Origin: Clostridia bacterium
GTDB lineage: Bacteria > Bacillota > Clostridia > Oscillospirales > Acutalibacteraceae
DNA length: 64,000 bases
Direction: 5' to 3'
NCBI GenBank assembly: GCA_017517665.1
Contig: JAFWYP010000007.1
Location: 1 to 64,000, forward strand
The notes under the pieces were generated by a model. That model had not been told where the DNA came from, did not search any database, and saw only the letters and a list, made by a program, of their open reading frames with translations. How positions within the stretch are numbered: position 1 is the stretch's first letter; each line of letters begins with the position of its first letter. Below are positions 1-64,000 of this stretch, in pieces. The position numbers were made by a program, and so were the translations under genes.

Positions 1-425
1 CCGTCGTTACAGGTATCGAAATGTTCCGCAAGCTCCTCGACTATGCCGAGGCCGGCGACAACATCGGTGCTCTTCTCCGCGGCGTTCAGAGAACAGAGAT
101 CGAAAGAGGTCCGGTTCTTGCAAAGCCCGGTTCCATCAACCCCCACACCAAATTCACGTCTGAAGTTTACATTCTGACCAAAGAAGAAGGCGGCCGTCAT
201 ACTCCCTTCTTCAACAACTACCGTCCTCAGTTCTATTTCAGAACAACTGACGTTACAGGCGTAATCAGCCTTCCCGAAGGCACAGAAATGTGCATGCCCG
301 GCGATAACGTTGACATGGATGTTGAACTCATCACTCCCATCGCTATCGAAAAGGGTCTCCGCTTCGCTATCCGTGAAGGCGGCAGAACTGTTGGTTCAGG
401 CGTTGTTATCGAAATCAACGAATAA
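1..425 (+). CDS. tuf: Elongation factor Tu, C-terminal part (partial)
   Basis: EF-Tu delivers aminoacyl-tRNA to the ribosome as a GTP complex in the cytoplasm. Only about the last 140 residues are in the window; the reading frame is open from base 3 and the start lies upstream. The visible part is domains 2 and 3: the segment with LLRGVQR, the stretch GSINPHTKF, the [15 protein letters not shown] block that contacts tRNA, and the closing residues [10 protein letters not shown]. These are near-invariant in bacterial EF-Tu. The gene ends in TAA and is followed by a strong hairpin terminator, so it is the last gene of its transcript. The GTPase domain cannot be inspected here. Confidence 0.97.
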
Positions 426-443
426 TTAAAAAACCATTTTTGA

Positions 444-470
444 GAGCAACCTTCGGGTTGCTCTTTTTTT
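444..470 (+). terminator. Intrinsic terminator of tuf
   Basis: A perfect 8-bp GC-rich stem (GAGCAACC/GGTTGCTC) with a TTCG tetraloop is followed by seven T. It lies 19 bases after the tuf stop codon. Confidence 0.95.
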
Positions 471-475
471 AAAAC

Positions 476-517
476 AAAAACACCGTTTTACCTGTTTGAG
501 ATAAAACGGCGTTTTTT
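476..517. terminator. Bidirectional terminator between tuf and bofA
   Basis: An 8-bp stem (CCGTTTTA/TAAAACGG) carries an A-run on its left and a T-run on its right, so it can stop transcription from either side. Its main use should be for the minus-strand bofA gene, whose stop codon overlaps the right flank. Confidence 0.8.
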
Positions 518-773
518 ATATTCCAAATATAAGATTAAGTATTAATGCGCCTATAACTCCCGGTAAACCGAGAATAACAAATGAGATTATACTGTACCAG
601 TTGACTGCAATTGTAACTCCTGTTACCATCCCAACGAGATTTACGGCAAACAAGCCTGCAAGTCCCTGAAAGGCGGATTTGATAAAGCTCAATCCGCCTC
701 TTTCGCTTTTAATCATCCACCACAGAACACAAACCGTGCTTATAACAGATGCAGAAACAAAAGCGAAATTCAT
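516..773 (-). CDS. bofA: BofA family sporulation membrane protein
   Basis: In sporulating Firmicutes BofA sits in the forespore outer membrane with SpoIVFA and holds back the SpoIVFB protease that activates pro-sigma-K. The protein is 85 residues, the usual family length. It has an N-terminal hydrophobic segment, a central hydrophobic stretch (about 30-60), and the family's C-terminal signature around LGLPGVIGALILNLIFGI. The start codon overlaps the stop of the upstream gene by 4 bases (ATGA), implying translational coupling. In Bacillus the same pair is yaaL-bofA behind recR; here recR is not adjacent. Function is inferred from family and neighbour. Confidence 0.85.
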   Translation of the reverse strand: MNFAFVSASVISTVCVLWWMIKSERGGLSFIKSAFQGLAGLFAVNLVGMVTGVTIAVNWYSIISFVILGLPGVIGALILNLIFGI

Positions 774-1054
774 ATACTGACCTCCCTGCCGAAAACAGAG
801 ATTTCAGCACATTCTATGCCGCATTCCTTTGCTCTTTTCAAAAGATAGCGATAGAGTGCTTTAAGAGACTGAATTTCATATATGATAGAGTCAAGCAAAT
901 CTTCGTTTGTTTCATTTTCAAAACGACTGTAGGCACTTTCAAGTTTTTGTGAAGTATCCCTTATTTGCATAACAAGGCTGTCTGTCACGGGTGTGACGGG
1001 CTTTCTTATAACATCATAGTAAAAAATCTTCGCATTTTTTAAAGTTTTTTCCAT
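770..1054 (-). CDS. yaaL: DUF2508 (YaaL-like) small protein
   Basis: A 94-residue soluble, helix-rich protein with no assigned biochemical role; DUF2508/YaaL proteins are conserved beside bofA in spore formers. The ATG at 1054 is chosen because GGGAGGA lies about 8 bases upstream; a longer open frame upstream has no ribosome site. The central part (residues 30-75) is rich in Glu and Leu and likely forms a helical hairpin. It overlaps bofA by 4 bases and is divergent from manA. The name rests on length, composition and synteny. Confidence 0.72.
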   Translation of the reverse strand: MEKTLKNAKIFYYDVIRKPVTPVTDSLVMQIRDTSQKLESAYSRFENETNEDLLDSIIYEIQSLKALYRYLLKRAKECGIECAEISVFGREVSI

Positions 1055-1151
1055 ATTTTCAGTCCTCCCGATAAATATTCTATGGAAATTGTTGGACAAA
1101 TATGATAGAATAATACAGATAAGATAAAAAACTTGTTCGGAGGCAATAAAA

Positions 1152-2111
1152 ATGAACTTATATCCCATAAAACTCAATCCCTATGTATCTGAAACAATCT
1201 GGGGCGGAAGAAAGCTTATTGAAGAATACGGCGTTAAAACCGAAAAAAATAATGCTGCAGAAGGCTGGATGCTTTCATGCCATGAGGCAGGTTCAAGTAC
1301 GGTTGTAAACGGCGAATTCGCAGGTAAATTATTTGCAGATGTTGTAAAAGAAAATCCCGTACTTTGCGGTAAAAATGCAGAGAATTTTTCTGATTTTCCA
1401 ATCCTTATAAAATTCATTGATGCAATGGATAATCTTTCCGTGCAGGTTCATCCCACAAAGGAATACTGCGAGAAAACCGGCAGGGGTCAGAGCAAAACAG
1501 AATGCTGGTATATCATTGATGCCGAGGAGGATGCATACCTTATTCTCGGATTTGAAGATAAAATAACTCCCGAAGAATTCAAAGCGGCAATTGAGAATAA
1601 CACACTTACCGATTATGTGAGCAAAGTACCCGTTAAAAAGGGAGATTTCTTCTTTATTGAGTCGGGAACACTCCATGCTATCTGTAAAGGTATACTACTT
1701 GCCGAGGTGCAGGAAAGCTCCAATACAACCTACCGTATTTATGACTATAACAGAGTCGGAAACGACGGAAAACCAAGGGAACTCCATGTTGAAGACGGCG
1801 CAGCGGTTACAAAGCTTGAAAAATACACACAGCCCGACTTTTGTAAAGGTGCAGACCTTGACATGCTCGAACGCAGACTTCTTGCCGACTGTCCTCTTTT
1901 CAAGGTCTGGAAGCTTGATTTGAACGGCGAAATCAGCGGTGTTGCCGACGAAAATTCTTTTGTTTCACACCTTATCATGGACGGAAACGGCACTCTTGAG
2001 GTTTGCGGAGAAACAGTTTCGCTCACAAAGGGCGAAAGCATTTTCATCCCTGCTAATGCAGGCGAATATAAAATCAGCGGAAAAATGGAAATTATAGAAA
2101 CAAGAATCTAA
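1152..2111 (+). CDS. manA: Class I mannose-6-phosphate isomerase
   Basis: Interconverts mannose 6-phosphate and fructose 6-phosphate, feeding mannose into glycolysis. The cupin-fold zinc site is visible: QVHP with His100, the Glu of KTECWY (Glu117) and the His of GTLHAICKG (His175), in the order and spacing of Bacillus ManA. Length 319 is typical of the short Firmicute form. GGAGG lies 8 bases before the ATG. It leads a closely spaced run (ABC-F, rhamnosidase, acetyltransferases, oxidoreductase) and fits the alpha-mannosidase at 9295-12396, whose mannose product would enter metabolism through this enzyme after phosphorylation. Confidence 0.95.
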   Translation: MNLYPIKLNPYVSETIWGGRKLIEEYGVKTEKNNAAEGWMLSCHEAGSSTVVNGEFAGKLFADVVKENPVLCGKNAENFSDFPILIKFIDAMDNLSVQVHPTKEYCEKTGRGQSKTECWYIIDAEEDAYLILGFEDKITPEEFKAAIENNTLTDYVSKVPVKKGDFFFIESGTLHAICKGILLAEVQESSNTTYRIYDYNRVGNDGKPRELHVEDGAAVTKLEKYTQPDFCKGADLDMLERRLLADCPLFKVWKLDLNGEISGVADENSFVSHLIMDGNGTLEVCGETVSLTKGESIFIPANAGEYKISGKMEIIETRI

Positions 2112-2127
2112 TTATTAAGGACTTAAA

Positions 2128-4044
2128 ATGGCTATTGTAAGCATACAGAATTTAAAAATTGACTTTGGCGGTAAGGTGCTGTTTGAAAACGTTTCGTTCG
2201 ATGTAAATCAGGGTGATTTTGTCGGACTCATCGGCGCAAACGGTACGGGTAAAACAACTCTTTTTAAAGTTATAAGAGGAGAAATTGAACCGACTGAAGG
2301 CGGAGCTTTTGTTTCCAAAACAACCAAAATCGGATATCTTGAACAGCATGCCTGCCATGGGTCTGTCAGAACGGTTTACGATGAGGCTCTGAGCATCTTT
2401 GAGCCACTCATGGAAATCGAACGCGAGCTTGAAGAAATTGCGGTTTCAATTGATGCTCATATCGGAAACACCGATGAACTCATTGAAAAGCAGAACAGAC
2501 TCCATGAGCAGTTTCAGGAGCAGGACGGTCTGACATATAAAAGCAGAACCCGAGCTGCACTTCTCGGTCTCGGTTTTACTGAAAATGATTTCACTTTGAC
2601 TTGCGATAAGTTAAGCGGCGGGCAGCGTTCAAAGCTGAGTATGTGCAAACTCCTTTTAAGCGGGTCGGAGGTTCTTTTGCTTGACGAACCTACAAACCAC
2701 CTCGATATAGCCGGTACGGAATGGCTCGAAGAATTCCTGTCATCATTCAGAGGTACGGTTATTGTTATTTCCCATGACCGATATTTTCTTGATAAGGTAA
2801 CCAACAAAACCGTTGAGCTTTCTCACGGAAGATGTCATTACTCAAAAGGAAATTACTCGACTTATCTCAAACTCAGGGAAGAACGTCTTGAAAGCGAAAG
2901 ACGACAGTATGAAAATCAGCTTGAAGAAATAAAACGCATTGAAGGAATAATTGAACAGCAGCGTTCGTTTGCGCGCGAAAGAAATTTTATAACTGCAGAG
3001 AGCAAGAGAAAAATGCTCGAAAAGAAGAAAGCGGAGCTTGTTGTTCCCGATCCGCCGCTTTCAAAAATGCGTATGAAGTTCACTCCTGTCTGTGAAACGG
3101 GAAACGATGTTCTGACCGTTACGGGACTTGCAAAGTCTTTCGGCGAAAAATGTCTTTTTTCTGATGCGGATATGCAGGTGTTTAAAAACGAGCGTGTTTT
3201 CATGCTCGGTGCAAACGGCTGCGGCAAGACAACTCTTCTGAGAATTCTGACACGTCAGCAGTCTGCGGATGCGGGAAATTATGTTTTCGGTGCAAACGTC
3301 AAAACGGGATATTTTGACCAGAGTCTTGAAACCCTGCATGACGAAAAAACCGTTATTGACGAAATATGGGATGAACACCGCTTGTTTACCGAAACCAAGG
3401 TACGCAGTTATCTTGCATTGTTTCTTTTCAGAGGAGACGATGTTTTCAAGAATGTCGGAACATTAAGCGGCGGAGAAAAGGCGAAGCTTTGTCTTTTGAA
3501 GCTCATGCTTTCGGGTTCCAATGTCTTGCTTCTCGATGAACCCACAAACCATCTTGATATTCCGTCAAGAGAAGTTCTTGAAGCTGCGCTTTCCGATTTT
3601 GACGGAACGATAATCTGCATTTCTCATGACAGATATTTTATAAATAAACTTTCAACCAAGATTTACCGCATGACCCAAAACGGTTTTGATAAATTTGACG
3701 GTGACTACAATGACTATGAAGATGCGGTTCTTGCACAGTCAAAAGAAAAACCGAAAAAAGCAGAGATTAAGGTTAATCTTTATAAGCTTCGCAAAGAACG
3801 CGACAGCGAAATGAACAAGCTCAGGGGCAAAATCAAACGCCTTGAAGCTGATATTGACCGTCTTGACGGAGAAATTTCTGAATATAATGCAATTCTTTCA
3901 TCACCCGAAACGGCGGCAAATTACGAAAAAATCATCGAATACACAAGTAAACTTGATGAAGCAACCGAAAACCAGCTTGTTCTGATGGATGAATGGGAAG
4001 AAGCAAATTCCAGATATAACGAGCTTTCGGAAATGGAGGTATAA
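2128..4044 (+). CDS. ABC-F family ATPase
   Basis: A duplicated ATP-binding cassette protein without membrane domains, acting in the cytoplasm on ribosomes in characterised ABC-F members. Domain 1 has Walker A GANGTGKTT (about 36-44), signature LSGGQRSKL (about 162) and Walker B LLLDEPTNHLD. The interdomain linker of charged residues (about 235-310) is the ribosome-reaching arm. Domain 2 repeats Walker A GANGCGKTT (about 362) and LSGGEKAKL (about 446). A C-terminal coiled coil occupies about 555-635. The length of 638 and the C-terminal coiled coil fit Uup/YdiF-type housekeeping ABC-F proteins more than short resistance ABC-Fs, but the subfamily cannot be fixed by eye. It is 16 bases behind manA. 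Confidence 0.93.
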   Translation: MAIVSIQNLKIDFGGKVLFENVSFDVNQGDFVGLIGANGTGKTTLFKVIRGEIEPTEGGAFVSKTTKIGYLEQHACHGSVRTVYDEALSIFEPLMEIERELEEIAVSIDAHIGNTDELIEKQNRLHEQFQEQDGLTYKSRTRAALLGLGFTENDFTLTCDKLSGGQRSKLSMCKLLLSGSEVLLLDEPTNHLDIAGTEWLEEFLSSFRGTVIVISHDRYFLDKVTNKTVELSHGRCHYSKGNYSTYLKLREERLESERRQYENQLEEIKRIEGIIEQQRSFARERNFITAESKRKMLEKKKAELVVPDPPLSKMRMKFTPVCETGNDVLTVTGLAKSFGEKCLFSDADMQVFKNERVFMLGANGCGKTTLLRILTRQQSADAGNYVFGANVKTGYFDQSLETLHDEKTVIDEIWDEHRLFTETKVRSYLALFLFRGDDVFKNVGTLSGGEKAKLCLLKLMLSGSNVLLLDEPTNHLDIPSREVLEAALSDFDGTIICISHDRYFINKLSTKIYRMTQNGFDKFDGDYNDYEDAVLAQSKEKPKKAEIKVNLYKLRKERDSEMNKLRGKIKRLEADIDRLDGEISEYNAILSSPETAANYEKIIEYTSKLDEATENQLVLMDEWEEANSRYNELSEMEV

Positions 4045-4045
4045 T

Positions 4046-6220
4046 ATGACAAGCAACGAACTTTTCAAAGGTGCAAAATGGATTGAATGCACAGACAGCG
4101 ATTCACCTCTTTTCAGAAAGGAATTTGATGCGTTAAAGGGTGAAAAAGCGGTAATTACTATCTGCGGTCTCGGATTTTTCCATCTTTATATCAACGGAAA
4201 AAAAGTCAGCGAGGATTTGCTTACTCCCAATGCAACCAATTACAGCGAAAGAGACCTCAATTTGCTTAACTTTCCTCTTAAAAGTGAGTTTTCATACAGA
4301 ATCTATGCCGTTAAATACGATATAACCGATTATCTTCTTGACGGCAAAAACACTCTTGCCGTTATGCTCGGTAACGGTTACTATAATCAGAACAAGAGAA
4401 TGGCGGAGGGAAATGTTGTTTTCGGAACCCCGAAGCTTTGCTATGTCATTGAAAAGGAAAGCGGAGATATCCTTTGCGATGAAACAACATTGACACGCAA
4501 GGGATATATTCTTGAAAACAATCTGTATATGGGTGAGGAACATGATTATTCACTGTATCCCGACGGCTTTGACAAAAACGGTTACAGCGGAAGTGATTTT
4601 TCCGAAAGCACGGTTATTCCCGCACCCGAAAGCAATTTTCAGATTCAGTTTTCACCCTCCGATAAGGTTATCCGTTCGCTCGAACCGAAGCTCATAAAAG
4701 ATGAAGGAAAAACAAAGCTTTATGAAGTCAGCGAAAACACCGTAGGATATGCTGTTTTTAAATGCAGCGAAAAGGGAAAGAAAATCGTTGTCAGCTATGC
4801 CGAGGAAATCTATGACGAAAGACCTTATTACGGAGTCAAGTTTGCAGAAGGTTATCAGACCGATATATTTATAACCGACGGCAGTGACCGTGAATATATC
4901 CCTGAATTCACCTGGCACGGTTTCCGTTATTTCAGAGTTGAGGGCGATGTTGAACCCGTCAGAGTTGATGTGGTTCATTCTGATTGTCCCGTAACATCAT
5001 CGTTTGAAAGCGATAACGAAAATCTTAACTGGCTTTATGATGCATACATAAAAACCCAGCTTTGCAATATGCACACCGGTGTGCCTTCGGACTGTCCGCA
5101 CCGTGAGAGACTCGGATATACGGGTGACGGTCAGCTTTGCTGCGAAGCTGGCATGATGCTTCTTGACAGCAGGGAATTCTACAGAAAATGGCTCTATGAT
5201 ATTGCTGACTGTCAGTGTAAGAACTCGGGTCATGTGCCTCACACAGCTCCCTGGATGGGCGGCGGCGGCGGTCCATCAGGCTGGGGCGGTGCAATGATTG
5301 AAGTGCCCTATAAATTCTATAAAATTTACGGCGACAAAGAGCTTCTTGATGAATTTTTCCCGAAGATGCTTCATTTCCTTGACTATCTTGAAAACAGAAG
5401 CGAAAACGGTCTTGTTTACCGTGAGGAAGAATCCGGATGGTGTCTCGGAGATTGGTGTCCTCCCGAAAAAATCAGAATCCCTGAAGTTTATGTCAACACC
5501 TGCCTTTATGTAAGATTCATGCAGCAGACTCTCGAAGCTGCTCAGATTCTGGGCAGGGAGCAGGAAGCTGCTCATCTTAACGAGAGAATAGAAAAGGTTA
5601 AAAGGGCAATCCATGTTGCTTACTACAGCCCTCATCAGAACACCTATTGCGGCGATATTCAGGGTGCATCCTGTCTTGCACTTCAGACAGGTCTGGGCGA
5701 TGAAAGAGCGAAGCAGGAAGTGTTTGATAAATATGAAAAGCTCGGAATGTTTGACTCGGGTATTATTGTAACCGAAGCTTTGCCGAGATTTTTGTTTGAA
5801 AACGGTCAGGGGCAGATTGCTTTTGACCTTCTTGCAAGCGACAAGGATGTTTCATTTGCCTATATGAAGAGAAACGGTGCAACAACTCTCTGGGAGAACT
5901 GGAACGGTGCGGATTCAAGAAACCATCCCATGTTCGGTTCGGTAACGAAATATCTTTTTACATATCTTCTCGGTATCCGTCAGTCCGAAAACGGTGCAGC
6001 GTATAAGGATGTTGTTATAACACCATGTTTTGTTGACGGTATGAACAGAGCGAAGGGACACCTTACAACCGAAAGCGGAGTCGTTTCCGTTGACTATGTT
6101 AAAAAAGGCAACAAAGCAACAGTCAGGGTTTATGCAGACCCGAACATCAATGCTGTTTTTGCTTACGGCGGAAAATCAACCGCATTCAGCGGCGAAGCAG
6201 AGTTTGAAGTTGAGATTTAA
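4046..6220 (+). CDS. Alpha-L-rhamnosidase-type glycoside hydrolase (GH78-like)
   Basis: Predicted to release terminal alpha-L-rhamnose from plant or bacterial glycosides. The ATG at 4046 is chosen because GGAGGT ends 5 bases before it; it lies one base after the ABC-F stop. The 724 residues show an N-terminal beta-sandwich with the NGKNTLAV-type motif of these enzymes (near residue 105), then the (alpha/alpha)6 catalytic region with PSDCPHRERLGYTGDG (about 348-363) carrying the acid-side residues and TTLWENWNG (about 613-621) carrying the probable general base Glu. There is no signal peptide, so it probably acts on imported oligosaccharides. Exact substrate is inferred. Confidence 0.88.
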   Translation: MTSNELFKGAKWIECTDSDSPLFRKEFDALKGEKAVITICGLGFFHLYINGKKVSEDLLTPNATNYSERDLNLLNFPLKSEFSYRIYAVKYDITDYLLDGKNTLAVMLGNGYYNQNKRMAEGNVVFGTPKLCYVIEKESGDILCDETTLTRKGYILENNLYMGEEHDYSLYPDGFDKNGYSGSDFSESTVIPAPESNFQIQFSPSDKVIRSLEPKLIKDEGKTKLYEVSENTVGYAVFKCSEKGKKIVVSYAEEIYDERPYYGVKFAEGYQTDIFITDGSDREYIPEFTWHGFRYFRVEGDVEPVRVDVVHSDCPVTSSFESDNENLNWLYDAYIKTQLCNMHTGVPSDCPHRERLGYTGDGQLCCEAGMMLLDSREFYRKWLYDIADCQCKNSGHVPHTAPWMGGGGGPSGWGGAMIEVPYKFYKIYGDKELLDEFFPKMLHFLDYLENRSENGLVYREEESGWCLGDWCPPEKIRIPEVYVNTCLYVRFMQQTLEAAQILGREQEAAHLNERIEKVKRAIHVAYYSPHQNTYCGDIQGASCLALQTGLGDERAKQEVFDKYEKLGMFDSGIIVTEALPRFLFENGQGQIAFDLLASDKDVSFAYMKRNGATTLWENWNGADSRNHPMFGSVTKYLFTYLLGIRQSENGAAYKDVVITPCFVDGMNRAKGHLTTESGVVSVDYVKKGNKATVRVYADPNINAVFAYGGKSTAFSGEAEFEVEI

Positions 6221-6232
6221 GGGGGAATAAAA

Positions 6233-6796
6233 ATGGTTGTGATAAAAAATTATGAACCCAAATATTTTGAAGATGTCCGTCAGGTGTGCATAAATACGGG
6301 TCCGATTGAAGCATCAACAGACCCGAATATGCGAGATTTTATACTTTTTACCTTTTGTGATTATTATCTTGAGCAGGAGCCCGAGAATGTGTTTATTCTT
6401 GTAAACGAAGAAACCGACACGGCAGAGGGTTATGTTTTCGGCGCAAGAGACTTCAAAACTTACATAAAGAATATGAAGCCCTATCTTAAGAAGGTAAAGA
6501 AAACGGGTATGGCGAATTACCGCGATGCAATCGGTGAGATAATCGGTCATGCGGTTTATTCGCTCAAGTATCCCGCACACCTTCATATTGATATCAACGA
6601 ACCGTTCAGAGGCAACGGTAACGGAAGCCGCATGATATCAACACTCACCGAGCATATGAAGAAAACACACGGCACAAAAGCGATTATGCTTATCGTCGGC
6701 ACAAGCAATACAAGAGGCATCAATTTTTATAAAAAGAACGGTTTTAAGGTTCTTCACGCATTTAAAAACGGAACTGCCATGGCAAAGGAGCTTTGA
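6233..6796 (+). CDS. GNAT family N-acetyltransferase
   Basis: A 187-residue acetyl-CoA-dependent acyltransferase of the GNAT fold. The acetyl-CoA pyrophosphate loop is seen as FRGNGNGSRM (about 125-134), preceded by the beta strand HLHIDINE and followed by the NTRGINFYKKNGF segment typical of the last helix-strand. The first 90 residues are atypical and resemble the GNAT-like domains found next to sugar-active enzymes in Clostridia, which matches its position 12 bases behind the rhamnosidase. Substrate unknown. Confidence 0.8.
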   Translation: MVVIKNYEPKYFEDVRQVCINTGPIEASTDPNMRDFILFTFCDYYLEQEPENVFILVNEETDTAEGYVFGARDFKTYIKNMKPYLKKVKKTGMANYRDAIGEIIGHAVYSLKYPAHLHIDINEPFRGNGNGSRMISTLTEHMKKTHGTKAIMLIVGTSNTRGINFYKKNGFKVLHAFKNGTAMAKEL

Positions 6797-6799
6797 TTT

Positions 6800-7771
6800 A
6801 TGCGTTACGGAGTGATCGGTACGGGTTGGATAGCAAAATCATTCATTGACGGTGCAAGAATGCTCTGCAATGCTGATTTCACGGCTGTTTATTCCCGAAC
6901 GGAAGAAAGCGGCGGTAAATTTGCGGCAGAAAATGCAATTCCGACGGTTTATACCGATATAAACGAGTTTGCAATGGGTGATTTTGATGCGGTTTATATC
7001 GCAAGCCCCAACAAACTTCACTATGAGCAGTCAAAGCTCATGCTCGAAAACGGTAAACACGTTATCTGTGAGAAACCGATAACCGTTGAACCCGGGGAGC
7101 TTGAAGATTTGCAGGCACTTGCAAAGAAAAACCGTCTTGTCTATATTGAAGCGATAATGTATATGTTCAATCCCGCAAGGAATTTGCTCAAAGAGGCAAT
7201 CGGAAAAATCGGAAGAATAACAAGCGTTCATTTTGATTTTTCTCAGCTTTCATCAAAATATCCCGCATATCTCGAGGGCAGGCTTCCGAATATTTTTAAT
7301 CCTGCGCTTGCTACGGGCTGTCTTATGGATTTGGGGATTTACTGTGTTTATCCCGCGCTTGACCTTTTCGGTATGCCCGAAAAAATAACCGCCTGCGCCT
7401 CTTTCATGGAAAGCGGTGCTGACGGCAGCGGAAATGCGGCGCTTTTATATCCCGATAAGCTTGTGAATTTAACATATTCAAAGCTCGGTCAGGACAGACT
7501 CGGCTCGCAGATTTTCGGCGATAAGGGAACAATAACGATAGAATCAATTTCAAAGCTTATCAATATGAATATCATTGATAATGATGGGAATAAGACCGAA
7601 ATAATCGGTGATGTGCCGAAAGAAAAGCTCATGGGATATGAGGCAAAAGCTTTTGAAAAATTCATTGCAAATCCCGATGATGAGCATTATGCTCTGACAA
7701 GTAAAAGAGCTTTACAGGTCAGTAAAATAATGAAAGAAATCCGTGAAATATCGGGTATAAAGTTTGAATGA
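6800..7771 (+). CDS. Gfo/Idh/MocA family oxidoreductase
   Basis: NAD(P)-dependent oxidoreductase of 323 residues acting on a sugar or inositol derivative. The N-terminal Rossmann fold begins with GVIGTGWIAKSF; the family motif EKPIT (about 91-95) supplies the conserved Lys near the nicotinamide. The C-terminal alpha/beta sheet domain follows from about residue 125, with GCLMDLGIYCVYP near 170 containing the conserved Asp/Tyr region. It is 3 bases behind the GNAT gene and its stop overlaps the next gene's region. Placement beside rhamnosidase suggests sugar catabolism; substrate not determinable. Confidence 0.88.
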   Translation: MRYGVIGTGWIAKSFIDGARMLCNADFTAVYSRTEESGGKFAAENAIPTVYTDINEFAMGDFDAVYIASPNKLHYEQSKLMLENGKHVICEKPITVEPGELEDLQALAKKNRLVYIEAIMYMFNPARNLLKEAIGKIGRITSVHFDFSQLSSKYPAYLEGRLPNIFNPALATGCLMDLGIYCVYPALDLFGMPEKITACASFMESGADGSGNAALLYPDKLVNLTYSKLGQDRLGSQIFGDKGTITIESISKLINMNIIDNDGNKTEIIGDVPKEKLMGYEAKAFEKFIANPDDEHYALTSKRALQVSKIMKEIREISGIKFE

Positions 7772-7772
7772 T

Positions 7773-8195
7773 ATGAAAACGGAAATTCAGAAATTTCTCC
7801 CTGAAGAGGCTCATAACATAAGAATTAAGGTTTTTATTGAAGAGCAGGGATTTGAAAATGAGTTTGACGAAATTGATGCAGAAGCTGTGCATATTCTCAT
7901 GAAAACCGATGACGGAATGCCTGTTGCAACCTGCAGAGTGTTTTGGAGTGAAGAAATGAATTCTTATGTACTCGGCAGACTTGCGGTATTAAAGGAATAC
8001 AGAGGCAGGGGAATGGGTTCAGAGATTGTGAGAGAAGCGCTTGATTATGTTAAGAGTGCAGGCGGAAAAACTCTCATGCTTCATTCTCAGTGCCGTGCAA
8101 AATCATTTTATGAAAATCTCGGGTTTACCGCTTTCGGAGAGGTTGAACTTGATGAGGGCTGTCCTCATATCTGGATGAAAAAAGGCGTGGTATGA
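7773..8195 (+). CDS. GNAT family N-acetyltransferase (YjcF/ElaA-like)
   Basis: A 140-residue GNAT. The motif RGRGMGSEIV (about 77) is the acetyl-CoA binding loop and SFYENLGF near 113 is the typical closing motif; the N-terminal half (IRIKVFIEEQGF, then EFDEID) matches the YjcF/ElaA group of small GNATs. ATG 7773 is preferred; a TTG at 7764, overlapping the previous stop codon, is a possible alternative because neither has a strong ribosome site. The stop codon sits inside the loop of the terminator hairpin. Substrate unknown. Confidence 0.82.
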   Translation: MKTEIQKFLPEEAHNIRIKVFIEEQGFENEFDEIDAEAVHILMKTDDGMPVATCRVFWSEEMNSYVLGRLAVLKEYRGRGMGSEIVREALDYVKSAGGKTLMLHSQCRAKSFYENLGFTAFGEVELDEGCPHIWMKKGVV

Positions 8196-8216
8196 TTACC
8201 ACGCCTTAAACTTTTT
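8182..8216. terminator. Bidirectional terminator overlapping a stop codon
   Basis: A perfect 11-bp stem (AAGGCGTGGTA/TACCACGCCTT, 8182-8192 with 8197-8207) has the loop TGAT, which contains the upstream gene's TGA. A-run before and T-run after make it usable for both convergent transcripts. Confidence 0.9.
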
Positions 8217-8625
8217 AATAAAGTGTTTTTGAAAGATAATAGCAAACCCAGAGTGCAACGACAAAAGCTGATTCTGCAGGAATTGCAAGCTTGGTATAGG
8301 GGCATTTCCAGCCTTTGTCAACACAGAGAAAAATCGTTCTCGTCACAAGCACGGTTGTTGCAAAGAAAAGACCGCCGACAAGAGAATAAACGGGAGTTTT
8401 GAGTGTGAGTGTGAGATAAAGAAGAAAAGCGCCGAGAGCAAAGGAAATGCCGCCGTAATAAACGCGTATTTCGGTTTTGCCTGCATTGTCAACGGGTTTA
8501 ACCGCAAAGCTTTCGGCATTCTTTATCGGATTTGTGATAAAAACAACTGCCATGCCGAAGAAATAGAGCACAAGACCGATAACCGCAATGCCTGCAGGTA
8601 AGTTTGAGAAAAAGATTTCTTTCAT
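8215..8625 (-). CDS. DUF4345-type integral membrane protein
   Basis: 136 residues with four predicted membrane segments (about 8-30, 54-72, 79-101, 115-133). The stretch EIRVYYGGISFALGAFLLYL matches the signature of DUF4345, whose function is unknown. Ribosome site AAAGGA lies upstream and the gene follows the HAD gene by 15 bases, so it is the last gene of the GH38-HAD-DUF4345 transcript. No catalytic motif is visible. Confidence 0.7.
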   Translation of the reverse strand: MKEIFFSNLPAGIAVIGLVLYFFGMAVVFITNPIKNAESFAVKPVDNAGKTEIRVYYGGISFALGAFLLYLTLTLKTPVYSLVGGLFFATTVLVTRTIFLCVDKGWKCPYTKLAIPAESAFVVALWVCYYLSKTLY

Positions 8626-8640
8626 ATTTATGTTCCTTTC

Positions 8641-9279
8641 TTAAATAAATTTGATTATGTCATCAACTGTTTCTGCTATATAATCCGCACCTGCATTTTC
8701 AAGCTCTTCTCTGCTGCCGTAACCGAAAAGCACACCGATTGAATCAAGACCGTTTTCTTTTGCGCCGAGAATATCATGCATTCTGTCGCCTACCATAACG
8801 GCATTTTTAGAGGAGCATCCACATTCCTTGAGTGCATAAGCAATAACATCGCCTTTTTTGCTTCGGGAAGTGTCCATTGTTGCGCCTGCAGCAAAATCGA
8901 AGTATTTGTCGAGACCGAAATGAACAAGAATTCTCTTCGCAAATTCCTCGGGCTTTGAGGTTGCGAGAATAATTTTTCTGCCCGAAGCTTTTATTTCTTT
9001 CAGCAGATTTTCAATGCCGTCGTAAACCTCGTTTTCAAAAATTCCCGTATCGCGGAAATATTCGCGGTAATAAACAATAGCCGTTTCAGCTTCTTTCTCT
9101 GAAAAGCCGTAGTATTTCATGAACGACTCATGAAGGGGAGGACCGATGAATTTATAAAGCTCTCTTTTATCCTCAACCTCAATACCGTATTTTTTCAGAG
9201 CGTGAGCAACAGAATTTGTTATTCCCGTCCCGGGGTCTGTGAGTGTGCCGTCAAGGTCGAAAAGCACCGTGTTATACAT
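8641..9279 (-). CDS. HAD superfamily phosphatase (phosphoglycolate phosphatase-like)
   Basis: Haloacid-dehalogenase-fold hydrolase of 212 residues, expected to dephosphorylate a small phosphorylated metabolite in the cytoplasm. Motif I is FDLDGT with nucleophile Asp8 and Asp10, motif II is the ATSKP region (about 105), and motif IV is GDRMHDILGA (about 165). The helical cap between residues 15 and 80 puts it in subclass I (Gph/PpaX-like). AAGGAGG precedes the ATG and the gene is 15 bases behind the alpha-mannosidase, suggesting a sugar-phosphate substrate. That substrate is inference. Confidence 0.88.
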   Translation of the reverse strand: MYNTVLFDLDGTLTDPGTGITNSVAHALKKYGIEVEDKRELYKFIGPPLHESFMKYYGFSEKEAETAIVYYREYFRDTGIFENEVYDGIENLLKEIKASGRKIILATSKPEEFAKRILVHFGLDKYFDFAAGATMDTSRSKKGDVIAYALKECGCSSKNAVMVGDRMHDILGAKENGLDSIGVLFGYGSREELENAGADYIAETVDDIIKFI

Positions 9280-9294
9280 AAACCCTCCTTGAGA

Positions 9295-12200
9295 TTAATA
9301 GCTGATTTTGATTGTCTTGATTTCAAAGGGTCTGAAAGAAAGTGAATTGCCTGAAAGCTCGGCTTCAACTTCTTCGAGCATATTGGTGATTTCAACCTTC
9401 TTTGCACCCTCGAAAAATTTAAGAGTACAGTTGGTGTGAGTGCCTTCTGCCTCATAAAGTCTTGCGATGAAAGCTTTTTCGTTATCCTCGCAGGGCTTGA
9501 TTGCTTCAACGATAATGTTGCCCTTTTCGGGAATAACAAGAGGAATAGCCTCAAAGTCACCCTTGCCTGCAACAACGGGGATATTGAGTTCATATGCAGG
9601 TCTGATAACTGTTTCTGCGCCAAATCCGCCGTCATGGGGAAGGAAGGAATAAACGGTTCTGTGGATGCCCTTGTCGCCCTCGATGTCGGGTCTGTTGCCG
9701 CCCTTGTGAAGCGAAAGACGGAGATTGCCGCCTTCAACGCTGATGCCGTATTTGCTGTCATTGAGAATTGATACGCCGAAGCGTGTTTCTGAAAGGTCGG
9801 TATATTTATGGTTAACAACCTCAAACTTCGCTTTTTCAACAGAGTTGTTTCTCGTTGTGGGTCGCATGATATTGCCGTACTGAATTTCAAAGCGTGCAAA
9901 GTTGTTGTAAATATTTGTGTCGAACGCCGCCTTGAGGAAACGGTGGTTATCTTGCCAGTCCATAACGGTGTCAAATCTGATTTCCGCACTGTCAGCAAAA
10001 TAGAAAGCATCCTGAGTAACCGTTGATTTCTTTGTTATCTGATACTTGCTTCTGATGATAACTGCCGCCGCACCGTGAGAAATGATTTCTCTGCTTAAGA
10101 GCACGGAATTGTAGGCAAATTTGCATTCAAGGTCAGCGTCAACATCCCAGTTGTCATACATGGAGGGTAAATCCTCTGCGGTAATAAGAGCGTTGAGAGG
10201 ATAACCACCGCCGCGGATTTCTCTGTTTGCACGCTTATCAACGAGTGACTCAATATAACCTTTTTTATCAAACTTAATGTTTGCAAAAGGCGTTGAAATG
10301 CTGTTTTCCGAAACGGCAATTTCACTTGAACTGTCTGCATTCCCCTTGATAAGATTGATTTTTACGCTTGAGAATGCAGGTACGGTAAGACCGCTGAGAA
10401 TAAGAATGTTTATGCCGTCGAGGTTTTTATATGTCTGCTGTTTACAGGTAAGGTCTGCGATATATCCTTCTTCGCATTCAATGAAAATCGGGTCATTTCT
10501 GTCGAATGAAAGAGTATTTGTAACGGTTACATAATCGCCTTTGCCCGTAACCGTTTCTTTGATGAGAGTGTTTGCGGTTTCAAGAACCTTGCTTGTCTGT
10601 TCAAGTGCAAGCTTATGTGCGGAGTTGATGCAGGTGCCGGGAAGAATGTCGTGGAACTGATTGAGAAGCAGGTCTTTGTAGAGAGGACGAATTTTCTCGT
10701 CGCTTGCAACTTCGCTGTTCTTAACCGCTTTGTTTACAGTGAGGAATTCAAGGTCACGCAGAGCGAATTCCGCTTTTCTGTTGTTGTGTTTTATGTTGTG
10801 CTGATTTGTGAGGGTACCTCTGTGAAGCTCAAGATAAAGCTCGCCTGTGTATGTGTTGGGATTTTTTGCTTCAGCTTCAAGCTCCTGCATGAAATCGCCG
10901 ACCTTCATGTATTTAGCCTTTGCACAGCCGTTGAGGTCCTTGATTCTTCTTGCAATTTCAATCTGCTCATACTGGGGGCCGCCGCCGCCGTCGCCGTGAC
11001 CGAATGCATCATAACGCATTCTTGTAACACTTCGTTCGTTGAGCGAATGATATTCTTTGACATCGCCTGTTACCGCTTCGTGGAAACAGCGCGGTGTGGG
11101 CCATGCGGCTGTGGTGTTGAAATGGGTGAACACCTTTGTGCCGTCGATTCCCTGCCAATAGAATGTGTCATAAGGGAAATGGTTGGCATCGTTCCAGTCG
11201 ATTTTTGTTGTGAGGAAATAATCAACCTTGCAGCCCTTCATAATCTGGGGAATAGCGGCGCTGTAGCCGAAGGTATCGGGAAGCCAGAAACAATTTGAGG
11301 TGAAATTGAAGTGCTTTTGAGTGAATTTCTGACCCCAGAGGAACTGTCTTATCATCGATTCGCCCGAGGTGATGTTGCAGTCACATTCAACCCACACACC
11401 GCCGTTGGGTTCATATCTGCCTTCAAGCACCTTTTCTTTGATTCTTTCAAAAAGCTCGGGGTAGTGTTCAAGAATCATGTCGGAATGGCAAGCCGAACTC
11501 TGCATGAAGAGATGTTCGGGATACTGTTCCATGAGTGCAAGCTGATTTGAGAATGTTCTTGCGCATTTTTTGATGGTTTCCGTGGATTTCCAGAGCCATG
11601 CGGTGTCCATATGCGAATGACCGATGATGCCTACCTTTGCAGCTTCCGGACCGTTCTTGACGGCAAGAACCTCTTTGAGGAAAGGAGAAGCGGACTTTAT
11701 TGCTTCTCTGAATGTTTCATCATCCACATCGTCATATGCATAGTAAACTCTCTTGTGTACCTCATAAAGAGCGTTGATAAGGTCGCCTTTTCTGAACGAA
11801 GTATCGGGCAGAGTTTCAACAAGCTGATTGATAACTTTCAGGTCAAAATAGAAATCCTGAATGAGAGGGTCTTTTACGCAGATATCAAGTCCGTCAAAAT
11901 GATATCTGTATTCTTTGAGAAGTCTGTCGGTCTGCAACGGCTGATTTCCGTAGTGAGTATGACCTGCATAAACCTCAAGTGCAATTTCAATCTTTTCGCC
12001 TGCCTTGACGTTCATTTTAAGAAGGTCGCAGTAGTGATTTCCGTGACCCGTGAAAACGATTTTTGTTGCGAATGTGCCGAAGGGTTTGCCGTTTACCCAT
12101 AAAAGAGTTTCGTAGCCCTCTGTGTGAGGCATAACGAAGAGATTTTCTCCTTCAAGATCCTCCGGAACGGTGAATTCAGCCTTGAACCAGCAAAATGACT

Positions 12201-12396
12201 CCTCCGCACCCCATATCCAACCGCTTTCAACGGGAGTGAACAGAGAATCATCGGGAATTTCGTAGTATCTTTCCAACGTTTCAAATGCAAGAACCTTATC
12301 TAATTTTATGACTTTTCTGAACAGCATGGGGTCAAGAATGGTCTCAAATCTTCTGAGCTTTGACAGCATGCGTTCCGTTTGTCTTTCTGCAAGCAT
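9295..12396 (-). CDS. Alpha-mannosidase, glycoside hydrolase family 38
   Basis: Removes alpha-linked mannose from N-glycan-type or other mannosides. The 1033-residue protein has the GH38 zinc site GHSHMDTAWLW (about 259-270), the nucleophile segment WLPDTFGYSAAIPQI (Asp near 375), the helical bundle around 550-620 and long C-terminal beta-sandwich domains. There is no signal peptide, so it is likely cytoplasmic and acts on imported oligosaccharides, as for other Clostridial GH38 enzymes. A TTGTAT-17-TATAAT promoter is placed upstream and the gene is divergent from an XRE regulator, a candidate controller. HAD and DUF4345 genes follow closely. Confidence 0.95.
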   Translation of the reverse strand: MLAERQTERMLSKLRRFETILDPMLFRKVIKLDKVLAFETLERYYEIPDDSLFTPVESGWIWGAEESFCWFKAEFTVPEDLEGENLFVMPHTEGYETLLWVNGKPFGTFATKIVFTGHGNHYCDLLKMNVKAGEKIEIALEVYAGHTHYGNQPLQTDRLLKEYRYHFDGLDICVKDPLIQDFYFDLKVINQLVETLPDTSFRKGDLINALYEVHKRVYYAYDDVDDETFREAIKSASPFLKEVLAVKNGPEAAKVGIIGHSHMDTAWLWKSTETIKKCARTFSNQLALMEQYPEHLFMQSSACHSDMILEHYPELFERIKEKVLEGRYEPNGGVWVECDCNITSGESMIRQFLWGQKFTQKHFNFTSNCFWLPDTFGYSAAIPQIMKGCKVDYFLTTKIDWNDANHFPYDTFYWQGIDGTKVFTHFNTTAAWPTPRCFHEAVTGDVKEYHSLNERSVTRMRYDAFGHGDGGGGPQYEQIEIARRIKDLNGCAKAKYMKVGDFMQELEAEAKNPNTYTGELYLELHRGTLTNQHNIKHNNRKAEFALRDLEFLTVNKAVKNSEVASDEKIRPLYKDLLLNQFHDILPGTCINSAHKLALEQTSKVLETANTLIKETVTGKGDYVTVTNTLSFDRNDPIFIECEEGYIADLTCKQQTYKNLDGINILILSGLTVPAFSSVKINLIKGNADSSSEIAVSENSISTPFANIKFDKKGYIESLVDKRANREIRGGGYPLNALITAEDLPSMYDNWDVDADLECKFAYNSVLLSREIISHGAAAVIIRSKYQITKKSTVTQDAFYFADSAEIRFDTVMDWQDNHRFLKAAFDTNIYNNFARFEIQYGNIMRPTTRNNSVEKAKFEVVNHKYTDLSETRFGVSILNDSKYGISVEGGNLRLSLHKGGNRPDIEGDKGIHRTVYSFLPHDGGFGAETVIRPAYELNIPVVAGKGDFEAIPLVIPEKGNIIVEAIKPCEDNEKAFIARLYEAEGTHTNCTLKFFEGAKKVEITNMLEEVEAELSGNSLSFRPFEIKTIKISY

Positions 12397-12434
12397 ATAA
12401 TCATCCTTTCGGGTGTGATTTCCAATTTTGATTA

Positions 12435-12463
12435 ATTATAACCTTAATATAATTAAAATACAA
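12435..12463 (-). promoter_or_regulatory. Sigma-A promoter of the alpha-mannosidase operon
   Basis: Reading the minus strand, TTGTAT (12463-12458), a 17-base spacer and TATAAT (12440-12435). Expected start near 12428, about 32 bases before the ATG. Confidence 0.8.
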
Positions 12464-12541
12464 TGCATAAATTAAAATAACAGAAAAAAATCGGGTCGAA
12501 AATTTCGCTTTTCGGTTGAGCAGACTTCAATAATGCCGTTA

Positions 12542-12570
12542 TTGTTTTTGATTTCGGAATGGATTATTAT
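12542..12570 (+). promoter_or_regulatory. Putative promoter of the XRE regulator with adjacent palindromes
   Basis: TTGTTT, 17 bases, TATTAT. The inverted repeat CAATAA-5-TTATTG (12528-12544) overlaps its -35 side and the palindrome GCCGGCCGGC (12580-12589) lies just after the expected start site; both are candidate operators for this divergent region. The rest of 12397-12613 is AT-rich without further features. Confidence 0.55.
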
Positions 12571-12613
12571 ATAGACAAGCCGGCCGGCAAAATAAAAATA
12601 AGGTGGCGTAAAC

Positions 12614-13702
12614 ATGATTTATATCGGTGAAAACATCAAAAGATTCAGAAGAGAAAGAGAGCTTACTCAGGAAACCCTTGCGGATTTTTTGGGTGTAACA
12701 TTTCAGAGTGTGAGCAAATGGGAGAGAGGGGAGAGTTATCCCGACATAACCTTTCTTCCTGCAATTGCTGCATTTTTTGATGTGAGCTATGATGAATTAC
12801 TCGGATTTGATGAAACCTTCAAGGAAAAGAAAATTCAGGAATATATCAGCGAATATAATGATATGCGCCTTAAGGATTCACCCTATGTTTATGAACGAAT
12901 GTCCAAGGCGGTCAAGGAATTTCCGGGAGATTTCCGTCTTATCGTGCGTTATCTTGAAATGCTCATTTCAACAAAATCAAATATAAACAGCGACAGCGAG
13001 CTTATTCTCGAAGAAGTTGAAAAGATTTACGGAAGTATTATCCGTTATTGCACAAACGACACCATAAGAATGTGGGCAAAACGGCTTGTTTGTATGTATT
13101 ATAATACTCTTTGTTACAAAACAAAAAAAGAGAAATACACGGAAAAAACCCGTGAAATGGCAAAGGAAATGCCGAAGATGACAGACAGCGGAGATTATAT
13201 AATGACAATAATCAATCTCCCCGATGAAGAGCATTACGAAGCCTGCAACGAAGCTCTTGAAAACGAAATGTTGCTTCTTATGAGTACGGTAAGCAACAAA
13301 ATTTACTATAAAAAGAAGTTTTCGTCTGAATATGAAATCGAAGCAACAGAAAGAGTCATAAAGATGGTTGAAACGTTTTATGATGACGGAAACTACGGCA
13401 AATGCTACCGTTCCATGATTTATGCATGGGGCGACCTCGGCAGACATTATTTTGAAACCGGCAACGAAGCAAAGGCGCTTGAATACCTTGAAAAATGCGC
13501 AACAGAGGCAAAAAAACATGACGGAATGCCCGAAGAAACAGAACACGGTTCGCTTATCATGAAGGGTCATGTCTATAAAAAGACGAAATACGGCAAAACC
13601 ATGTGCGAAAGAATGAAGAATCACTTTGAAAACAGCTACAATCTTTCCGAAGAATTCAAGAAAAGTGAAGAGTTCAGGAGAATAATCGGAATACTTGAAT
13701 GA
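12614..13702 (+). CDS. XRE family transcriptional regulator with helical C-terminal domain
   Basis: A 362-residue regulator. Residues 1-65 form a classic helix-turn-helix (IKRFRRERELTQETLADFLG, then FQSVSKWERG and the PDITFLPAIAAFFDVSYDELLG ending). Residues 70-350 are helix-rich with paired aromatic and Glu residues, resembling TPR-type ligand or partner binding arrays seen in similar Clostridial XRE proteins. AGGTGG precedes the ATG. It is divergent from the GH38 operon, so it may regulate that operon and itself; this is inference from position. Confidence 0.85.
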   Translation: MIYIGENIKRFRRERELTQETLADFLGVTFQSVSKWERGESYPDITFLPAIAAFFDVSYDELLGFDETFKEKKIQEYISEYNDMRLKDSPYVYERMSKAVKEFPGDFRLIVRYLEMLISTKSNINSDSELILEEVEKIYGSIIRYCTNDTIRMWAKRLVCMYYNTLCYKTKKEKYTEKTREMAKEMPKMTDSGDYIMTIINLPDEEHYEACNEALENEMLLLMSTVSNKIYYKKKFSSEYEIEATERVIKMVETFYDDGNYGKCYRSMIYAWGDLGRHYFETGNEAKALEYLEKCATEAKKHDGMPEETEHGSLIMKGHVYKKTKYGKTMCERMKNHFENSYNLSEEFKKSEEFRRIIGILE

Positions 13703-13718
13703 ATATTGTGGCTATGCG

Positions 13719-13740
13719 GGGACGATGCACACATCGTCCC
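13719..13740. terminator. Hairpin after the XRE gene
   Basis: Perfect 9-bp stem GGGACGATG/CATCGTCCC with loop CACA, 16 bases after the stop codon. It lacks a clean T-run (TGAAAATTTATG follows), so termination may be inefficient. Confidence 0.5.
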
Positions 13741-13773
13741 TGAAAATTTATGCAATTATTTTTGGTTTTTATC

Positions 13774-13802
13774 TTGACATTTCCCAAAGCATATGTTAAA
13801 AT
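13774..13802 (+). promoter_or_regulatory. Strong promoter of the tRNA operon
   Basis: TTGACA, 17 bases, TAAAAT, with TGT directly before the -10 (extended -10). The first tRNA begins 19 bases after the -10 box. Confidence 0.92.
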
Positions 13803-13820
13803 AGCTGACGTTCCGAATAT

Positions 13821-13894
13821 GCGGGTGTAGTTCAATGGTAGAATCCCAGCCTTCCAAGCTGGTCGTGTGGGTTCGATTCCCATCACCCGCTCCA
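13821..13894 (+). tRNA. tRNA-Gly (anticodon TCC)
   Basis: Cloverleaf with acceptor GCGGGTG/CACCCGC, anticodon stem CCAGC/GCTGG, anticodon TCC at 13853-13855, T-arm GGTTCGATTCC and encoded CCA. First gene of the four-tRNA operon. Confidence 0.96.
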
Positions 13895-13897
13895 TAT

Positions 13898-13974
<77 letters not shown>

Positions 13975-13975
13975 G

Positions 13976-13998
13976 AACTGCGGCTTTAAGCCGCAGTT
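13976..13998 (+). other. Spacer hairpin between tRNA-Arg and tRNA-His
   Basis: Near-perfect palindrome AACTGCGGCTT/AAGCCGCAGTT with almost no loop and no T-run. It is more likely a processing or spacing structure in the tRNA precursor than a terminator. Confidence 0.6.
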
Positions 13999-14005
13999 TC
14001 CAAAT

Positions 14006-14083
14006 GGTGGCTGTAGCTCAGTTGGTTAGAGTGCCAGGTTGTGGCCCTGGAGGTCGTGGGTTCGAATCCCATCAGCCACCCCA
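14006..14083 (+). tRNA. tRNA-His (anticodon GTG)
   Basis: The stem GTGGCTG/CAGCCAC carries the extra G at -1 (14006) opposite C73, the identity element of tRNA-His. The loop TTGTGGC gives anticodon GTG; CCA is encoded. Confidence 0.96.
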
Positions 14084-14097
14084 TTTAGATTGAAGTT

Positions 14098-14120
14098 ACG
14101 CAAAGCTGGGTGCTTTGCGT
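14098..14120 (+). other. Spacer hairpin between tRNA-His and tRNA-Gln
   Basis: 9-bp stem ACGCAAAGC/GCTTTGCGT with loop TGGGT, followed by ATTTTAAT. It is weakly terminator-like; because no promoter is evident before tRNA-Gln it probably allows readthrough or serves processing. Confidence 0.55.
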
Positions 14121-14141
14121 ATTTTAATATAAACTGTATAT

Positions 14142-14216
14142 TGGGGCGTCGTCAAGCGGTAAGACAACAGACTTTGACTCTGTCATTCGCTGGTTCAAAT
14201 CCAGCCGTCCCAGCCA
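14142..14216 (+). tRNA. tRNA-Gln (anticodon TTG)
   Basis: Acceptor TGGGGCG pairs with CGTCCCA (one G-U), the loop CTTTGAC gives anticodon TTG, and CCA is encoded. Last gene of the tRNA operon. Confidence 0.95.
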
Positions 14217-14218
14217 GG

Positions 14219-14250
14219 AATCCTCGTTCGTAAGAACGGGGATTTTTCTT
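14219..14250 (+). terminator. Terminator of the tRNA operon
   Basis: 11-bp stem AATCCTCGTTC/GAACGGGGATT (one G-U) with loop GTAA and the run TTTTTCTT. Confidence 0.93.
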
Positions 14251-14278
14251 TTGACAAATTTTCCTGATATGTTATACT
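14251..14278 (+). promoter_or_regulatory. Promoter of the second rhamnosidase gene
   Basis: TTGACA, 16 bases, TATACT, with TGT before the -10 (extended -10). It starts directly where the tRNA terminator ends; the ATG is 32 bases further on. Confidence 0.88.
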
Positions 14279-14310
14279 TTGATTATACTGTTCCGAAAGG
14301 AGAATGCCGA

Positions 14311-16512
14311 ATGACCCGTGAACATTATTTCCATAATGCAAAATGGATAGGCGCGGAAAATCGCACAGCAAAAACCTTTTCTGTAATCAGAGGATATTTT
14401 GAGGCAAAAACATCCGATAAAGTTACTCTTAATATACTCGGTTTGGGATTTTTTAAATGCTATATCAACGGAGAATGTATAAATCCCGACACATTTCTGC
14501 CTCTTTCCTCCGATTTTGAGGCAACCTGCGACCCCGTTGACGAGATTATTTCCGCACACAGAATTTATGTGCCGCATTTTGATATAACCCCTTTTGTGAA
14601 AGAGGGAAAAAACAGTATCGCTATCCACTACGGTGGCGGTTGGTATACATTTGATGAACGCGCATTCGGACTTCCGAAAGCAATTTACTGCATAACATCG
14701 GAGAATGAAAACGGTGTTCGCTATTTTGTTTCCGACGAAACCTGCCGTATCGCTGAAAGCATGGTTAAAGATTATAATTTTACAAGATACGAGCATTGGG
14801 ATTATTCGGATTATGAAGATTGTTTTGATTCGGATTTTGATGATTATTCATGGGCGAATGCCGTTGTTACGGAAAACCTCGAAACCGAATACTGTTCAAC
14901 CGACTGTCCGAAGGATAAGCTTATCCGAACTCTTCCCGTTAAAGAAATTGCGGAAACCGAAACGGGGATAATCTATGACTGCGGTGAAAACACAACGGGT
15001 TATCCCGTGCTTAAGGTAAATGCCGCAAAGGGCGAAAAAATAACAGTTAATCTTGCCGAAGAAATATCTGGAAACAATGAGCTTACCCACGTTCACGGTC
15101 AGCAGTTTACCGTTGTTTCAGACGGAAAAGAAAGAACCGTTCAGCCTGAATTCACATGGTTCGGCTTCAGATATTTTGAGGTTATCGGAAATGCAGTCCC
15201 CGAATGTGTCAAGGTTGTTCATGCGGATGTGCCCGTTTCCTCAACATTTGAATGCGACAACGAAACACTTAACTGGATTTATAAAACCTTCATTCATACC
15301 ATGCTTTGCAATATGCATACGGGTCATCCGTCTGACTGTCCCCACCTTGAAAGAAGGGGCTATACGGGTGACGGTCAGGTTACCTGCCATGCGGTTTTAT
15401 CGGTGCTTGATGCAAGGGATTTCTATGAAAAATGGATGCAGGATATTGCAGACAGTCAGGATGTTTCAAGCGGTCATATTCAGTATACCGCACCCTATAT
15501 CCGAAGCGGCGGAGGACCCGGCGGATGGGGATGCGCCGTTGTCGAAGTGCCTTATCAGCTTTATAAGCATTACGGCGATAAGAGCATTCTCGAAAGATAT
15601 TATAACAATATGCGCCGATATATTGATTATCTTGAATCGCATTCGGATTACGGACTTGTCACAAGCGATAAAAAAGGCGAGTGGTGTCTGGGCGACTGGT
15701 GCGGACCGAATATTCTTTATCCCGACAGAGATATCACTTCTCATAATCAGCAGGTTATTCTTCCTGCACCGATGGTAAATACATATTTTATGGTTAAGTC
15801 TCTTAACCGTATGTGTGAAATTGCAAGGATAATCGGTAAGAGAGAAGATGTTGCGGAATACGAAGAAAAAATCAGATTCCGCAAGGGTGCAATAACAGCG
15901 GCTTATTTCAACACCTTTGACGATAATTTTGTTATGAATGTTCAGGGCGCGAATTCATTTGCCGTTGACCTCGGACTCGGCAACGAAAATACCTATAAAA
16001 ATATGGTCAGCTATTATAAAAAGCTCGGATATTATGATACGGGCATTTTTGCAACGGATATTGTTACCCGTGTGCTTTTTGAGAAGGGTAACAGTGACCT
16101 TGCTGTTGACCTTATGACAAACAACGGTGAGCAGGGATATGAGCATTGGCGAAGAAACGGCGCAACCTCGTTCCACGAATATTGGGACAGCAACCGCAGC
16201 CGTTCTCACAGCCATCCGATGTTCGGGTCAACTGTTGCATATATTTTTGAATATCTGCTCGGAATAAAACAGTCGGAAAACACCGCAGGCTACAGCTTGC
16301 TTGTTATTTCTCCGCAGTCGGTTGAACGATTCGGAAGAATGCGCGGAAGCATGAAAACACCTGCAGGCATTGTTTCGGTAAGTTATGAGAATAATTCGGG
16401 TAAGGTGAATTTTAAAATTTCAATTCCCGAGGGAATAAAAGCCGTGTTCCGATATGCGGATAAAGAAATTGAACTTTCGCAAGGTGAAAATGAGTTTGCT
16501 GTGGTGTTATAA
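14311..16512 (+). CDS. Second alpha-L-rhamnosidase-type glycoside hydrolase (GH78-like)
   Basis: A 733-residue paralogue-like enzyme of the 4046-6220 protein, with the same architecture: N-terminal sandwich with GLGFFKCYING and GKNSIAIHYGGGWY, then SDCPHLERRGYTGDG (about 341-355) and the base region TSFHEYWD (about 618) followed by HPMFGS. The ATG at 14311 is chosen because AAAGGAG lies 8-9 bases upstream; upstream codons in frame lie within the promoter. No signal peptide is seen. It is transcribed alone from a strong promoter and ended by its own hairpin. Its different substrate-side loops suggest a different rhamnoside; that is inference. Confidence 0.86.
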   Translation: MTREHYFHNAKWIGAENRTAKTFSVIRGYFEAKTSDKVTLNILGLGFFKCYINGECINPDTFLPLSSDFEATCDPVDEIISAHRIYVPHFDITPFVKEGKNSIAIHYGGGWYTFDERAFGLPKAIYCITSENENGVRYFVSDETCRIAESMVKDYNFTRYEHWDYSDYEDCFDSDFDDYSWANAVVTENLETEYCSTDCPKDKLIRTLPVKEIAETETGIIYDCGENTTGYPVLKVNAAKGEKITVNLAEEISGNNELTHVHGQQFTVVSDGKERTVQPEFTWFGFRYFEVIGNAVPECVKVVHADVPVSSTFECDNETLNWIYKTFIHTMLCNMHTGHPSDCPHLERRGYTGDGQVTCHAVLSVLDARDFYEKWMQDIADSQDVSSGHIQYTAPYIRSGGGPGGWGCAVVEVPYQLYKHYGDKSILERYYNNMRRYIDYLESHSDYGLVTSDKKGEWCLGDWCGPNILYPDRDITSHNQQVILPAPMVNTYFMVKSLNRMCEIARIIGKREDVAEYEEKIRFRKGAITAAYFNTFDDNFVMNVQGANSFAVDLGLGNENTYKNMVSYYKKLGYYDTGIFATDIVTRVLFEKGNSDLAVDLMTNNGEQGYEHWRRNGATSFHEYWDSNRSRSHSHPMFGSTVAYIFEYLLGIKQSENTAGYSLLVISPQSVERFGRMRGSMKTPAGIVSVSYENNSGKVNFKISIPEGIKAVFRYADKEIELSQGENEFAVVL

Positions 16513-16523
16513 TTCACATGATA

Positions 16524-16547
16524 AGCACTTCTTCGGAGGTGCTTTTT
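16524..16547 (+). terminator. Terminator of the second rhamnosidase
   Basis: 8-bp stem AGCACTTC/GAGGTGCT with TTCG loop and five T, 11 bases after the stop. Confidence 0.92.
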
Positions 16548-16644
16548 CGCTTTGTTGTGAAAAAGTTTACAATATGTTAACCGATTGCAATAAAAAATAA
16601 TATAAAATATAATAGACATATAACAGTTTATCGGAGGGTTGCGA

Positions 16645-17538
16645 TTGCTCGGATACGTTAAAGCCTTCAAGCCTGAAATGAAAATGAAGGATTATGAGCT
16701 TTACAGAGGAATATATTGTTCGCTCTGCAGAGCACTCGGCAGGAATTATTCTCCGATAGCCCAGCTTTTCCTCAGCTATGATTTCGCCTTTGCGGCTGTG
16801 CTTCGTCTTGCAGCGGCGGAAAACGGCTGTTCATTTGTGAAAAAAAGCTGTCCGTATAATCCCGCAAAAAAATGCATGATATGCCAAAGCAGGGGAGAAC
16901 TTGATTTTTGTTCCCATGCGGTTATCATAACCGTGTTTTATAAAATCCTCGACAATATGCATGACGGGGGAGTCAAGTCAAAAATAATCGCATATCTCCT
17001 TTATCCGATTGTTTTTCTCATGTATAAAAAGGCAAAACATCTTGCACCCGATATTGATAAAATCATCGGAGAATCAATGAAAAATCAGTCCGTAACCGAG
17101 AAAAAGAACGGTGTCGGAATTGACGAAGCGACACATCCGAGTGCCGATGCACTGGGAAAGATATTTTCACTCGGCTTTGACGGTGAAAGAAAAAATGCTC
17201 TTTATTCCCTCGGATACATGGTCGGCAGATATGTCTATATCCTCGATGCCGCGGATGACCTTGAGGATGACCTGAAAAACGGCAGCTTTAATCCGTTTGC
17301 TCAGGAATACCGTGAAATAAAAAACGAAAGTATAAAAGAAGAATTTGCTCAAAGGGTTACGGGTATGCTCAATCTCACGCAGTCAAACGCACTTGATGCG
17401 CTTGATGTGCTTGAAAAGAAACGCTTTGAGGATATACTTGAAAATACAGTTCTTGAAGGCCTGGATTTCAGCAGGGAAAGAGTGCTGAAAAAATACAGGA
17501 CCGAAACGGAAGAGAAAAATATTTATACCGTGGAGTGA
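16645..17538 (+). CDS. DUF5685 family protein
   Basis: 297 residues of unknown function. A TTG start at 16645 is chosen: CGGAGGG ends 6 bases upstream, giving the family-like start LGYVKAFKPEMK; the TTG at 16639 would touch the ribosome site. Features are the N-terminal YCSLCRALG motif, the Cys cluster CPYNPAKKCMICQ (about 75-87) and an acidic motif DAADDLEDD (about 205) followed by GSFNPF. Cys pairs suggest metal binding. It is followed after 7 bases by a J-like protein and then a membrane protein, a three-gene set that probably works together. The acidic motif loosely recalls DxxDD prenyl-diphosphate motifs, but I do not claim that activity. Confidence 0.72.
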   Translation: MLGYVKAFKPEMKMKDYELYRGIYCSLCRALGRNYSPIAQLFLSYDFAFAAVLRLAAAENGCSFVKKSCPYNPAKKCMICQSRGELDFCSHAVIITVFYKILDNMHDGGVKSKIIAYLLYPIVFLMYKKAKHLAPDIDKIIGESMKNQSVTEKKNGVGIDEATHPSADALGKIFSLGFDGERKNALYSLGYMVGRYVYILDAADDLEDDLKNGSFNPFAQEYREIKNESIKEEFAQRVTGMLNLTQSNALDALDVLEKKRFEDILENTVLEGLDFSRERVLKKYRTETEEKNIYTVE

Positions 17539-17545
17539 GATATTA

Positions 17546-18106
17546 ATGAGAAATCCTTATGAAGTTCTCGGAGTTCCGCAGGGTGCGGGAATGGAGCAGG
17601 TCAATGCCGCTTACCGTGAATTGCTCAGAAAATATCAGGAAAGCAATAATCAGTATATGGTTGACGAAATAAATGCCGCATATGATGCAATTGTCATGGG
17701 TGGTTCATCGGGCGGATATTCTTCACAGTCTGACGGAGCCGATTATTCCGATATCAGGGCAAAAATCAATTCGGGCAGGCTTGAGGATGCGCAGGTTATT
17801 CTTGACGGAATTCCCGAATACCGCAGGGATGCGCAATGGTATTATCTTAAAGGAACAATTCAGCAAAAAAGAGGCTGGCTTGAAGAGGCAGCAAATAATT
17901 TTGCAACCGCAAGCAATCTTGACCCGTCAAACAACACATATAAAATGGCATTCAACAAGGTGAACAATGCCCGTTCGGGCGGATATAAAACCGAACGCAG
18001 ACAAAGAGAAAGAGGCGGCTGCTCGGGCTGCGATATGTGTACGGGTCTTATCTGTGCCGACTGCTGCTGCGAATGCTTCGGCGGTGACCTTATACCTTGC
18101 TGCTGA
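17546..18106 (+). CDS. Degenerate J-domain protein with Cys-rich tail
   Basis: 186 residues. Residues 1-50 resemble a DnaJ domain (NPYEVLGVPQGAGMEQVNAAYRELLRKY, later DEINAAYDAI), but the HPD tripeptide needed to stimulate DnaK ATPase is absent; YQE stands at that place. Residues 70-130 form helix pairs like a TPR. The last 30 residues contain ten Cys, with CCCEC and a terminal CC, possibly metal-binding or lipidated. It is probably not a working DnaK co-chaperone but an adaptor. The gene is 7 bases behind DUF5685 and 13 ahead of a membrane protein. Confidence 0.7.
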   Translation: MRNPYEVLGVPQGAGMEQVNAAYRELLRKYQESNNQYMVDEINAAYDAIVMGGSSGGYSSQSDGADYSDIRAKINSGRLEDAQVILDGIPEYRRDAQWYYLKGTIQQKRGWLEEAANNFATASNLDPSNNTYKMAFNKVNNARSGGYKTERRQRERGGCSGCDMCTGLICADCCCECFGGDLIPCC

Positions 18107-18119
18107 TTGAGGTTGAATT

Positions 18120-18653
18120 ATGAAACAAAGTTCAAAATGCGCCATAGGAGGAATTGTTGCGGCGGTATCGCTCGTTCTGATGATTTCGGTTGCGATAATT
18201 CCGTTCTTAACATATGCGCTTCCTGCGGTTGCAGGTCTGTTTATAGTTTTTGTTGTTATTGAAATAGATAAGAAATGGGCTTTCGGTGTTTACTGCACGG
18301 TTGCAATTCTCGGAATGCTTCTTGTTCCCGATAAAGAGGTTGCCGTTATGTATCTTGCCTTCTTCGGTTATTATCCGATACTCAAATCCGTTATCGAAGC
18401 CAAAACGCCCTCCGCTGTCGGCTGGATATTAAAAACACTTACCTTTGCATCGACAATGGCTGTTTCGTATTATCTGATGATAAAGCTTATGGGTGTTACC
18501 ATTGATGAAACCGAAGAATTCGGAATGATGGCATATCCTCTGCTTTTGGGCATGGGTACGGTTGCTTTTATCATGTATGATATCGCACTCACAAAAATGA
18601 TAACCCTTTATCTCATGAAATGGCAAAAACATTTTAAAAGATATTTTAAATAA
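18120..18653 (+). CDS. Polytopic membrane protein of unknown function
   Basis: 177 residues with about five hydrophobic segments (10-45, 56-70, 78-92, 103-122, 135-160) and a basic C-terminal tail (KWQKHFKRYFK) that should face the cytoplasm. Short loops and small residues in the helices resemble S-component-like or DUF2232-like membrane proteins, but I see no diagnostic motif. It is the third gene of the DUF5685/J-like set, 13 bases behind the previous stop. Confidence 0.65.
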   Translation: MKQSSKCAIGGIVAAVSLVLMISVAIIPFLTYALPAVAGLFIVFVVIEIDKKWAFGVYCTVAILGMLLVPDKEVAVMYLAFFGYYPILKSVIEAKTPSAVGWILKTLTFASTMAVSYYLMIKLMGVTIDETEEFGMMAYPLLLGMGTVAFIMYDIALTKMITLYLMKWQKHFKRYFK

Positions 18654-18655
18654 TA

Positions 18656-18684
18656 TTGCCTTTTTTAAAAAGTTGTTTTATAAT
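18656..18684 (+). promoter_or_regulatory. Promoter of the GH109-kinase-GH4 operon
   Basis: TTGCCT, 17 bases, TATAAT. The predicted start is at about 18691, inside the left arm of the following hairpin. Confidence 0.8.
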
Positions 18685-18685
18685 G

Positions 18686-18724
18686 GTAGCTGTCGGAGAA
18701 TGTCCGACGGTTACTTTTATTTTT
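18686..18724 (+). terminator. Leader hairpin, terminator or attenuator
   Basis: A 12-bp stem (18686-18697 with 18703-18714, two or three G-U pairs, loop GAATG) is followed by TTTTATTTTT. It lies between promoter and start codon (18739). It could end the upstream DUF5685 transcript, or attenuate the operon if transcription starts early enough. Confidence 0.7.
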
Positions 18725-18738
18725 ACAGAGGTATTGCT

Positions 18739-19989
18739 ATGAAAGAATTTGTTAATATCGGTATTATCGGCACAAGCGGCAGAGGCTCGGGTATGCTCCG
18801 TGAGCTTCTCAAATGTGACGGAGTAAGAGTTCCCGCTGTTTGTGATAAATATGAGGACAGAGCCAAAAGAGGCGCTGAAATAGTAAAGGAAGAAGTGGGC
18901 ACGGATGCAAACTTCTACCTTGACTATAAAGAGATGTTTGAAAAAGAAAATCTTGACGGTGTATATATTGCAACCACATGGATTACCCATTCAAGAATTG
19001 CCGTTGATGCAATGAAAGCAGGTATTCATGTTGCAATGGAAGTCGGCGGTGCCGCAAGCATCGAAGAATGCTGGCAGCTTGTGCGCACAAGTGAAGAAAC
19101 AGGAAAATTCTGTATGCTTCTCGAAAACTGCTGCTATGACAGAAACGAAATGGCTATTTTCAACATGGTAAAGCAGGGCGTATTCGGAGAAATCATACAT
19201 ATGGCAGGCGGATATCAGCATGACCTTCGTGACGAAATCAGCCTCGGCAGAGAAAACAGACACGGCAGACTCTTCAATTTCCAGCTTCGTAACGGCGAGC
19301 TTTATCCCACCCATCAGCTCGGACCCATCACCAAGGTTCTCGGTATCAACAGAGGCAACAGATTTGTTTCTCTTGTTTCAATGGCAAGCAAGTCAAGAGG
19401 TCTCAACGAATGGATTAAAAATAATAAGGGCGAAGATTACGACCTTGCAAACTACAGCTTCAATGAAGGCGATATCGTAACCACAATGCTCAAGTGTGCA
19501 AACGGTGAAACCGTTGTTCTCACTCACGACTGCTCACTTCCCAGACACTATTCAAGAGCATACCGTGTTCAGGGTACAAAGGGCATCTACATGGAAGACG
19601 GCGAATCAATTTATATTGAGGGCCAGACAAAGCATGAAGAAGGCGACTGGATGCATCATCCCGATGATTTCGAGGGCTACCGTGAACAGTATGAGCATCC
19701 CCTCTGGAAGAAGTATCAGGAAGACGGCGTTCACGCAGGTCACGGCGGTATGGACTACCTTGTTCTTTCTGCATTTGCAGAGAGTGTAAGACTTGATGCA
19801 AAGCCCCCCATTGATGTTTATGACACAGCGGTTATGATGGCTGTTACCTGCCTTTCGGAGCAGTCAATTGCACTCGGAAGCGCACCCGTTGCATTCCCCG
19901 ATTTTACCAACGGTATGTGGATAGACAGAGAACCCATCAGACGCGGCAAATATTGCCTTGACGAAGTATGTAATGAATTTTTTGAATAA
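18739..19989 (+). CDS. GH109-like NAD-dependent glycosidase (Gfo/Idh/MocA fold)
   Basis: GH109 enzymes use tightly bound NAD+ to cleave alpha-N-acetylgalactosamine by an oxidation-elimination route. The 416-residue protein has the Rossmann start GIIGTSGRGSGML, the stretch HVAMEVGGAASIEECW, the family signature MLLENCCYDR, then GGYQHDLRDEI and NGELYPTHQLGPITKVL, matching the GH109 pattern rather than ordinary dehydrogenases. The ATG at 18739 follows AGAGGT by 6 bases. No signal peptide or Tat motif is present, unlike some GH109s. Next genes are a BadF-type sugar kinase and GH4, consistent with amino-sugar or glycoside use. Exact substrate is inferred. Confidence 0.8.
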   Translation: MKEFVNIGIIGTSGRGSGMLRELLKCDGVRVPAVCDKYEDRAKRGAEIVKEEVGTDANFYLDYKEMFEKENLDGVYIATTWITHSRIAVDAMKAGIHVAMEVGGAASIEECWQLVRTSEETGKFCMLLENCCYDRNEMAIFNMVKQGVFGEIIHMAGGYQHDLRDEISLGRENRHGRLFNFQLRNGELYPTHQLGPITKVLGINRGNRFVSLVSMASKSRGLNEWIKNNKGEDYDLANYSFNEGDIVTTMLKCANGETVVLTHDCSLPRHYSRAYRVQGTKGIYMEDGESIYIEGQTKHEEGDWMHHPDDFEGYREQYEHPLWKKYQEDGVHAGHGGMDYLVLSAFAESVRLDAKPPIDVYDTAVMMAVTCLSEQSIALGSAPVAFPDFTNGMWIDREPIRRGKYCLDEVCNEFFE

Positions 19990-20005
19990 TTAAGGAGAAA
20001 CGGAT

Positions 20006-20947
20006 ATGAAATATTATATCGGTGTTGACGGCGGCGGAACAAAAACCGCATTTGCTCTCTTCGATGAAAACAAGAATATGCTTGAAACCGTAACGGGTGC
20101 AGGAAGTAACCATGAAAATCTTGAAACCGCATTTGACGGTGCAAGCGATATTATTATTAATGGACTCAATGAGCTTTGCGAAAAGGCAGGTATCAAGCTT
20201 GCGGATGTGAGCTTTACCCTTATGGGTCTTGCGGGTATCGACCATCCTTATCAGTACGATATAATGTGCGGAAAGCTCCGTGAAAAGGGTCTTGATAACT
20301 TTGAAGTTTTCAATGACGGCTTTATCGTTGTAAAAGCAGGCGCAACCGGTAAGAGTGCAATCGGCTACAACTGCGGAACGGGCGTTTGCTGCAACGGTAT
20401 CGGTCTTGACGGCAAGATGCTTCAGCTTGCAGGTCTCGGCGATTTTTCGGGTGATATCTCGGGCGGCGGCAACATCGTTATCGAAGCTTTCAGACTTGTT
20501 TATAACGAGCTTTTCCTCGGACTTGAAAAAACGCTCATCACTCCCATGGTTATGGAAAAATACGGCTTTAAGGACAGAGGCGAGGTTCTCGGTCTTATCG
20601 AAAAAATCGAAGGCGAAGACGGCGCAGAGCATATCAGAAACATGGTCGGATTCTTCTTTGAAGCTGCAAAGCAGGGTGACAAACCCGCTTGTGACTATTG
20701 CGAAAGAATGGCAGTCAGAGGCGCACAGCTTATTGCGGCTCTTTCTAACGAACTCGATTTCGGTGACGGCGAGGTTGAGGTTGTTCTTTCGGGTTCAATC
20801 AACGTTAAGCTTGATAACAAATTTTATCTTGATATGCTTCTTTCAAAGGCTGAAGAATTCAGCGGCAAGAAGCTCAGGTTCATAAAGCTTGATGCACTTC
20901 CCGTAACAGGATGCATCAACTGGATTATGCAGGATTATGCAGGATAA
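20006..20947 (+). CDS. BadF/BadG/BcrA/BcrD-type sugar kinase (N-acetylglucosamine kinase-like)
   Basis: An ASKHA-fold ATPase of 313 residues. The phosphate-1 loop is GVDGGGTKTAFALF (residues 6-19), the NDG motif (about 111) supplies the catalytic Asp, and YNCGTGVCC followed by GDFSGDISGGGNI is the second phosphate region. This pattern fits NagK-like kinases of the BadF group, which phosphorylate free amino sugars. It is 16 bases behind the GH109-like gene and 14 ahead of GH4, so it likely phosphorylates the released monosaccharide. The precise sugar is inference. Confidence 0.85.
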   Translation: MKYYIGVDGGGTKTAFALFDENKNMLETVTGAGSNHENLETAFDGASDIIINGLNELCEKAGIKLADVSFTLMGLAGIDHPYQYDIMCGKLREKGLDNFEVFNDGFIVVKAGATGKSAIGYNCGTGVCCNGIGLDGKMLQLAGLGDFSGDISGGGNIVIEAFRLVYNELFLGLEKTLITPMVMEKYGFKDRGEVLGLIEKIEGEDGAEHIRNMVGFFFEAAKQGDKPACDYCERMAVRGAQLIAALSNELDFGDGEVEVVLSGSINVKLDNKFYLDMLLSKAEEFSGKKLRFIKLDALPVTGCINWIMQDYAG

Positions 20948-20961
20948 GGAGATAGATAACA

Positions 20962-22245
20962 ATGAGAGAAATTAATGTTGCGGTAATCGGTTCGGGCAGT
21001 ACATATTGCCCCGAGCTTGTAGACGGATTCCTTAAGGCAAAGGACAGCCTCAAGCTCAAGAAAATATCCTTCATGGATATTGACGAAAGAAAAAGAAATA
21101 TCGTTGGCGACCTTTGCGTAAGAATGCTCAAGAATGTCGGTGACGACTGCGAGGTTGTTTTTACGGATGACCTTGATACAGCTCTTCAGGGCGCGGATTT
21201 CGTTGTCACACAGATTCGTGTAGGTAAGCTTCCCTGCCGTCATCTTGACGAAAGCATCCCCAAGAAATATAATCTCATCGGTCAGGAAACAACAGGTATC
21301 GGCGGTTTCTTCAAGGCACAGAGAACAATCCCCGTTATCAAGAATATCTGTGACAGAATCGAAGCTATCTGCCCCGATGCATGGCTTATCAACTTCACAA
21401 ATCCCTCGGGTATCATCACTGAGTTTATTCTTAACCACACCAATGTCAAGAACATCGGTCTTTGCAACGTTCCCATTGATATGCTTGACGATGTCAAGGA
21501 AATCACAGGCGAAGACAGCGAGATTACATATGTAGGTCTTAACCACCTGAGCTGGATTACCTCCGTTAAGAAGAACGGCGAGGAGCTTCTTCCCGGTCTT
21601 ATCGAAAGCGGTTTTTCTCCCAAGGTTATGGCAAATATCAAGGATGACGGCTTCTCAATCGACTGCCTTAAGACCGTTCAGGGTCTTCCTTCATCATATC
21701 TCCAGTATTATTACTGCCGTGAAGCAAAGCTTGCTCATCAGAGAGAAGACGACAAGACAAGAGCTCAGGTCTGCATGGAAATCGAAGAGCAGCTTCTTGA
21801 AATGTATCAGAACGAAGAAATCGTTACAAAGCCTGCACTTCTCGATAAGAGAGGCGGTCACAAGTATTCGCTTGCAGCTGTTTCACTCATTGACTCAATC
21901 GCAAACGATAAGAAGGATGTTCACGTTGTTAACATCAAGAACAACGGCACTCTTCCTTTTATGGCTGACGATGATATCGTTGAAATCGCAGCAGTTATCG
22001 GTGCAGACGGCGCAACACCCGTTCTCGTAACAGAAAAAATCAATGACCATATCGTAGGTCTTATGAGAGTTGTCAAGACATACGAAAAGTATGCTGTTAA
22101 AGCTGCAATCACAGGCGACGACGATTACGCAATCAAGGGTCTGCTTGTTCATCCTCTCGTAGGTGACTACGAAAAGACCGTTAAGTGCTTCAACGAGCTT
22201 AAGGAAGCACACAAGGAGTTCCTTCCACAGTATTTTAACAAATAA
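20962..22245 (+). CDS. Glycoside hydrolase family 4 (6-phospho-beta-glucosidase-like)
   Basis: GH4 enzymes need NAD+ and Mn2+ and cleave phospho- or free glycosides by a redox-elimination mechanism. The N-terminal Rossmann motif is VAVIGSGSTYCPEL; NFTNPSG (about 146-152) and GLCNVP (about 167, with the metal-ligand Cys) are family signatures, and the metal His lies in LNHLSW (about 194). CelF/LicH-type features favour 6-phospho-beta-glucosidase. At 427 residues it is full length. It closes the operon with the kinase, which could make the phosphosugar side of the pathway, followed by a terminator. Confidence 0.9.
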   Translation: MREINVAVIGSGSTYCPELVDGFLKAKDSLKLKKISFMDIDERKRNIVGDLCVRMLKNVGDDCEVVFTDDLDTALQGADFVVTQIRVGKLPCRHLDESIPKKYNLIGQETTGIGGFFKAQRTIPVIKNICDRIEAICPDAWLINFTNPSGIITEFILNHTNVKNIGLCNVPIDMLDDVKEITGEDSEITYVGLNHLSWITSVKKNGEELLPGLIESGFSPKVMANIKDDGFSIDCLKTVQGLPSSYLQYYYCREAKLAHQREDDKTRAQVCMEIEEQLLEMYQNEEIVTKPALLDKRGGHKYSLAAVSLIDSIANDKKDVHVVNIKNNGTLPFMADDDIVEIAAVIGADGATPVLVTEKINDHIVGLMRVVKTYEKYAVKAAITGDDDYAIKGLLVHPLVGDYEKTVKCFNELKEAHKEFLPQYFNK

Positions 22246-22252
22246 AAATATC

Positions 22253-22279
22253 TGCCCGTCGCTTTGACGGGCAATTTTT
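22253..22279 (+). terminator. Terminator after GH4, abutting the GDPD gene
   Basis: Perfect 8-bp stem TGCCCGTC/GACGGGCA, loop GCTTT, then ATTTTT. The next start codon is only 15 bases on, with no room for a promoter between. Confidence 0.88.
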
Positions 22280-22293
22280 CTGTGAGGTATGCT

Positions 22294-23109
22294 ATGAAAA
22301 AATTTTTGAAAATTTTAGGCATCTTGTTTGTTTTGATCGGATTTTTCTGGGCGGTTGAAGATGTATTCCCGACCATCAGCGCAGATTTGAGTATATCGGC
22401 TTTGACGGATAAAACCGTTAATCTTACTGCACACCGCGGTCTTTCCAATGTTGCTCCCGAAAACACCGCACCTGCAATAGTTGAAGCGGGAAAAGCGGGA
22501 TATTATGCCGCAGAGTTTGATATTGCACCTACCAAAGACGGCGTATGGATTCTCATGCATGATGATACCGTTGACAGAATGACCGACGGAGAAGGAAAAG
22601 TAAGTGATTTCACCTATGCCGAAATCATGGAGCTTAAAATTGATGCAGGCAAGGGCAGTGATAACTATCCCGACCTTAAGATTGCAACGCTTGAAGAAGC
22701 TCTTGCAATCTGTGAGGAATATTCGATGCGTGCCATGATTGAAGTCAAGGGCGGAAATTCCGAGGATATGGCGGCTTTGCTTGAAATTGTGAAGAGTAAA
22801 AACCTCAAAAATGAACCTCTTATAATTGATTTCAACAGCGAAAGACTTGTTGCACTACGAAATGCGGATTCGGATTTTGAACTCTGGTATCTTGTTTCAA
22901 AAATCAGCGATGAAAGCATAGCTTTTGCTGAAGAAAATAACACGGCAATCGCTTTTAACCATAAAAATTTCGCCAACCTTTTCAGGGTTGACGATGTTAA
23001 GGATAAGGGTATCATCTGCGCCGCATGGACTGTTGACAGACTCCCTGCGAAGGATATTCTTTGTGCATTGGGTGTTGAATATATAACAACAAACAGAATT
23101 CTGCCGTGA
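22294..23109 (+). CDS. Glycerophosphodiester phosphodiesterase
   Basis: Hydrolyses glycerophosphodiesters to glycerol 3-phosphate and an alcohol. The 271-residue protein has an N-terminal membrane anchor or signal (KFLKILGILFVLIGFFW, about 3-20) and then the GDPD TIM barrel: TAHRG (catalytic His), PENT, AEFDIAPTKDG and MHDDTVDR (metal Glu/Asp and second catalytic His), and IEVKGG (about 149). ATG 22294 is preceded by a GAGGT site; the longer frame reaches into the terminator stem. It is convergent with the XRE gene at 23110 with zero bases between stop codons. Confidence 0.9.
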   Translation: MKKFLKILGILFVLIGFFWAVEDVFPTISADLSISALTDKTVNLTAHRGLSNVAPENTAPAIVEAGKAGYYAAEFDIAPTKDGVWILMHDDTVDRMTDGEGKVSDFTYAEIMELKIDAGKGSDNYPDLKIATLEEALAICEEYSMRAMIEVKGGNSEDMAALLEIVKSKNLKNEPLIIDFNSERLVALRNADSDFELWYLVSKISDESIAFAEENNTAIAFNHKNFANLFRVDDVKDKGIICAAWTVDRLPAKDILCALGVEYITTNRILP

Positions 23110-23319
23110 TTATTTTGCAAGAAATGTCGGATTATCCGTTCTTTCCAGAAGATAATCAACAGAAACATTAAAATAATCGGCAAAGGCAATCAGCGTTTCA
23201 TAGTCAGCCTGCCTCACACCGGTTTCATAGCGGCTTATACTGTTCTGATTCATATTAAGGTCAAGTGCAAGCTTGAGCTGGGAAATGCCTCTGCTTATTC
23301 TCAATTCTTTTAATCTCAT
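23110..23319 (-). CDS. Small XRE-type helix-turn-helix repressor-like protein
   Basis: 69 residues, almost entirely the DNA-binding domain: MRLKELRISRG, SQLKLALDLN, NQNSISRYETG and the closing DYFNVSVDYLLERTDNP. Such single-domain proteins act as dimeric repressors. The ATG at 23319 is chosen because GAGGG lies 5 bases upstream; the longer frame lacks a site. It is divergent from a secreted-protein gene that has a perfect sigma-A promoter containing palindromes, which are the likely operators. A TATAAT in the left palindrome arm could also serve its own promoter, suggesting autoregulation. Confidence 0.88.
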   Translation of the reverse strand: MRLKELRISRGISQLKLALDLNMNQNSISRYETGVRQADYETLIAFADYFNVSVDYLLERTDNPTFLAK

Positions 23320-23339
23320 ATTAACCCTCAAACTAATTC

Positions 23340-23390
23340 TTGACAATATTATACCGTTATGGTATAATTTATATATCCCGATTCGGGATA
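23340..23390 (+). promoter_or_regulatory. Perfect-consensus promoter with two palindromic operators
   Basis: TTGACA (23340-23345), 17 bases, TATAAT (23363-23368). The perfect inverted repeat ATTATACC-GTTAT-GGTATAAT (23348-23368) fills spacer and -10. A second one, TATCCCG-ATT-CGGGATA (23374-23390), lies at the start site. Both are positioned for steric repression by the neighbouring XRE protein. Confidence 0.9.
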
Positions 23391-23411
23391 ATTAAAAAAG
23401 GAGGAACAACC

Positions 23412-24050
23412 ATGAAAAAACATCTTGTTTCGATTTTATTTGCACTTATTCTCGGAGTGATTTTCTGCGTGAGTGCTTCTGCAACGGAAGCTGAACCCAC
23501 CAAAGCCGAAAAATGGTATAACGAAGCTCATGCCGTGACAGGTATGGTATCAGACATTACAATCGGTGACGGATATTCATCCATAACAGAGAGAGTTTAT
23601 TCCAAAGGCGACAAAGCCGCAGCTGAAGTTGAACTTGACGGAAGTAAAGTCAGAGTTATAACCGACAGCAAAGATTTGATAATTTTTAATCCCGATATGC
23701 CGATTTTTCATGTGAAATTTTCCGGACTCGGTGAAATTATGGTTGAAATTCCCGAGGGAGTGCCCACCGAATTCAGTCTGGATTTCGTAAAAGCCTATGA
23801 GCATACCGAAGGCGATAAAGCCTATTATATCGAAGAATTCACAGACGCAGACGGTACAGTATATAAATATTATTTCCTCGGCGATGAACTTATTCTTGTT
23901 GACGCAGTTATTTCAGCAGAAGGCGAAGCAGTTACAACAAGAATTAAGATAATTTCATATGAGGTTGATGATGAGATTTTTGAAATCCCCTGGTATTCAA
24001 TCAACCTTTATCCCATTGTCATGATCTTGACTTTATTCTCATTGATCTAA
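23412..24050 (+). CDS. Secreted or membrane-anchored protein of unknown function
   Basis: 212 residues. A signal peptide (KKHLVSILFALILGVIFCVSASA, cleavage after ASA near 24) is followed by a beta-rich domain (40-190) with alternating strands such as GDKAAAEVELDGSKVRVI, which could be a LolA-like or related beta fold. The end is hydrophobic (about 195-212), so the protein may be membrane-tethered. GGAGG lies 9 bases before the ATG. Expression is from the palindrome-bearing promoter; the divergent XRE gene is the probable regulator. No catalytic motif is seen. Confidence 0.7.
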   Translation: MKKHLVSILFALILGVIFCVSASATEAEPTKAEKWYNEAHAVTGMVSDITIGDGYSSITERVYSKGDKAAAEVELDGSKVRVITDSKDLIIFNPDMPIFHVKFSGLGEIMVEIPEGVPTEFSLDFVKAYEHTEGDKAYYIEEFTDADGTVYKYYFLGDELILVDAVISAEGEAVTTRIKIISYEVDDEIFEIPWYSINLYPIVMILTLFSLI

Positions 24051-24056
24051 TATTTT

Positions 24057-24086
24057 AAGGAGAGCTTAGCGGCTCTCCTTTTTTAT
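24057..24086 (+). terminator. Terminator after the secreted protein
   Basis: Perfect 9-bp stem AAGGAGAGC/GCTCTCCTT with a 6-base loop and a T-run, just after the stop codon. Confidence 0.92.
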
Positions 24087-24104
24087 CGGTAAAAAATATT
24101 TATA

Positions 24105-24133
24105 TTGTACTTATCCGAAAGATATGTTATAAT
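24105..24133 (+). promoter_or_regulatory. Promoter of the alcohol dehydrogenase gene
   Basis: TTGTAC, 17 bases, TATAAT with TGT before the -10 (extended). Predicted start about 26 bases before the ATG. Confidence 0.9.
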
Positions 24134-24166
24134 AAATTTATAATAAAAATAAGGAGGATGATTCCA

Positions 24167-25390
24167 ATGGCAAGATTTACTCTCCCCAGAGACCTTTACC
24201 ACGGCAAGGGTTCTCTTGAGGTACTTAAGACAATCAAAGGCAAAAAGGCTATCGTTTGCGTAGGCGGCGGCTCAATGAAGAAGTTCGGCTTCCTTGATAA
24301 GATTGTGGCTTATCTTGAAGAAGCAGGCCTCGAAGTTAAGCTTTTTGAAGGCATTGAACCCGATCCCTCGGTTGATACAGTTATGAAGGGCGCAGCTGTT
24401 ATGGCTGAGTTTGAACCCGACTGGATTGTTGCAGTTGGCGGCGGTTCACCCATCGACGCAGCAAAGGCAATGTGGATTAAGTATGAATATCCCGAAATCA
24501 CATTTGAAGAAATGTGCGTAGTATTCGGTATCCCCGAACTCCGCAAGAAGGCTCGCTTCATTGCTATCCCCTCAACATCAGGCACAGCAACGGAAGTTAC
24601 AGCTTTCTCAGTTATCACAGACTACGAAAAGGGTATCAAATATCCTCTCGCAGACTTTGAAATCACACCTGATATTGCTATCGTTGATTCAGAGCTTGCA
24701 GAAACAATGCCCAAGAAGCTTGTTGCTCACACAGGTATGGATGCAATGACCCACGCTGTTGAAGCTTATGTTTCAACTGCAAACTGCGACTACACAGACC
24801 CCCTCGCTCTCCATGCAATCGAAATGATTCAGGAAAACCTTGTTGATTCATATAACGGCGACAACGGCTGCCGTGAAAAGATGCACAATGCACAGTGCCT
24901 TGCAGGTATGGCATTCTCAAACGCTCTCCTCGGTATTGTTCATTCAATGGCTCATAAGACAGGCGCAGCATTCGCTGACTACGGCAACGGTGCACACATC
25001 ATCCACGGTGCAGCTAACGCAATGTATCTTCCCAAGGTTATCGAATTCAATGCAAAGGTTGAATCAGCTGCAAAGCGTTATGCAAAGATTGCAGACAGGA
25101 TGAACCTCGGCGGCGAAACCGTTGAAGAGAAGGTTCAGCTCCTTATCGCATATCTCCGCGGTATGAACGATAAGCTCAATATTCCTCAGTGCATCAAGAA
25201 CTATGGCGCGGACAGCTATCCTTGCGAACAGGGCTTTGTTCCCGAAGAAGTATTCCTTGAGAGACTTCCCGAAATCGCAAAGAACGCTATCGGTGACGCT
25301 TGCACAGGCTCCAACCCCCGTATTCCCACTCAGGAAGAAATGGAAAAGCTCTTCAAGTGCTGCTACTATGACCTTAAGGTTGATTTTTAA
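24167..25390 (+). CDS. Iron-containing alcohol dehydrogenase
   Basis: Group III NAD(P)H alcohol dehydrogenase, interconverting aldehydes and alcohols in fermentation. The 407-residue protein shows VGGGSPIDAAKA (nucleotide site, about 91-102), PSTSGTATE and the metal ligands in GMDAMTHAVEAY (Asp and His near 193 and 197) and in GIVHSMAHKTGAA and GAHIIHGAANA (further His). The ATG at 24167 is spaced 9 bases from AAGGAGG; the ATG at 24158 touches it. It resembles butanol or lactaldehyde-type enzymes. It is transcribed alone from a strong promoter and faces a CoA-acylating aldehyde dehydrogenase. Confidence 0.93.
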   Translation: MARFTLPRDLYHGKGSLEVLKTIKGKKAIVCVGGGSMKKFGFLDKIVAYLEEAGLEVKLFEGIEPDPSVDTVMKGAAVMAEFEPDWIVAVGGGSPIDAAKAMWIKYEYPEITFEEMCVVFGIPELRKKARFIAIPSTSGTATEVTAFSVITDYEKGIKYPLADFEITPDIAIVDSELAETMPKKLVAHTGMDAMTHAVEAYVSTANCDYTDPLALHAIEMIQENLVDSYNGDNGCREKMHNAQCLAGMAFSNALLGIVHSMAHKTGAAFADYGNGAHIIHGAANAMYLPKVIEFNAKVESAAKRYAKIADRMNLGGETVEEKVQLLIAYLRGMNDKLNIPQCIKNYGADSYPCEQGFVPEEVFLERLPEIAKNAIGDACTGSNPRIPTQEEMEKLFKCCYYDLKVDF

Positions 25391-25404
25391 TTGAAACATA
25401 ATAA

Positions 25405-25443
25405 AGCTCCGTATTCTCATCGAGAATACGGAGCTGATTTTTT
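25405..25443. terminator. Bidirectional terminator between ADH and aldehyde dehydrogenase
   Basis: Perfect 14-bp stem (AGCTCCGTATTCTC with its complement), 3-base loop, T-run on the right and A-rich flank on the left. It serves both convergent genes. Confidence 0.93.
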
Positions 25444-25446
25444 ATA

Positions 25447-26970
25447 TTATTTAAGGTCTCCGCCGACTGAGCCGTCCCAGGTATCAACGGTCTGTGCCTT
25501 CATTTCTTCCTCGTCAAACCAACGGGTTGTAACAGCCTTTGTTTCTGTGTAGAAACGGAAGCCGTCCTTGCCGAGGCAGTGGAGATCGCCGAAGAATGAC
25601 TGCTTGTGACCGGTGAAGGGGAACACTCCGACGGGTACGGGAATACCGACGTTAACGCCGACCATGCCGCCGTCTGTTCTCTTTGCAAATTCTCTTGCAT
25701 AGTAGCCGCTTTGTGTGAAGATAACCGAGCCGTTTGCAAAGGGATTTGCGTTCATAACTGCAAGACCTTCTTCAAAGTCTTTTACTCTCTTTACGCAGAG
25801 AACAGGTCCGAAGATTTCTCTCTGACCAACCGTCATATCCTCTGTTACGTGGTCGAAGATTGTGGGTCCTACATAGAAACCGTTTTCATAGCCGGGAACA
25901 ACGGGATTTCTGCCGTCGAGAACAAGCTCTGCGCCTTCTTCGATGCCCTTTTCAATCCATTTGAGAATGGACTGTCTGTGAGCCTCTGTAACAACAGGTC
26001 CGAGGGTTGATTCTTTATCATAAGCAGGACCGAGCTTAAGCTCTTTTGCGAACTTAACAAGATATCCCACAAGTTCGTCTGCGATGCTTTCCTGAGCAAC
26101 GATAACGGGGAGAGCCATGCAGCGTTCGCCTGCACAACCGAATGATGAATTGATAATGCCTCTTGCACTTCTTTCAAGTGCGGCATCTTCAAGAACAAGA
26201 CCGTGGTTCTTTGCTTCACAGAGAGCCTGAACTCTCTTGCCGTTTGCGGCAGCTCTTGAATAAATGTGAAGACCAACGCTTGTTGAACCGACAAAGGTGA
26301 TACCCTTGACATCGGGGTGGTCCATGAAGATTTCTGCTTCGTTTCTCGAGCAGGTAACGATGTTGATAACGCCGTCGGGAAGACCAGCTTCCTGCCAGAG
26401 CTCTGCAAGTCTCATGCAGGTCATGGGAGTCATTGATGCAGCCTTGAGAACGATTGTATTACCGCAAACGATGCAGAGGGGTGACATCCAGCCCATGGGA
26501 ATCATGCCGGGGAAGTTGAAGGGAACGATGCCTGCGAAAACGCCGACAGGTTCTCTGTAAAGAGTGGTGTCATAGCCCGATGATGTATCTCTCATGCTTT
26601 CGCCCATGAGAAGTGAGGGAGCAGAACAAGCAAGCTCAACGGGCTCTTTAACCTTGAGGATATCGCCCTTTGCTTCGCTCCAGACCTTGCCGTGTTCTCT
26701 TGCACAGATTTCGGTAAGCTCATCCATGTGCTGTTCAAGGAGTTCGCGGAATCTGAAAACAATCTGAACTCTTTTCATAACGGGTACATTTGACCAACTC
26801 TTGAATGCTTCTTTAGCGCATGCAATAGCTTCGTTAACTTCGTCTTTTGTGCAACAGGGAGTCTGTGCAATGACTTCACCCGTGCTGGGATTATAAACAT
26901 CCATATATTTTTCGCAGGAAGAATCAAGCCATTTGCCGCCTGCAAAATACTTAAGCTTTTTAACTGCCAT
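25447..26970 (-). CDS. mmsA: CoA-acylating methylmalonate-semialdehyde dehydrogenase-like enzyme
   Basis: Oxidises a semialdehyde to an acyl-CoA with NAD+; MmsA/IolA enzymes make propionyl-CoA or acetyl-CoA. The 507-residue protein has PFNFPGMIP (about 150), GSTSVG (cofactor loop), KNHGLVLEDA with Asn replacing the general-base Glu of hydrolytic ALDHs, catalytic Cys in GCAGERCMAL (about 284) and QREIFGPVLCV. This combination is diagnostic for the CoA-dependent group. A ribosome site CGGAG precedes ATG. No valine or inositol genes are adjacent, so the substrate here is open. Confidence 0.88.
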   Translation of the reverse strand: MAVKKLKYFAGGKWLDSSCEKYMDVYNPSTGEVIAQTPCCTKDEVNEAIACAKEAFKSWSNVPVMKRVQIVFRFRELLEQHMDELTEICAREHGKVWSEAKGDILKVKEPVELACSAPSLLMGESMRDTSSGYDTTLYREPVGVFAGIVPFNFPGMIPMGWMSPLCIVCGNTIVLKAASMTPMTCMRLAELWQEAGLPDGVINIVTCSRNEAEIFMDHPDVKGITFVGSTSVGLHIYSRAAANGKRVQALCEAKNHGLVLEDAALERSARGIINSSFGCAGERCMALPVIVAQESIADELVGYLVKFAKELKLGPAYDKESTLGPVVTEAHRQSILKWIEKGIEEGAELVLDGRNPVVPGYENGFYVGPTIFDHVTEDMTVGQREIFGPVLCVKRVKDFEEGLAVMNANPFANGSVIFTQSGYYAREFAKRTDGGMVGVNVGIPVPVGVFPFTGHKQSFFGDLHCLGKDGFRFYTETKAVTTRWFDEEEMKAQTVDTWDGSVGGDLK

Positions 26971-27039
26971 ATTTTAACACTCCGTTCGGTAATATTTTCA
27001 CCATAATATTTTATATCTTTTTATATTCTCTGTCAACAA

Positions 27040-28143
27040 TTATTTAAGCATTGAACTCTGATTGAGAAGCTGTGTGTTATAGATAAAGAGAACATCGCAA
27101 TTTTCAAAATCAACAAAGTTTCCGATAATCTGCGATGAAATGTATCTTGTGTCAACGAGAGTTATTTTGCCGTAGCTTCCGAGAAGAAGAGGGGAGAGTG
27201 ATGAACCGAAGGAATCGCGGAAGATAACAAGCTCTTTTCCGTCGGGATTGAGAGGGTTTTCAGCCGTTATAATCGGAACGGCACCCGAGAAAAAAACATC
27301 GTATTTGTCGTTTTTCTTCATTTTTTCGGTATCGTAAACGCCGATATGCTCTTTCTGTGTTTCAACGTTATAAACAACTGCGGAATCTGTAGCTTCATTT
27401 CTCATGCAGATGAGTTTGTCGGGGTCAAATCCGAGTGCAAGCCTTGAAGAATAAACACCGCTGAAATCTCCGAGATTTTCCGGCGTGTATTCACTCATTT
27501 CAATCGCATCAAATCCCATTTTTTCGCCGAGTTTTTCAACAACAGCCGATAAATTTTCCTGCTTCCAATGAGAGTCGGTTTTGTAATAATCGTCAATTGT
27601 AAGACAGTCGAAAATATCAATATATTCCATGTTTTCTATATTGTTATTCAGAATTTCCGTCATCTTGTGATAGTCGTATGAGGGATATCCGTTTTTCTCT
27701 GCAAGAAAATAGTTTTTGTCGGGAATTACCGAGTAAAAAACACGGTTGTTTTTATTCCTGAGATATTTTTCGTATATTGCATTTATCTTTTTTGCCGCAT
27801 TTTCAACCGAAGATTTGCTCAATGTTTCTTCCATTTCAGAGATGTGACCGTCAACAAAATATGTGCCGTTGTTATCCTTCTGATTGAAAATCTTAAGCTG
27901 AACGGCGGCTTTTATTTCTCTGAATTTGTCGCGCAGAGGAAACTGGTCTGTCAGATAATCCTCAATGCCGTCAAAGAACGATTTGTCGATAACCTTCTCG
28001 GCTGAAAATTCGGGAAACTGTGCCGCCTTTCTGCGTTCCGAAGCAAGAACGGAAATCGGTTCATTAAAAATGAATGATGCTGATATTGCAAAAATAAACA
28101 TCGCAAAAAAGGCAATGCACAGAATATTTCTTAATTTCTTCAT
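27040..28143 (-). CDS. DHHW-type AlgJ/AlgX-like SGNH protein
   Basis: A membrane-anchored extracytoplasmic protein that partners an MBOAT acyltransferase in O-acylation of a surface polymer. The 367 residues start with a signal anchor (about 5-27) and contain the DSHW motif (about 190-193, KTDSHWKQEN), the catalytic Asp/His pair of AlgJ/AlgX relatives, and RDSFGSSL (about 315) supplying the Ser-type nucleophile block. It is 12 bases behind the MBOAT gene. The polymer is unknown; alginate itself is not implied. Confidence 0.82.
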   Translation of the reverse strand: MKKLRNILCIAFFAMFIFAISASFIFNEPISVLASERRKAAQFPEFSAEKVIDKSFFDGIEDYLTDQFPLRDKFREIKAAVQLKIFNQKDNNGTYFVDGHISEMEETLSKSSVENAAKKINAIYEKYLRNKNNRVFYSVIPDKNYFLAEKNGYPSYDYHKMTEILNNNIENMEYIDIFDCLTIDDYYKTDSHWKQENLSAVVEKLGEKMGFDAIEMSEYTPENLGDFSGVYSSRLALGFDPDKLICMRNEATDSAVVYNVETQKEHIGVYDTEKMKKNDKYDVFFSGAVPIITAENPLNPDGKELVIFRDSFGSSLSPLLLGSYGKITLVDTRYISSQIIGNFVDFENCDVLFIYNTQLLNQSSMLK

Positions 28144-28155
28144 AACAATGCCTCC

Positions 28156-29553
28156 TTAAAATCTGAAATAAAGGAACGGATTGTAAGTTCCGTCAATGAG
28201 ATATGCCGTGACAATTATAAGAACAACGGCGATAAACAGAGGTTCTGCGACTGTGAGAATCTTATCCCCGATGCTGTTCTCTTTAATTTTTTTGCAGAGA
28301 TTTTTAAGCAAGGGTGTTGCACCGATTGCACCTGCAACGAGCATAACGGCATAACTGCGAAGATAATAGAGAGTTGTGGTGTTTGAAAGGGGATAAGCCG
28401 ATGTGAACATACCTCTGAGGTCGTCAGCCATGCCTGAAATTCCGTTTGAGTTGAAGATTGTAAAGCCGATAAGAACAACAAATATCAGATAAATATGACT
28501 GATGATTTTCGGAACTCTGTCCTTGATTTTCTTTGAAACTAATTTCTCACAAAGCAGAAGTGCCGCAAAATAAAGTCCCCAGAGAATAAACGTCCAGTCT
28601 GCACCGTGCCAGAAGCCCGTAAGAAACCAGACGGTGAGAATATTAAACAGGAAACGGAGCTTATTTACTCTGTTGCCGCCCATGGGGATATAAACATAGT
28701 CGCGGAACCAGCTTCCGAGTGAAATGTGCCATCTTCTCCAGAATTCGGTAACCGATGATGAAATGAACGGATAATTGAAGTTTTCCATGAATCTGAATCC
28801 GAGCATCTTGCCGAGACCCATTGCCATGTCACTGTAGCCCGAGAAATCAAAATATATCTGCAGGGCAAATGCAACTGCGTAGAGCCAGAAAAAGAGAGTT
28901 GATTTTTCATCGGCGGCACGGAATGTTTCGCAGAGTGTGCCCAGAGAGTTTGCCATAATGACTTTTTTGCCGAGGCCTATAACAAATCTTCTTATGCCGT
29001 GTGAAAATTTTTCGGCGGAGTGCGTTCTGTGTTTAAGGTCGTGCATAACATCCGTGTAGCGGACAATGGGACCTGCAACAAGCTGAGGGAAAAGCGATAT
29101 ATAAAGCGCAAGGCTCAAAGGATTTTTCTGCGCGGGTGTATCCTTGCGATAAACGTCAATGTTATAGCTGATAGCCTGAAAGGTATAGAAGCTTATGCCT
29201 ATGGGAAGCGCAAGTTTCAAAAGACCGATATCCGATTTGAAAACGGAATTTACGGTTGTGATAAAGAAGTCGGTATATTTGAAGAAAATGAGCGCAGAAA
29301 GACTGACCGCAACCGAAAGAACAGTAAGTGTAAGGCGCGCTTTGCCTTCTGCACGGTCGGTAAGCAATCCGAAAATATAGCTGAATGTTATAACCGAAAT
29401 CATCAATATAAGATATTTCGGCTCGCCATAGAAATAGAAAAAGAGGCTTGATAAAAGAAGCCAGATGTTTTTGACTTTCATCGGCAGAATATAATATATG
29501 CCGATTACCGTCGGTAAAAAGATGAATAAAAAGGTTAAGCTTGAAAAAAGCAT
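28156..29553 (-). CDS. MBOAT family O-acyltransferase (AlgI/DltB-like)
   Basis: A polytopic membrane enzyme that moves acyl groups across the membrane to a surface glycan. The 465 residues contain about ten to eleven membrane helices; motifs are FFYFYGEPKYL, LPIGISFYTFQAISY, the YFDFSGYSDMA block, FWRRWHISLGSWFRDY and the catalytic His in TGFWHGADWTFILWG (about 317). These define the AlgI/PatA/DltB group. AAAGGA lies before the ATG, which is only about 16 bases beyond the T-run of the preceding gene's terminator. It works with the DHHW protein downstream. Confidence 0.92.
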   Translation of the reverse strand: MLFSSLTFLFIFLPTVIGIYYILPMKVKNIWLLLSSLFFYFYGEPKYLILMISVITFSYIFGLLTDRAEGKARLTLTVLSVAVSLSALIFFKYTDFFITTVNSVFKSDIGLLKLALPIGISFYTFQAISYNIDVYRKDTPAQKNPLSLALYISLFPQLVAGPIVRYTDVMHDLKHRTHSAEKFSHGIRRFVIGLGKKVIMANSLGTLCETFRAADEKSTLFFWLYAVAFALQIYFDFSGYSDMAMGLGKMLGFRFMENFNYPFISSSVTEFWRRWHISLGSWFRDYVYIPMGGNRVNKLRFLFNILTVWFLTGFWHGADWTFILWGLYFAALLLCEKLVSKKIKDRVPKIISHIYLIFVVLIGFTIFNSNGISGMADDLRGMFTSAYPLSNTTTLYYLRSYAVMLVAGAIGATPLLKNLCKKIKENSIGDKILTVAEPLFIAVVLIIVTAYLIDGTYNPFLYFRF

Positions 29554-29569
29554 AGTGAAATCCTTTCAT

Positions 29570-29595
29570 AAAAAAAGGCGGGAACAAGCCCGCCT
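29570..29595 (-). terminator. Terminator between DUF4358 lipoprotein and MBOAT genes
   Basis: On the minus strand a 7-bp GC-rich stem (AGGCGGG/CCCGCCT) with a 6-base loop and a T-run. No promoter fits between it and the MBOAT start, so partial readthrough is expected. Confidence 0.85.
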
Positions 29596-29612
29596 GATTT
29601 TGTTTCAAAGAA

Positions 29613-30254
29613 TTATTCCAGTGTGATGGGGTCGCCGAGAGGCATATCTTCGCCGGGCATTGCAGCGGGCATATCTTCTTCGATGGGTTCACCGAAGGGG
29701 ATATCTTCCTGAACTTCGCCTGCTCTTGTGAGAGGTTCTGTTGCGTTGCCTTCGCAAACTGTTGAGAATGCTGCGAGAATACCGTCAACGGTTTCTTCGC
29801 CTGCCATTATCATCATGATAACGTTGCCGCAGTTAACAACAGCGATTTTTTCAGCTGCAACGCAGAGCCATTTTCTGTAGTTAACACCATTAAGGATTTC
29901 GTTCTTAAGTGCGTCGATATCAGCGCCTTCCTTAGCCTTAACGAGAGCGAGTGAATAGGGAATTGAGCCTATCATGGGTTCTGAGATAACAGCTCTTTCA
30001 ATTGCCTCTGCTGATGCAACGCCGAGGTTATAAGTAAGACCGTCGATGTCATCAAGAGCGATTTCTGTTGCAGGCATAATTGCCATTTCGTCTGTGACTG
30101 TTTCGTTTGCGTAGATTTTGTCTGCGATTTCTTCAAGAGTGCCTGTGAGTTCAAAAGCGGGAACTTCGGGTGTTTCGGGATTGGTGTTACCGCCGCAGGC
30201 TGCGAGTGAGAGTGCCATTGCAAAAGCAAGGACAAGGCAAAGAATTTTTTTCAT
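29613..30254 (-). CDS. DUF4358 lipoprotein
   Basis: 213 residues. The N-terminus is a lipoprotein signal with lipobox LAAC (Cys20) followed by a Gly/Asn/Thr/Pro linker. Residues 37-155 form the DUF4358 domain (LEEIADKIYANE, then LTYNLGVASAEAIERAV), repeatedly found beside MBOAT and DHHW proteins in Clostridia. The C-terminal 50 residues are acidic, Pro-rich and repetitive (MPGEDMP-like). AAAGGAG precedes ATG. It is probably an accessory surface component of the acylation cluster; its exact role is unknown. Confidence 0.8.
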   Translation of the reverse strand: MKKILCLVLAFAMALSLAACGGNTNPETPEVPAFELTGTLEEIADKIYANETVTDEMAIMPATEIALDDIDGLTYNLGVASAEAIERAVISEPMIGSIPYSLALVKAKEGADIDALKNEILNGVNYRKWLCVAAEKIAVVNCGNVIMMIMAGEETVDGILAAFSTVCEGNATEPLTRAGEVQEDIPFGEPIEEDMPAAMPGEDMPLGDPITLE

Positions 30255-30291
30255 TTTTTTGCTCCTTTAGTATTTGTATTTTGTGTTTATT

Positions 30292-30320
30292 TAAACCTCC
30301 AAGAATATATCAGAGGTTTA
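30292..30320. repeat. Inverted repeat upstream of the DUF4358 gene
   Basis: 8-bp arms TAAACCTC/GAGGTTTA separated by 13 bases, about 40 bases before the lipoprotein start. It could be an operator or the end of the sialidase-like transcript; no T-run is present. Confidence 0.4.
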
Positions 30321-30363
30321 TTGATACCGTGTGTTATTTGTTTTAATTTTGTATGAACAGAAA

Positions 30364-31353
30364 TTATAAATCAATCTTCCAGAATGCAACATTAAGGCGT
30401 TCGTATGTATAGGTCAGATAAAGCGAACCGCCCATGTATTCGATTGCGGGATAGGAAAACTCGCTGTCTTTCTTTTCTTCTTCAAGAATAAGCACGGTTT
30501 CCCATGTTGCGCCGTTATCGGTTGATTTCTGAAGAGTAAGCGGTGAACGCTCACCCCAGTTTTCTTCAACGGGATTTGAAAGAAGATAAAGGTCGCCGTT
30601 TGGTGTTTTGACAACGTCAAGACCGCTGTTGTTGTTCCATAAATCCGTGCGGTATGCTTCGCACCATGTTTCTCCGAAGTCATCGGAATCGCTTCTGTAT
30701 GCTCTGCCGACAGAGGTTCTTGTTAGCATATGAACCTTGCCGGGTGCGGATTCCCACAATGTAGGCTGAATCATGGGAATGAGGTTTGAAGTATAGCTGT
30801 TTTGTCTGTTGAAAATAGGAACAGCTTGTTCGGTTCTGATTTTCGGAGTTTTTCTCCATGTTACACCGTCGTCGTCGGAAATATCAACAAAACAGTTCCA
30901 CCCATTGTTTTCATATGATGCAGGCGCAAGAATTCTGCCGTTTGACAGACGAAGGCATTTGTTTTTGACAGGACCTCTGCCGTCGCTTCTGTCACCCTTT
31001 ACGAGTTCTTCAGGCTTTGAAAAGGTTTTTCCGCCGTCCGATGAAACGCTGAAAAAGGTTCTCCATGAGTGGATTTTTCTTCCGACTTTGAAGAAAAGCA
31101 CAACATCGCCGTTTTCTTTAAGAAAAAGAACGGGATTCCAATGCGGAATGTTTTTGTTGTAGCTTATTGAGCAAGGCTCGCTCCAGCCGTTATTGTCACG
31201 GCGTGAATACCAGATGTTAACATCTCCCGTGCCCTCTTTTGTGCCGCCGAACCATGCGGATATAACCGTGCCGTCGGGAAGAGGAAGAACGGTTGATGCA
31301 TGGCAGTTGGGGGTGGGCAGAGGATTGCAAATAAATTCTTTGATTGTTTTCAT
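30364..31353 (-). CDS. Sialidase-like (BNR/Asp-box) six-bladed propeller protein
   Basis: 329 residues of the BNR_2 group: CHASTVLPLPDGTVISAWFGG, the Asp boxes SSDGGKTF, SDDDGVTW, SDDFGETW and STDNGATW, and RGPVKNKCLRLSNGRILAPAS. The fold is a beta-propeller used by exo-sialidases and by other glycosidases or lyases acting on uronic or rhamnosyl sugars. The typical sialidase RIP motif is not obvious, and there is no signal peptide, so true sialidase activity is doubtful. It is 10 bases behind a small Cys protein gene. Confidence 0.8.
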   Translation of the reverse strand: MKTIKEFICNPLPTPNCHASTVLPLPDGTVISAWFGGTKEGTGDVNIWYSRRDNNGWSEPCSISYNKNIPHWNPVLFLKENGDVVLFFKVGRKIHSWRTFFSVSSDGGKTFSKPEELVKGDRSDGRGPVKNKCLRLSNGRILAPASYENNGWNCFVDISDDDGVTWRKTPKIRTEQAVPIFNRQNSYTSNLIPMIQPTLWESAPGKVHMLTRTSVGRAYRSDSDDFGETWCEAYRTDLWNNNSGLDVVKTPNGDLYLLSNPVEENWGERSPLTLQKSTDNGATWETVLILEEEKKDSEFSYPAIEYMGGSLYLTYTYERLNVAFWKIDL

Positions 31354-31363
31354 GTCTTACCTC

Positions 31364-31582
31364 TTAAAGTTCAAAATCCGAGGGGTCAGCTTTATTAATG
31401 AGAAGCGGTTTTTTCGGTCTGCGTTTTAAAGGGTCATAGGCGTATCTTCTGCATTTGCTGTCAAGCTCAACAATGCCCTTCTTTATGCAAAGCACGGACT
31501 TTTCATCGGGGGATAACCGACCGTGTTTGCAGTATTCACATGCGGCAGGATATTTTTTCTTCTCAAGAAGTTTGTTTTTCAT
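31364..31582 (-). CDS. Small Cys-containing protein of unknown function
   Basis: 72 residues, basic, with CEYCKHG (Cys pair), a Cys in VLCIKKG and another in DSKCRRY, a four-Cys arrangement suitable for zinc. The C-terminal tail is Lys/Pro-rich then acidic. AAAGGAT precedes the ATG. It lies between the YlbJ-like and sialidase-like genes on the same strand. No function can be assigned. Confidence 0.65.
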   Translation of the reverse strand: MKNKLLEKKKYPAACEYCKHGRLSPDEKSVLCIKKGIVELDSKCRRYAYDPLKRRPKKPLLINKADPSDFEL

Positions 31583-31606
31583 TTATCCTACATCCTTTCA
31601 TACTGA

Positions 31607-32653
31607 TTAATCATACCATACTTTATATATATTATCAAGGTCTAATATCAATAAAGCCGATAAAAACAGCATGGAAACCGATGCAGGTGCGGAGAATGAC
31701 CACAATGCCGCTTCGGGAGTTACATTTACCATAGCCTGCTGTTCATTCGGAAACAGCCAAAGAATGAAGGTACACACTCCGAAAGCGAGTGCTGCATGAA
31801 GCACACGGAATAAATAAAACCGTAAAATCCGTATTCTGAAATTATTCGCAACCGCAAAAATCTGCATATGTACGCAAAGACCGCCGAATGCACATATCGC
31901 TGAAATGAACGGAAGCGACATCTCTTTTGATGCATAAACACATCCGTTTGTTATTTCAAGCAGGCAAATCGCGGCAAGCTTTATGTTTTCATTCGTGACA
32001 TAAGCGTCAATGACCGCTGTGATACCCGAAAAAAGACATACAAATGCGCAGGCGGTGAGAATTGAAATTGTTCCTGCGGAAACGCTGTTTACAATCGCTT
32101 CGGGAAGAGTCGGATATCTGATTTCTTTTCTTATAGCCGTATGTTTTCTGCACGGCAGAAACCGGCAAATTATACCGCAAATTAAAGAGGAAATGCAGAT
32201 TGATGTAAATATAATTCTGCCCGAGCTTCTTGATGAAAGCATTATACTGCCCAGCGCATTAACCGTGAAACCGATACCCGGATTTATGCAGAAAAACATC
32301 AGTTTTTCTGCTTGATTAACGGAGATTCTGTCCGATGCACATAATGACTGCGCGGTTTTTGCTCCCGAAAGATAGCCTCCGAGCTGACCGAGAATTATCG
32401 CCGATAAGCATTCGCAAGGAAGTCCGAAAAGGAATTCCGTAACAGGAGAAATAAAACGGCTGATTCTCGGAGAAAATTCACCGTTTCCCGCAAGCGATGC
32501 GGCAATAAGAAACGGAAACAGAGAAGGGATGACTGTTTCAGCGCAGTTTTTAAGTCCCGTTGAAAAGCCCGTTCTGAATTCTTTTGCAAAAACAAGCATG
32601 AATATGAATGCTGTAATTCCCGTGAAAGCGGCGATATTCCTTCTGATTTTCAA
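31607..32653 (-). CDS. ylbJ: YlbJ-like sporulation membrane protein
   Basis: 348 residues with about eight membrane segments of the nucleoside-recognition/YlbJ type. ETVIPSLFPFLIAASL, LGQLGGYLSGAKTAQSL and MFFCINPGIGFTVNALG are the family blocks. A TTG start at 32653 is chosen because CGGGAG is 9 bases upstream; the TTG at 32662 directly touches it. YlbJ is needed for spore integrity in Bacillus. Divergence from yqfC-yqfD supports a sporulation role. Confidence 0.75.
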   Translation of the reverse strand: MKIRRNIAAFTGITAFIFMLVFAKEFRTGFSTGLKNCAETVIPSLFPFLIAASLAGNGEFSPRISRFISPVTEFLFGLPCECLSAIILGQLGGYLSGAKTAQSLCASDRISVNQAEKLMFFCINPGIGFTVNALGSIMLSSRSSGRIIFTSICISSLICGIICRFLPCRKHTAIRKEIRYPTLPEAIVNSVSAGTISILTACAFVCLFSGITAVIDAYVTNENIKLAAICLLEITNGCVYASKEMSLPFISAICAFGGLCVHMQIFAVANNFRIRILRFYLFRVLHAALAFGVCTFILWLFPNEQQAMVNVTPEAALWSFSAPASVSMLFLSALLILDLDNIYKVWYD

Positions 32654-32740
32654 TCCGTTCAACTCCCGATGTTCTTTTTAATGAATAATAATCATATTTA
32701 TATGTTGCAGTTTATTTATATGAATCGGGGGAGGATGTCT

Positions 32741-33037
32741 ATGCGAAAAAGAAATTGCCGTGAAAACAGAGGAGAAAGAATAATAAACTCAATAAGTCAA
32801 AATCTGGATTTGCCGACGGATACCGTTTCGGGATATGCGCATATTGAAATGTCGGGAAACCGTGAAGTTATTGTGGAAGGCTGCAGAGGCGTGCTTGAAT
32901 ACAGCGAAAAAACAATTGCTCTGAACACGGGAAAGCTCACGGTGAAACTGTGCGGATGCGACATGACGATAATATCCATGCAGGGCAGTCAGGCGATAAT
33001 AAAAGGAATAATTACCTGCGTGGAATTCTGCAATTAG
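32741..33037 (+). CDS. yqfC: Sporulation protein YqfC
   Basis: 98 residues. After a basic N-terminus the beta-rich DUF/YabP-like domain includes LDLPTDTVSGYAHIEMSG, then VEGCRGVLEYSE and LTVKLCGCDMTIISMQG, the pattern of YqfC. ATG 32741 is chosen: GGGGGAGG ends 7 bases before it; the ATG at 32735 touches it. It is 8 bases ahead of yqfD, the order known from Bacillus, where both are mother-cell sporulation genes. Confidence 0.85.
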   Translation: MRKRNCRENRGERIINSISQNLDLPTDTVSGYAHIEMSGNREVIVEGCRGVLEYSEKTIALNTGKLTVKLCGCDMTIISMQGSQAIIKGIITCVEFCN

Positions 33038-33045
33038 GAGTAAAT

Positions 33046-34221
33046 ATGCTGTTTGTTAATTTTGTGAGATTTATATTGGGATATGTCAGATTTACGGCAC
33101 GGGGAGGGTTTCCCGAAAGATTTCTCAATCTGTGCCGTCTGAACAAAATAATTCTTTGGAATTTAAGAAATACCAACGGAGTGATATCGGCTTGCACGGA
33201 TTGTGCAAGCTATAAAAAAATCCGTTCAGTTTCACGCAAATCGGGCATGAAAGTACGGATTAAAAGAAAACACGGATTGCCGTTTTTTCTGAACAAGCAT
33301 AAGAGGAGAGTCGGAATTCTTGTGGGTGGTTTTTTATGCGCCTCATTGCTTCTTATTCTTTCAACAAGGATATGGAGCGTTGATGTTATCGGAAACAACA
33401 ATGTTCCTTCGGAGAGAATTCTCGGGGTGTTTGAAGAATTGGGCATCAGAAAGGGTGCTTCCGCCAAAAGAACGGATATAAAAACAACCGAGCTTGCCGC
33501 ACTTGAAAAGCTGGATGAGCTTTCATGGCTGAATATCAATATTTCGGGAAGCAAGGCTGTGATTGAGGTAAGAGAGGCGGTCGAATCGCCCGAGATAGAA
33601 AATGACGATACCCCTGCGGATATTGTTGCGGCGAGAGATGGGATAATTACGATAATCCGACCGTTTAACGGCACGGCGGAGCAGGAGGCAGGCAACGCGG
33701 TTGTGAAGGGTGATTTGCTGATAAGCGGTATAAAGGAAAATGGCGACCTCACAGTCAGCTTTTGCAAAGCGAAGGGATATGTTGTTGCAAAAACAAGCAG
33801 GAGCATGAATTATTCACAGCCGCAAAAGCTGAATGCCAGGAAGCCTGCAAGAATCAAAAAAAGATATATCATAAATTTTCTTTCATTCAATATTCCTCTC
33901 GGAGTAATAAACAGAGAAAATTCAAGCTTTGAGAAAAGCGAGATTGTAATCAACGGAGTGACTCTGCCTTTCGGCATAACCGAATGCACGGAATTATTTT
34001 TTGAAGAAGCTCAGATTCCTCTGTCGCCCGAAAAGCAGAATGCAGTGGGTTTCATGCGCTTTGCGGATATGTGCGCGGAGGAATTCAGATATCTTGAAGT
34101 ATCGGAGTCAAAAGTAACAGCTGACGGTAAAGGCGGATTTTCGGGAGAATTCGAGTGCCTTGAAAATATAGGAAAAGAGCATCCTATGCAGATAGAACAA
34201 ACAAAAACCGCAGACCCGTGA
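33046..34221 (+). CDS. yqfD: Sporulation protein YqfD
   Basis: 391 residues, a single-pass membrane protein. The N-terminal cytoplasmic region (1-85) is followed by a membrane segment (about 88-108, VGILVGGFLCASLLLILS), then a POTRA-like stretch IWSVDVIGNNNVP and an extracytoplasmic domain with INISGSKAVIEVREAVESP. This matches YqfD/SpoIV-like proteins. TTAGGAG precedes ATG 33046. Coupled to yqfC. A weak hairpin follows before the convergent GH51 gene. Confidence 0.88.
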   Translation: MLFVNFVRFILGYVRFTARGGFPERFLNLCRLNKIILWNLRNTNGVISACTDCASYKKIRSVSRKSGMKVRIKRKHGLPFFLNKHKRRVGILVGGFLCASLLLILSTRIWSVDVIGNNNVPSERILGVFEELGIRKGASAKRTDIKTTELAALEKLDELSWLNINISGSKAVIEVREAVESPEIENDDTPADIVAARDGIITIIRPFNGTAEQEAGNAVVKGDLLISGIKENGDLTVSFCKAKGYVVAKTSRSMNYSQPQKLNARKPARIKKRYIINFLSFNIPLGVINRENSSFEKSEIVINGVTLPFGITECTELFFEEAQIPLSPEKQNAVGFMRFADMCAEEFRYLEVSESKVTADGKGGFSGEFECLENIGKEHPMQIEQTKTADP

Positions 34222-34232
34222 GAGCCTGCGGT
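34207..34232. terminator. Weak hairpin between yqfD and GH51
   Basis: 7-bp stem ACCGCAG/CTGCGGT with a 12-base loop, flanked by A-run and an interrupted T-run (ATTATTATTTT). It is a likely shared terminator. Confidence 0.6.
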
Positions 34233-34241
34233 ATTATTATT

Positions 34242-35786
<1,545 letters not shown>

Positions 35787-35788
35787 TT

Positions 35789-35823
35789 AAAAGATGCTCT
35801 GCGAAATTTGCAAAGCATCTTTT
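35789..35823. terminator. Terminator of the ferredoxin gene
   Basis: 10-bp stem AAAAGATGCT/AGCATCTTTT with an inner TGC/GCA extension, A and T runs on the two sides. It lies 30 bases past the ferredoxin stop (minus strand). Confidence 0.85.
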
Positions 35824-35852
35824 GATTTTAAGTATTAAGTTCCTTAAGCAAA

Positions 35853-36023
35853 TTATTCAGCCTTGGGAGCTTCAACGGGGCAAGCGTCTGCACAAGCACC
35901 GCATTCGATGCAAGCATCAGCGTCGATAACGTACTTGCCGTCGCCCTCTGAAATAGCTTCAACGGGGCATTCTGCTGCACATGCGCCGCAGGAGATGCAA
36001 TCGTCATTAATGATGTATGCCAT
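35853..36023 (-). CDS. 2[4Fe-4S] ferredoxin
   Basis: A 56-residue low-potential electron carrier. Two CxxCxxCxxxCP motifs (CISCGACAAECP and CIECGACADACP) bind two [4Fe-4S] clusters, exactly the Clostridial ferredoxin layout and length. GGAGG lies 9 bases before the ATG at 36023. The gene is missed by a 60-residue cutoff. It has its own promoter and terminator, as expected for a highly expressed carrier. The partner enzymes are not in the window. Confidence 0.97.
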   Translation of the reverse strand: MAYIINDDCISCGACAAECPVEAISEGDGKYVIDADACIECGACADACPVEAPKAE

Positions 36024-36056
36024 TGTGACCGTCCTCCTTATATTTTTTTCAACACC

Positions 36057-36084
36057 ATTGTATCACATTATTTCAAAATTGCAA
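36057..36084 (-). promoter_or_regulatory. Ferredoxin promoter
   Basis: On the minus strand TTGCAA, 16 bases, TACAAT with TGA before the -10. About 30 bases separate it from the ATG. Confidence 0.75.
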
Positions 36085-36121
36085 GAGGTTTTTAATGTAA
36101 ATTACAAATGTTGACAAAAAA

Positions 36122-36988
36122 TCAGCCTTCGATCTCTTTTAAAGCCTCTATTTCTTCTTTTGCAACCTTTATTTTTGCATCGCGGACTGTTTTGGTTTCT
36201 TTTCTTGAAAAATATTTGGGAGGTGCATCAGGGTTGTTGTGAAGCTGCACTTTAAGCTTGCCTGTGAGAAGGCTGCATTCAACAACCATGCCCGCACCCT
36301 CGGGAGTTTCAACTATTGCGCCGGGTTTGGGAGTGATTTTGAGCAGATGCTCATAAGCATCCTGCTCATATTTAAGGCAGCACATGAGTCTGCCGCAAAC
36401 GCCGCTGATTTTAACGGGATTAAGTGAAAGACCCTGCTCTTTTGCCATTTTGATTGATACGGGCTGGAATTCTCCAAGGAAGCTGTTGCAGCAGAAGGGT
36501 CTGCCGCAGATGCCGAGACCGCCAAGCATTTTCGCTTCATCGCGCACACCTATCTGACGAAGCTCGATTCTTGTTCTGAAAATGCCTGCAAGGTCTTTTA
36601 CAAGCTCACGGAAGTCAACTCTGTTATCAGCAGTGAAATAGAAAAGTACCTTTGAGTCATCAAATGTGAAGTTAACATCAACCAGCTTCATATCAAGAGC
36701 GTGCTGCTCGATTTTTTGCTGGCAGATAACCATTGCTTCTTTTTCTCTTTCTCTGTTGTAACGGACTTTCTCAATGTCCTTTTCGCTTGCGGCACGAATG
36801 ATCTTTCTGAGGGGCTTCACGATTTCGTCATCGCTTATTTCCCTGTTTTCCAGAGCAACCTCACCGCATTCTATTCCTCGGGACGTTTCAACAATAACCA
36901 TACGCCCCTTTTCAAATTTCTGTCCTTCGGGGTCAAAGTAATAAACCTTGCCCGCCTCTTTAAAACGAACGCCGATAACCTCAGCCAT
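36122..36988 (-). CDS. ricT: RicT/YaaT, PSP1-domain protein
   Basis: RicT works with RicF and RicA in RNA maturation complexes with RNase Y and in sporulation control. The 288 residues show the PSP1 domain (GVRFKEAGKVYYFDPEG to about 120) and the Cys motifs GICGRPFCCNSF (about 158) and GVCGRLMCCLKY (about 195), which bind iron-sulfur clusters in Bacillus RicT. GGAGG precedes ATG. The C-terminal tail is highly charged. It is last in the citrate synthase-to-ricT operon and follows holB by 18 bases, the standard Firmicute order. Confidence 0.93.
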   Translation of the reverse strand: MAEVIGVRFKEAGKVYYFDPEGQKFEKGRMVIVETSRGIECGEVALENREISDDEIVKPLRKIIRAASEKDIEKVRYNREREKEAMVICQQKIEQHALDMKLVDVNFTFDDSKVLFYFTADNRVDFRELVKDLAGIFRTRIELRQIGVRDEAKMLGGLGICGRPFCCNSFLGEFQPVSIKMAKEQGLSLNPVKISGVCGRLMCCLKYEQDAYEHLLKITPKPGAIVETPEGAGMVVECSLLTGKLKVQLHNNPDAPPKYFSRKETKTVRDAKIKVAKEEIEALKEIEG

Positions 36989-37006
36989 AATTACCTCCGA
37001 TATGAT

Positions 37007-37900
37007 TTATACTTGATTGGTGACTGCTTTGCGCAATTTTGTGCAAAGAGCAGTAACCGTTAAATTATGATTTGCATTAAGACGGATTGAATTCATGATT
37101 ATATCCGTGTTTTCTATAAGAGCAAGCAGAGCGCGTCTGCTGAGCCTTGGTTCGATTTCGGAAACGGTTTGTGAAAACTCGTTTTCTTCACCGCATGCCG
37201 AATATTTTTTTCGCATTGCCTGTGCATATATTTCCTGAATAACAGGAAGTGCGGCTTTGAGCAGTTTCGGATTTTTCTCGAAAACAGCCGCCGCTTTGAT
37301 TATTTCTATATCGTCAAGCGCCGCAGATGCAACGGCGATGCTTTTTGCCGCATTTGCGACCTCCTCCCACGGAATGTCGCGAGAGCCTTCCGACGCGGTT
37401 TCGCCAAGATTATAAACCGTTGCGCGGGAAAGCACGGTGGGTAAAAATCCCGATTTTGACGAACAGAGCAAAATGAAGTTTATATATGAAGGCGGTTCTT
37501 CAAGAATTTTCAGGATGGCATTCTGTCCTTCGTTGCCCATGGTGTGGGAATTTTCAAGAATAAAAACCTTTCTGTCCGCTTCATTGGGAACAATATATGC
37601 TTTGTTTCTTATTTCTCTTACGATGTCAACCTTGAAAGCCTTGGGTTTATCCTCGACAGAATAAACGAGTATGTCCGCATGAGAATCGGCAGAAGCTTTT
37701 CTGCAGTCGGAGCAGCTGAAGCACGGTTTGATTCCGCCGCCGCTGCAAACAAGAGCCGCGGCAGTTTTTTTGGCAAGACTCATCCTTTCCTCCGATGAAC
37801 CGCCTTCGATAATAACGGCATGGGGGAATCGCTTTGAGTGCATGGCTGCGGATATTGACTTTTCAACGGAATTGGTTAAATCAAAGCCTTCTGTGAGCAT
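37007..37900 (-). CDS. holB: DNA polymerase III delta' subunit
   Basis: A clamp-loader subunit of 297 residues. The AAA+ fold is recognised by FPHAVIIEGG, the zinc module CFSCSDCRK (about 60-68), VFILENSHTMGNEGQNAILKILEEPP and LLCSSKSGFLPTVLSRA (the SRC-like position reads SRA). The P-loop is degenerate (GGSSEERMSLAKK), normal for delta'. AAAAGGA precedes the ATG. It sits between darA and ricT. A missing Cys in the SRC motif is a small deviation, as this motif usually reads SRC. Confidence 0.93.
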   Translation of the reverse strand: MLTEGFDLTNSVEKSISAAMHSKRFPHAVIIEGGSSEERMSLAKKTAAALVCSGGGIKPCFSCSDCRKASADSHADILVYSVEDKPKAFKVDIVREIRNKAYIVPNEADRKVFILENSHTMGNEGQNAILKILEEPPSYINFILLCSSKSGFLPTVLSRATVYNLGETASEGSRDIPWEEVANAAKSIAVASAALDDIEIIKAAAVFEKNPKLLKAALPVIQEIYAQAMRKKYSACGEENEFSQTVSEIEPRLSRRALLALIENTDIIMNSIRLNANHNLTVTALCTKLRKAVTNQV

Positions 37901-37915
37901 CAGTTATTTTCCTTT

Positions 37916-38239
37916 TTAAAGTTTTATAAATTTGTCAACGTCAACAACAAAAACGGTTGCGCCGCCGACCGTTACTTCAACTGCGCGGGAAATGAATCCC
38001 TCAGACATGAAAGAGGGTGAGGGAGTGACCATCTGCGTGCGCTTGCGTGAAAATTCGCTGATGATTTCGATAACATCGTCAACCTTTTCGTCTTCCGTAC
38101 CGATAAGAAGAGTTGAGTTGCCGGACTTGAGGAAGCCGCCTGAGGTTGAAAGTCTTGTTGCGCCGTAGCCTTTGTGAGTGAGTTCGCTGAGAACGCTGGG
38201 GCAGTCGTCATTGTTGATGATAGCAACGATAAGCTTCAT
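37916..38239 (-). CDS. darA: Cyclic-di-AMP receptor DarA/PstA-like
   Basis: A PII-like trimeric protein of 107 residues that binds c-di-AMP in Firmicutes. Characteristic blocks are MKLIVAIINNDD, GYGATRLSTSGGFLKSGNSTLLIG (shortened here) and VTVGGATVFVVDVD. Its start overlaps the stop of the QueG-like gene by 4 bases. In Bacillus the same neighbourhood is yaaQ-yaaR-holB-yaaT; yaaR is absent here. The downstream signalling target is unknown. Confidence 0.93.
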   Translation of the reverse strand: MKLIVAIINNDDCPSVLSELTHKGYGATRLSTSGGFLKSGNSTLLIGTEDEKVDDVIEIISEFSRKRTQMVTPSPSFMSEGFISRAVEVTVGGATVFVVDVDKFIKL

Positions 38240-39036
38240 GTGTTATCTCTCCTCTGTAATGAAATGTTTCTGTCAATAACCTTTCTTCCGCGCCATTCAT
38301 ATGTTCTTCCTTCGAGTGAACAGCCTTCGGTAACATGGGAAACGGGGGAGGAAAGGAATTCTTCAATTTCGGTAACTGCGGCATTTTTGTTCATCGGGCA
38401 GATATCCTGACAGATATCGCATCCCCACACGCAGCCGCATTCTTTCATCAGACGGATTTCTTCTTCGGTAAGCTCACCTTTTTTCTGAGTTATCTCCGAA
38501 AGACACTTTTTTCTGTCAAATCCGTTTTCTTTTATAGCCGATGACGGACAAGCCTTTACACACTTGCCGCATTTGAGGCATTCATTTATCTCGCACTTTT
38601 CAAGGTCAAGCTCAAGGTCGGTAACAATTTCGCCGATAAAAACGTACGAGCCGTATTTTTCGGTTATCAGAAGTGAATTTATGCCTCTTACTCCGAGACC
38701 TGAAAGACAGGCTGCCGTTACTTCGGGTATGGGTGAATTATCCGCAAATGCCGAAAACTCATTTTCGGGAAAAAGCTTTTTCAGTTCCGAAACCGCTTTT
38801 TCAAGCCTTGACAATGCAACCTCATGATAATCGGTAACAACCGCATATTTGGAGATGTTTATCTTGCTGTATTCCGATTTTTCAAGAAGATACGGAAAAC
38901 AGGCAACGATAACTGATTTTGAGTTTTGCGGCAGTCTGCTTTTTGCTCTGCAGTTAATAAGAGAGTTGCTTAAATCTTTAAACGGACATATTCCCCACAG
39001 TGGGGAAATACCGATCATTATTTCCGATATGTTCAA
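38236..39036 (-). CDS. Epoxyqueuosine reductase-like iron-sulfur protein
   Basis: Resembles QueG, the cobalamin/4Fe-4S enzyme of the last step of queuosine synthesis. Blocks are DNSPIPEVTAACLSGLGVRG with the catalytic-type Asp, LKCGKCVKACPSSAI and CDICQDICPMN, giving two [4Fe-4S] clusters. At about 266 residues it lacks the usual 80-100 N- or C-terminal residues of QueG, so activity may differ. TTG 39036 is preferred because GGGGTGA sits 5 bases upstream and 4 bases separate it from the AEC stop; ATGs at 39051 or 39066 overlap that gene and lack a site. Confidence 0.75.
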   Translation of the reverse strand: MNISEIMIGISPLWGICPFKDLSNSLINCRAKSRLPQNSKSVIVACFPYLLEKSEYSKINISKYAVVTDYHEVALSRLEKAVSELKKLFPENEFSAFADNSPIPEVTAACLSGLGVRGINSLLITEKYGSYVFIGEIVTDLELDLEKCEINECLKCGKCVKACPSSAIKENGFDRKKCLSEITQKKGELTEEEIRLMKECGCVWGCDICQDICPMNKNAAVTEIEEFLSSPVSHVTEGCSLEGRTYEWRGRKVIDRNISLQRRDNT

Positions 39037-39040
39037 ACTG

Positions 39041-39985
39041 TCACCCCACATACTGCGCCAGAGCAATCATGACGGGTAAAGTGATTATTGAAATAAAACT
39101 GACAACTGCAACGGTCTGCGATGCAAGACCCGTGTTGCGGTCGTATTTTGCGGAAAACATAACGGTGTTGTTTGCCGTAGGTGCACCTGCTGAAATTGAG
39201 AGTGCAACGAGAAGCGTGCCTGCAATTCCCGCCAGTCTGAATCCCGCAAGAAGAATAAGCGGAAGGATAATGAGTTTTACGAGTGCAACGGCAAAAATAC
39301 GCCAATTTTTGAAAATGGTTTTAAAATTTGTATTTGCAATATAAGTTCCGAAAATCAGCATTGCAACGGGAGTGTTAAGGCTTGCGATATAGTTAATCGG
39401 CTTTGCGATTATATCGGGCATATCAAACGAAAGAAGGAAAAGGGGAAGTCCGATGATAACCGAAATAACGCCGGGATTGACTATAAGATTTTTTATGCTG
39501 AACTTAACCTTTTCGCCGTCTTTACCTTTGGTGATTGTGTAAATACCGTGGGTAAAGCTGAAAATCTGGAACGAAATAATAACAGCCGAGCAATAGAATA
39601 CACCTTCATCGCCGAGCACTGCGCCTGCAAGCGGAAGAGCCATATATCCGCAGTTTCCGTAAGCACACGAATACTTATAGATACAGGCTTCATCCTTGTC
39701 ACAGCGATTGAATACAAGTGAAGATATAATTGCCGAAACAATGTGAAGCACAAAGCCGCAGATAATCGCAATGAAAAGACCCTTCGCAGTATCGGCGCTG
39801 TATTCGAGCTTATAAAAGCTTTCAATAATAACTGCGGGAGTTATTATATAAAACAGCAGGTCTGTGCAGCTTTTTGCAACCTTTTCGGTGTATATTCCTA
39901 TTTTGTCTGCTATTGCGCCGACTGCAACAAGAATATAGAGAATTGCAACCTGTTCGCCGGCGACGAGAACATTCTGAAAAAACAT
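39041..39985 (-). CDS. AEC family transporter
   Basis: A ten-helix secondary transporter of the auxin-efflux-carrier family, which moves organic acids or similar anions. The 314 residues begin with AILYILVAVGAIADKIG; the mid-protein helix break GNCGYMALPL and the late GAPTANNTVMFS are family blocks. One base separates it from the preceding membrane gene. Co-transcription with citrate synthase suggests a di- or tricarboxylate, but that is inference. Confidence 0.88.
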   Translation of the reverse strand: MFFQNVLVAGEQVAILYILVAVGAIADKIGIYTEKVAKSCTDLLFYIITPAVIIESFYKLEYSADTAKGLFIAIICGFVLHIVSAIISSLVFNRCDKDEACIYKYSCAYGNCGYMALPLAGAVLGDEGVFYCSAVIISFQIFSFTHGIYTITKGKDGEKVKFSIKNLIVNPGVISVIIGLPLFLLSFDMPDIIAKPINYIASLNTPVAMLIFGTYIANTNFKTIFKNWRIFAVALVKLIILPLILLAGFRLAGIAGTLLVALSISAGAPTANNTVMFSAKYDRNTGLASQTVAVVSFISIITLPVMIALAQYVG

Positions 39986-39986
39986 A

Positions 39987-40850
39987 TTATTCCTCTGTTG
40001 TTGTATTTTCGGGAAGTTTAACGGTTACTCTTGTGAGTACGGTTGAAATTACGAAAAGTGCAATTCCGAAATCGCAGTATTCTGCAGGTGACTGCTCATG
40101 GAGAAGATTTGCATTTCCCGTAATCATAACAATGAAACGCGGAACAAAGCAGAGAAGAGCGAGAAGCGCCGAGGAAAGTCCGTAGGCAGCAATTTTCCAC
40201 TCTTTCTTTTCTGCATCAACTCTTGAGTTGACCTGAGCAAAAGCCATGAAAAACAGAATAAAGAATACAAGCATTATCATTTCAAGCATGAGGTCTGAAA
40301 CTCTTATGTAGCTTATTGTGCGTGTGAATCTGAAAATAAGTCTGAAAATACTCCAGATTACGGGCGCGAGAGAAATAAGTCTGTATTCAGAGCCGTTTGA
40401 TTTGCCCGAGATATATGATGTGCCGAGTGCAACAAAATAAATAGCGGATAAAAGTGCAAAAACTGCCTGCATGCCGAAAATAAGATTTGTTGTTTTGGTG
40501 TCTTCTGCAAAGCTGTTGGAATTCATGATTTTAACAAAAATATCAACAGCATTCATAAGAAGACCTATAGCAGCCGTGAAACCGAGGATTCCCTGACCGG
40601 GACGTTTTACAGCTTCAAGTGAATAATCAAGTGTTTTTCTTTTTGAGAATCCGAGAATAAGGAATGCGAGAATTGCAACAGCGCAAACCGTTGCAAGAAT
40701 ATATACACTCCAATCGTTTTCGGCAAAAAATCCCGTGTTGCTTTCAAGAACGGTGAAAAACTGAAGCGTTCTTACGGGCAGAGCAATAATTGCGGTTGCA
40801 GCAAAAATAAGAATTCCGATGCCGAATCCGCTTTTTGTTATGCTTTTCAT
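39987..40850 (-). CDS. Membrane protein of unknown function
   Basis: 287 residues with about eight hydrophobic segments and short loops; the C-terminus is polar and acidic (LPENTTTEE). The segment RLIFRFTRTISYIRVSDLMLEMIMLVFF is a distinctive amphipathic-to-membrane stretch. No family motif is recognised. It is 12 bases behind citrate synthase and 1 base before the AEC gene, so it is made with both. Confidence 0.7.
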   Translation of the reverse strand: MKSITKSGFGIGILIFAATAIIALPVRTLQFFTVLESNTGFFAENDWSVYILATVCAVAILAFLILGFSKRKTLDYSLEAVKRPGQGILGFTAAIGLLMNAVDIFVKIMNSNSFAEDTKTTNLIFGMQAVFALLSAIYFVALGTSYISGKSNGSEYRLISLAPVIWSIFRLIFRFTRTISYIRVSDLMLEMIMLVFFILFFMAFAQVNSRVDAEKKEWKIAAYGLSSALLALLCFVPRFIVMITGNANLLHEQSPAEYCDFGIALFVISTVLTRVTVKLPENTTTEE

Positions 40851-40862
40851 TTTCTTTACCTC

Positions 40863-42230
40863 TTATCTGTCATTGATGGGGACATAAATATTTCTGATAT
40901 TATTGCTCTTATAGGCGGGACGGATGATTTTGCCGCCCGTAACAAGCTCTTCGATTCTGTGTGCTGACCAGCCTGCGATTCTTGCAATTGTGAAAATAGG
41001 AGTGAAAAGGTCGGGCGGAATATCAAGCATCTTATAAACAAGACCTGAATAGAGGTCAACATTTGCACACATTGCCGCTTTCTTCTGTGACTTGTGGCTG
41101 TTGAAAATTTCGGGAGTAAGCTGTTCAATGAGGTTGAGAAGAATAAATTCATCCTCAAATTCGGTATTTACCGCAAATTCCTGAGCCTTCTGCTTAAGAA
41201 TTTTTGCTCTCGGGTCGGAAAGTGTATAAACCGCATGACCCATGCCGTAGATAAGACCCGAACCGTCGCCTGCTTCCTTCTTTATGATTTTGGTGAGGAA
41301 ATCGGCAACCTGACCTTCGTTTGTGATGTCGCTGACACCCGCTTTGATGTGTTCAATCATTTCGGTAACCTTGATGTTTGCACCGCCGTGCTTGGGACCC
41401 TTGAGTGCCCCGATGCTTGCAGCCGTTGATGCATAGGTGTCTGTGCCGCTTGAAGTAAGAACTCTTGTTGTGAAGGTTGAGTTGTTACCGCCGCCGTGCT
41501 CCGCATGAAGCATGAGGCAGATATCGAGAAGCTTTGCTTCGCGGTCGGTAAAGGTTTTGTCAGCCCTGATTGAACGGAGAACCGTCTGCGCAGTTCTGTG
41601 TTCGGGTTTCATCTGATGAATATACATACTCTTGCGGTAGTAGTGTCTGCGCTTTACCTGATAAGCATAAACCATAATTGCGGGAATCTGTGCGATAAGG
41701 TGAATGCACTGACGAAGAACGTTTTCAACCGAAATATCATCGGGGTTATTGTCATAGGAATAAAGTGCAAGCACTGAACGGGAAAGCTTGTTCATGATGT
41801 TGGGCGAGGGAGCTTTCATAATCATATCTTCTATGAAATCATCGGGCAATTCACGGCAAGCCGAAAGAATATCGCAGAAATTATCAAGCTGTTCTTTTGT
41901 GGGGAGAGTACCGAAAAGAAGAAGATAAACAACCTCTTCAAATCCGAAACGGTCTTCCGCAACGCAGGCATTGACGATGTCCTCCATATCAATGCCTCTG
42001 AAACGCAGACGGCCTTCTCTGGGAATTTTTTCACCGTCGTCGATAAAATAACCTTCAACGGTACAAACGCCCGTGATGCCTGCCATAACACCTGTTCCGT
42101 CGGAATTCCTGAGTCCTCTTTTAACGTTGAAACGCTCAAAATCTGCAGGGTCTATATAGTTATATTTGCGAATTTTATCGCATAAATTCTTAATGTCACG
42201 TTCCGCTACGTGTGATTCAATGGTGGACAT
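40863..42230 (-). CDS. Citrate synthase (citrate/2-methylcitrate synthase family)
   Basis: Condenses acetyl-CoA (or propionyl-CoA) with oxaloacetate. The 455-residue protein carries LRFRGIDMEDIV, the catalytic His regions LHAEHGGGNNST and YGMGHAVYTLSDPRA, and KGPKHGGANIKV. The extra N-terminal 60 residues are common in Clostridial enzymes. The ATG at 42230 is chosen because AAGGAGGCG lies upstream; the longer frame is unsupported. It is the first gene of a seven-gene operon from a TTGACT-17-TATAAT promoter. Methylcitrate synthase activity cannot be excluded. Confidence 0.92.
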   Translation of the reverse strand: MSTIESHVAERDIKNLCDKIRKYNYIDPADFERFNVKRGLRNSDGTGVMAGITGVCTVEGYFIDDGEKIPREGRLRFRGIDMEDIVNACVAEDRFGFEEVVYLLLFGTLPTKEQLDNFCDILSACRELPDDFIEDMIMKAPSPNIMNKLSRSVLALYSYDNNPDDISVENVLRQCIHLIAQIPAIMVYAYQVKRRHYYRKSMYIHQMKPEHRTAQTVLRSIRADKTFTDREAKLLDICLMLHAEHGGGNNSTFTTRVLTSSGTDTYASTAASIGALKGPKHGGANIKVTEMIEHIKAGVSDITNEGQVADFLTKIIKKEAGDGSGLIYGMGHAVYTLSDPRAKILKQKAQEFAVNTEFEDEFILLNLIEQLTPEIFNSHKSQKKAAMCANVDLYSGLVYKMLDIPPDLFTPIFTIARIAGWSAHRIEELVTGGKIIRPAYKSNNIRNIYVPINDR

Positions 42231-42247
42231 AGTATGCGCCTCCTTCT

Positions 42248-42276
42248 GTAAATAAAACATATCTCCATCATATAAT
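42248..42276 (+). promoter_or_regulatory. Possible sigma-E-like promoter of spoIID
   Basis: CATATAAT at 42269-42276 fits the sigma-E -10 consensus well; the -35 candidate GTAAATA (42248-42254, 14-base spacing) is only partial. Tentative. Confidence 0.35.
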
Positions 42277-42282
42277 TAATTT

Positions 42283-42311
42283 ATTATATATCTTTAAAAG
42301 GTAAAAGTCAA
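42283..42311 (-). promoter_or_regulatory. Promoter of the citrate synthase operon
   Basis: On the minus strand TTGACT (42311-42306), 17 bases, TATAAT (42288-42283). The -35 box lies next to the spoIID ribosome site on the other strand. Confidence 0.88.
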
Positions 42312-42326
42312 GAAAGGATGAATAAA

Positions 42327-43310
42327 ATGCACGCAAGTATTGTAGTTTTCATAATCATTGCACTTTCTCTTCTTTTATGTCCCGCTGCCGCTCTTGCAAA
42401 TCCCTTTTCGGGAAATGAAGAAACAAAGAAAGTCATATCCGTGCAGACACAAGAGAGTGATGAGAGTGCATATATTTCGGTGATGTCGTCATCAACGGGG
42501 AAAACCGAAAAAATAAAGCTCCGCGAATATGTCATCGGTTCGGTTGCAGCGGAAATGCCTGCGAACTATCATACGGAAGCTCTCAAAGCACAGGCGGTTG
42601 CAAGCTATACATATGCAAAGAAGGTCAGCGAACAGAACGAAAAATATAAAGAATCTTATCTCGGAGAAGCGGATATAACAGACAGCCCCGATACACATCA
42701 AGGATATATTGACGAAAAACGCCGCAGAGAAAAATGGGGCGAAAATTTTGATGACTATGAAAAGAAAATTGAAGATGCCGTCGATGAGGTTTTCGGATAT
42801 TTCATGACGTATAACGGCGATACCGCGCTTGCGGTTTATCATTCAAACAGCGCCGGAAAAACGCAGAGCGCAAAAACGCTGTGGGGAACGGATATCCCAT
42901 ATCTTACAAGCGTTGAAAGTCCGGGGGATAAGCTTTCTCCCGATTACATGACTGTTCATGAATTCACAAAAAACGAATTCAGGAAGCTTGCAAAGAAATT
43001 TGATATAAATCTTGACGGAGATGCGGCGGAATGGGTCGGCGAGCTTACAAAGGCTGACAGCGGTTATGTTATTTCAGTCAGACTCGGTTCAACCGAGGTG
43101 AGTGCATCAAAATTCAGGGAAGAATTCGGTCTTAAAAGCTGCTGCTTTGATATTGAATATTCCGACGGAAAATTTAAAGTAACTTGCCGAGGCTACGGTC
43201 ACGGTGCGGGAATGAGCCAGTACGGCGCAGATTATATGGCACGTCAGGGGAGTACATGGCGCGAAATACTGAAGCATTATTACACAGGTATAGAATTTGA
43301 TGCGGAATAA
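42327..43310 (+). CDS. spoIID: Stage II sporulation protein D (SpoIID)
   Basis: A membrane-anchored lytic transglycosylase that cuts denuded glycan strands during engulfment. The 327 residues have a signal anchor (about 4-24), the catalytic block LREYVIGSVAAEMPA with Glu76, and the C-terminal GYGHGAGMSQYGADYMA (about 290-306). ATG 42327 is spaced 8 bases from AAAGGA; ATG 42318 touches it. It is divergent from the citrate synthase operon, and a sigma-E-like box is tentative. It confirms spore-forming ancestry, not current sporulation. Confidence 0.93.
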   Translation: MHASIVVFIIIALSLLLCPAAALANPFSGNEETKKVISVQTQESDESAYISVMSSSTGKTEKIKLREYVIGSVAAEMPANYHTEALKAQAVASYTYAKKVSEQNEKYKESYLGEADITDSPDTHQGYIDEKRRREKWGENFDDYEKKIEDAVDEVFGYFMTYNGDTALAVYHSNSAGKTQSAKTLWGTDIPYLTSVESPGDKLSPDYMTVHEFTKNEFRKLAKKFDINLDGDAAEWVGELTKADSGYVISVRLGSTEVSASKFREEFGLKSCCFDIEYSDGKFKVTCRGYGHGAGMSQYGADYMARQGSTWREILKHYYTGIEFDAE

Positions 43311-43357
43311 TGAGTTGATAACAGCAGATAATAGTAAAAAACCAAAAGGCGGAGTTT

Positions 43358-44200
43358 ATGAAAAAGGTTGTAATTACTGCGGACAGTGCGGCGGATATCC
43401 CGAAGGATATTGCCGATAAATACGGAATCGAAATCATGCCGATGAATGTTATAATTGACGGCACGGAGAAAAAGGACGGCATTGATATTACCGCATCGGA
43501 AATATTTGATTATGTTGGTAATACGGGAAAAATCCCCAAAACTTCTTCCGTGCCTCCTGCTGAATATACGGATTTTTTTGAAAGGTATACCAAAGATGGG
43601 AAAGTTGTTGTGCATCTTTCGTTCTGTTCGGAATTGTCATCAACCTGCCGCAATGCAAAAATGGCGGCAAGTGCAATGGAAAATGTTTATGTGATTGATA
43701 CCCTTAACCTCGGCGGCGGAATTGCACTTCTTGCGCTGAAAGGGTGCGGAATGCGCGACAACGGACTTGGTGCGGAAGAAATATATAAAAATCTGATGCA
43801 GCTTATTCCCGATGCAAGAGTCAGTTATCTTCTTGATAGCATTGATTTTCTCCGCCGTTCGGGCAGGTGCTCTGCGGCAAAGGCTTTCGGTGCAAATCTT
43901 TTTTCTGTAAAACCCTGTGCAGCCATGGTCAACGGTAAAATCGAGGTTGTTAAAAAATATATCGGAAAATCAAAAGCCGTCCGCCTGCAATATGCAAGCG
44001 AACAGCTTGAAAATGCTTGTAATATTGATTTTTCAACCGCATTTGTCTATCATTCGGGAGTTGCCGAATCCGAACTGTCCGAAATCGGAAAACTCCTGAA
44101 AAACAAAGGCTTTGAGCAGGTCATAACCGCATTTACGGGATGCATGATAAGCCTTCATAGCGGAAGAAAAGCCGTGGGAATTCATTATCTTACAAAATAA
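43358..44200 (+). CDS. DegV family fatty-acid-binding protein
   Basis: DegV/FakB proteins bind fatty acids, in some species passing them to the FakA kinase. The 280 residues carry ITADSAADIPKD, the SSVPPAEY segment, the HLSFCSELSSTCRNA block with the ligand-site Ser and GGIALLALKGCG. GCGGAG precedes ATG. No fakA is nearby. The stop abuts the convergent hydrolase stop at 44201 with zero bases between. Confidence 0.9.
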   Translation: MKKVVITADSAADIPKDIADKYGIEIMPMNVIIDGTEKKDGIDITASEIFDYVGNTGKIPKTSSVPPAEYTDFFERYTKDGKVVVHLSFCSELSSTCRNAKMAASAMENVYVIDTLNLGGGIALLALKGCGMRDNGLGAEEIYKNLMQLIPDARVSYLLDSIDFLRRSGRCSAAKAFGANLFSVKPCAAMVNGKIEVVKKYIGKSKAVRLQYASEQLENACNIDFSTAFVYHSGVAESELSEIGKLLKNKGFEQVITAFTGCMISLHSGRKAVGIHYLTK

Positions 44201-45121
44201 TTATTTCTCAAGAAAATCAACAGTAACCTTGCAGAGTTCTTCGGCTCTGTTTTCGATGCACTGATGACCGACGCTTTCAACTGTATATGTTGTAGCATCG
44301 GGGAAAGCGGAATTCATCTGCTCTTTCATTGATGCGTTGAGAATGATATCATCGCTTGCCTGACAGAGAAGCACGGGGCAAGCGATTTTTGATGCGTTTC
44401 CGAGGTCAGTGGGTTTGACATTATACATCATTTCGCACATACCCGAACCGAATCTGTCATACTGCACGGCACCGGTAACTCCCGAAACATCATAGTTCAT
44501 TGCAAAATTCCAATCCATTGTTGCAAAGAAAATAACGAGCTTGACAAGGAAATCAATTCTTGTACCGTGATTGAAGAATGTATCCATCACAAATTTCATG
44601 GGTGCGGAAGTGATAAGACCTTCCATCGCTTCGGGAAATTCGCTCTGGGGTGCGGGGCAGTAGAGAAGAAGGCTCTTTACGGGATTGTTGATTGCGATGT
44701 TAACCGCAACACCGCCACCCATTGAGTGACCTGCGAGAATCCACTCATTCATGGGAGCAATGCTTTTCATAAGCTCCGTGATAAGAGTTTCACGGTCAAC
44801 AATTTCCATGTCTTCGTTTTCTCTTGTGCTGAAGCCGAAATTCGGTAAATCGGCAAGCACACATTCATAGCCTTCTTCGGAAAGCTCGGCTGCCATGTTG
44901 CGCCATGCATATGTTGAGCAGAGGAAGCCGTGAAGCATCATTATTCTGCCTTTCTGCTGACCCTTTGCGGGTATAACTCTGTAGTGAATATCGTAGTCGC
45001 CGTATTTGAAATACTGACTGTCCTCATAGGGCTTATAGCTTGTGTCAACTGCAAATCCGAGCACGGAAAGCGATGCTAATACAACTGCAAAAACGCAGAG
45101 GATACTTATAATTTTTTTCAT
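44201..45121 (-). CDS. Alpha/beta hydrolase, secreted or membrane-anchored
   Basis: 306 residues. An N-terminal signal or anchor (about 4-25) precedes the alpha/beta-hydrolase fold: MLHGFLCSTYAWRNMA (oxyanion region), GHSMGGGVAVNIA with nucleophile Ser, an Asp region LLCQASDDII and the His at ESVGHQCIEN. These give a complete catalytic triad. Ester or amide substrate unknown. The start overlaps the DUF218 stop by 4 bases. Last gene of the ThuA-dut-DUF218-hydrolase run. Confidence 0.88.
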   Translation of the reverse strand: MKKIISILCVFAVVLASLSVLGFAVDTSYKPYEDSQYFKYGDYDIHYRVIPAKGQQKGRIMMLHGFLCSTYAWRNMAAELSEEGYECVLADLPNFGFSTRENEDMEIVDRETLITELMKSIAPMNEWILAGHSMGGGVAVNIAINNPVKSLLLYCPAPQSEFPEAMEGLITSAPMKFVMDTFFNHGTRIDFLVKLVIFFATMDWNFAMNYDVSGVTGAVQYDRFGSGMCEMMYNVKPTDLGNASKIACPVLLCQASDDIILNASMKEQMNSAFPDATTYTVESVGHQCIENRAEELCKVTVDFLEK

Positions 45122-45687
45122 CTGAATTTCCTTCCTTTTATGAAAATCATCTGGACAAGCATGGCAACCTCACGGATATAAATCCACGGTATATCGTGCC
45201 TGACTGTTTCGGCACCGATATGCTTTATGCTCATTCCTGCCGCCTTTGCATATTTCTCCGAACGGTAAATGTGAAACACGTTTGTTATTATGACTGCCGA
45301 ATAAACCATGCCGAACTTTTCTCTGAGTAAATCGGCCGAAAACTTAAAGTTTTCAACGGTTGTACGCGATTTTTCTTCTTTTATTATTTTGTCTGACGGA
45401 ACACTTTTTGAAAGAAGATATTCCTCCATAACCGACGCTTCGGATGGCTTGGTTTCGTTGCCTCTGCCGCCCGAAACAATAATGATTGCATCGGGATTTT
45501 CAGCGTGATATTCAATTGCTTTATCAAGTCTGTTTTTCAGCATTGCAGGAATTTTTTGACCCTTTACACCGTAGCCGAGAACGATAACCGCATCCTCGTC
45601 ATATGATGAATTATCCCTGCTTCCGTAAATCGCAAGGAATACCGAGGTGACAAAAATAAAAATCAGTAAAACATAAATTACCGTCAT
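45118..45687 (-). CDS. YdcF/DUF218 (SanA-like) membrane protein
   Basis: 189 residues with an N-terminal membrane segment (about 2-20) and a cytoplasmic- or envelope-facing DUF218 domain: DAVIVLGYGV, IIVSGGRGNETKPSEA and SRTTVENFKFSADLL, the usual nucleotide-fold blocks of SanA/ElyC proteins linked to envelope integrity. Two bases separate it from dut. The function in this group is unknown. Confidence 0.85.
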   Translation of the reverse strand: MTVIYVLLIFIFVTSVFLAIYGSRDNSSYDEDAVIVLGYGVKGQKIPAMLKNRLDKAIEYHAENPDAIIIVSGGRGNETKPSEASVMEEYLLSKSVPSDKIIKEEKSRTTVENFKFSADLLREKFGMVYSAVIITNVFHIYRSEKYAKAAGMSIKHIGAETVRHDIPWIYIREVAMLVQMIFIKGRKFR

Positions 45688-45689
45688 AT

Positions 45690-46133
45690 TTATGCTTTGC
45701 CTGTTGAACCGAAGCCGCCTTCGCCTCTTTCGGTGTCGTCAAGTTCATCTGCCTCAACGGGCGTGACAAGTGAAACTGGCATGATAACAAGCTGTGCGAT
45801 TCTCTCGTCGGGATTAATTGTGTATGCTTCTTTAAGCTGATTTATAACACCCACGCAGATTTCTCCTCTGTAGTCGCTGTCAATAACTCCGACGGAATTG
45901 AGCAGACCTATGCCGTGCTTGATTGCAAGACCGCTTCTTGCGAATACAAATGCACCGAGTTCGGCGCTCGGAAGCTCGATGGCAATGCCTGTGGGAATAA
46001 CCGCCTTTTCTCCGCCCTCAAGTGTTATCGGTTCGTCTATGCATGCATATAAATCCATTCCCGCACTTCCGGGAGTTGCCCTGAACGGGATTTTAGCGTT
46101 TTCGCGGAGCTTTTTTATTTTAAATGTATCCAT
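45690..46133 (-). CDS. dut: dUTP diphosphatase
   Basis: Hydrolyses dUTP to dUMP, limiting uracil in DNA and making dTMP precursor. The 147-residue trimeric-type enzyme shows its five motifs: GSAGMDL (22-28), RSGLA (about 66), GVIDSDYRGE (about 82-91, catalytic Asp), RIAQLV (about 112) and GGFGSTG near the C-terminus (138-145). It overlaps the ThuA stop by one base (TAATG). Confidence 0.97.
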   Translation of the reverse strand: MDTFKIKKLRENAKIPFRATPGSAGMDLYACIDEPITLEGGEKAVIPTGIAIELPSAELGAFVFARSGLAIKHGIGLLNSVGVIDSDYRGEICVGVINQLKEAYTINPDERIAQLVIMPVSLVTPVEADELDDTERGEGGFGSTGKA

Positions 46134-46876
46134 TATTTAGCCTTTCTTTCTCTGTATCTTTCTTCGGGAGAAATCTTCTTTTCAGGGCAGGGCAGGGGTT
46201 CTTTTACGGAATGCATGGGAGCTGCCCAGCGTACAGCGTTTATGATAATTCTCTGAACGTATTCATTATGGAATGTGGGATTGCTTTCATGACCGGGCTG
46301 GAAATAGAAAATCTTTCCGAGACCTCTGTTCCAGCAGCAGCCTGAACGGAAAACTTCGCCGCCTGCAAACCAGCCGAGGAAAACGAGTTCATCGGGTTCG
46401 GGAATATCAAAGCATTCTCCGTACATTTCTTCAACATCAATGCTGAAGTGTGCGGGGATTCCTTTTGCAATGGGATGTGCGGGATTGATTGTCCAGATTC
46501 TTTCTCTGTCACCGTCTCTCCAGCGCAGATTGCAGGTTGTGCCCATCAATGCTCTGAAAATCTTTGAGTGATGACCCGAATGAAGCACAACAAGACCCAT
46601 ACCTGCAAGAACACGCTTGTGGATTTTTTCAACAATCTTGTCGGGTACTTTGTCATGAGCCATATGTCCCCACCAGATGAGAACATCTGTATTATCAAGA
46701 ACTTCATCGGAAAGACCGCACTTGCGCTGTGCGAGTGTGGCGGTTTTAACTGTCATATCGTCCTGTGAAATCAAAAAATTCTTTATGCATCCGTGAATGC
46801 CTGCAGGGTATACACCTGCAACTTCGTTGCTGAGTTTTTCATGTACGCCTTCGTTCCATACGGTAACATTAATCAT
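46133..46876 (-). CDS. ThuA-domain protein
   Basis: 247 residues of the ThuA (trehalose utilisation) fold, a class I glutamine amidotransferase-like family of unclear activity. Blocks are [37 protein letters not shown] and [12 protein letters not shown]. The Cys that would make it an amidotransferase is absent at the elbow (HSGHHS). First gene of a four-gene operon behind a TTGCAT-17-TATAAT promoter. Confidence 0.88.
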
Positions 46877-46916
46877 ATAAAAATCTCCTTATCTGAGTTT
46901 TAATGTAAACAAATAT

Positions 46917-46945
46917 ATTATACTCTAACTTTTTATAAAATGCAA
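46917..46945 (-). promoter_or_regulatory. Promoter of the ThuA-dut operon
   Basis: On the minus strand TTGCAT (46945-46940), 17 bases, TATAAT (46922-46917). Confidence 0.85.
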
Positions 46946-46999
46946 TAGCGGTAAAATCGGACAGAAATGAAATAAATTTGCAAATATTTAAAATTTCTC

Positions 47000-47028
47000 T
47001 TGCTTTTTTTGCCGATAAAAGCGATAAT
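47000..47028 (+). promoter_or_regulatory. Promoter of the PAP2 gene
   Basis: TTGCTT, 17 bases, GATAAT; about 30 bases before the TTG start. Confidence 0.65.
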
Positions 47029-47058
47029 ATATAAAAACTTTAAGAAAGGAAGATTTTT

Positions 47059-47781
47059 TTGGAAGCTATACTTAATTTTGACCTTGCCATTTTTGAGTTC
47101 TTCGAGAAATTCGTAAGAATGGATTGGCTTACACCTATCATGAAAATCATCACAACACTCGGTGATGACGGCATTTTCTTCATTATTCTCGGTGTTGTTA
47201 TGCTGTTCTTCAAAAAGACAAGAAAAGCAGGTCTTGTATGTCTCGGCTCGCTTCTTGTTATGACTCTTCTCAACAATGAGCTTATCAAACCCATCATGGA
47301 ACGTCCCCGTCCCTATAACCTCACAATTCTTCCTCAGGCTGCGCAGAAGGCTTTTGAAGAATACGGCAGAGAATATGACTGGGTCGGTCTTTTCGGTAAG
47401 ATTGACTGGACTATCGACAGATTCCCCGGCTTCGCAGAAAAGTGGAACGCAGGCTATGTATGGCCCGATATCGTTGAATATATGAGCTCAAAATCGCTCT
47501 CATTCCCCTCAGGTCACACCTCATCCGCATTTACATTTGCAATGGCAATCACAATGGTTCTCAAGAAGAAGAGGGTTGCAATTCCTGCATTCATTTTTGC
47601 ATTCCTCATGGGTGTCTCAAGAATATATGTCGGTGTGCATTATCCCACAGATGTTATCGTCGGTGCAGTTGTAGGTATTATCTACGCTCTTATCGGTTTC
47701 GCTATCTTTGCAAAGCTTTATGATGCTGTTTATCCCAAAATCGAAAACGCTATCAAAAATAAAAAGGCAAAGAAAGCATAA
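47059..47781 (+). CDS. PAP2 family membrane phosphatase
   Basis: Probably an undecaprenyl-diphosphate or phosphatidate phosphatase at the membrane. The 240 residues carry the three PAP2 motifs: KPIMERPRP, PSGHTSS (about 152-158) and SRIYVGVHYPTDV (about 190). About five membrane helices flank them. The start is TTG 47059, 6-7 bases after AAGGAAG; no ATG fits. An insertion between motifs 1 and 2 (residues 90-150) holds a long extracytoplasmic loop. It is followed by a terminator and a tRNA gene. Confidence 0.9.
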   Translation: MEAILNFDLAIFEFFEKFVRMDWLTPIMKIITTLGDDGIFFIILGVVMLFFKKTRKAGLVCLGSLLVMTLLNNELIKPIMERPRPYNLTILPQAAQKAFEEYGREYDWVGLFGKIDWTIDRFPGFAEKWNAGYVWPDIVEYMSSKSLSFPSGHTSSAFTFAMAITMVLKKKRVAIPAFIFAFLMGVSRIYVGVHYPTDVIVGAVVGIIYALIGFAIFAKLYDAVYPKIENAIKNKKAKKA

Positions 47782-47800
47782 TCAAACATAATTCAGGTTC

Positions 47801-47849
47801 AAAACAGCAGGAAATCCGGATTTCAATCTGTATTTTCTGCTGTTTTTTT
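47801..47849 (+). terminator. Terminator of the PAP2 gene
   Basis: AAAACAGCAG with CTGCTGTTTT, extended inwards by a few more pairs, then a T-run. Confidence 0.88.
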
Positions 47850-47899
47850 ATATCCTTGAAAAAATAATAAAAAAATTTCAAAAAATTTTAATTTTGGTG

Positions 47900-47928
47900 T
47901 TGATTTTTCCGGATGAATGTGATAATAT
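47900..47928 (+). promoter_or_regulatory. Promoter of tRNA-Arg(ACG)
   Basis: TTGATT, 17 bases, TAATAT with TGA before the -10; expected start about 30 bases before the tRNA. Confidence 0.75.
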
Positions 47929-47966
47929 ACTTTGGCAGTCGGAAAGAGACCGCAAATTAAATATAT

Positions 47967-48043
47967 GCGCTGCTAGCTCAGCTGGATAGAGTGTTTGGCT
48001 ACGAACCAAAAGGTCAGGGGTTCGAATCCCTTGCAGCGCGCCA
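47967..48043 (+). tRNA. tRNA-Arg (anticodon ACG), integration target
   Basis: Acceptor GCGCTGC/GCAGCGC, anticodon loop CTACGAA giving ACG, encoded CCA. Its last 45 bases form the left copy of a 46-nt direct repeat whose other copy is at 57292-57337, so a genetic element is integrated at its 3' end. The gene remains intact. Confidence 0.97.
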
Positions 48044-48044
48044 T
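47999..48044 (+). repeat. Left attachment site (att direct repeat)
   Basis: 46 identical bases, from the anticodon loop to the base after CCA, shared with 57292-57337. This is the expected product of integrase crossover within a tRNA gene. Confidence 0.95.
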
Positions 48045-48045
48045 A

Positions 48046-48083
48046 CCGAAACTCCTTGTATATCAAGGAGTTTCGGCTTTTTT
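48046..48083 (+). terminator. Element-borne terminator after tRNA-Arg
   Basis: Perfect 13-bp stem CCGAAACTCCTTG with its complement, 5-base loop, then CTTTTTT. It replaces the tRNA's original terminator, which now lies at 57339-57382. Confidence 0.95.
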
Positions 48084-48117
48084 ATGCCCTTTGTGAAAAG
48101 TCTGAAAAACGCTGTTT

Positions 48118-48137
48118 TTCTAACAAAATTCTAACAA
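48118..48137 (+). repeat. Left candidate integrase arm-type site
   Basis: TTCTAACAAAATTCTAACAA, itself two TTCTAACAA units 11 bases apart. An identical copy in the same orientation lies near the right end. Confidence 0.75.
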
Positions 48138-48156
48138 GAGGTGTTTCAGACTCAAG

Positions 48157-49329
48157 CTACACAACGTTTTTGAAGCCTATGGAATTTCCGATAGTGTTGC
48201 CGAGATCCTTTTTTCTCTTCATATCAAGGTGACCGTAAAACTTGGCGGTGATGTTTACATCGGAATGCCCGAGCCATTCAGAAACGTCATAAAGCTCACG
48301 ACCCTCAGACAAAAGCAGGGCTGCGCAGCTATGACGCAAATCGTGAAATCTGATACGTTTCAAATCATTCTTTTTCAAAAGCTTCTTGAAATGTTTTGAA
48401 ATATAGTCAGGGTCATACAGTTTGCCGTTCGGCCATTTGAAGATATAATCGTTTTCAATATAGTCTTTACCGCAAGCGATTCTTTCTTCTTCTTCGCGGA
48501 CTTTGAGCCATTTGAAGAATGCAATCATATCATCTGACAGTGGGTATGTTCTGTTGCTTGCATCGGTTTTGGTTGAATCCTTTGCAACAACCTTGTTGTT
48601 ATACATCACAACCGTGTGTCTGACAATAAGCATTTTGTTTTCGAAGTCTATCGCATCCCAGCGAAGTCCGAGCACTTCGCTTCTGCGCATTCCGAAATAA
48701 ATTGTCGCATAAATCAGATGAAAGATTCTGTCGTCTTTAATCGCTTCCCAAACCTTCTGAACTTCTTCTGCACTGTAGAAATTAACCTTTTCGTGAGTAA
48801 GTGTCGGAAGTTTCACGAATTCCAGACAATCGTCATAAATGATTTTCTGTTTTCTTGCCAGATTAAAAATCAACTTAAAAACAGTCATATGGCTTTTGAG
48901 TGTTTTGGGAGAAAGTCCTTCGCCGGTTATTTTGTTCCCGGATACCTTCTTCTCATCAATGTATTTCTGTATTGTTTCAAACGTAACCTCGTTCACCTTT
49001 ATTTTGTGTTCTTCAAAATATGGAATGATATGAACTTTTACAATGCTTTCATAACCGCCATACGTGATTATATCAACTTCGTTTTTATACTCGTTGAGCC
49101 ATTTCTGTGCCAATTCATCAAGCGTAATGTCGGAAGGAACAAGCTTACTTTTTAATTCGTATTCCCTTTCGATCTCCTTTCTTTTTTCTTCGGCTTTTCT
49201 TTTGTTACCTTTGATTTCAAGACCTGTTGCAATCCATTTGGGTTTTCTTTTACCGTTTTCGTCATAAGTGTCTACAACAATGTAATAGTGGTTGCCTTTG
49301 GTCTGTATTGTAGCGCCTATATAAATCAT
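48157..49329 (-). CDS. int: Tyrosine site-specific integrase
   Basis: Catalyses integration and excision at the tRNA-Arg att site. The 390 residues comprise an N-terminal arm-binding domain (about 1-60, KPKWIATGLEIKGNKRKAE), a core-binding domain (about 70-175) and the catalytic domain with Arg in YFGMRRSEVLGLRW (about 212), Lys in TKTDASNR, the box HDLRHSCAALLL, His in GHSDVNIT and the nucleophile Tyr in FYGHL (about 368). ATG 49329 directly follows AAAGGAG, unusually close; the longer frame has no better start. It lies 113 bases from the left att repeat. Confidence 0.95.
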   Translation of the reverse strand: MIYIGATIQTKGNHYYIVVDTYDENGKRKPKWIATGLEIKGNKRKAEEKRKEIEREYELKSKLVPSDITLDELAQKWLNEYKNEVDIITYGGYESIVKVHIIPYFEEHKIKVNEVTFETIQKYIDEKKVSGNKITGEGLSPKTLKSHMTVFKLIFNLARKQKIIYDDCLEFVKLPTLTHEKVNFYSAEEVQKVWEAIKDDRIFHLIYATIYFGMRRSEVLGLRWDAIDFENKMLIVRHTVVMYNNKVVAKDSTKTDASNRTYPLSDDMIAFFKWLKVREEEERIACGKDYIENDYIFKWPNGKLYDPDYISKHFKKLLKKNDLKRIRFHDLRHSCAALLLSEGRELYDVSEWLGHSDVNITAKFYGHLDMKRKKDLGNTIGNSIGFKNVV

Positions 49330-49735
49330 CTCCTTTGAGCGGTTTATACAACGCCGTCCTTTTGGCGGAGTGACTTGATCCGAACTCCATACGGTTTTGA
49401 AAGGCATATTTTCGCCACATCTGCGTTAAAAACCTTTGAAATAGCCCCGTATTCCTGCAGATTTTTGCCTTGCTGTGACAAAAATCTGCTCTTCCAAAAC
49501 TGCGAAGCACCGAAAAGGTCGCAGTTTTGATTCAGCGGAGCGTTTCTTTTATGAAACCATACTGACGTATGGTGAAGAAAAAAACGCTTCGATGGGTCGG
49601 AAATACGACCTTTACGGCGTATTTAGTTCAAATCAAGTCACTCTGACTTAAGAATAGCGCGCAAACCGCTCTGTATAAAGTAAATTAATTGTGAATTTTC
49701 GGCTGAACGAAGAAAATCTCCGTTCAGCCATTTTG
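49330..49735. other. Non-coding block with a series of stem-loops between int and xis
   Basis: No gene is seen in these 400 bases. They contain perfect inverted repeats in series: 49457-49489 (11-bp arms), 49496-49528 (10-bp), 49556-49573 (7-bp, inside a longer imperfect pairing 49538-49590), 49595-49610 (5-bp), 49635-49649 (6-bp) and 49701-49729 (9-bp, GGCTGAACG/CGTTCAGCC, a likely end of the xis transcript). On the minus strand this is the region upstream of the integrase start. Confidence 0.8.
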
Positions 49736-49906
49736 TTATTTTGTGCCGAGTGAATCAATAAGTTTGCTTTTCACTACGCGGAGATTTTTGCCCACCTTAA
49801 GGACAAAAATCGTTCTGTTATTGATGAGCTTGTAAATGGTTTTTTCACAAACTCCGAGAAGCTCTGCCGTTTCCTTAACGGTCAGAAGTTCTTTTTCTTC
49901 AAACAT
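49736..49906 (-). CDS. xis: Excisionase-like small HTH protein
   Basis: 56 residues in one helix-turn-helix of the excisionase/MerR-like group: LLTVKETAELLGVCEKTIYKLINNR, shown here as LTVKETAELLG then EKTIYKLIN, and a wing LKVGKNLRVVKSKL. Such proteins steer the integrase to excision. The gene is under 60 residues. GAGGT lies upstream of ATG 49906. Its position one gene upstream of the integrase is typical. Confidence 0.88.
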   Translation of the reverse strand: MFEEKELLTVKETAELLGVCEKTIYKLINNRTIFVLKVGKNLRVVKSKLIDSLGTK

Positions 49907-50056
49907 CGGGTATACCTCATAAAATTATTTTTTGAGGATTTTCTATCTGAACTCATAATGAGTTGTTTTCATTTTCATCCTGAGAAAGCGAGCTTTCGTT
50001 TAACTAAAACGGGTGAAATCAAATCGTTCCCGTATCCTCAGGTTTAGTGCGAAATT

Positions 50057-51118
50057 TTAAGGTTCATAATCAATGGATAACGGATCTTTTTTGCTATCGT
50101 ATCCATCGTTTGGTGTGTTGTAATATGTTGTTTGATGATTGTGTGTTTCGCTGAATGCTTTTTCTTCAGCGATTTTTTCTTTAATAAGTGTTTCATATTT
50201 CTCAAACATAGGATCGAATTCGTGATCAATGCTAACCTTTACAAAAGCATCATAAAAATCAATAGCATCATTTATGTATTTGCTTGTGTCTTTGGTTTCG
50301 GCAATTTTCTTTTCAATTTCTGCAATTTCTGTTTCATCTTTTGCTTTTTGTTTTAAAAGCAAACAATGTTCATTGCTCAAAGCTGTAATTTGTTTCTGAG
50401 CAGTGGCTTTCTGTGCTTCAAGTTCGGCAAGCTTTTGTGTCAAAATATATGCTTCTTTTTCAAGATGTTTCTTGCCTTTGCCTGCATCGGGATGATGAAC
50501 CTCTATACCTCTCTGTCTGCAGAGATCATCAAGATAAGCTCTTTCTCTGTCAGTCCATTGAGTCAGTTCTGTCTCGCCGTATTTACCGTTTTTGTTTTGA
50601 AAACCCATTTCTTTAAGCGCCTTGGTATGAGAACACTGTATGCTCATACCACGTGAATTCTGAAAAGAGATTGGTATATAGTCTATATGACAATGTGGAG
50701 CTCCCCTCTCATCGTTATGGTAAAAAGCTCCAATCAGAATGAGATTGGGATTTCTCTTGCTCCATTCGTCAACAATCTGCTTACAAATTTCTTTACAAAC
50801 ACTGGCGGGCGGATGGGTATCCTTGTCACCGATTGTTACAATGACTTCATAGCACGGATTCTGCTGCTTGGAATTTTTTACTTTTCGATAATAGTCATCA
50901 ATGATACGGCGCGAATCCGATTGACGGGCATTATATTCTTTTACAGCTTCATCAAAGATTCTCTTGTAAGCCTTTCTGACATCTTCGTCAACCCACACTA
51001 TATATTCGCCGTTGGGGTCAATGTGCTTTTCTTTTGCAACGCATTTGGGGTCACGACGATTGTGCCCTTGTGCAACTGCTGTGCCTTTATGAAATGTGGT
51101 CGTTATGGGGTTTGCCAT
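50057..51118 (-). CDS. mob: Mob/Pre family relaxase (plasmid mobilisation protein)
   Basis: Nicks the element at its oriT and leads single-strand transfer. The 353 residues show the Mob_Pre motifs: AQGHNRRDPKC at the N-terminus, the YNARQSDSRRIIDDYYRK block (about 70-90) and the metal-binding HNDERGAPHCHIDYIPI (about 135-151). The C-terminal third is a long coiled coil (about 220-300). ATG 51118 is chosen because AAAGGAG lies 6-7 bases upstream. The transfer origin is expected in the hairpin region just beyond the start. No coupling protein or type IV secretion genes are present. Confidence 0.9.
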   Translation of the reverse strand: MANPITTTFHKGTAVAQGHNRRDPKCVAKEKHIDPNGEYIVWVDEDVRKAYKRIFDEAVKEYNARQSDSRRIIDDYYRKVKNSKQQNPCYEVIVTIGDKDTHPPASVCKEICKQIVDEWSKRNPNLILIGAFYHNDERGAPHCHIDYIPISFQNSRGMSIQCSHTKALKEMGFQNKNGKYGETELTQWTDRERAYLDDLCRQRGIEVHHPDAGKGKKHLEKEAYILTQKLAELEAQKATAQKQITALSNEHCLLLKQKAKDETEIAEIEKKIAETKDTSKYINDAIDFYDAFVKVSIDHEFDPMFEKYETLIKEKIAEEKAFSETHNHQTTYYNTPNDGYDSKKDPLSIDYEP

Positions 51119-51576
51119 GGGTTCTCCTTTCTTTGATTTGCCTGCAATGCAATCGTTTTTCTTCGCTTGCATTGTTTGAGGTTTTGATTTCTTATGCCGA
51201 AAAACATAGCATAAGAAATGTTATCGCTCTGTCTGATTAATTGTTCAGACCGATAACTGTAAAACCTCCGGCACAATGCTTCGCTCAGAAGCACTCTTGC
51301 GTTTGCACGTCAAATCAATAACTCAATAGTGGTTGCGCGCAGCACAACCCCATTTCGCTCCTTATGCCGGAGGGCAGAGGCTGTCTGCGGACACCCTGAC
51401 GCCGACTGATATTCAGACTCAGAATTATCTGTCGGCTATAAAAATCTCGTTTTATACGCTCAAGCGGGAATAGCGAAAAACTCGATTTCTGCAAAAACTC
51501 AGCCTGACCTCCCCTGCGTTTTTGCAGAACACTTTTGCTTTGAAAAGCGGAAATTCAAAAAGTGTTCTTTGCTAAA
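51119..51576. other. Hairpin-rich non-coding region upstream of mob, oriT candidate
   Basis: No gene is supported here. It contains CCTCCGGCA (51265-51273) paired with TGCCGGAGG (51365-51373), CTGCAAAAAC (51489-51498) with its complement (51518-51527), and AGAACACTTTT (51526-51536) with its complement (51558-51568), plus a small GGTTG/CAACC stem near 51330. Mob/Pre origins lie beside the relaxase start and are hairpin-based. Confidence 0.65.
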
Positions 51577-51676
51577 GTATGTCACATTACCTACCCTCTA
51601 AAAATTCAAGGTTGATTTTCGGGTGTGAATGTACTCATGAAATTAACTTTTATCAGATGAAAAAAGATAGCAAAAA

Positions 51677-51715
51677 CCTCCGAAGTGTTAAGATTAAATC
51701 AAAACATTTCGGAGG
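51677..51715. other. 13-bp stem-loop upstream of the SIR2-like gene
   Basis: CCTCCGAAGTGTT pairs with AACATTTCGGAGG (one G-U), 13-base loop. An A-run lies to its left, so on the minus strand it may act as a terminator. Confidence 0.65.
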
Positions 51716-51781
51716 GTTGTTGAATATGTACAAATTACAGGGTGAAAATTTGACTTGCAGAGCATGTGCCTGCGGTAGACT

Positions 51782-51809
51782 TTTACAAGTCAAAGTGCTA
51801 TACTATAAT
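51782..51809 (+). promoter_or_regulatory. Promoter of the SIR2-like/LRR genes
   Basis: TTTACA, 16 bases, TATAAT, about 60 bases before the ATG at 51869. Confidence 0.7.
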
Positions 51810-51868
51810 TATAAACAAGAAAAATGATTGTTAAATAAAGTCTACTTTTTTTAACAGGATGTGATTTA

Positions 51869-52766
51869 ATGCAGGATGTTTTGTTTCTCGGTAACGGGAT
51901 AAACAGAGCGTTTAACGGCGATTCGTGGAATAATCTTGTTGAGAAGATTTCCAAGGAATATGATCAAGCCTGACCGCTGATGACGTTGAACACTTGCCGT
52001 TTCCGATGAAGGTTGTTGCTTTGTCAGGTGACAGAGTTGACAAGGCTATGCAATTTATATCGAAGGATATGAATTTTGTTAATTCTGACAGGCAGTCTGA
52101 ATTGATAAGACGAATCTTTGATTTGCCGATTGAGAATATTATAACGGCGAATTACACTTTTGAACTTGAACAGATATCGGGAATCAAACCATCTCTTTAC
52201 AGTTACAGAAAGATTCGCAAATTTACCAAAGGCTGTAAGGGCAAAGAAGATAAATTCGGTTTGTTCAGATATTATCAGCCTGAGAATTCCGATAAGAAGA
52301 TATGGCATATTCACGGCGACATAACAGCTCCGTCAACGGTAATAATGGGCAATTATTATTACGGAAAGTTGCTCAGCGAAATTCAGACATATACATCAGG
52401 GTTTATCAAACGATATAAAACGTTAAAAAACAAGGTTTGGAAATAACGGAACAAAGCTGGGTTGATTCGTTTCTGGCGAAGAACGTGCATATTCTCGGAT
52501 TCGGGCTTGATTTAAGTGAAGCTGATATCTGGTGGCTGATTTGCTGCAAAAAGCGAAACTTTCCTGATACGAAAATATATTTTTATGTTCCGAAGGATAA
52601 AAAACATCCGCTCGGCAAGGCAAAAGAGGCTTTGCTTCGGTCATATAACGTTGTTATCGTTGACGATATTCCTTTTGATGGGGAATATGAACGTTTTTAT
52701 CATAAAGCAATAGAAAGAATAGAATCTGAAATTCAGAACGGAGGAAAAACAAATGAAAATGTTTAA
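51869..52766 (+). pseudogene. SIR2-like protein gene with two single-base frameshifts
   Basis: Three reading frames in succession together encode one SIR2_2-like protein of about 299 residues: a start with VLFLGNGINRAF (nucleotide loop), FDLPIENIITANYTFELE, the catalytic-type WHIHGD, then VHILGFGLDLSEADIWWL. The first break is near 51966 (frame restored by adding one A in GATCAAGCC), the second in the A6 run at 52425-52430 (restored by one extra A). SIR2-like proteins often deplete NAD+ in phage defence; here that is inference. The two shifts mean decay, phase variation or sequence error. The last 14 bases overlap the LRR gene. Confidence 0.82.
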
Positions 52767-55700
52767 GAAGATTCTTGCGACAGTTTTGTGTGTTATCATG
52801 GTGTTCGGTTCGGCGCCGCTTTCGGGATTGGTTGGGCTTGACTTGCCCGAATTCAATCTCTTTACACCCAAGGCTTCTGCGGCAACTTACAGCGGTACTT
52901 GCGGTGATAATCTTACATGGACTCTTGATACGAATACAGGTCGACTTATTATAAATGGTTCAGGTGAAATGTATGATTGGATATCGGGTTCATCCGTTCC
53001 GTGGTATTCATATCGGTCATATATCGAAAAAGTAAGAATCAGTAACAGCGTAACAAGCATAGGCGAATATGCGTTCTACGACTGCTCTGGTCTCACAAGC
53101 ATAACAATTCCCGACAGCGTAACAAGCATAGGCAAATATGCGTTCTACTACTGCTCTGGTCTCTCAAGAATAACAATCCCAGACGGCGTAACAAGCATAG
53201 GCGTTTCTGCGTTCTATGGATGCACCAAACTCACAAGCATAACAATTCCCGACGGCGTAACAAGCATAGGCGGTTCTGCGTTCTGGGACTGCTATGGTCT
53301 CACAAGCATAACAATTCCCGACAGTGTAACAAGCATAGGCGGTTCTGCGTTCTATGGATGCACCAAACTCACAAGCATAACAATTCCCGACAGTGTAACA
53401 AGCATAGGTTATCGTGCGTTCTTCAGATGCACCGGTCTCACAAGAATAACAATCGGTAGTGGCGTAACAAGCATTGGCGAAAGAGCGTTCTATGGATGCA
53501 CCGGTCTCACAAGCATAACAATTCCCGACAGTGTAACAAGCATAGGTTATCTTGCGTTCTCAAATTGCGACAGTTTGGAAAAAATATATTATGCAGGGAC
53601 GCCCGAACAATGGGAAGCTATTTCTGTTGGTGAAAATAATGACAGTTTGCCGAATATAATTATTTTTGAGTGCAACTCAGAAAGACCTTATTACCAAAAA
53701 GGAAGATGTGGCGAAAATCTTGAATGGATTTTATATGCTGATGGCGAACTTGTAATCAATGGTACAGGTGGTATGAAAGATTGGTCTTCAAAGACAAGTA
53801 CTCCTTGGTATAAGTGGATCTCACAAATAAAATCTGTAAGTGTTGACAATGGTGTAACAAGCATAGGTAAATATGCGTTCGATGGTTGCACCGATCTCAC
53901 GAGCATAACAATTCCCGACAGCGTAACAAGCATAGGCGAATCTGCGTTCTATGGATGCACCGGTCTCAAAGATGTTTATTATAACGGAAGCGGCAGGGAC
54001 TGGGAGAAAATTGAAATTAGGAGTAATAATTCTCTATTAAGCCAAGCAACAAAACATTATACATATTATTATATTACTTGGATTACAGCCAGTGAAGCAA
54101 TCGAGGAAAAGGTTAAGGTTGGTGATCGCATAATTCTGCCTGCCGAGCCTCAAAAAGAAGGATATTCCTTTGTCGGCTGGGATAAGGTTGTTCCTGAAAC
54201 GATGCCTGCAAACAATCTTGAATTTGTTGCGGAATGGTCGATTAATTCTCATACTGTAACTTGGATTGTTGATGGAAATGAAACTGTTGATACATACAAT
54301 TACGGCGACACAATCGTTAAACCTGCTGATCCCGAGAAGGTTGGTTATACATTCACAGATTGGGGTGCTGAAATTTCCACAACAGTTCCGGATGAAGATT
54401 TAGTATTCACTGCAACGTGGCAGGCGAAGGAATACAATGTAACATGGAATGTTGATGGCGAAATATCAACAGATACTTATTATTTTGATGATGCAATCAC
54501 TGCTCCCACTCCTGAAAAAGACGGATATTTCTTCATCGGTTGGGATAAAGTTGTTCCCGATACAATGCCTGCAGAATCTCTTGAGTTTGTTGCTCAATGG
54601 AGCAAGGTTGAATATGAATTTGAGTTTGATGGAAATGGCATAATTATCACAGCGGCAAAGGACGCAAGCGGTGACATTGAAATACCTGCAATAATCAACG
54701 GCTATCCTGTAATTGCTATTGATGAATGTGCGTTTGCAGGTAGTGATATCACAAGCGTTACAATTTTCGAAGGTGTTGAGTCAATCGGTTTGTTTGCTTT
54801 TGCTTACTGTGATAAGCTTGAAACAGTAAACATCCCCTCAAGCGTAACCGAAATAGATTATGGTGCATTCTCGGGTTGCTCAAATATTGAAACAATCAAT
54901 ATTTCCGCTGATAACAACAACTTCGTAACAGATGAATACGGCGTTGTTTATACAGAGGGATTCATTGAACTTGTTTATGCTCCTGCAAAATCTGTGGGCG
55001 AAGCGTATGCTATGCGCTCAACTGCAACTTATATCTATCCGTTCGCATTCTCGGATTGCTCTGATTTTGCTCTCACAATTTCAGATAATCTTTCTGACGA
55101 GGATGCAGATGAATTCCTGCTTTATATTTCTGTAAATGAGTTTATTACAAACGACAGCTGCATTAATTTCAAAGCGGTTGACGGAGTGCTTTATAACAAG
55201 GCGGTAACAAAACTTTATAAATATCCGGTTGACAACAAGCGTGAATTCTATGCTCTTCCGAGCAGCGTAACAACAATTGCTGATGCAACTGCTTTTGTTT
55301 GCGTAGATACGGCATTTTATCTTTTTGTTGATGAAGACATTATTATAGCAGGTGTCGATGAGATTTTCAAAACACCTGAAAATCTTACTCTTCATATTGA
55401 TTACGCAAGCGAATTTACAGTTGATCATTTTACTATGACACTTTTGGGCCCTGCTCACGTTTGTGTAGGTGATATCACAAAAGCGGATGCTGACGCACTT
55501 AACGAAAATGCAGAGGAAATCATTGCTGAGCAGGAAGAAATTTGGGATGAGATTGAGCCTGAACTCACTCCCGGCACAGATGAATATGATTTCATGAAGG
55601 CTTATGTTTTGGGTTATATTGATATGATAACCAACTATGTTGATTGCGAAAACAATCATACCCGCCTTCACAAATATGCGGCAGTTGTTGAAAAAGATGA

Positions 55701-56991
55701 AGGCAACTGCACAAACGATGGATGCACAAATTACAAGTGCGTATGTGGCTATGAGTTTACAGAAGCAATCACAGCACCCGGTCATAATTACGTTGCTGTT
55801 GTAACTGCTCCCACTTGCACAAAAGAAGGTTATACAACTCATACTTGCTCTGCTTGCGGCGATACATACGTTAATGATGAAGTTGTTAAACTCGGGCACA
55901 ACTATGACACAGTTGTAACCGACCCCACTTGCACAAAAGAAGGTTATACAACTTATACTTGCTCTGCTTGCGGCGATACATACGTTAATGATGAAGTGTC
56001 TGCAACAGGTCACTCACATGAATCTAAAGTAACCAAAGAGCCGACTTGCACAACAACCGGCATAAAAACATTTACCTGCCATTGCGGTGATAGCTATACA
56101 GAGATTATCAAGGCCAACGGTCACACCAAGGGAGAATGGGAATATATCGGCGGTAAGGAATATGCAAAGAACTGCACGGTGTGCGGAGATAAGCTTGAAA
56201 GCAAAATTGTTACTGTAAATATGATGATCAATGGTGAGAATGTGAACAAAACTCAGATTCTCAACAAGTCGACAGCAACAGTTGTCGCAACGGTTACAGA
56301 TAATTTTACAAATAATCTTGTGTTTGCTTCATCTGATGACAGCATAGTTTCGATTGACGCAAACGGCAACATAATTGCAAATGATGTTGGCAAGGCAACC
56401 GTTACCGTTACAATCAGCGGCACTGCAATTTCCGATAGCATTGAGGTTGAAGTTTTGCCTCGCGATTTTACTATCACTTGGAATGTAAACGGTAAGGTGA
56501 CAAAGCAAACAATTAAGGAATATGCATCTATTACTCCGAACATTGATACAAAACGTCCCGGATACAAGTTTGTAGGATGGGATTCTGAAGTTCCTTCTAC
56601 CATGCCTGCCAAAAACCTTTCATTTACTGCAAAATTCGAACTCTCGTTCAAGATGTCAATCCGCAAACCTTCGACCACAACCATCAGCTACGGCGATAGC
56701 ATTATTCTCCACGCAGATATGAACGAAGCCCTTCCGAGCGGCTGGACAGTCAAGTGGACGGCGGACAACGGCAACTTCTCTTATTCGGCTAACGGCGAAA
56801 CCTGCACTATCACTCCGAGCAAGAGCGGTGACACAACCTTTACCGCAACGGTTTATGACGAAAACGGAAACGAAATCAGCAAAGACACTCAGACAATGAA
56901 GTCAAAAGCAGGTTTCTTTGATAAGTTTGCCGCTTTCTTCAGAAAACTGTTTGGTATGACGAAGATTATTCAGCAGTCAATCAATTTCTAA
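52753..56991 (+). CDS. Large BspA-type leucine-rich-repeat surface protein with InlB-like repeats
   Basis: 1412 residues, secreted. Signal peptide about 1-44 (ends ASAATY). LRR array 1 is about residues 91-275: eight 23-residue units of the ITIPDSVTSIG-AF-CxxLTS type. Arrays 2 (about 360-420) and 3 (about 655-720) have two units each. InlB/Listeria-Bacteroides-type repeats (GYxFxGWDKVVPxTMPA) occur at about 439-615 and 1237-1296. A Cys-rich region with CSACGDTYVNDEV repeats spans 970-1150 and a Big_2-like Ig domain about 1155-1236. The C-terminus ends GFFDKFAAFFRKLFG; no LPXTG or S-layer motif is seen. GGAGG lies before the ATG. Likely adhesion cargo; function is inference. Confidence 0.93.
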   Translation: MKMFKKILATVLCVIMVFGSAPLSGLVGLDLPEFNLFTPKASAATYSGTCGDNLTWTLDTNTGRLIINGSGEMYDWISGSSVPWYSYRSYIEKVRISNSVTSIGEYAFYDCSGLTSITIPDSVTSIGKYAFYYCSGLSRITIPDGVTSIGVSAFYGCTKLTSITIPDGVTSIGGSAFWDCYGLTSITIPDSVTSIGGSAFYGCTKLTSITIPDSVTSIGYRAFFRCTGLTRITIGSGVTSIGERAFYGCTGLTSITIPDSVTSIGYLAFSNCDSLEKIYYAGTPEQWEAISVGENNDSLPNIIIFECNSERPYYQKGRCGENLEWILYADGELVINGTGGMKDWSSKTSTPWYKWISQIKSVSVDNGVTSIGKYAFDGCTDLTSITIPDSVTSIGESAFYGCTGLKDVYYNGSGRDWEKIEIRSNNSLLSQATKHYTYYYITWITASEAIEEKVKVGDRIILPAEPQKEGYSFVGWDKVVPETMPANNLEFVAEWSINSHTVTWIVDGNETVDTYNYGDTIVKPADPEKVGYTFTDWGAEISTTVPDEDLVFTATWQAKEYNVTWNVDGEISTDTYYFDDAITAPTPEKDGYFFIGWDKVVPDTMPAESLEFVAQWSKVEYEFEFDGNGIIITAAKDASGDIEIPAIINGYPVIAIDECAFAGSDITSVTIFEGVESIGLFAFAYCDKLETVNIPSSVTEIDYGAFSGCSNIETINISADNNNFVTDEYGVVYTEGFIELVYAPAKSVGEAYAMRSTATYIYPFAFSDCSDFALTISDNLSDEDADEFLLYISVNEFITNDSCINFKAVDGVLYNKAVTKLYKYPVDNKREFYALPSSVTTIADATAFVCVDTAFYLFVDEDIIIAGVDEIFKTPENLTLHIDYASEFTVDHFTMTLLGPAHVCVGDITKADADALNENAEEIIAEQEEIWDEIEPELTPGTDEYDFMKAYVLGYIDMITNYVDCENNHTRLHKYAAVVEKDEGNCTNDGCTNYKCVCGYEFTEAITAPGHNYVAVVTAPTCTKEGYTTHTCSACGDTYVNDEVVKLGHNYDTVVTDPTCTKEGYTTYTCSACGDTYVNDEVSATGHSHESKVTKEPTCTTTGIKTFTCHCGDSYTEIIKANGHTKGEWEYIGGKEYAKNCTVCGDKLESKIVTVNMMINGENVNKTQILNKSTATVVATVTDNFTNNLVFASSDDSIVSIDANGNIIANDVGKATVTVTISGTAISDSIEVEVLPRDFTITWNVNGKVTKQTIKEYASITPNIDTKRPGYKFVGWDSEVPSTMPAKNLSFTAKFELSFKMSIRKPSTTTISYGDSIILHADMNEALPSGWTVKWTADNGNFSYSANGETCTITPSKSGDTTFTATVYDENGNEISKDTQTMKSKAGFFDKFAAFFRKLFGMTKIIQQSINF

Positions 56992-57010
56992 AGTTTATAC
57001 CTCAATCAAC

Positions 57011-57039
57011 AAAGAGCTCACCTTCGGGTGGGCTCTTTT
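57011..57039 (+). terminator. Terminator of the LRR gene
   Basis: Twelve-pair stem AAAGAGCTCACC/GGTGGGCTCTTT (one G-U) with TTCG loop and a short T-run, 20 bases after the stop. Confidence 0.9.
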
Positions 57040-57050
57040 GAAATATGAGA

Positions 57051-57079
57051 AAAGCCCGTCAAAAGACGAGCTTTTTTGA
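57051..57079 (+). terminator. Second terminator hairpin in tandem
   Basis: AAAGCCCGTC/GACGAGCTTT (one mismatch), AAAA loop, then a T-run. It backs up the first one and insulates the right end. Confidence 0.85.
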
Positions 57080-57128
57080 TGAATTATATTCTGCAGGAAA
57101 TCCTGCGCCAAAAGTACGGCGTTGTTTG

Positions 57129-57148
57129 TTCTAACAAAATTCTAACAA
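57129..57148 (+). repeat. Right candidate integrase arm-type site
   Basis: TTCTAACAAAATTCTAACAA, identical and co-oriented with the left copy at 48118-48137, 144 bases inside the right att repeat. The rest of 57080-57291 shows no gene. Confidence 0.75.
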
Positions 57149-57291
57149 ACGGACGAAAAATGAGTTTTTGCATGAATCCAAGCATATCAACACTTGCAGA
57201 AATTGACCTTTTGGTTTCTTGAACTGAACTTTTGTCAGATAATTCTGCAAGGTTCCACCAAATGGAATGCAATTCCACTATCTGAGTGTCC

Positions 57292-57337
57292 CTACGAACC
57301 AAAAGGTCAGGGGTTCGAATCCCTTGCAGCGCGCCAT
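57292..57337 (+). repeat. Right attachment site (tRNA-Arg 3' remnant)
   Basis: 46 bases identical to 47999-48044, consisting of the tRNA-Arg 3' half without its 5' half; the bases before it differ from a tRNA, so it is not a gene. Confidence 0.95.
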
Positions 57338-57338
57338 C

Positions 57339-57382
57339 TCGAGTGTTCATAACGGATTCAAGTTGTGAACACTCGATTTTTT
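57339..57382 (+). terminator. Original terminator of the tRNA-Arg gene
   Basis: Perfect 11-bp stem TCGAGTGTTCA/TGAACACTCGA followed by six T, directly after the right att repeat. The rest up to 57495 holds no gene. Confidence 0.92.
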
Positions 57383-57495
57383 GTATGTGAAAACAAATAA
57401 TCCGAAGACTTCACCAATCGGTAAAAGTTTCGGATTATTTTTTTAATTATAACGAAACATTAAAATTCCGTATGCTCATTCGGTAAAATGCGGTG

Positions 57496-58218
57496 TTATG
57501 CGGAAAATTTTTCAACAAACTCTATGATAGGTGTATTGTCGTCCAGTCCGTGTGGATGGTGTGCACAGTTTACTTTGCCGACGGAAACAATTATTCCACC
57601 GTTTTCCCGATAATACTTTTCAAGAACAGCACCGTTTTCTTCGTAAGGAACAATATTATCGGAATCTCCGTACACAAGTATAACGGGAATCCCGTTCTCC
57701 AGAAGCAATTGCATTTTATCAATGGGATGCTCTCGGTAGCAGATAAGCTGCGACAAATCCATGCCGGTCGCTTCTATAAATTCCGGCAGCATTTCATTAT
57801 TTGCTTTTCCGAAGCCGGCGGGGCACGAAAGGAGATTCATTACCGGCGCATCAAGATAAAGAGCCGAAACACATTCCGGGTATTTTGCTGCGAATTTGCT
57901 TGCTATCAGTCCACCGCAGCTCATGCCGACGGGAACACATTTTTTATATAAGCCGTATTCTTCCGATAAATATGCGGCAAAACGCTTTTTTAAATCAAGA
58001 TCTTCATCAAGACACCAACGGGTAATGTTTTTTATAAAGGCAAGATGCCAACCCTTTTTCACCATTTCAATTTCAAATTCCGGAAAAGCGCCGAAATATT
58101 CAGTTTTTAACAACCAGTTTTTGTTTCCGTTTGCATTTTCGGGTAAAACAAGAACAGCCTCTCTTCCTTCAAACAGAAAATCAAGTCGCTTAAAGCCATT
58201 CCAGATTGATTCAGTCAT
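57496..58218 (-). CDS. Alpha/beta hydrolase (prolyl-oligopeptidase-like esterase)
   Basis: 240 residues with the nucleophile elbow PVGMSCGGLIASKFA (Ser near 99), acid region VILVYGDSDNIVPYEE and a His-rich end VNCAHHPHGLDD that supplies the catalytic His. The fold and HHPHG ending recall family-9 peptidase-like or sugar-ester hydrolases. No signal peptide is present. Its neighbours (SGNH hydrolase and GPH transporter) suggest deacylation of an imported sugar. Substrate is inference. Confidence 0.85.
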   Translation of the reverse strand: MTESIWNGFKRLDFLFEGREAVLVLPENANGNKNWLLKTEYFGAFPEFEIEMVKKGWHLAFIKNITRWCLDEDLDLKKRFAAYLSEEYGLYKKCVPVGMSCGGLIASKFAAKYPECVSALYLDAPVMNLLSCPAGFGKANNEMLPEFIEATGMDLSQLICYREHPIDKMQLLLENGIPVILVYGDSDNIVPYEENGAVLEKYYRENGGIIVSVGKVNCAHHPHGLDDNTPIIEFVEKFSA

Positions 58219-58311
58219 TCAACCACCGCCTTTATTGAATTATTGCTCATTTTTTGATATTCTTTCGTTTTCAGCTTTGTTTTTGTTACAATAGTCTTTC
58301 AGACACAGTAT

Positions 58312-58941
58312 TTATATGTGTTTTCCAATAACTTTCTGTAATTCTTCTTTAATAATATGATGTCCTTCGATAGTGGGATGAATGCCGTCAGCGGTCCAAT
58401 AACCTGTGTTACCGTCAGCGGATAATTCGTCAAATCTGTTCTGAAGCGGAACAAAATCAAAATCAAATTTTTCTGCAATTTGCTTTGATATTTCAGCCAT
58501 TTTTCTTACTTCGGAATTAAAATCAGTCCATAATTTTTCTGTGCAGGCACCTTTTAAGATAAAAGGTTCTAAAATTATAATTTTAATTTCAGGCAAGCTT
58601 TCTTTGATTTCATCAATGAGCATCTCATAAATCATTCTGAATTTTTTCGGACTGACACCGCAGTTCATAGTAAGTTCGTGAGAAACATCGTTGACACCTA
58701 TGAGAATTGACATATAATCGGGTTTTAAATTTATTATATCTTCCTTGATTCGGGCATAAACATCGGTAATTCTGTCTCCGCTTTTGCCGCGATTGATGAA
58801 TTTGATTTCATCTTTGTTGTTCTTTTCAAATTCAGAAGCTATAAAAAACGCATATCCGCAGCCTAAGCCGGAATTGATCTGCTCCTCATCATCTCTGTTT
58901 GCATCTGTTATTGAATCACCCTGAAATAAAAATGTTTTCAT
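58312..58941 (-). CDS. SGNH/GDSL-family hydrolase
   Basis: A 209-residue esterase, probably a carbohydrate deacetylase. Blocks: FQGDSITDA (nucleophile Ser), NRGKSGDRITD (Gly), IGVNDVSHEL (Asn) and TADGIHPTIEGHHII with the Asp/His pair. All four SGNH residues are present. ATG 58941 is chosen because GGAGAGA lies upstream; the longer frame has no site. It is 54 bases behind the GPH transporter. A decayed relative lies at 60653-60745. Confidence 0.92.
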   Translation of the reverse strand: MKTFLFQGDSITDANRDDEEQINSGLGCGYAFFIASEFEKNNKDEIKFINRGKSGDRITDVYARIKEDIINLKPDYMSILIGVNDVSHELTMNCGVSPKKFRMIYEMLIDEIKESLPEIKIIILEPFILKGACTEKLWTDFNSEVRKMAEISKQIAEKFDFDFVPLQNRFDELSADGNTGYWTADGIHPTIEGHHIIKEELQKVIGKHI

Positions 58942-58995
58942 ATTTATCTCTCCATATATTTTGCGGACCCTAATATACAGAGTCCGCAATTAAAA

Positions 58996-60510
58996 TTATT
59001 TAACAATAAACTGTGAATCTGCGATTTCCGCAATTTCTTCTGCTGTGGTTGCTGTTTTCATCATTTCGGCAACCCTGCTTCTTCTTTCGCGAAGTTCAGC
59101 ATACATCTGATCACGCTTTTCGGCCGTGATGGGATAGAAAAGCTTGGGAACTATACCGAGAGCACCTGTGATGCGGGGAATACCCGTGCCAAGAGCAAAA
59201 ATCCACCATTTTGTTCTGTCACTCTGTGTTCCGATAGTAGCACCCTGAACGTAACCGATACCCTTAAGAATGAGGCTGTTAATACTGCCCATAACTGCCA
59301 TCTGAAGCTTTGCGATTGTTGTTTGTGCAACACCGAGCATAGCTTCTGCACGGTAGCCATTCTTCCATTCGCAGTAGTCCATTGTTTCGTTGCCAATTTC
59401 TGCGGGAACAACTCGTCTTAAGCCGTAAACACACATTTCGAAGATTTCTTCAATACCCATCATTGGCAGAATAATATGCTTTTTCTGGAAGTTGTTATTG
59501 ATTGAACCTAATCCGAAAACAGTCAACCACAGGAAGTCAGTCCAGGCATCTTCGAAAATCCACAGAGCCTTTGTTGAAAATCTCTTTCTGAGAGGCTCGA
59601 CGAAGCTGTAGCTGATAAATTTAATCGGGAAGGCAGGAATACCGACAATGGTTTGCCAGGTGATAGAGCCGATAACGTCAATATAGAAGTTTGCTCGGCC
59701 AGTGCCGACAGAGAAACCGTTGAAGAAATTTGAAAGCACACAAATAAACATAGGCTTATTTGTGACGATAGCTTTCAATCCTTGAATTACGCTCGGTTTT
59801 TTAATGGTCTGCGCAACTCTTTCTCTTGTAGTGAGGAAGAAATAAAGGCAGAAGACAGCACCGAGAACTGCAAATGAAATACCGAAGGTTGCGAAAAGCT
59901 TGGGAAGCTTTATCTTAATCTTGTTGTTGATTACAAGGTCATAGATGATACCGAAAATCTGCCTCGGAACATCTTCGACGAAATGCGACATTAGATTAGC
60001 CGTCGCAATAAGCCTCGAACGGTCCAACGGTTCAGGCGTTATCGTTGAGCCGAAACCTGAACGGGCAATGCCGGTGAAGGTGTTGGCGGTTTCGGTAATG
60101 ATTGACATTGCAAAATAGAAAATCCATTTGGGAAGGTAATCTCCCGGAGTATCGGGGAAGATAAAGGGAATCAACCAATACCATAATCCCAAAATAGTGA
60201 GGGGAAACTGAGCGAGAAGAAGATAGGGTCTGAATTTACCCCAACGGGTTCTGGTCTTTTCAACAATAACGCCGATAAAGGTATCGTTGAAAGTGTCCCA
60301 TACAGTTGCAACAATGTTCTGAATTGCAAGATAGCTGAAATCGATTTTGACAACATCATATATGTATCGCTCTTTGAAATCGTTGATATTCAGGCTCTGA
60401 GCAGTATCCTCAAGAACATAAGCAACAGTTTCTTTTATGCCGACAAATCGTCTGTTTTTAAGGAGAACGGAATTATCGGTAGTTTCAACAATCTCTCTTT
60501 CTGTTGACAT
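58996..60510 (-). CDS. GPH-type sugar:cation symporter (MFS superfamily)
   Basis: A 504-residue membrane transporter with about twelve helices. The GPH signature is WDTFNDTFIGVIVEKTRTRWGKFRPYLL (shown partly as WDTFNDTFIGVIVEKTRT and RWGKFRPYLL), as in MelB-like sugar or glucuronide carriers. The C-terminal tail (about 475-504) is charged and ends in an acidic helix. It likely brings in the glycoside that the two hydrolases downstream process. The upstream AraC regulator is divergent, about 490 bases away. Confidence 0.88.
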   Translation of the reverse strand: MSTEREIVETTDNSVLLKNRRFVGIKETVAYVLEDTAQSLNINDFKERYIYDVVKIDFSYLAIQNIVATVWDTFNDTFIGVIVEKTRTRWGKFRPYLLLAQFPLTILGLWYWLIPFIFPDTPGDYLPKWIFYFAMSIITETANTFTGIARSGFGSTITPEPLDRSRLIATANLMSHFVEDVPRQIFGIIYDLVINNKIKIKLPKLFATFGISFAVLGAVFCLYFFLTTRERVAQTIKKPSVIQGLKAIVTNKPMFICVLSNFFNGFSVGTGRANFYIDVIGSITWQTIVGIPAFPIKFISYSFVEPLRKRFSTKALWIFEDAWTDFLWLTVFGLGSINNNFQKKHIILPMMGIEEIFEMCVYGLRRVVPAEIGNETMDYCEWKNGYRAEAMLGVAQTTIAKLQMAVMGSINSLILKGIGYVQGATIGTQSDRTKWWIFALGTGIPRITGALGIVPKLFYPITAEKRDQMYAELRERRSRVAEMMKTATTAEEIAEIADSQFIVK

Positions 60511-60652
60511 AATTTCACCCGACTTTCTGTGATTTGAATAAATAGTTGTTTGAAAATTTTAACGGTTTTTGCTGCAATGCTGATCAGAACAGAGTCTTTG
60601 TGCCTGCGTTGTATTCCCACAGAGTAAAGGGATTATGTTTTTCTTTTTCAAA

Positions 60653-60745
60653 TCAATCATTCTTAACAGCTTTGAGCCATTCTTCCGCAATAATCATATG
60701 ACCCGCTATGGTGGGATGAGTTCCGTCCCGGATAAAATATTCAAT
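60653..60745 (-). pseudogene. Decayed C-terminal fragment of an SGNH hydrolase
   Basis: The minus strand reads RIEYFIRDGTHPTIAGHMII then AEEWLKAVKND and a TGA stop. The DGTHPTIAGH block is the Asp/His motif of SGNH hydrolases and resembles DGIHPTIEGH in the intact gene at 58312-58941. No start or upstream motifs remain; an in-frame TAA lies further upstream. Confidence 0.75.
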
Positions 60746-60894
60746 TCTTGATCTTTCTGTATTTTCTTGATTTTATTGCAGTCTGTTGAAAATACAGGAA
60801 TTACCGCTGTTAAACAATGCAAAAGCAAGATTTGCCAAAATAATTATTCCATTGTACTCCTTATATATTAGATTTTATCATTTTATACAGGAAA

Positions 60895-60931
60895 AATAAA
60901 GGTCATTATTAGAGGAAAAAGTGTCCTTATT
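60895..60931 (+). promoter_or_regulatory. Two direct-repeat half-sites, probable AraC-family operator
   Basis: AATAAAGGTCATTATT (60895-60910) and AAAAAGTGTCCTTATT (60916-60931) match at 12 of 16 positions and start exactly 21 bases apart, two helical turns. They end 13 bases before the -35 box of the araC promoter. Confidence 0.7.
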
Positions 60932-60944
60932 TGCAACAAAAGAG

Positions 60945-60973
60945 TTGAAATAGCATCCGCAATTAGTTATACT
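60945..60973 (+). promoter_or_regulatory. Promoter of the AraC-family regulator
   Basis: TTGAAA, 17 bases, TATACT; 23 bases before the ATG. Confidence 0.85.
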
Positions 60974-60996
60974 GTGTGTAAGAGGCGGTGATTGTT

Positions 60997-61938
60997 ATGA
61001 GAGATGACCTGATAGAAAGACTTATTATGCACACATATAAAAACCCATCCTTTTTGCTTAAAAATAAAAATGATGATGAGAGAATCATCATTGAGGGCTC
61101 CAAGTTAATGAAAAAAGAAAAGCTTATTGCAGTAAGAGCCGATACAAATACTAATCATTTTCCGGAACACAGTCACGATTATGTTGAGATTATTTATATG
61201 TATCAAGGAACAAAAACCAATATTATAAACAATGAAACCGTTGTTCTCAATGAGGGAGATATCCTTTTTATGACCCAGAATTGCAAGCAGGAGAACTTAC
61301 CCTCAACCGAACAGGATATAGCATTCAATTTCATTGTTCTGCCTCATTTTTTCGAGAAAGCTCTTGAAATGCTGAACAGCGAGGAATCAATGTTGCACAG
61401 TTTTATAATTCAATGCTTGAGGGGCGATAACGGTAAATCAAGCTATCTTCATTTCAGAGTTTCAGATGTACTGCCTGTGCAGAATCTTATTGAAAATCTT
61501 ATCTGGAATTTACTTGATGACCGTCAGGAACAAAGAAATATAAACGAAACAACAATGGGTCTTATTTTGCTTCAGCTCCTCAGTCACATTGATGACCTTG
61601 ATTATAACGGTGACGACAGCAGCCTTATATTCCATGTGCTGAATTATATTGAGGCGCATTTTGCGGGCGGCAGCCTGACAGAGCTTTCGCAGATGCTTTT
61701 TTACGATTTCAATGCACTTTCAAAGCAGATTAAAAAACTGACGGGCAAAACCTATACGGATCTTGTTCAAGAAAAGAGAATATCTCACGCTTGTTTCCTT
61801 CTTGAAAGCACCAATCTCGGAATTTCGGAAATTTCACAGCTTGTAGGTTATGAAAACATCAGCTATTTTCACCGTGTTTTTCGTAAATTTCATGGTATGT
61901 CTCCCAAAAAATACAGAGATAAAACGGTTACCAAATAA
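60997..61938 (+). CDS. AraC family transcriptional regulator
   Basis: 313 residues. The N-terminal cupin domain (about 30-160) has FPEHSHDYVEIIYMYQG and LNEGDILFM, a sugar-sensing fold. The C-terminal AraC domain (about 228-310) has two helix-turn-helices: SLTELSQMLFYDFNALSKQIKK and ISEISQLVGYENISYFHRVF followed by GMSPKKYR. ATG 60997 is chosen over GTG 60988, which lies in the ribosome site. It likely controls its own promoter and the secreted MBL gene, where matching half-sites occur, and perhaps the divergent transporter operon. Confidence 0.9.
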   Translation: MRDDLIERLIMHTYKNPSFLLKNKNDDERIIIEGSKLMKKEKLIAVRADTNTNHFPEHSHDYVEIIYMYQGTKTNIINNETVVLNEGDILFMTQNCKQENLPSTEQDIAFNFIVLPHFFEKALEMLNSEESMLHSFIIQCLRGDNGKSSYLHFRVSDVLPVQNLIENLIWNLLDDRQEQRNINETTMGLILLQLLSHIDDLDYNGDDSSLIFHVLNYIEAHFAGGSLTELSQMLFYDFNALSKQIKKLTGKTYTDLVQEKRISHACFLLESTNLGISEISQLVGYENISYFHRVFRKFHGMSPKKYRDKTVTK

Positions 61939-61965
61939 GAAATTGCGGTATAATTCAATTCAGCG

Positions 61966-62002
61966 AATAAGGACACTTTTTCAACTAAAATGTGTCATTT
62001 AC
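61966..62002. promoter_or_regulatory. Inverted pair of the same half-site upstream of the MBL gene
   Basis: AATAAGGACACTTTTTC (61966-61982) is the exact reverse complement of the 17 bases at 60915-60931. A second, forward copy (AAAATGTGTCATTTAC, 61987-62002) overlaps the next -35 box, making an imperfect dyad. Confidence 0.7.
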
Positions 62003-62026
62003 TTCTCTGTACCATAATGATAAAAT
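61998..62026 (+). promoter_or_regulatory. Promoter of the secreted MBL-fold gene
   Basis: TTTACT, 17 bases, TAAAAT; 61 bases before the ATG. The weak -35 next to operator sites suits activator dependence. Confidence 0.55.
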
Positions 62027-62086
62027 TAAGGTGCCTATTGGTAAAAACACACTAATTAACCCAACAAATATATAACGGAGGTTAAT

Positions 62087-63133
62087 ATGAAAAGATTTAT
62101 TTCGATTATTCTTGTAATGGTTATGATGTTTGCATGTGCTGTACCTGCATTTGCCGTTCAGGCCGAGCCTGAGCAGACAGCTGTATCTGCTGCAGAGGAA
62201 GAAAACGGCGACAATGTATTCATCGCTTTCTTCGACAAACTGTTTGCAAAAATCAGGGCGTTTTTCGGAAGTGTGAAGTACTACTTCGTGGTTAAAAAAG
62301 AGGGCGTTCCCAACACTATGAACAAAAACGCAATACATATGCTCAAATCGGTTGAAGACGCTATAGGCGACAGCTTTATTATCACAACCGAGGACGGCAA
62401 GGTTATTGCAATTGACGGCGGTTATAAATTTGAAACCGATTACTTCATTCAGTACCTCAGGGCTGTCACGGGGCAGATTGTGCCGAAAATTGACGCTTGG
62501 TTTCTGACTCATCCCCACACGGACCATGTTCAGGTTTTCAACGAAGTGGCTGAAAACCGCACAAATCAGGTGAAATTTGACAAGGTTATTCTTAAATACG
62601 CTCCATATGACTTTTACGCTTCCATTAACTCAACGGAAGGTGCAGAAATGGTGGGCGAGTTTGACAGAATAAGTAAGGCTTTCCCCGAAAAAGTTCAGAT
62701 TATCAATGACGGCGATGTTTTCAACATCGGTGCTGCAAAAATAACAACGCTTTTCACCTTTGACCCTGCTTTCACAAATGTTAATGATGCCTCTTTGATA
62801 TTCCGTATGGATCTGGGCGGAAAAAGCATATTGTTTACGGGTGATGCCGGCGTAAGCTCAGGCAACAAGGTGCTTGCAAACCCCGAATACAGAGAGCTTC
62901 TGGATTGCGATATATGCAAAATGTCACACCACGGACAGGCCGGTGTATCGAAAGAATTCTATGAAGCCGTCGATCCCGAAATCTGCCTGTGGCCTACGCC
63001 TTCATGGGTGTGGAACAACTCACATGAATCTCTTGTGCTCCTGACGCCTGAAGTCCGTGCATGGATTGAGGAAATCGGTGTAGAGAAAAACTATCTTTCC
63101 TGGCAGGGCTCGCAGGTTATTTATACGGATTAA
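62087..63133 (+). CDS. Secreted metallo-beta-lactamase-fold hydrolase
   Basis: 348 residues. A signal peptide (about 1-24) is followed by a low-complexity Glu/Ala stretch and an amphipathic FFDKLFAKIRAFFG segment (about 50-63). The MBL domain starts near 95; the metal motif THPHTDH is at about 141-147, FTGDAG near 247 carries the bridging Asp, and MSHHGQAG near 283 the last His. It most resembles ComEC-type extracellular MBL domains. Zinc-dependent hydrolase; substrate unknown. CGGAGG precedes the ATG; the gene is likely activated by the AraC regulator upstream. Confidence 0.88.
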   Translation: MKRFISIILVMVMMFACAVPAFAVQAEPEQTAVSAAEEENGDNVFIAFFDKLFAKIRAFFGSVKYYFVVKKEGVPNTMNKNAIHMLKSVEDAIGDSFIITTEDGKVIAIDGGYKFETDYFIQYLRAVTGQIVPKIDAWFLTHPHTDHVQVFNEVAENRTNQVKFDKVILKYAPYDFYASINSTEGAEMVGEFDRISKAFPEKVQIINDGDVFNIGAAKITTLFTFDPAFTNVNDASLIFRMDLGGKSILFTGDAGVSSGNKVLANPEYRELLDCDICKMSHHGQAGVSKEFYEAVDPEICLWPTPSWVWNNSHESLVLLTPEVRAWIEEIGVEKNYLSWQGSQVIYTD

Positions 63134-63177
63134 TCCGATGAAAAACAGTGCTGGCAAATCAGATTGCTTTGTGTTAT

Positions 63178-63196
63178 ATTGAATATGCAATTCAAT
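63178..63196. repeat. Small palindrome upstream of the last gene
   Basis: ATTGAAT-ATGCA-ATTCAAT, perfect 7-bp arms, about 64 bases before the start at 63260. It is a candidate operator. Confidence 0.4.
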
Positions 63197-63259
63197 AACT
63201 ACCGTTTCTCGAATTACGAGCTTGCAAAGATTTAAAATTATCATAAAAGGGTGATTGCT

Positions 63260-64000
63260 TTGAAAAAAATTCTTTCCATTATTCTTTCGTTTATTTTCCT
63301 TTTTCCCTCATATCTTTTCAGTTTTCTGCCGTCAAAAGCAGATACGGATTTTACAATTGAGGCAATTGCGGCTGTGTCTGTAAGCGGAATTGAAAACGGT
63401 ATTATATCGGAAAAAGCCGAGTTTGATTTCGGCGATGCCGATTGCGGCTGGTTCAATTATTACGGCATCAACTATAAATCCGACGCATATATGAAAGGCG
63501 TAATTACATATAAGCTCAAAGGTGAACAGTATTCCGAGGAATTCTTCCTTGAACCTTCGGACGGCACAAAGCCTTTTTACAGCTTTGTTGACGGTGTGCT
63601 TGGTAAGACCAAATCAAACACTCTTTGCAAAATAACGCTTGAGCCTCTCGATAAGGATGCGGCGGTGTTTGAGCTTGTCGGCATTGACGTGTTCAACCGT
63701 GAGGTACCCGATAAAAACGTTTATCTTCAGAACAGCGAATATAAAATCGGTGTCAATCTTCTCTGGGGTGGCGCACTGGATTACCTTGAAGACCTGGATT
63801 CCGACGTGCAGGCGGTTATGGTTGACGGCTTAACCAAGGTTGATTCGGATGCTTCGGAGAGATACGGTGTAAAATCCGTCAACAATAACGTTAATCTCAT
63901 CAACCGTCACGATACGGGCAGACTTGTTCAGCAATCCTACTACGGCACCTTTGATTGCGATGATTATAAGAGCGCCATGTACGGCGAACACAAGTGGAAT
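63260..64000 (+). CDS. Secreted protein of unknown function (partial)
   Basis: 247 residues visible, running off the window. The start is a TTG at 63260; AAGGGTGA lies 6-8 bases upstream and no ATG fits. A signal peptide (KKILSIILSFIFLFPSYLFS, about 2-22) is followed by a beta-rich region and the block INRHDTGRLVQQSYYGTFD near 225, a pattern common in secreted carbohydrate-active beta-sandwich proteins. It follows the MBL gene by 126 bases, so the two may be made together. Family not recognised. Confidence 0.75.
   Translation, partial: MKKILSIILSFIFLFPSYLFSFLPSKADTDFTIEAIAAVSVSGIENGIISEKAEFDFGDADCGWFNYYGINYKSDAYMKGVITYKLKGEQYSEEFFLEPSDGTKPFYSFVDGVLGKTKSNTLCKITLEPLDKDAAVFELVGIDVFNREVPDKNVYLQNSEYKIGVNLLWGGALDYLEDLDSDVQAVMVDGLTKVDSDASERYGVKSVNNNVNLINRHDTGRLVQQSYYGTFDCDDYKSAMYGEHKWN

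Follow-up and report, generated by a model that had tools for sequence, protein, structure and literature searches.

The window analysed here, the whole stretch of 64,000 nucleotides, comprises bases 1–64000 of contig C7 in a draft genome of 2.77 Mb (68 contigs, 88.7% complete). We refer to this genome as G000 and to the comparison genomes, which are mostly draft assemblies in many contigs, by similar G numbers, with contigs given as C numbers. Perfect direct repeats at 47999–48044 and 57292–57337 (46 of 46 nt identical) bound a 9.3-kb element inserted at a tRNA-Arg(ACG) gene. The initial annotation had already placed 46-nt repeats in tRNA-Arg. The two copies are indeed sequence-identical, and ARAGORN predicts a tRNA that covers the left copy and calls none at the right one. 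Exact 30-mers that recur in the window belong either to this repeat pair or to the gene for a leucine-rich repeat (LRR) protein carried inside. From left to right, the locus contains the following features:

47059–47781, + strand: host gene for a PAP2 phosphatase, left flank (Pfam PAP2, 2.5e-26)
47967–48043, + strand: tRNA-Arg(acg), the integration target, left intact (ARAGORN; Rfam tRNA, 2.6e-12)
47999–48044, + strand: attL core, 46 nt, equal to the 3′ part of the tRNA-Arg(ACG) gene
48045–48083, + strand: intrinsic-terminator-like hairpin at the left end of the element, replacing the tRNA terminator (folds at −22.0 kcal/mol)
48157–49407, − strand: tyrosine integrase, int (Pfam Phage_integrase, 3.1e-23; R, HxLRH, H and Y boxes present)
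49366–49645, no strand: insert of ~280 nt between xis and int with imperfect terminal inverted repeats (MITE-like)
49736–49906, − strand: excisionase-like HTH protein of 56 aa, xis (HTH_17, 7e-11; Tn916-Xis, 2.1e-5; TIGR01764 excise, 1.2e-9, above cut-off)
50057–51172, − strand: Mob_Pre relaxase of 371 aa, mob (Pfam, 4.7e-8)
51173–51718, no strand: conserved non-coding region of 546 nt upstream of mob, candidate oriT region
51318–51374, + strand: candidate oriT core with two hairpins
51674–51718, no strand: hairpin closing the mob/oriT module at the cargo boundary
51869–52766, + strand: putative SIR2/AbiH-like pseudogene (ATG at 51869; pieces 51869–51973, 51994–52446 and 52437–52766)
52753–56991, + strand: BspA-type LRR protein of 1412 aa (open frame; LRR_5 and Flg_new; Big_2 just below cut-off)
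57047–57291, no strand: conserved right end of the element (identity 86.7% to G011:C14, 93% from 57087 on to G036:C31, 96% to G044)
57292–57337, + strand: attR core, 46 nt
57338–57382, + strand: terminator of the host tRNA, shifted to the right side of the element (identical directly 3′ of the tRNA in G017, G023 and G024)
57496–58218, − strand: host gene for an alpha/beta hydrolase, right flank (Pfam Abhydrolase_1)

The tRNA site is unoccupied in at least five of the 44 other genomes of the genus (G017, G023, G024, G022 and G041), which supplies the empty site that the initial annotation had proposed to look for. G017, G023 and G024 carry the same tRNA-Arg followed by the 45 nt that lie 3′ of the right repeat in the window, core and flank being identical at 91 of 91 positions. 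Both flanks of an empty site are seen in two genomes, G022 and G041, where the PAP2 gene, a single-core tRNA (two core mismatches in G041) and the hydrolase gene share one contig. The PAP2 gene also adjoins the tRNA-Arg in G011, G041, G022, G002, G017, G023 and G024, and the hydrolase gene lies near it in G022 and G041. Other relatives show different occupants. For example, the site in G002 holds a different element (integrase 28% identical, ~6 kb between two cores), and in G006 and G036 the core is present twice in tandem. Occupation in some relatives and vacancy in others, an integrase of its own and direct repeats derived from the target are features of an integrative and mobilizable element (IME), and the present element has them.

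A hairpin lies immediately 3′ of the core in all 24 core copies collected from 21 loci, as it does at both copies in the window; the 48 nt 3′ of the core have folding energies of −14 to −25 kcal/mol, and their last 28 nt include a run of 3 to 7 T. The left ends that bear the integrase have one hairpin type, exemplified by ACCGAAACTCCTTG...CAAGGAGTTTCGG, in which G011, G035 and others show matched changes. It would seem that a replacement terminator arrives with the element, serving either the tRNA or both the tRNA and the convergent int gene. We rejected segment 57338–57382 as a flank unique to the locus: it is also found elsewhere, for example behind another tRNA-like end in G000:C25, and therefore probably serves generally as a tRNA terminator in the genus.

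The Pfam and TIGR matches agree with the earlier reading of a tyrosine integrase beside one end of the element and a small excisionase. The integrase was correctly placed, but its start is very probably near 49329 instead of 49407 because the DNA upstream of 49365 belongs to the ~280-nt insert, which is absent from G011 and G039. The insert might impair int expression. The reading frames of int, xis and mob are nonetheless intact in the window. Integrases at least 80% identical were found in at least seven of 147 other genomes searched, all of the same genus (G011, G039, G008, G006, and G044, G035 and G033, where the matches span 58–106 residues only); the matches listed after these are below 50% identity. 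The match in G008 is without the first 118 residues, so some copies have decayed. The genes behind the integrase differ in G011, G039 and G008. Homologous integrases, whose existence the initial annotation had made a test of its reading, thus occur at the same tRNA with other neighbours.

The assignment of a Mob/Pre relaxase also held, since the Mob_Pre match (PF01076) scores 33.5 bits against a curated cut-off of 25.5. Motif I (HxxR) is present as HNRR at residue 37, and motif II of the MOBV1 group, NY(D/E)L, has no match in the protein. The sequence HNDERGAPHCH exceeds the published MOBV1 motif III (HxDExxPHUH) by one residue, and we therefore file the protein under the Mob_Pre family only, not as MOBV1. 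Relaxases at least 80% identical occur in two of 295 other genomes (G044, 97%; G006, 87%). Plasmid relatives, in 222 records, are all less than 60% identical and none covers 80% of the query, and no solved structure matches the protein at 0.001. Comparison of diverged copies indicates that both int (dN 0.022, dS 0.340 and dN/dS ~0.065 against G011) and mob (dN 0.073, dS 0.763 and dN/dS 0.10 against G006) have been under purifying selection. Recent constraint is not evident between the mob genes of the window and G044, which have 16 differences (dN 0.015, dS 0.014).

The 546 nt upstream of mob are 92.1% identical to G006 although the dS of mob is 0.76, and identity drops to 56–40% beyond 51718. 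We read this region as a candidate oriT. The claim rests on conservation at 51318–51374, because the DNA folding of 51515–51620 is unremarkable (z −1.44). The 51318–51374 segment is kept in six sequences (five distinct), including places beside the 47–51% identical relaxases of G234 and an 11.4-kb IMG/VR contig that has a Mob_Pre gene and two serine recombinases. Its first helix has double changes in two of seven pairs, with 55 of 55 cells paired, and 28 of 500 shuffles reach its score. The whole region (51173–51718) has no plasmid match at blastn sensitivity and no Rfam family. An Rfam match to STnc370 elsewhere in the element was far below the gathering score and was taken as chance.

A second copy of the element resides in G044, with a different right flank (98.5% identity over 49719–55883 and 97.4% over 55912–57336). 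Its integrase is split over two contig ends, and the last 102 residues that can be seen are 98% identical. This close identity (97–98%), against a divergence of 13–17% at the resident carB locus in six pairs among G000, G002, G008 and G011 (G044 being outside this comparison), suggests that the movement was recent. Related genomes also hold parts of the element in other company: int with other genes in G011, G039 and G008, and mob in G006. In the latter, the relaxase and the 546 nt upstream have a serine recombinase of 560 aa at their side, and the divergently oriented gene next to them codes for another LRR protein (42% over 311 residues to the LRR protein of the window), with no SIR2-like match at that place. 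These arrangements show the integrase, the relaxase with its candidate oriT and the cargo as separately exchanged blocks.

The element could instead be a fixed remnant that integrated and no longer excises or moves, the insert at 49366–49645 having cut int from its promoter and only the cargo being kept. The insert missing from two relatives, the decay of the SIR2/AbiH-like gene in both copies, the truncated integrase of G008 and the near equality of dN and dS in mob between the window and G044 are all consistent with such a history. It is, however, difficult to reconcile with the recent movement indicated by the G044 copy and with the intact int, xis and mob frames in the window, and we consider it unlikely.

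The cargo of the element starts with the gene that the initial annotation had described as a broken SIR2 gene. In the window, two frame changes interrupt the gene, and its single-frame relatives encode proteins of 308 (G102), 335 (G004) and 319 aa (G245). The SIR2-like identity stands but can be refined to a resemblance to AbiH and SIR2_2 proteins. One piece matches AbiH (PF14253; 2e-5, 25.1 bits versus 30.9) and SIR2_2 (PF13289; 8e-5, 23.2 versus 24.5), both below the curated cut-offs; one of the three intact relatives reaches the AbiH cut-off (31.1 versus 30.9), another that of SIR2_2 (29.9 versus 24.5) and the third neither. PADLOC returned weak LmuA/ThsA matches to one piece only. Of the two frame changes, the copy in G044 has only the second, together with an in-frame stop that the window copy does not have. 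We take the gene as a pseudogene in both copies, presumably of a former phage-defence gene. Programmed frameshifting of an unbroken gene, which would make the cargo a working two-gene set for defence and surface functions, would explain why the later frame change is common to both copies and why the gene is otherwise ~99% conserved between them. Yet the window has a second, unshared frame change, G044 has an unshared stop, and the intact relatives are single frames, all of which makes this explanation very improbable.

The second cargo gene has an open frame, as initially annotated, and its LRR_5 match (PF13306; 2e-102) scores 338.5 bits against a cut-off of 27.7. The protein resembles BspA-type LRR surface proteins (Pfam LRR_5) in its LRR_5 array with Flg_new domains, and differs from them in being encoded on a mobile element and in having a C-terminal tail (KAGFFDK..AFFRKLFG) common to other LRR proteins of the genus. 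The recurrence of this tail in proteins of G000:C28, G017:C5 and G032:C10 suggests that the gene fits the genus's own set. The N-terminus looks by eye like a signal peptide, and secretion of the protein and a role in binding to host, fibre or other cells are probable. Of the earlier label of adhesin, the LRR architecture is well founded and the adhesin role, deduced from that architecture only, is the weaker part. The frame is also open in G044, with a length difference of 38 residues that corresponds to one 114-nt repeat. The two copies have too few changes to prove selection (dN 0.0096, dS 0.0206 over 1374 codons).

Whether such cargo is unusual, as initially proposed, is doubtful. The genome of the window holds 67 LRR_5 matches in about 18 frames, the present one included, which makes the cargo less odd, and elsewhere in the genus LRR_5 genes adjoin two further mobilization modules (G006:C1 and G017:C5). 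We regard an LRR gene on a 9-kb element as moderately, not extremely, unexpected. The idea that LRR genes are enriched next to mob genes (4 of 13 mob places versus ~0.1 expected per place) was judged unconvincing; the count covers 13 of 15 same-genus places, with three distinct cases (G000 and G044 have the same element), and the expectation assumes ~18 frames in 2.77 Mb. A keyword search of the literature found none that joins IMEs with leucine-rich-repeat surface proteins.

Taken together, the empty sites, the homologous integrases at the same tRNA and the copy in G044 bear out the earlier view of a mobilizable element, and we are confident that 47999–57337 is to be classified, from its sequence features, as a canonical IME. 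Pfam was applied to six frames of the element (int, xis, mob, two SIR2-like pieces and LRR), which include a relaxase and no coupling protein or mating-pore genes. The integrase would recombine the att site of the element with the 3′ part of tRNA-Arg(ACG), and integration would rebuild the tRNA, with the left end supplying the new terminator hairpin. Xis and the integrase would release the element in circular form, leaving the empty site restored. Nicking by the relaxase would occur in the conserved region that precedes its own gene (the predicted oriT), and the type IV secretion system of a helper element would export the strand. The cargo slot extends from 51718 to ~57047, here filled with the decayed SIR2/AbiH-like gene and the intact LRR gene. 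A helper element is plausible because two genes for VirD4-type coupling proteins, which may belong to helpers, are present elsewhere in the genome (C48 and C18). Phage satellites can likewise have a tyrosine integrase and excisionase at a tRNA, and one IMG/VR contig contains a relative of the mob/oriT-like DNA, albeit next to serine recombinases. A phage satellite or small prophage remnant that does not depend on conjugation is nevertheless scarcely credible given that Pfam assigns none of the six frames to a capsid, packaging or replication family, that the Mob_Pre relaxase has conserved hairpins upstream and that no relative of the integrase was found in the viral contig collection.

Canonical IMEs with a tyrosine integrase and a MOBV relaxase are exemplified by IMESag-rpsI of Streptococcus agalactiae (PMC5090054), and the class has been reviewed (PMC5704250). 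They have in common with the element of the window the tyrosine integrase, the direct repeats, a relaxase without secretion genes, a size in the usual 5–15 kb, a target at the 3′ end of a housekeeping or tRNA gene, and inverted repeats in a candidate oriT that precedes the relaxase gene. Unlike them, the present element is in a gut Clostridia MAG, uses a tRNA-Arg(ACG) site, has a relaxase without MOBV1 motif II and, where they carry resistance genes, has a pseudogene and the gene for a BspA-type LRR protein. Another mobilizable element of gut Firmicutes with a relaxase and variable cargo is IME_Rho_tet, described from gut Bacillota (PMC12904643), which differs in its serine recombinase, its mobC and tet genes and the single orientation of all its genes. 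The G006 mob module is also with a serine recombinase, as in IME_Rho_tet, which does not imply kinship.

In relatives, the ends of this element family border clusters of amino-acid and nucleotide biosynthesis genes, some of which were identified with models in one genome and, in the others, through DNA or tblastn matches. In contig C8 of G011, the int end is followed by purB (cut), guaA, pyrG, purF, carAB, dapF, dapL, nadE and lysA; the same block extends to asnS, purC and purA in G008:C1, where it also adjoins a truncated copy of the window-type int. In contig C14 of G011, the right end is beside ilvA-ridA-leuACDB-ilvBHCD. The flanks of these two halves are the PAP2 and hydrolase genes of the window, so at least 34 kb would be inserted relative to G022 and G041, only if C8 and C14 belong together. 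The C8 block is 98–99% identical in G008 and G002, compared with 84–87% for resident carB. Since relatives with 68–81% identity to the carB type of this block are spread through the genus, part of the block may be an ordinary chromosomal cluster. The ilvA of the C14 block is found (E up to 1e-100) in 10 of 45 genomes of the genus, nine of them at 97–100% identity and G039 with three copies; at this threshold it was not found in the incomplete genome of the window. DNA like the right end lies near ilvA in G011 and G036, with the core, and in G008 and G033, as 156–171 nt without the core. None was found in G023, and the contig ended first at the other places fetched. A T-box leader was called in one of three ilv loci (before ilvA in G039:C44, not in G011 or G008). 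A Mob_Pre match at 1e-20 is missing from both G011 and G008, so movement of the large segments would call for a different relaxase or some other mechanism.

These associations raise the possibility, which we put forward tentatively and hold to be somewhat less than even, that the tRNA-Arg(ACG) integrase and the two ends serve as a cassette loader of the genus that transfers one of two kinds of load from species to species, either small LRR elements or large anabolic islands (a T-box-led ilv-leu cluster; at least 19 kb of purine, pyrimidine, lysine and NAD genes), with biosynthetic capacity exchanged as mobile cargo. Keyword searches found no literature on biosynthesis genes (purine, lysine) as cargo of integrative elements in the rumen, and none of the papers listed for branched-chain amino acid genes or auxotrophy on gut mobile elements was on the subject, judged by title. 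The IME kind is itself already known; the strongest new content is the modular family and its link to biosynthesis islands. The locus also provides a well-delimited mobile element, with empty sites and a near-identical second copy, for a gut lineage known from assembled genomes. If the cassette loader were real, mobile elements would account for part of the amino-acid and nucleotide prototrophy in gut Clostridia, and cross-feeding models would have to take this into account.

The tRNA-Arg(ACG) gene that holds the window's element is occupied by a different element in the congeneric genome G002 and carries two core repeats in tandem in two other genomes of the genus, G006 and G036 (loci L061, L031 and L059). 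This varied occupancy identifies tRNA-Arg(ACG) as an integration hotspot.

Ends of the same element family also border large anabolic clusters (contigs G011:C8, G011:C14, G008:C1 and G002:C39, among others; loci L028, L071, L060, L131, L030, L143, L145 and L215-L224). These clusters carry either purine, pyrimidine, lysine and NAD genes or ilv-leu genes, are patchily distributed and are nearly identical in sequence across species. Genome G039 has three ilv copies, and leuACDB had no match in the copies of G006, G008 and G033.

Two further sequence features lie within the element:
Window 49366-49645: MITE-like insert of ~280 nt between xis and int
Window 56902-56984: C-terminal tail of the LRR protein; also in loci L126, L156 and L109

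Partial relatives of the insert are found in L064 (10290-10415, 75%) and L215 (10838-10954, 89%).

On contig G017:C5 (L126 5176-7392), a 738-aa serine recombinase fused to a SpoVT C-terminal domain adjoins genes for a relaxase and for an LRR protein of 1219 aa; G033:C59 has a similarly matching 738-aa frame. On G234:C3 (L113 1-9055), a relaxase relative (51%) has two neighbours: a second integrase-like frame and, at more than 2,100 aa, a non-ribosomal peptide synthetase frame. The IMG/VR contig L201, listed as 'viral', encodes a relaxase and two serine recombinases and contains the oriT-like motif; it has the look of a mobilizable element, not of a virus.

The LRR tail is of the KAGFFDKIIAFFKKLFG type, which is common to several LRR proteins in the genus and is perhaps a surface-retention signal.
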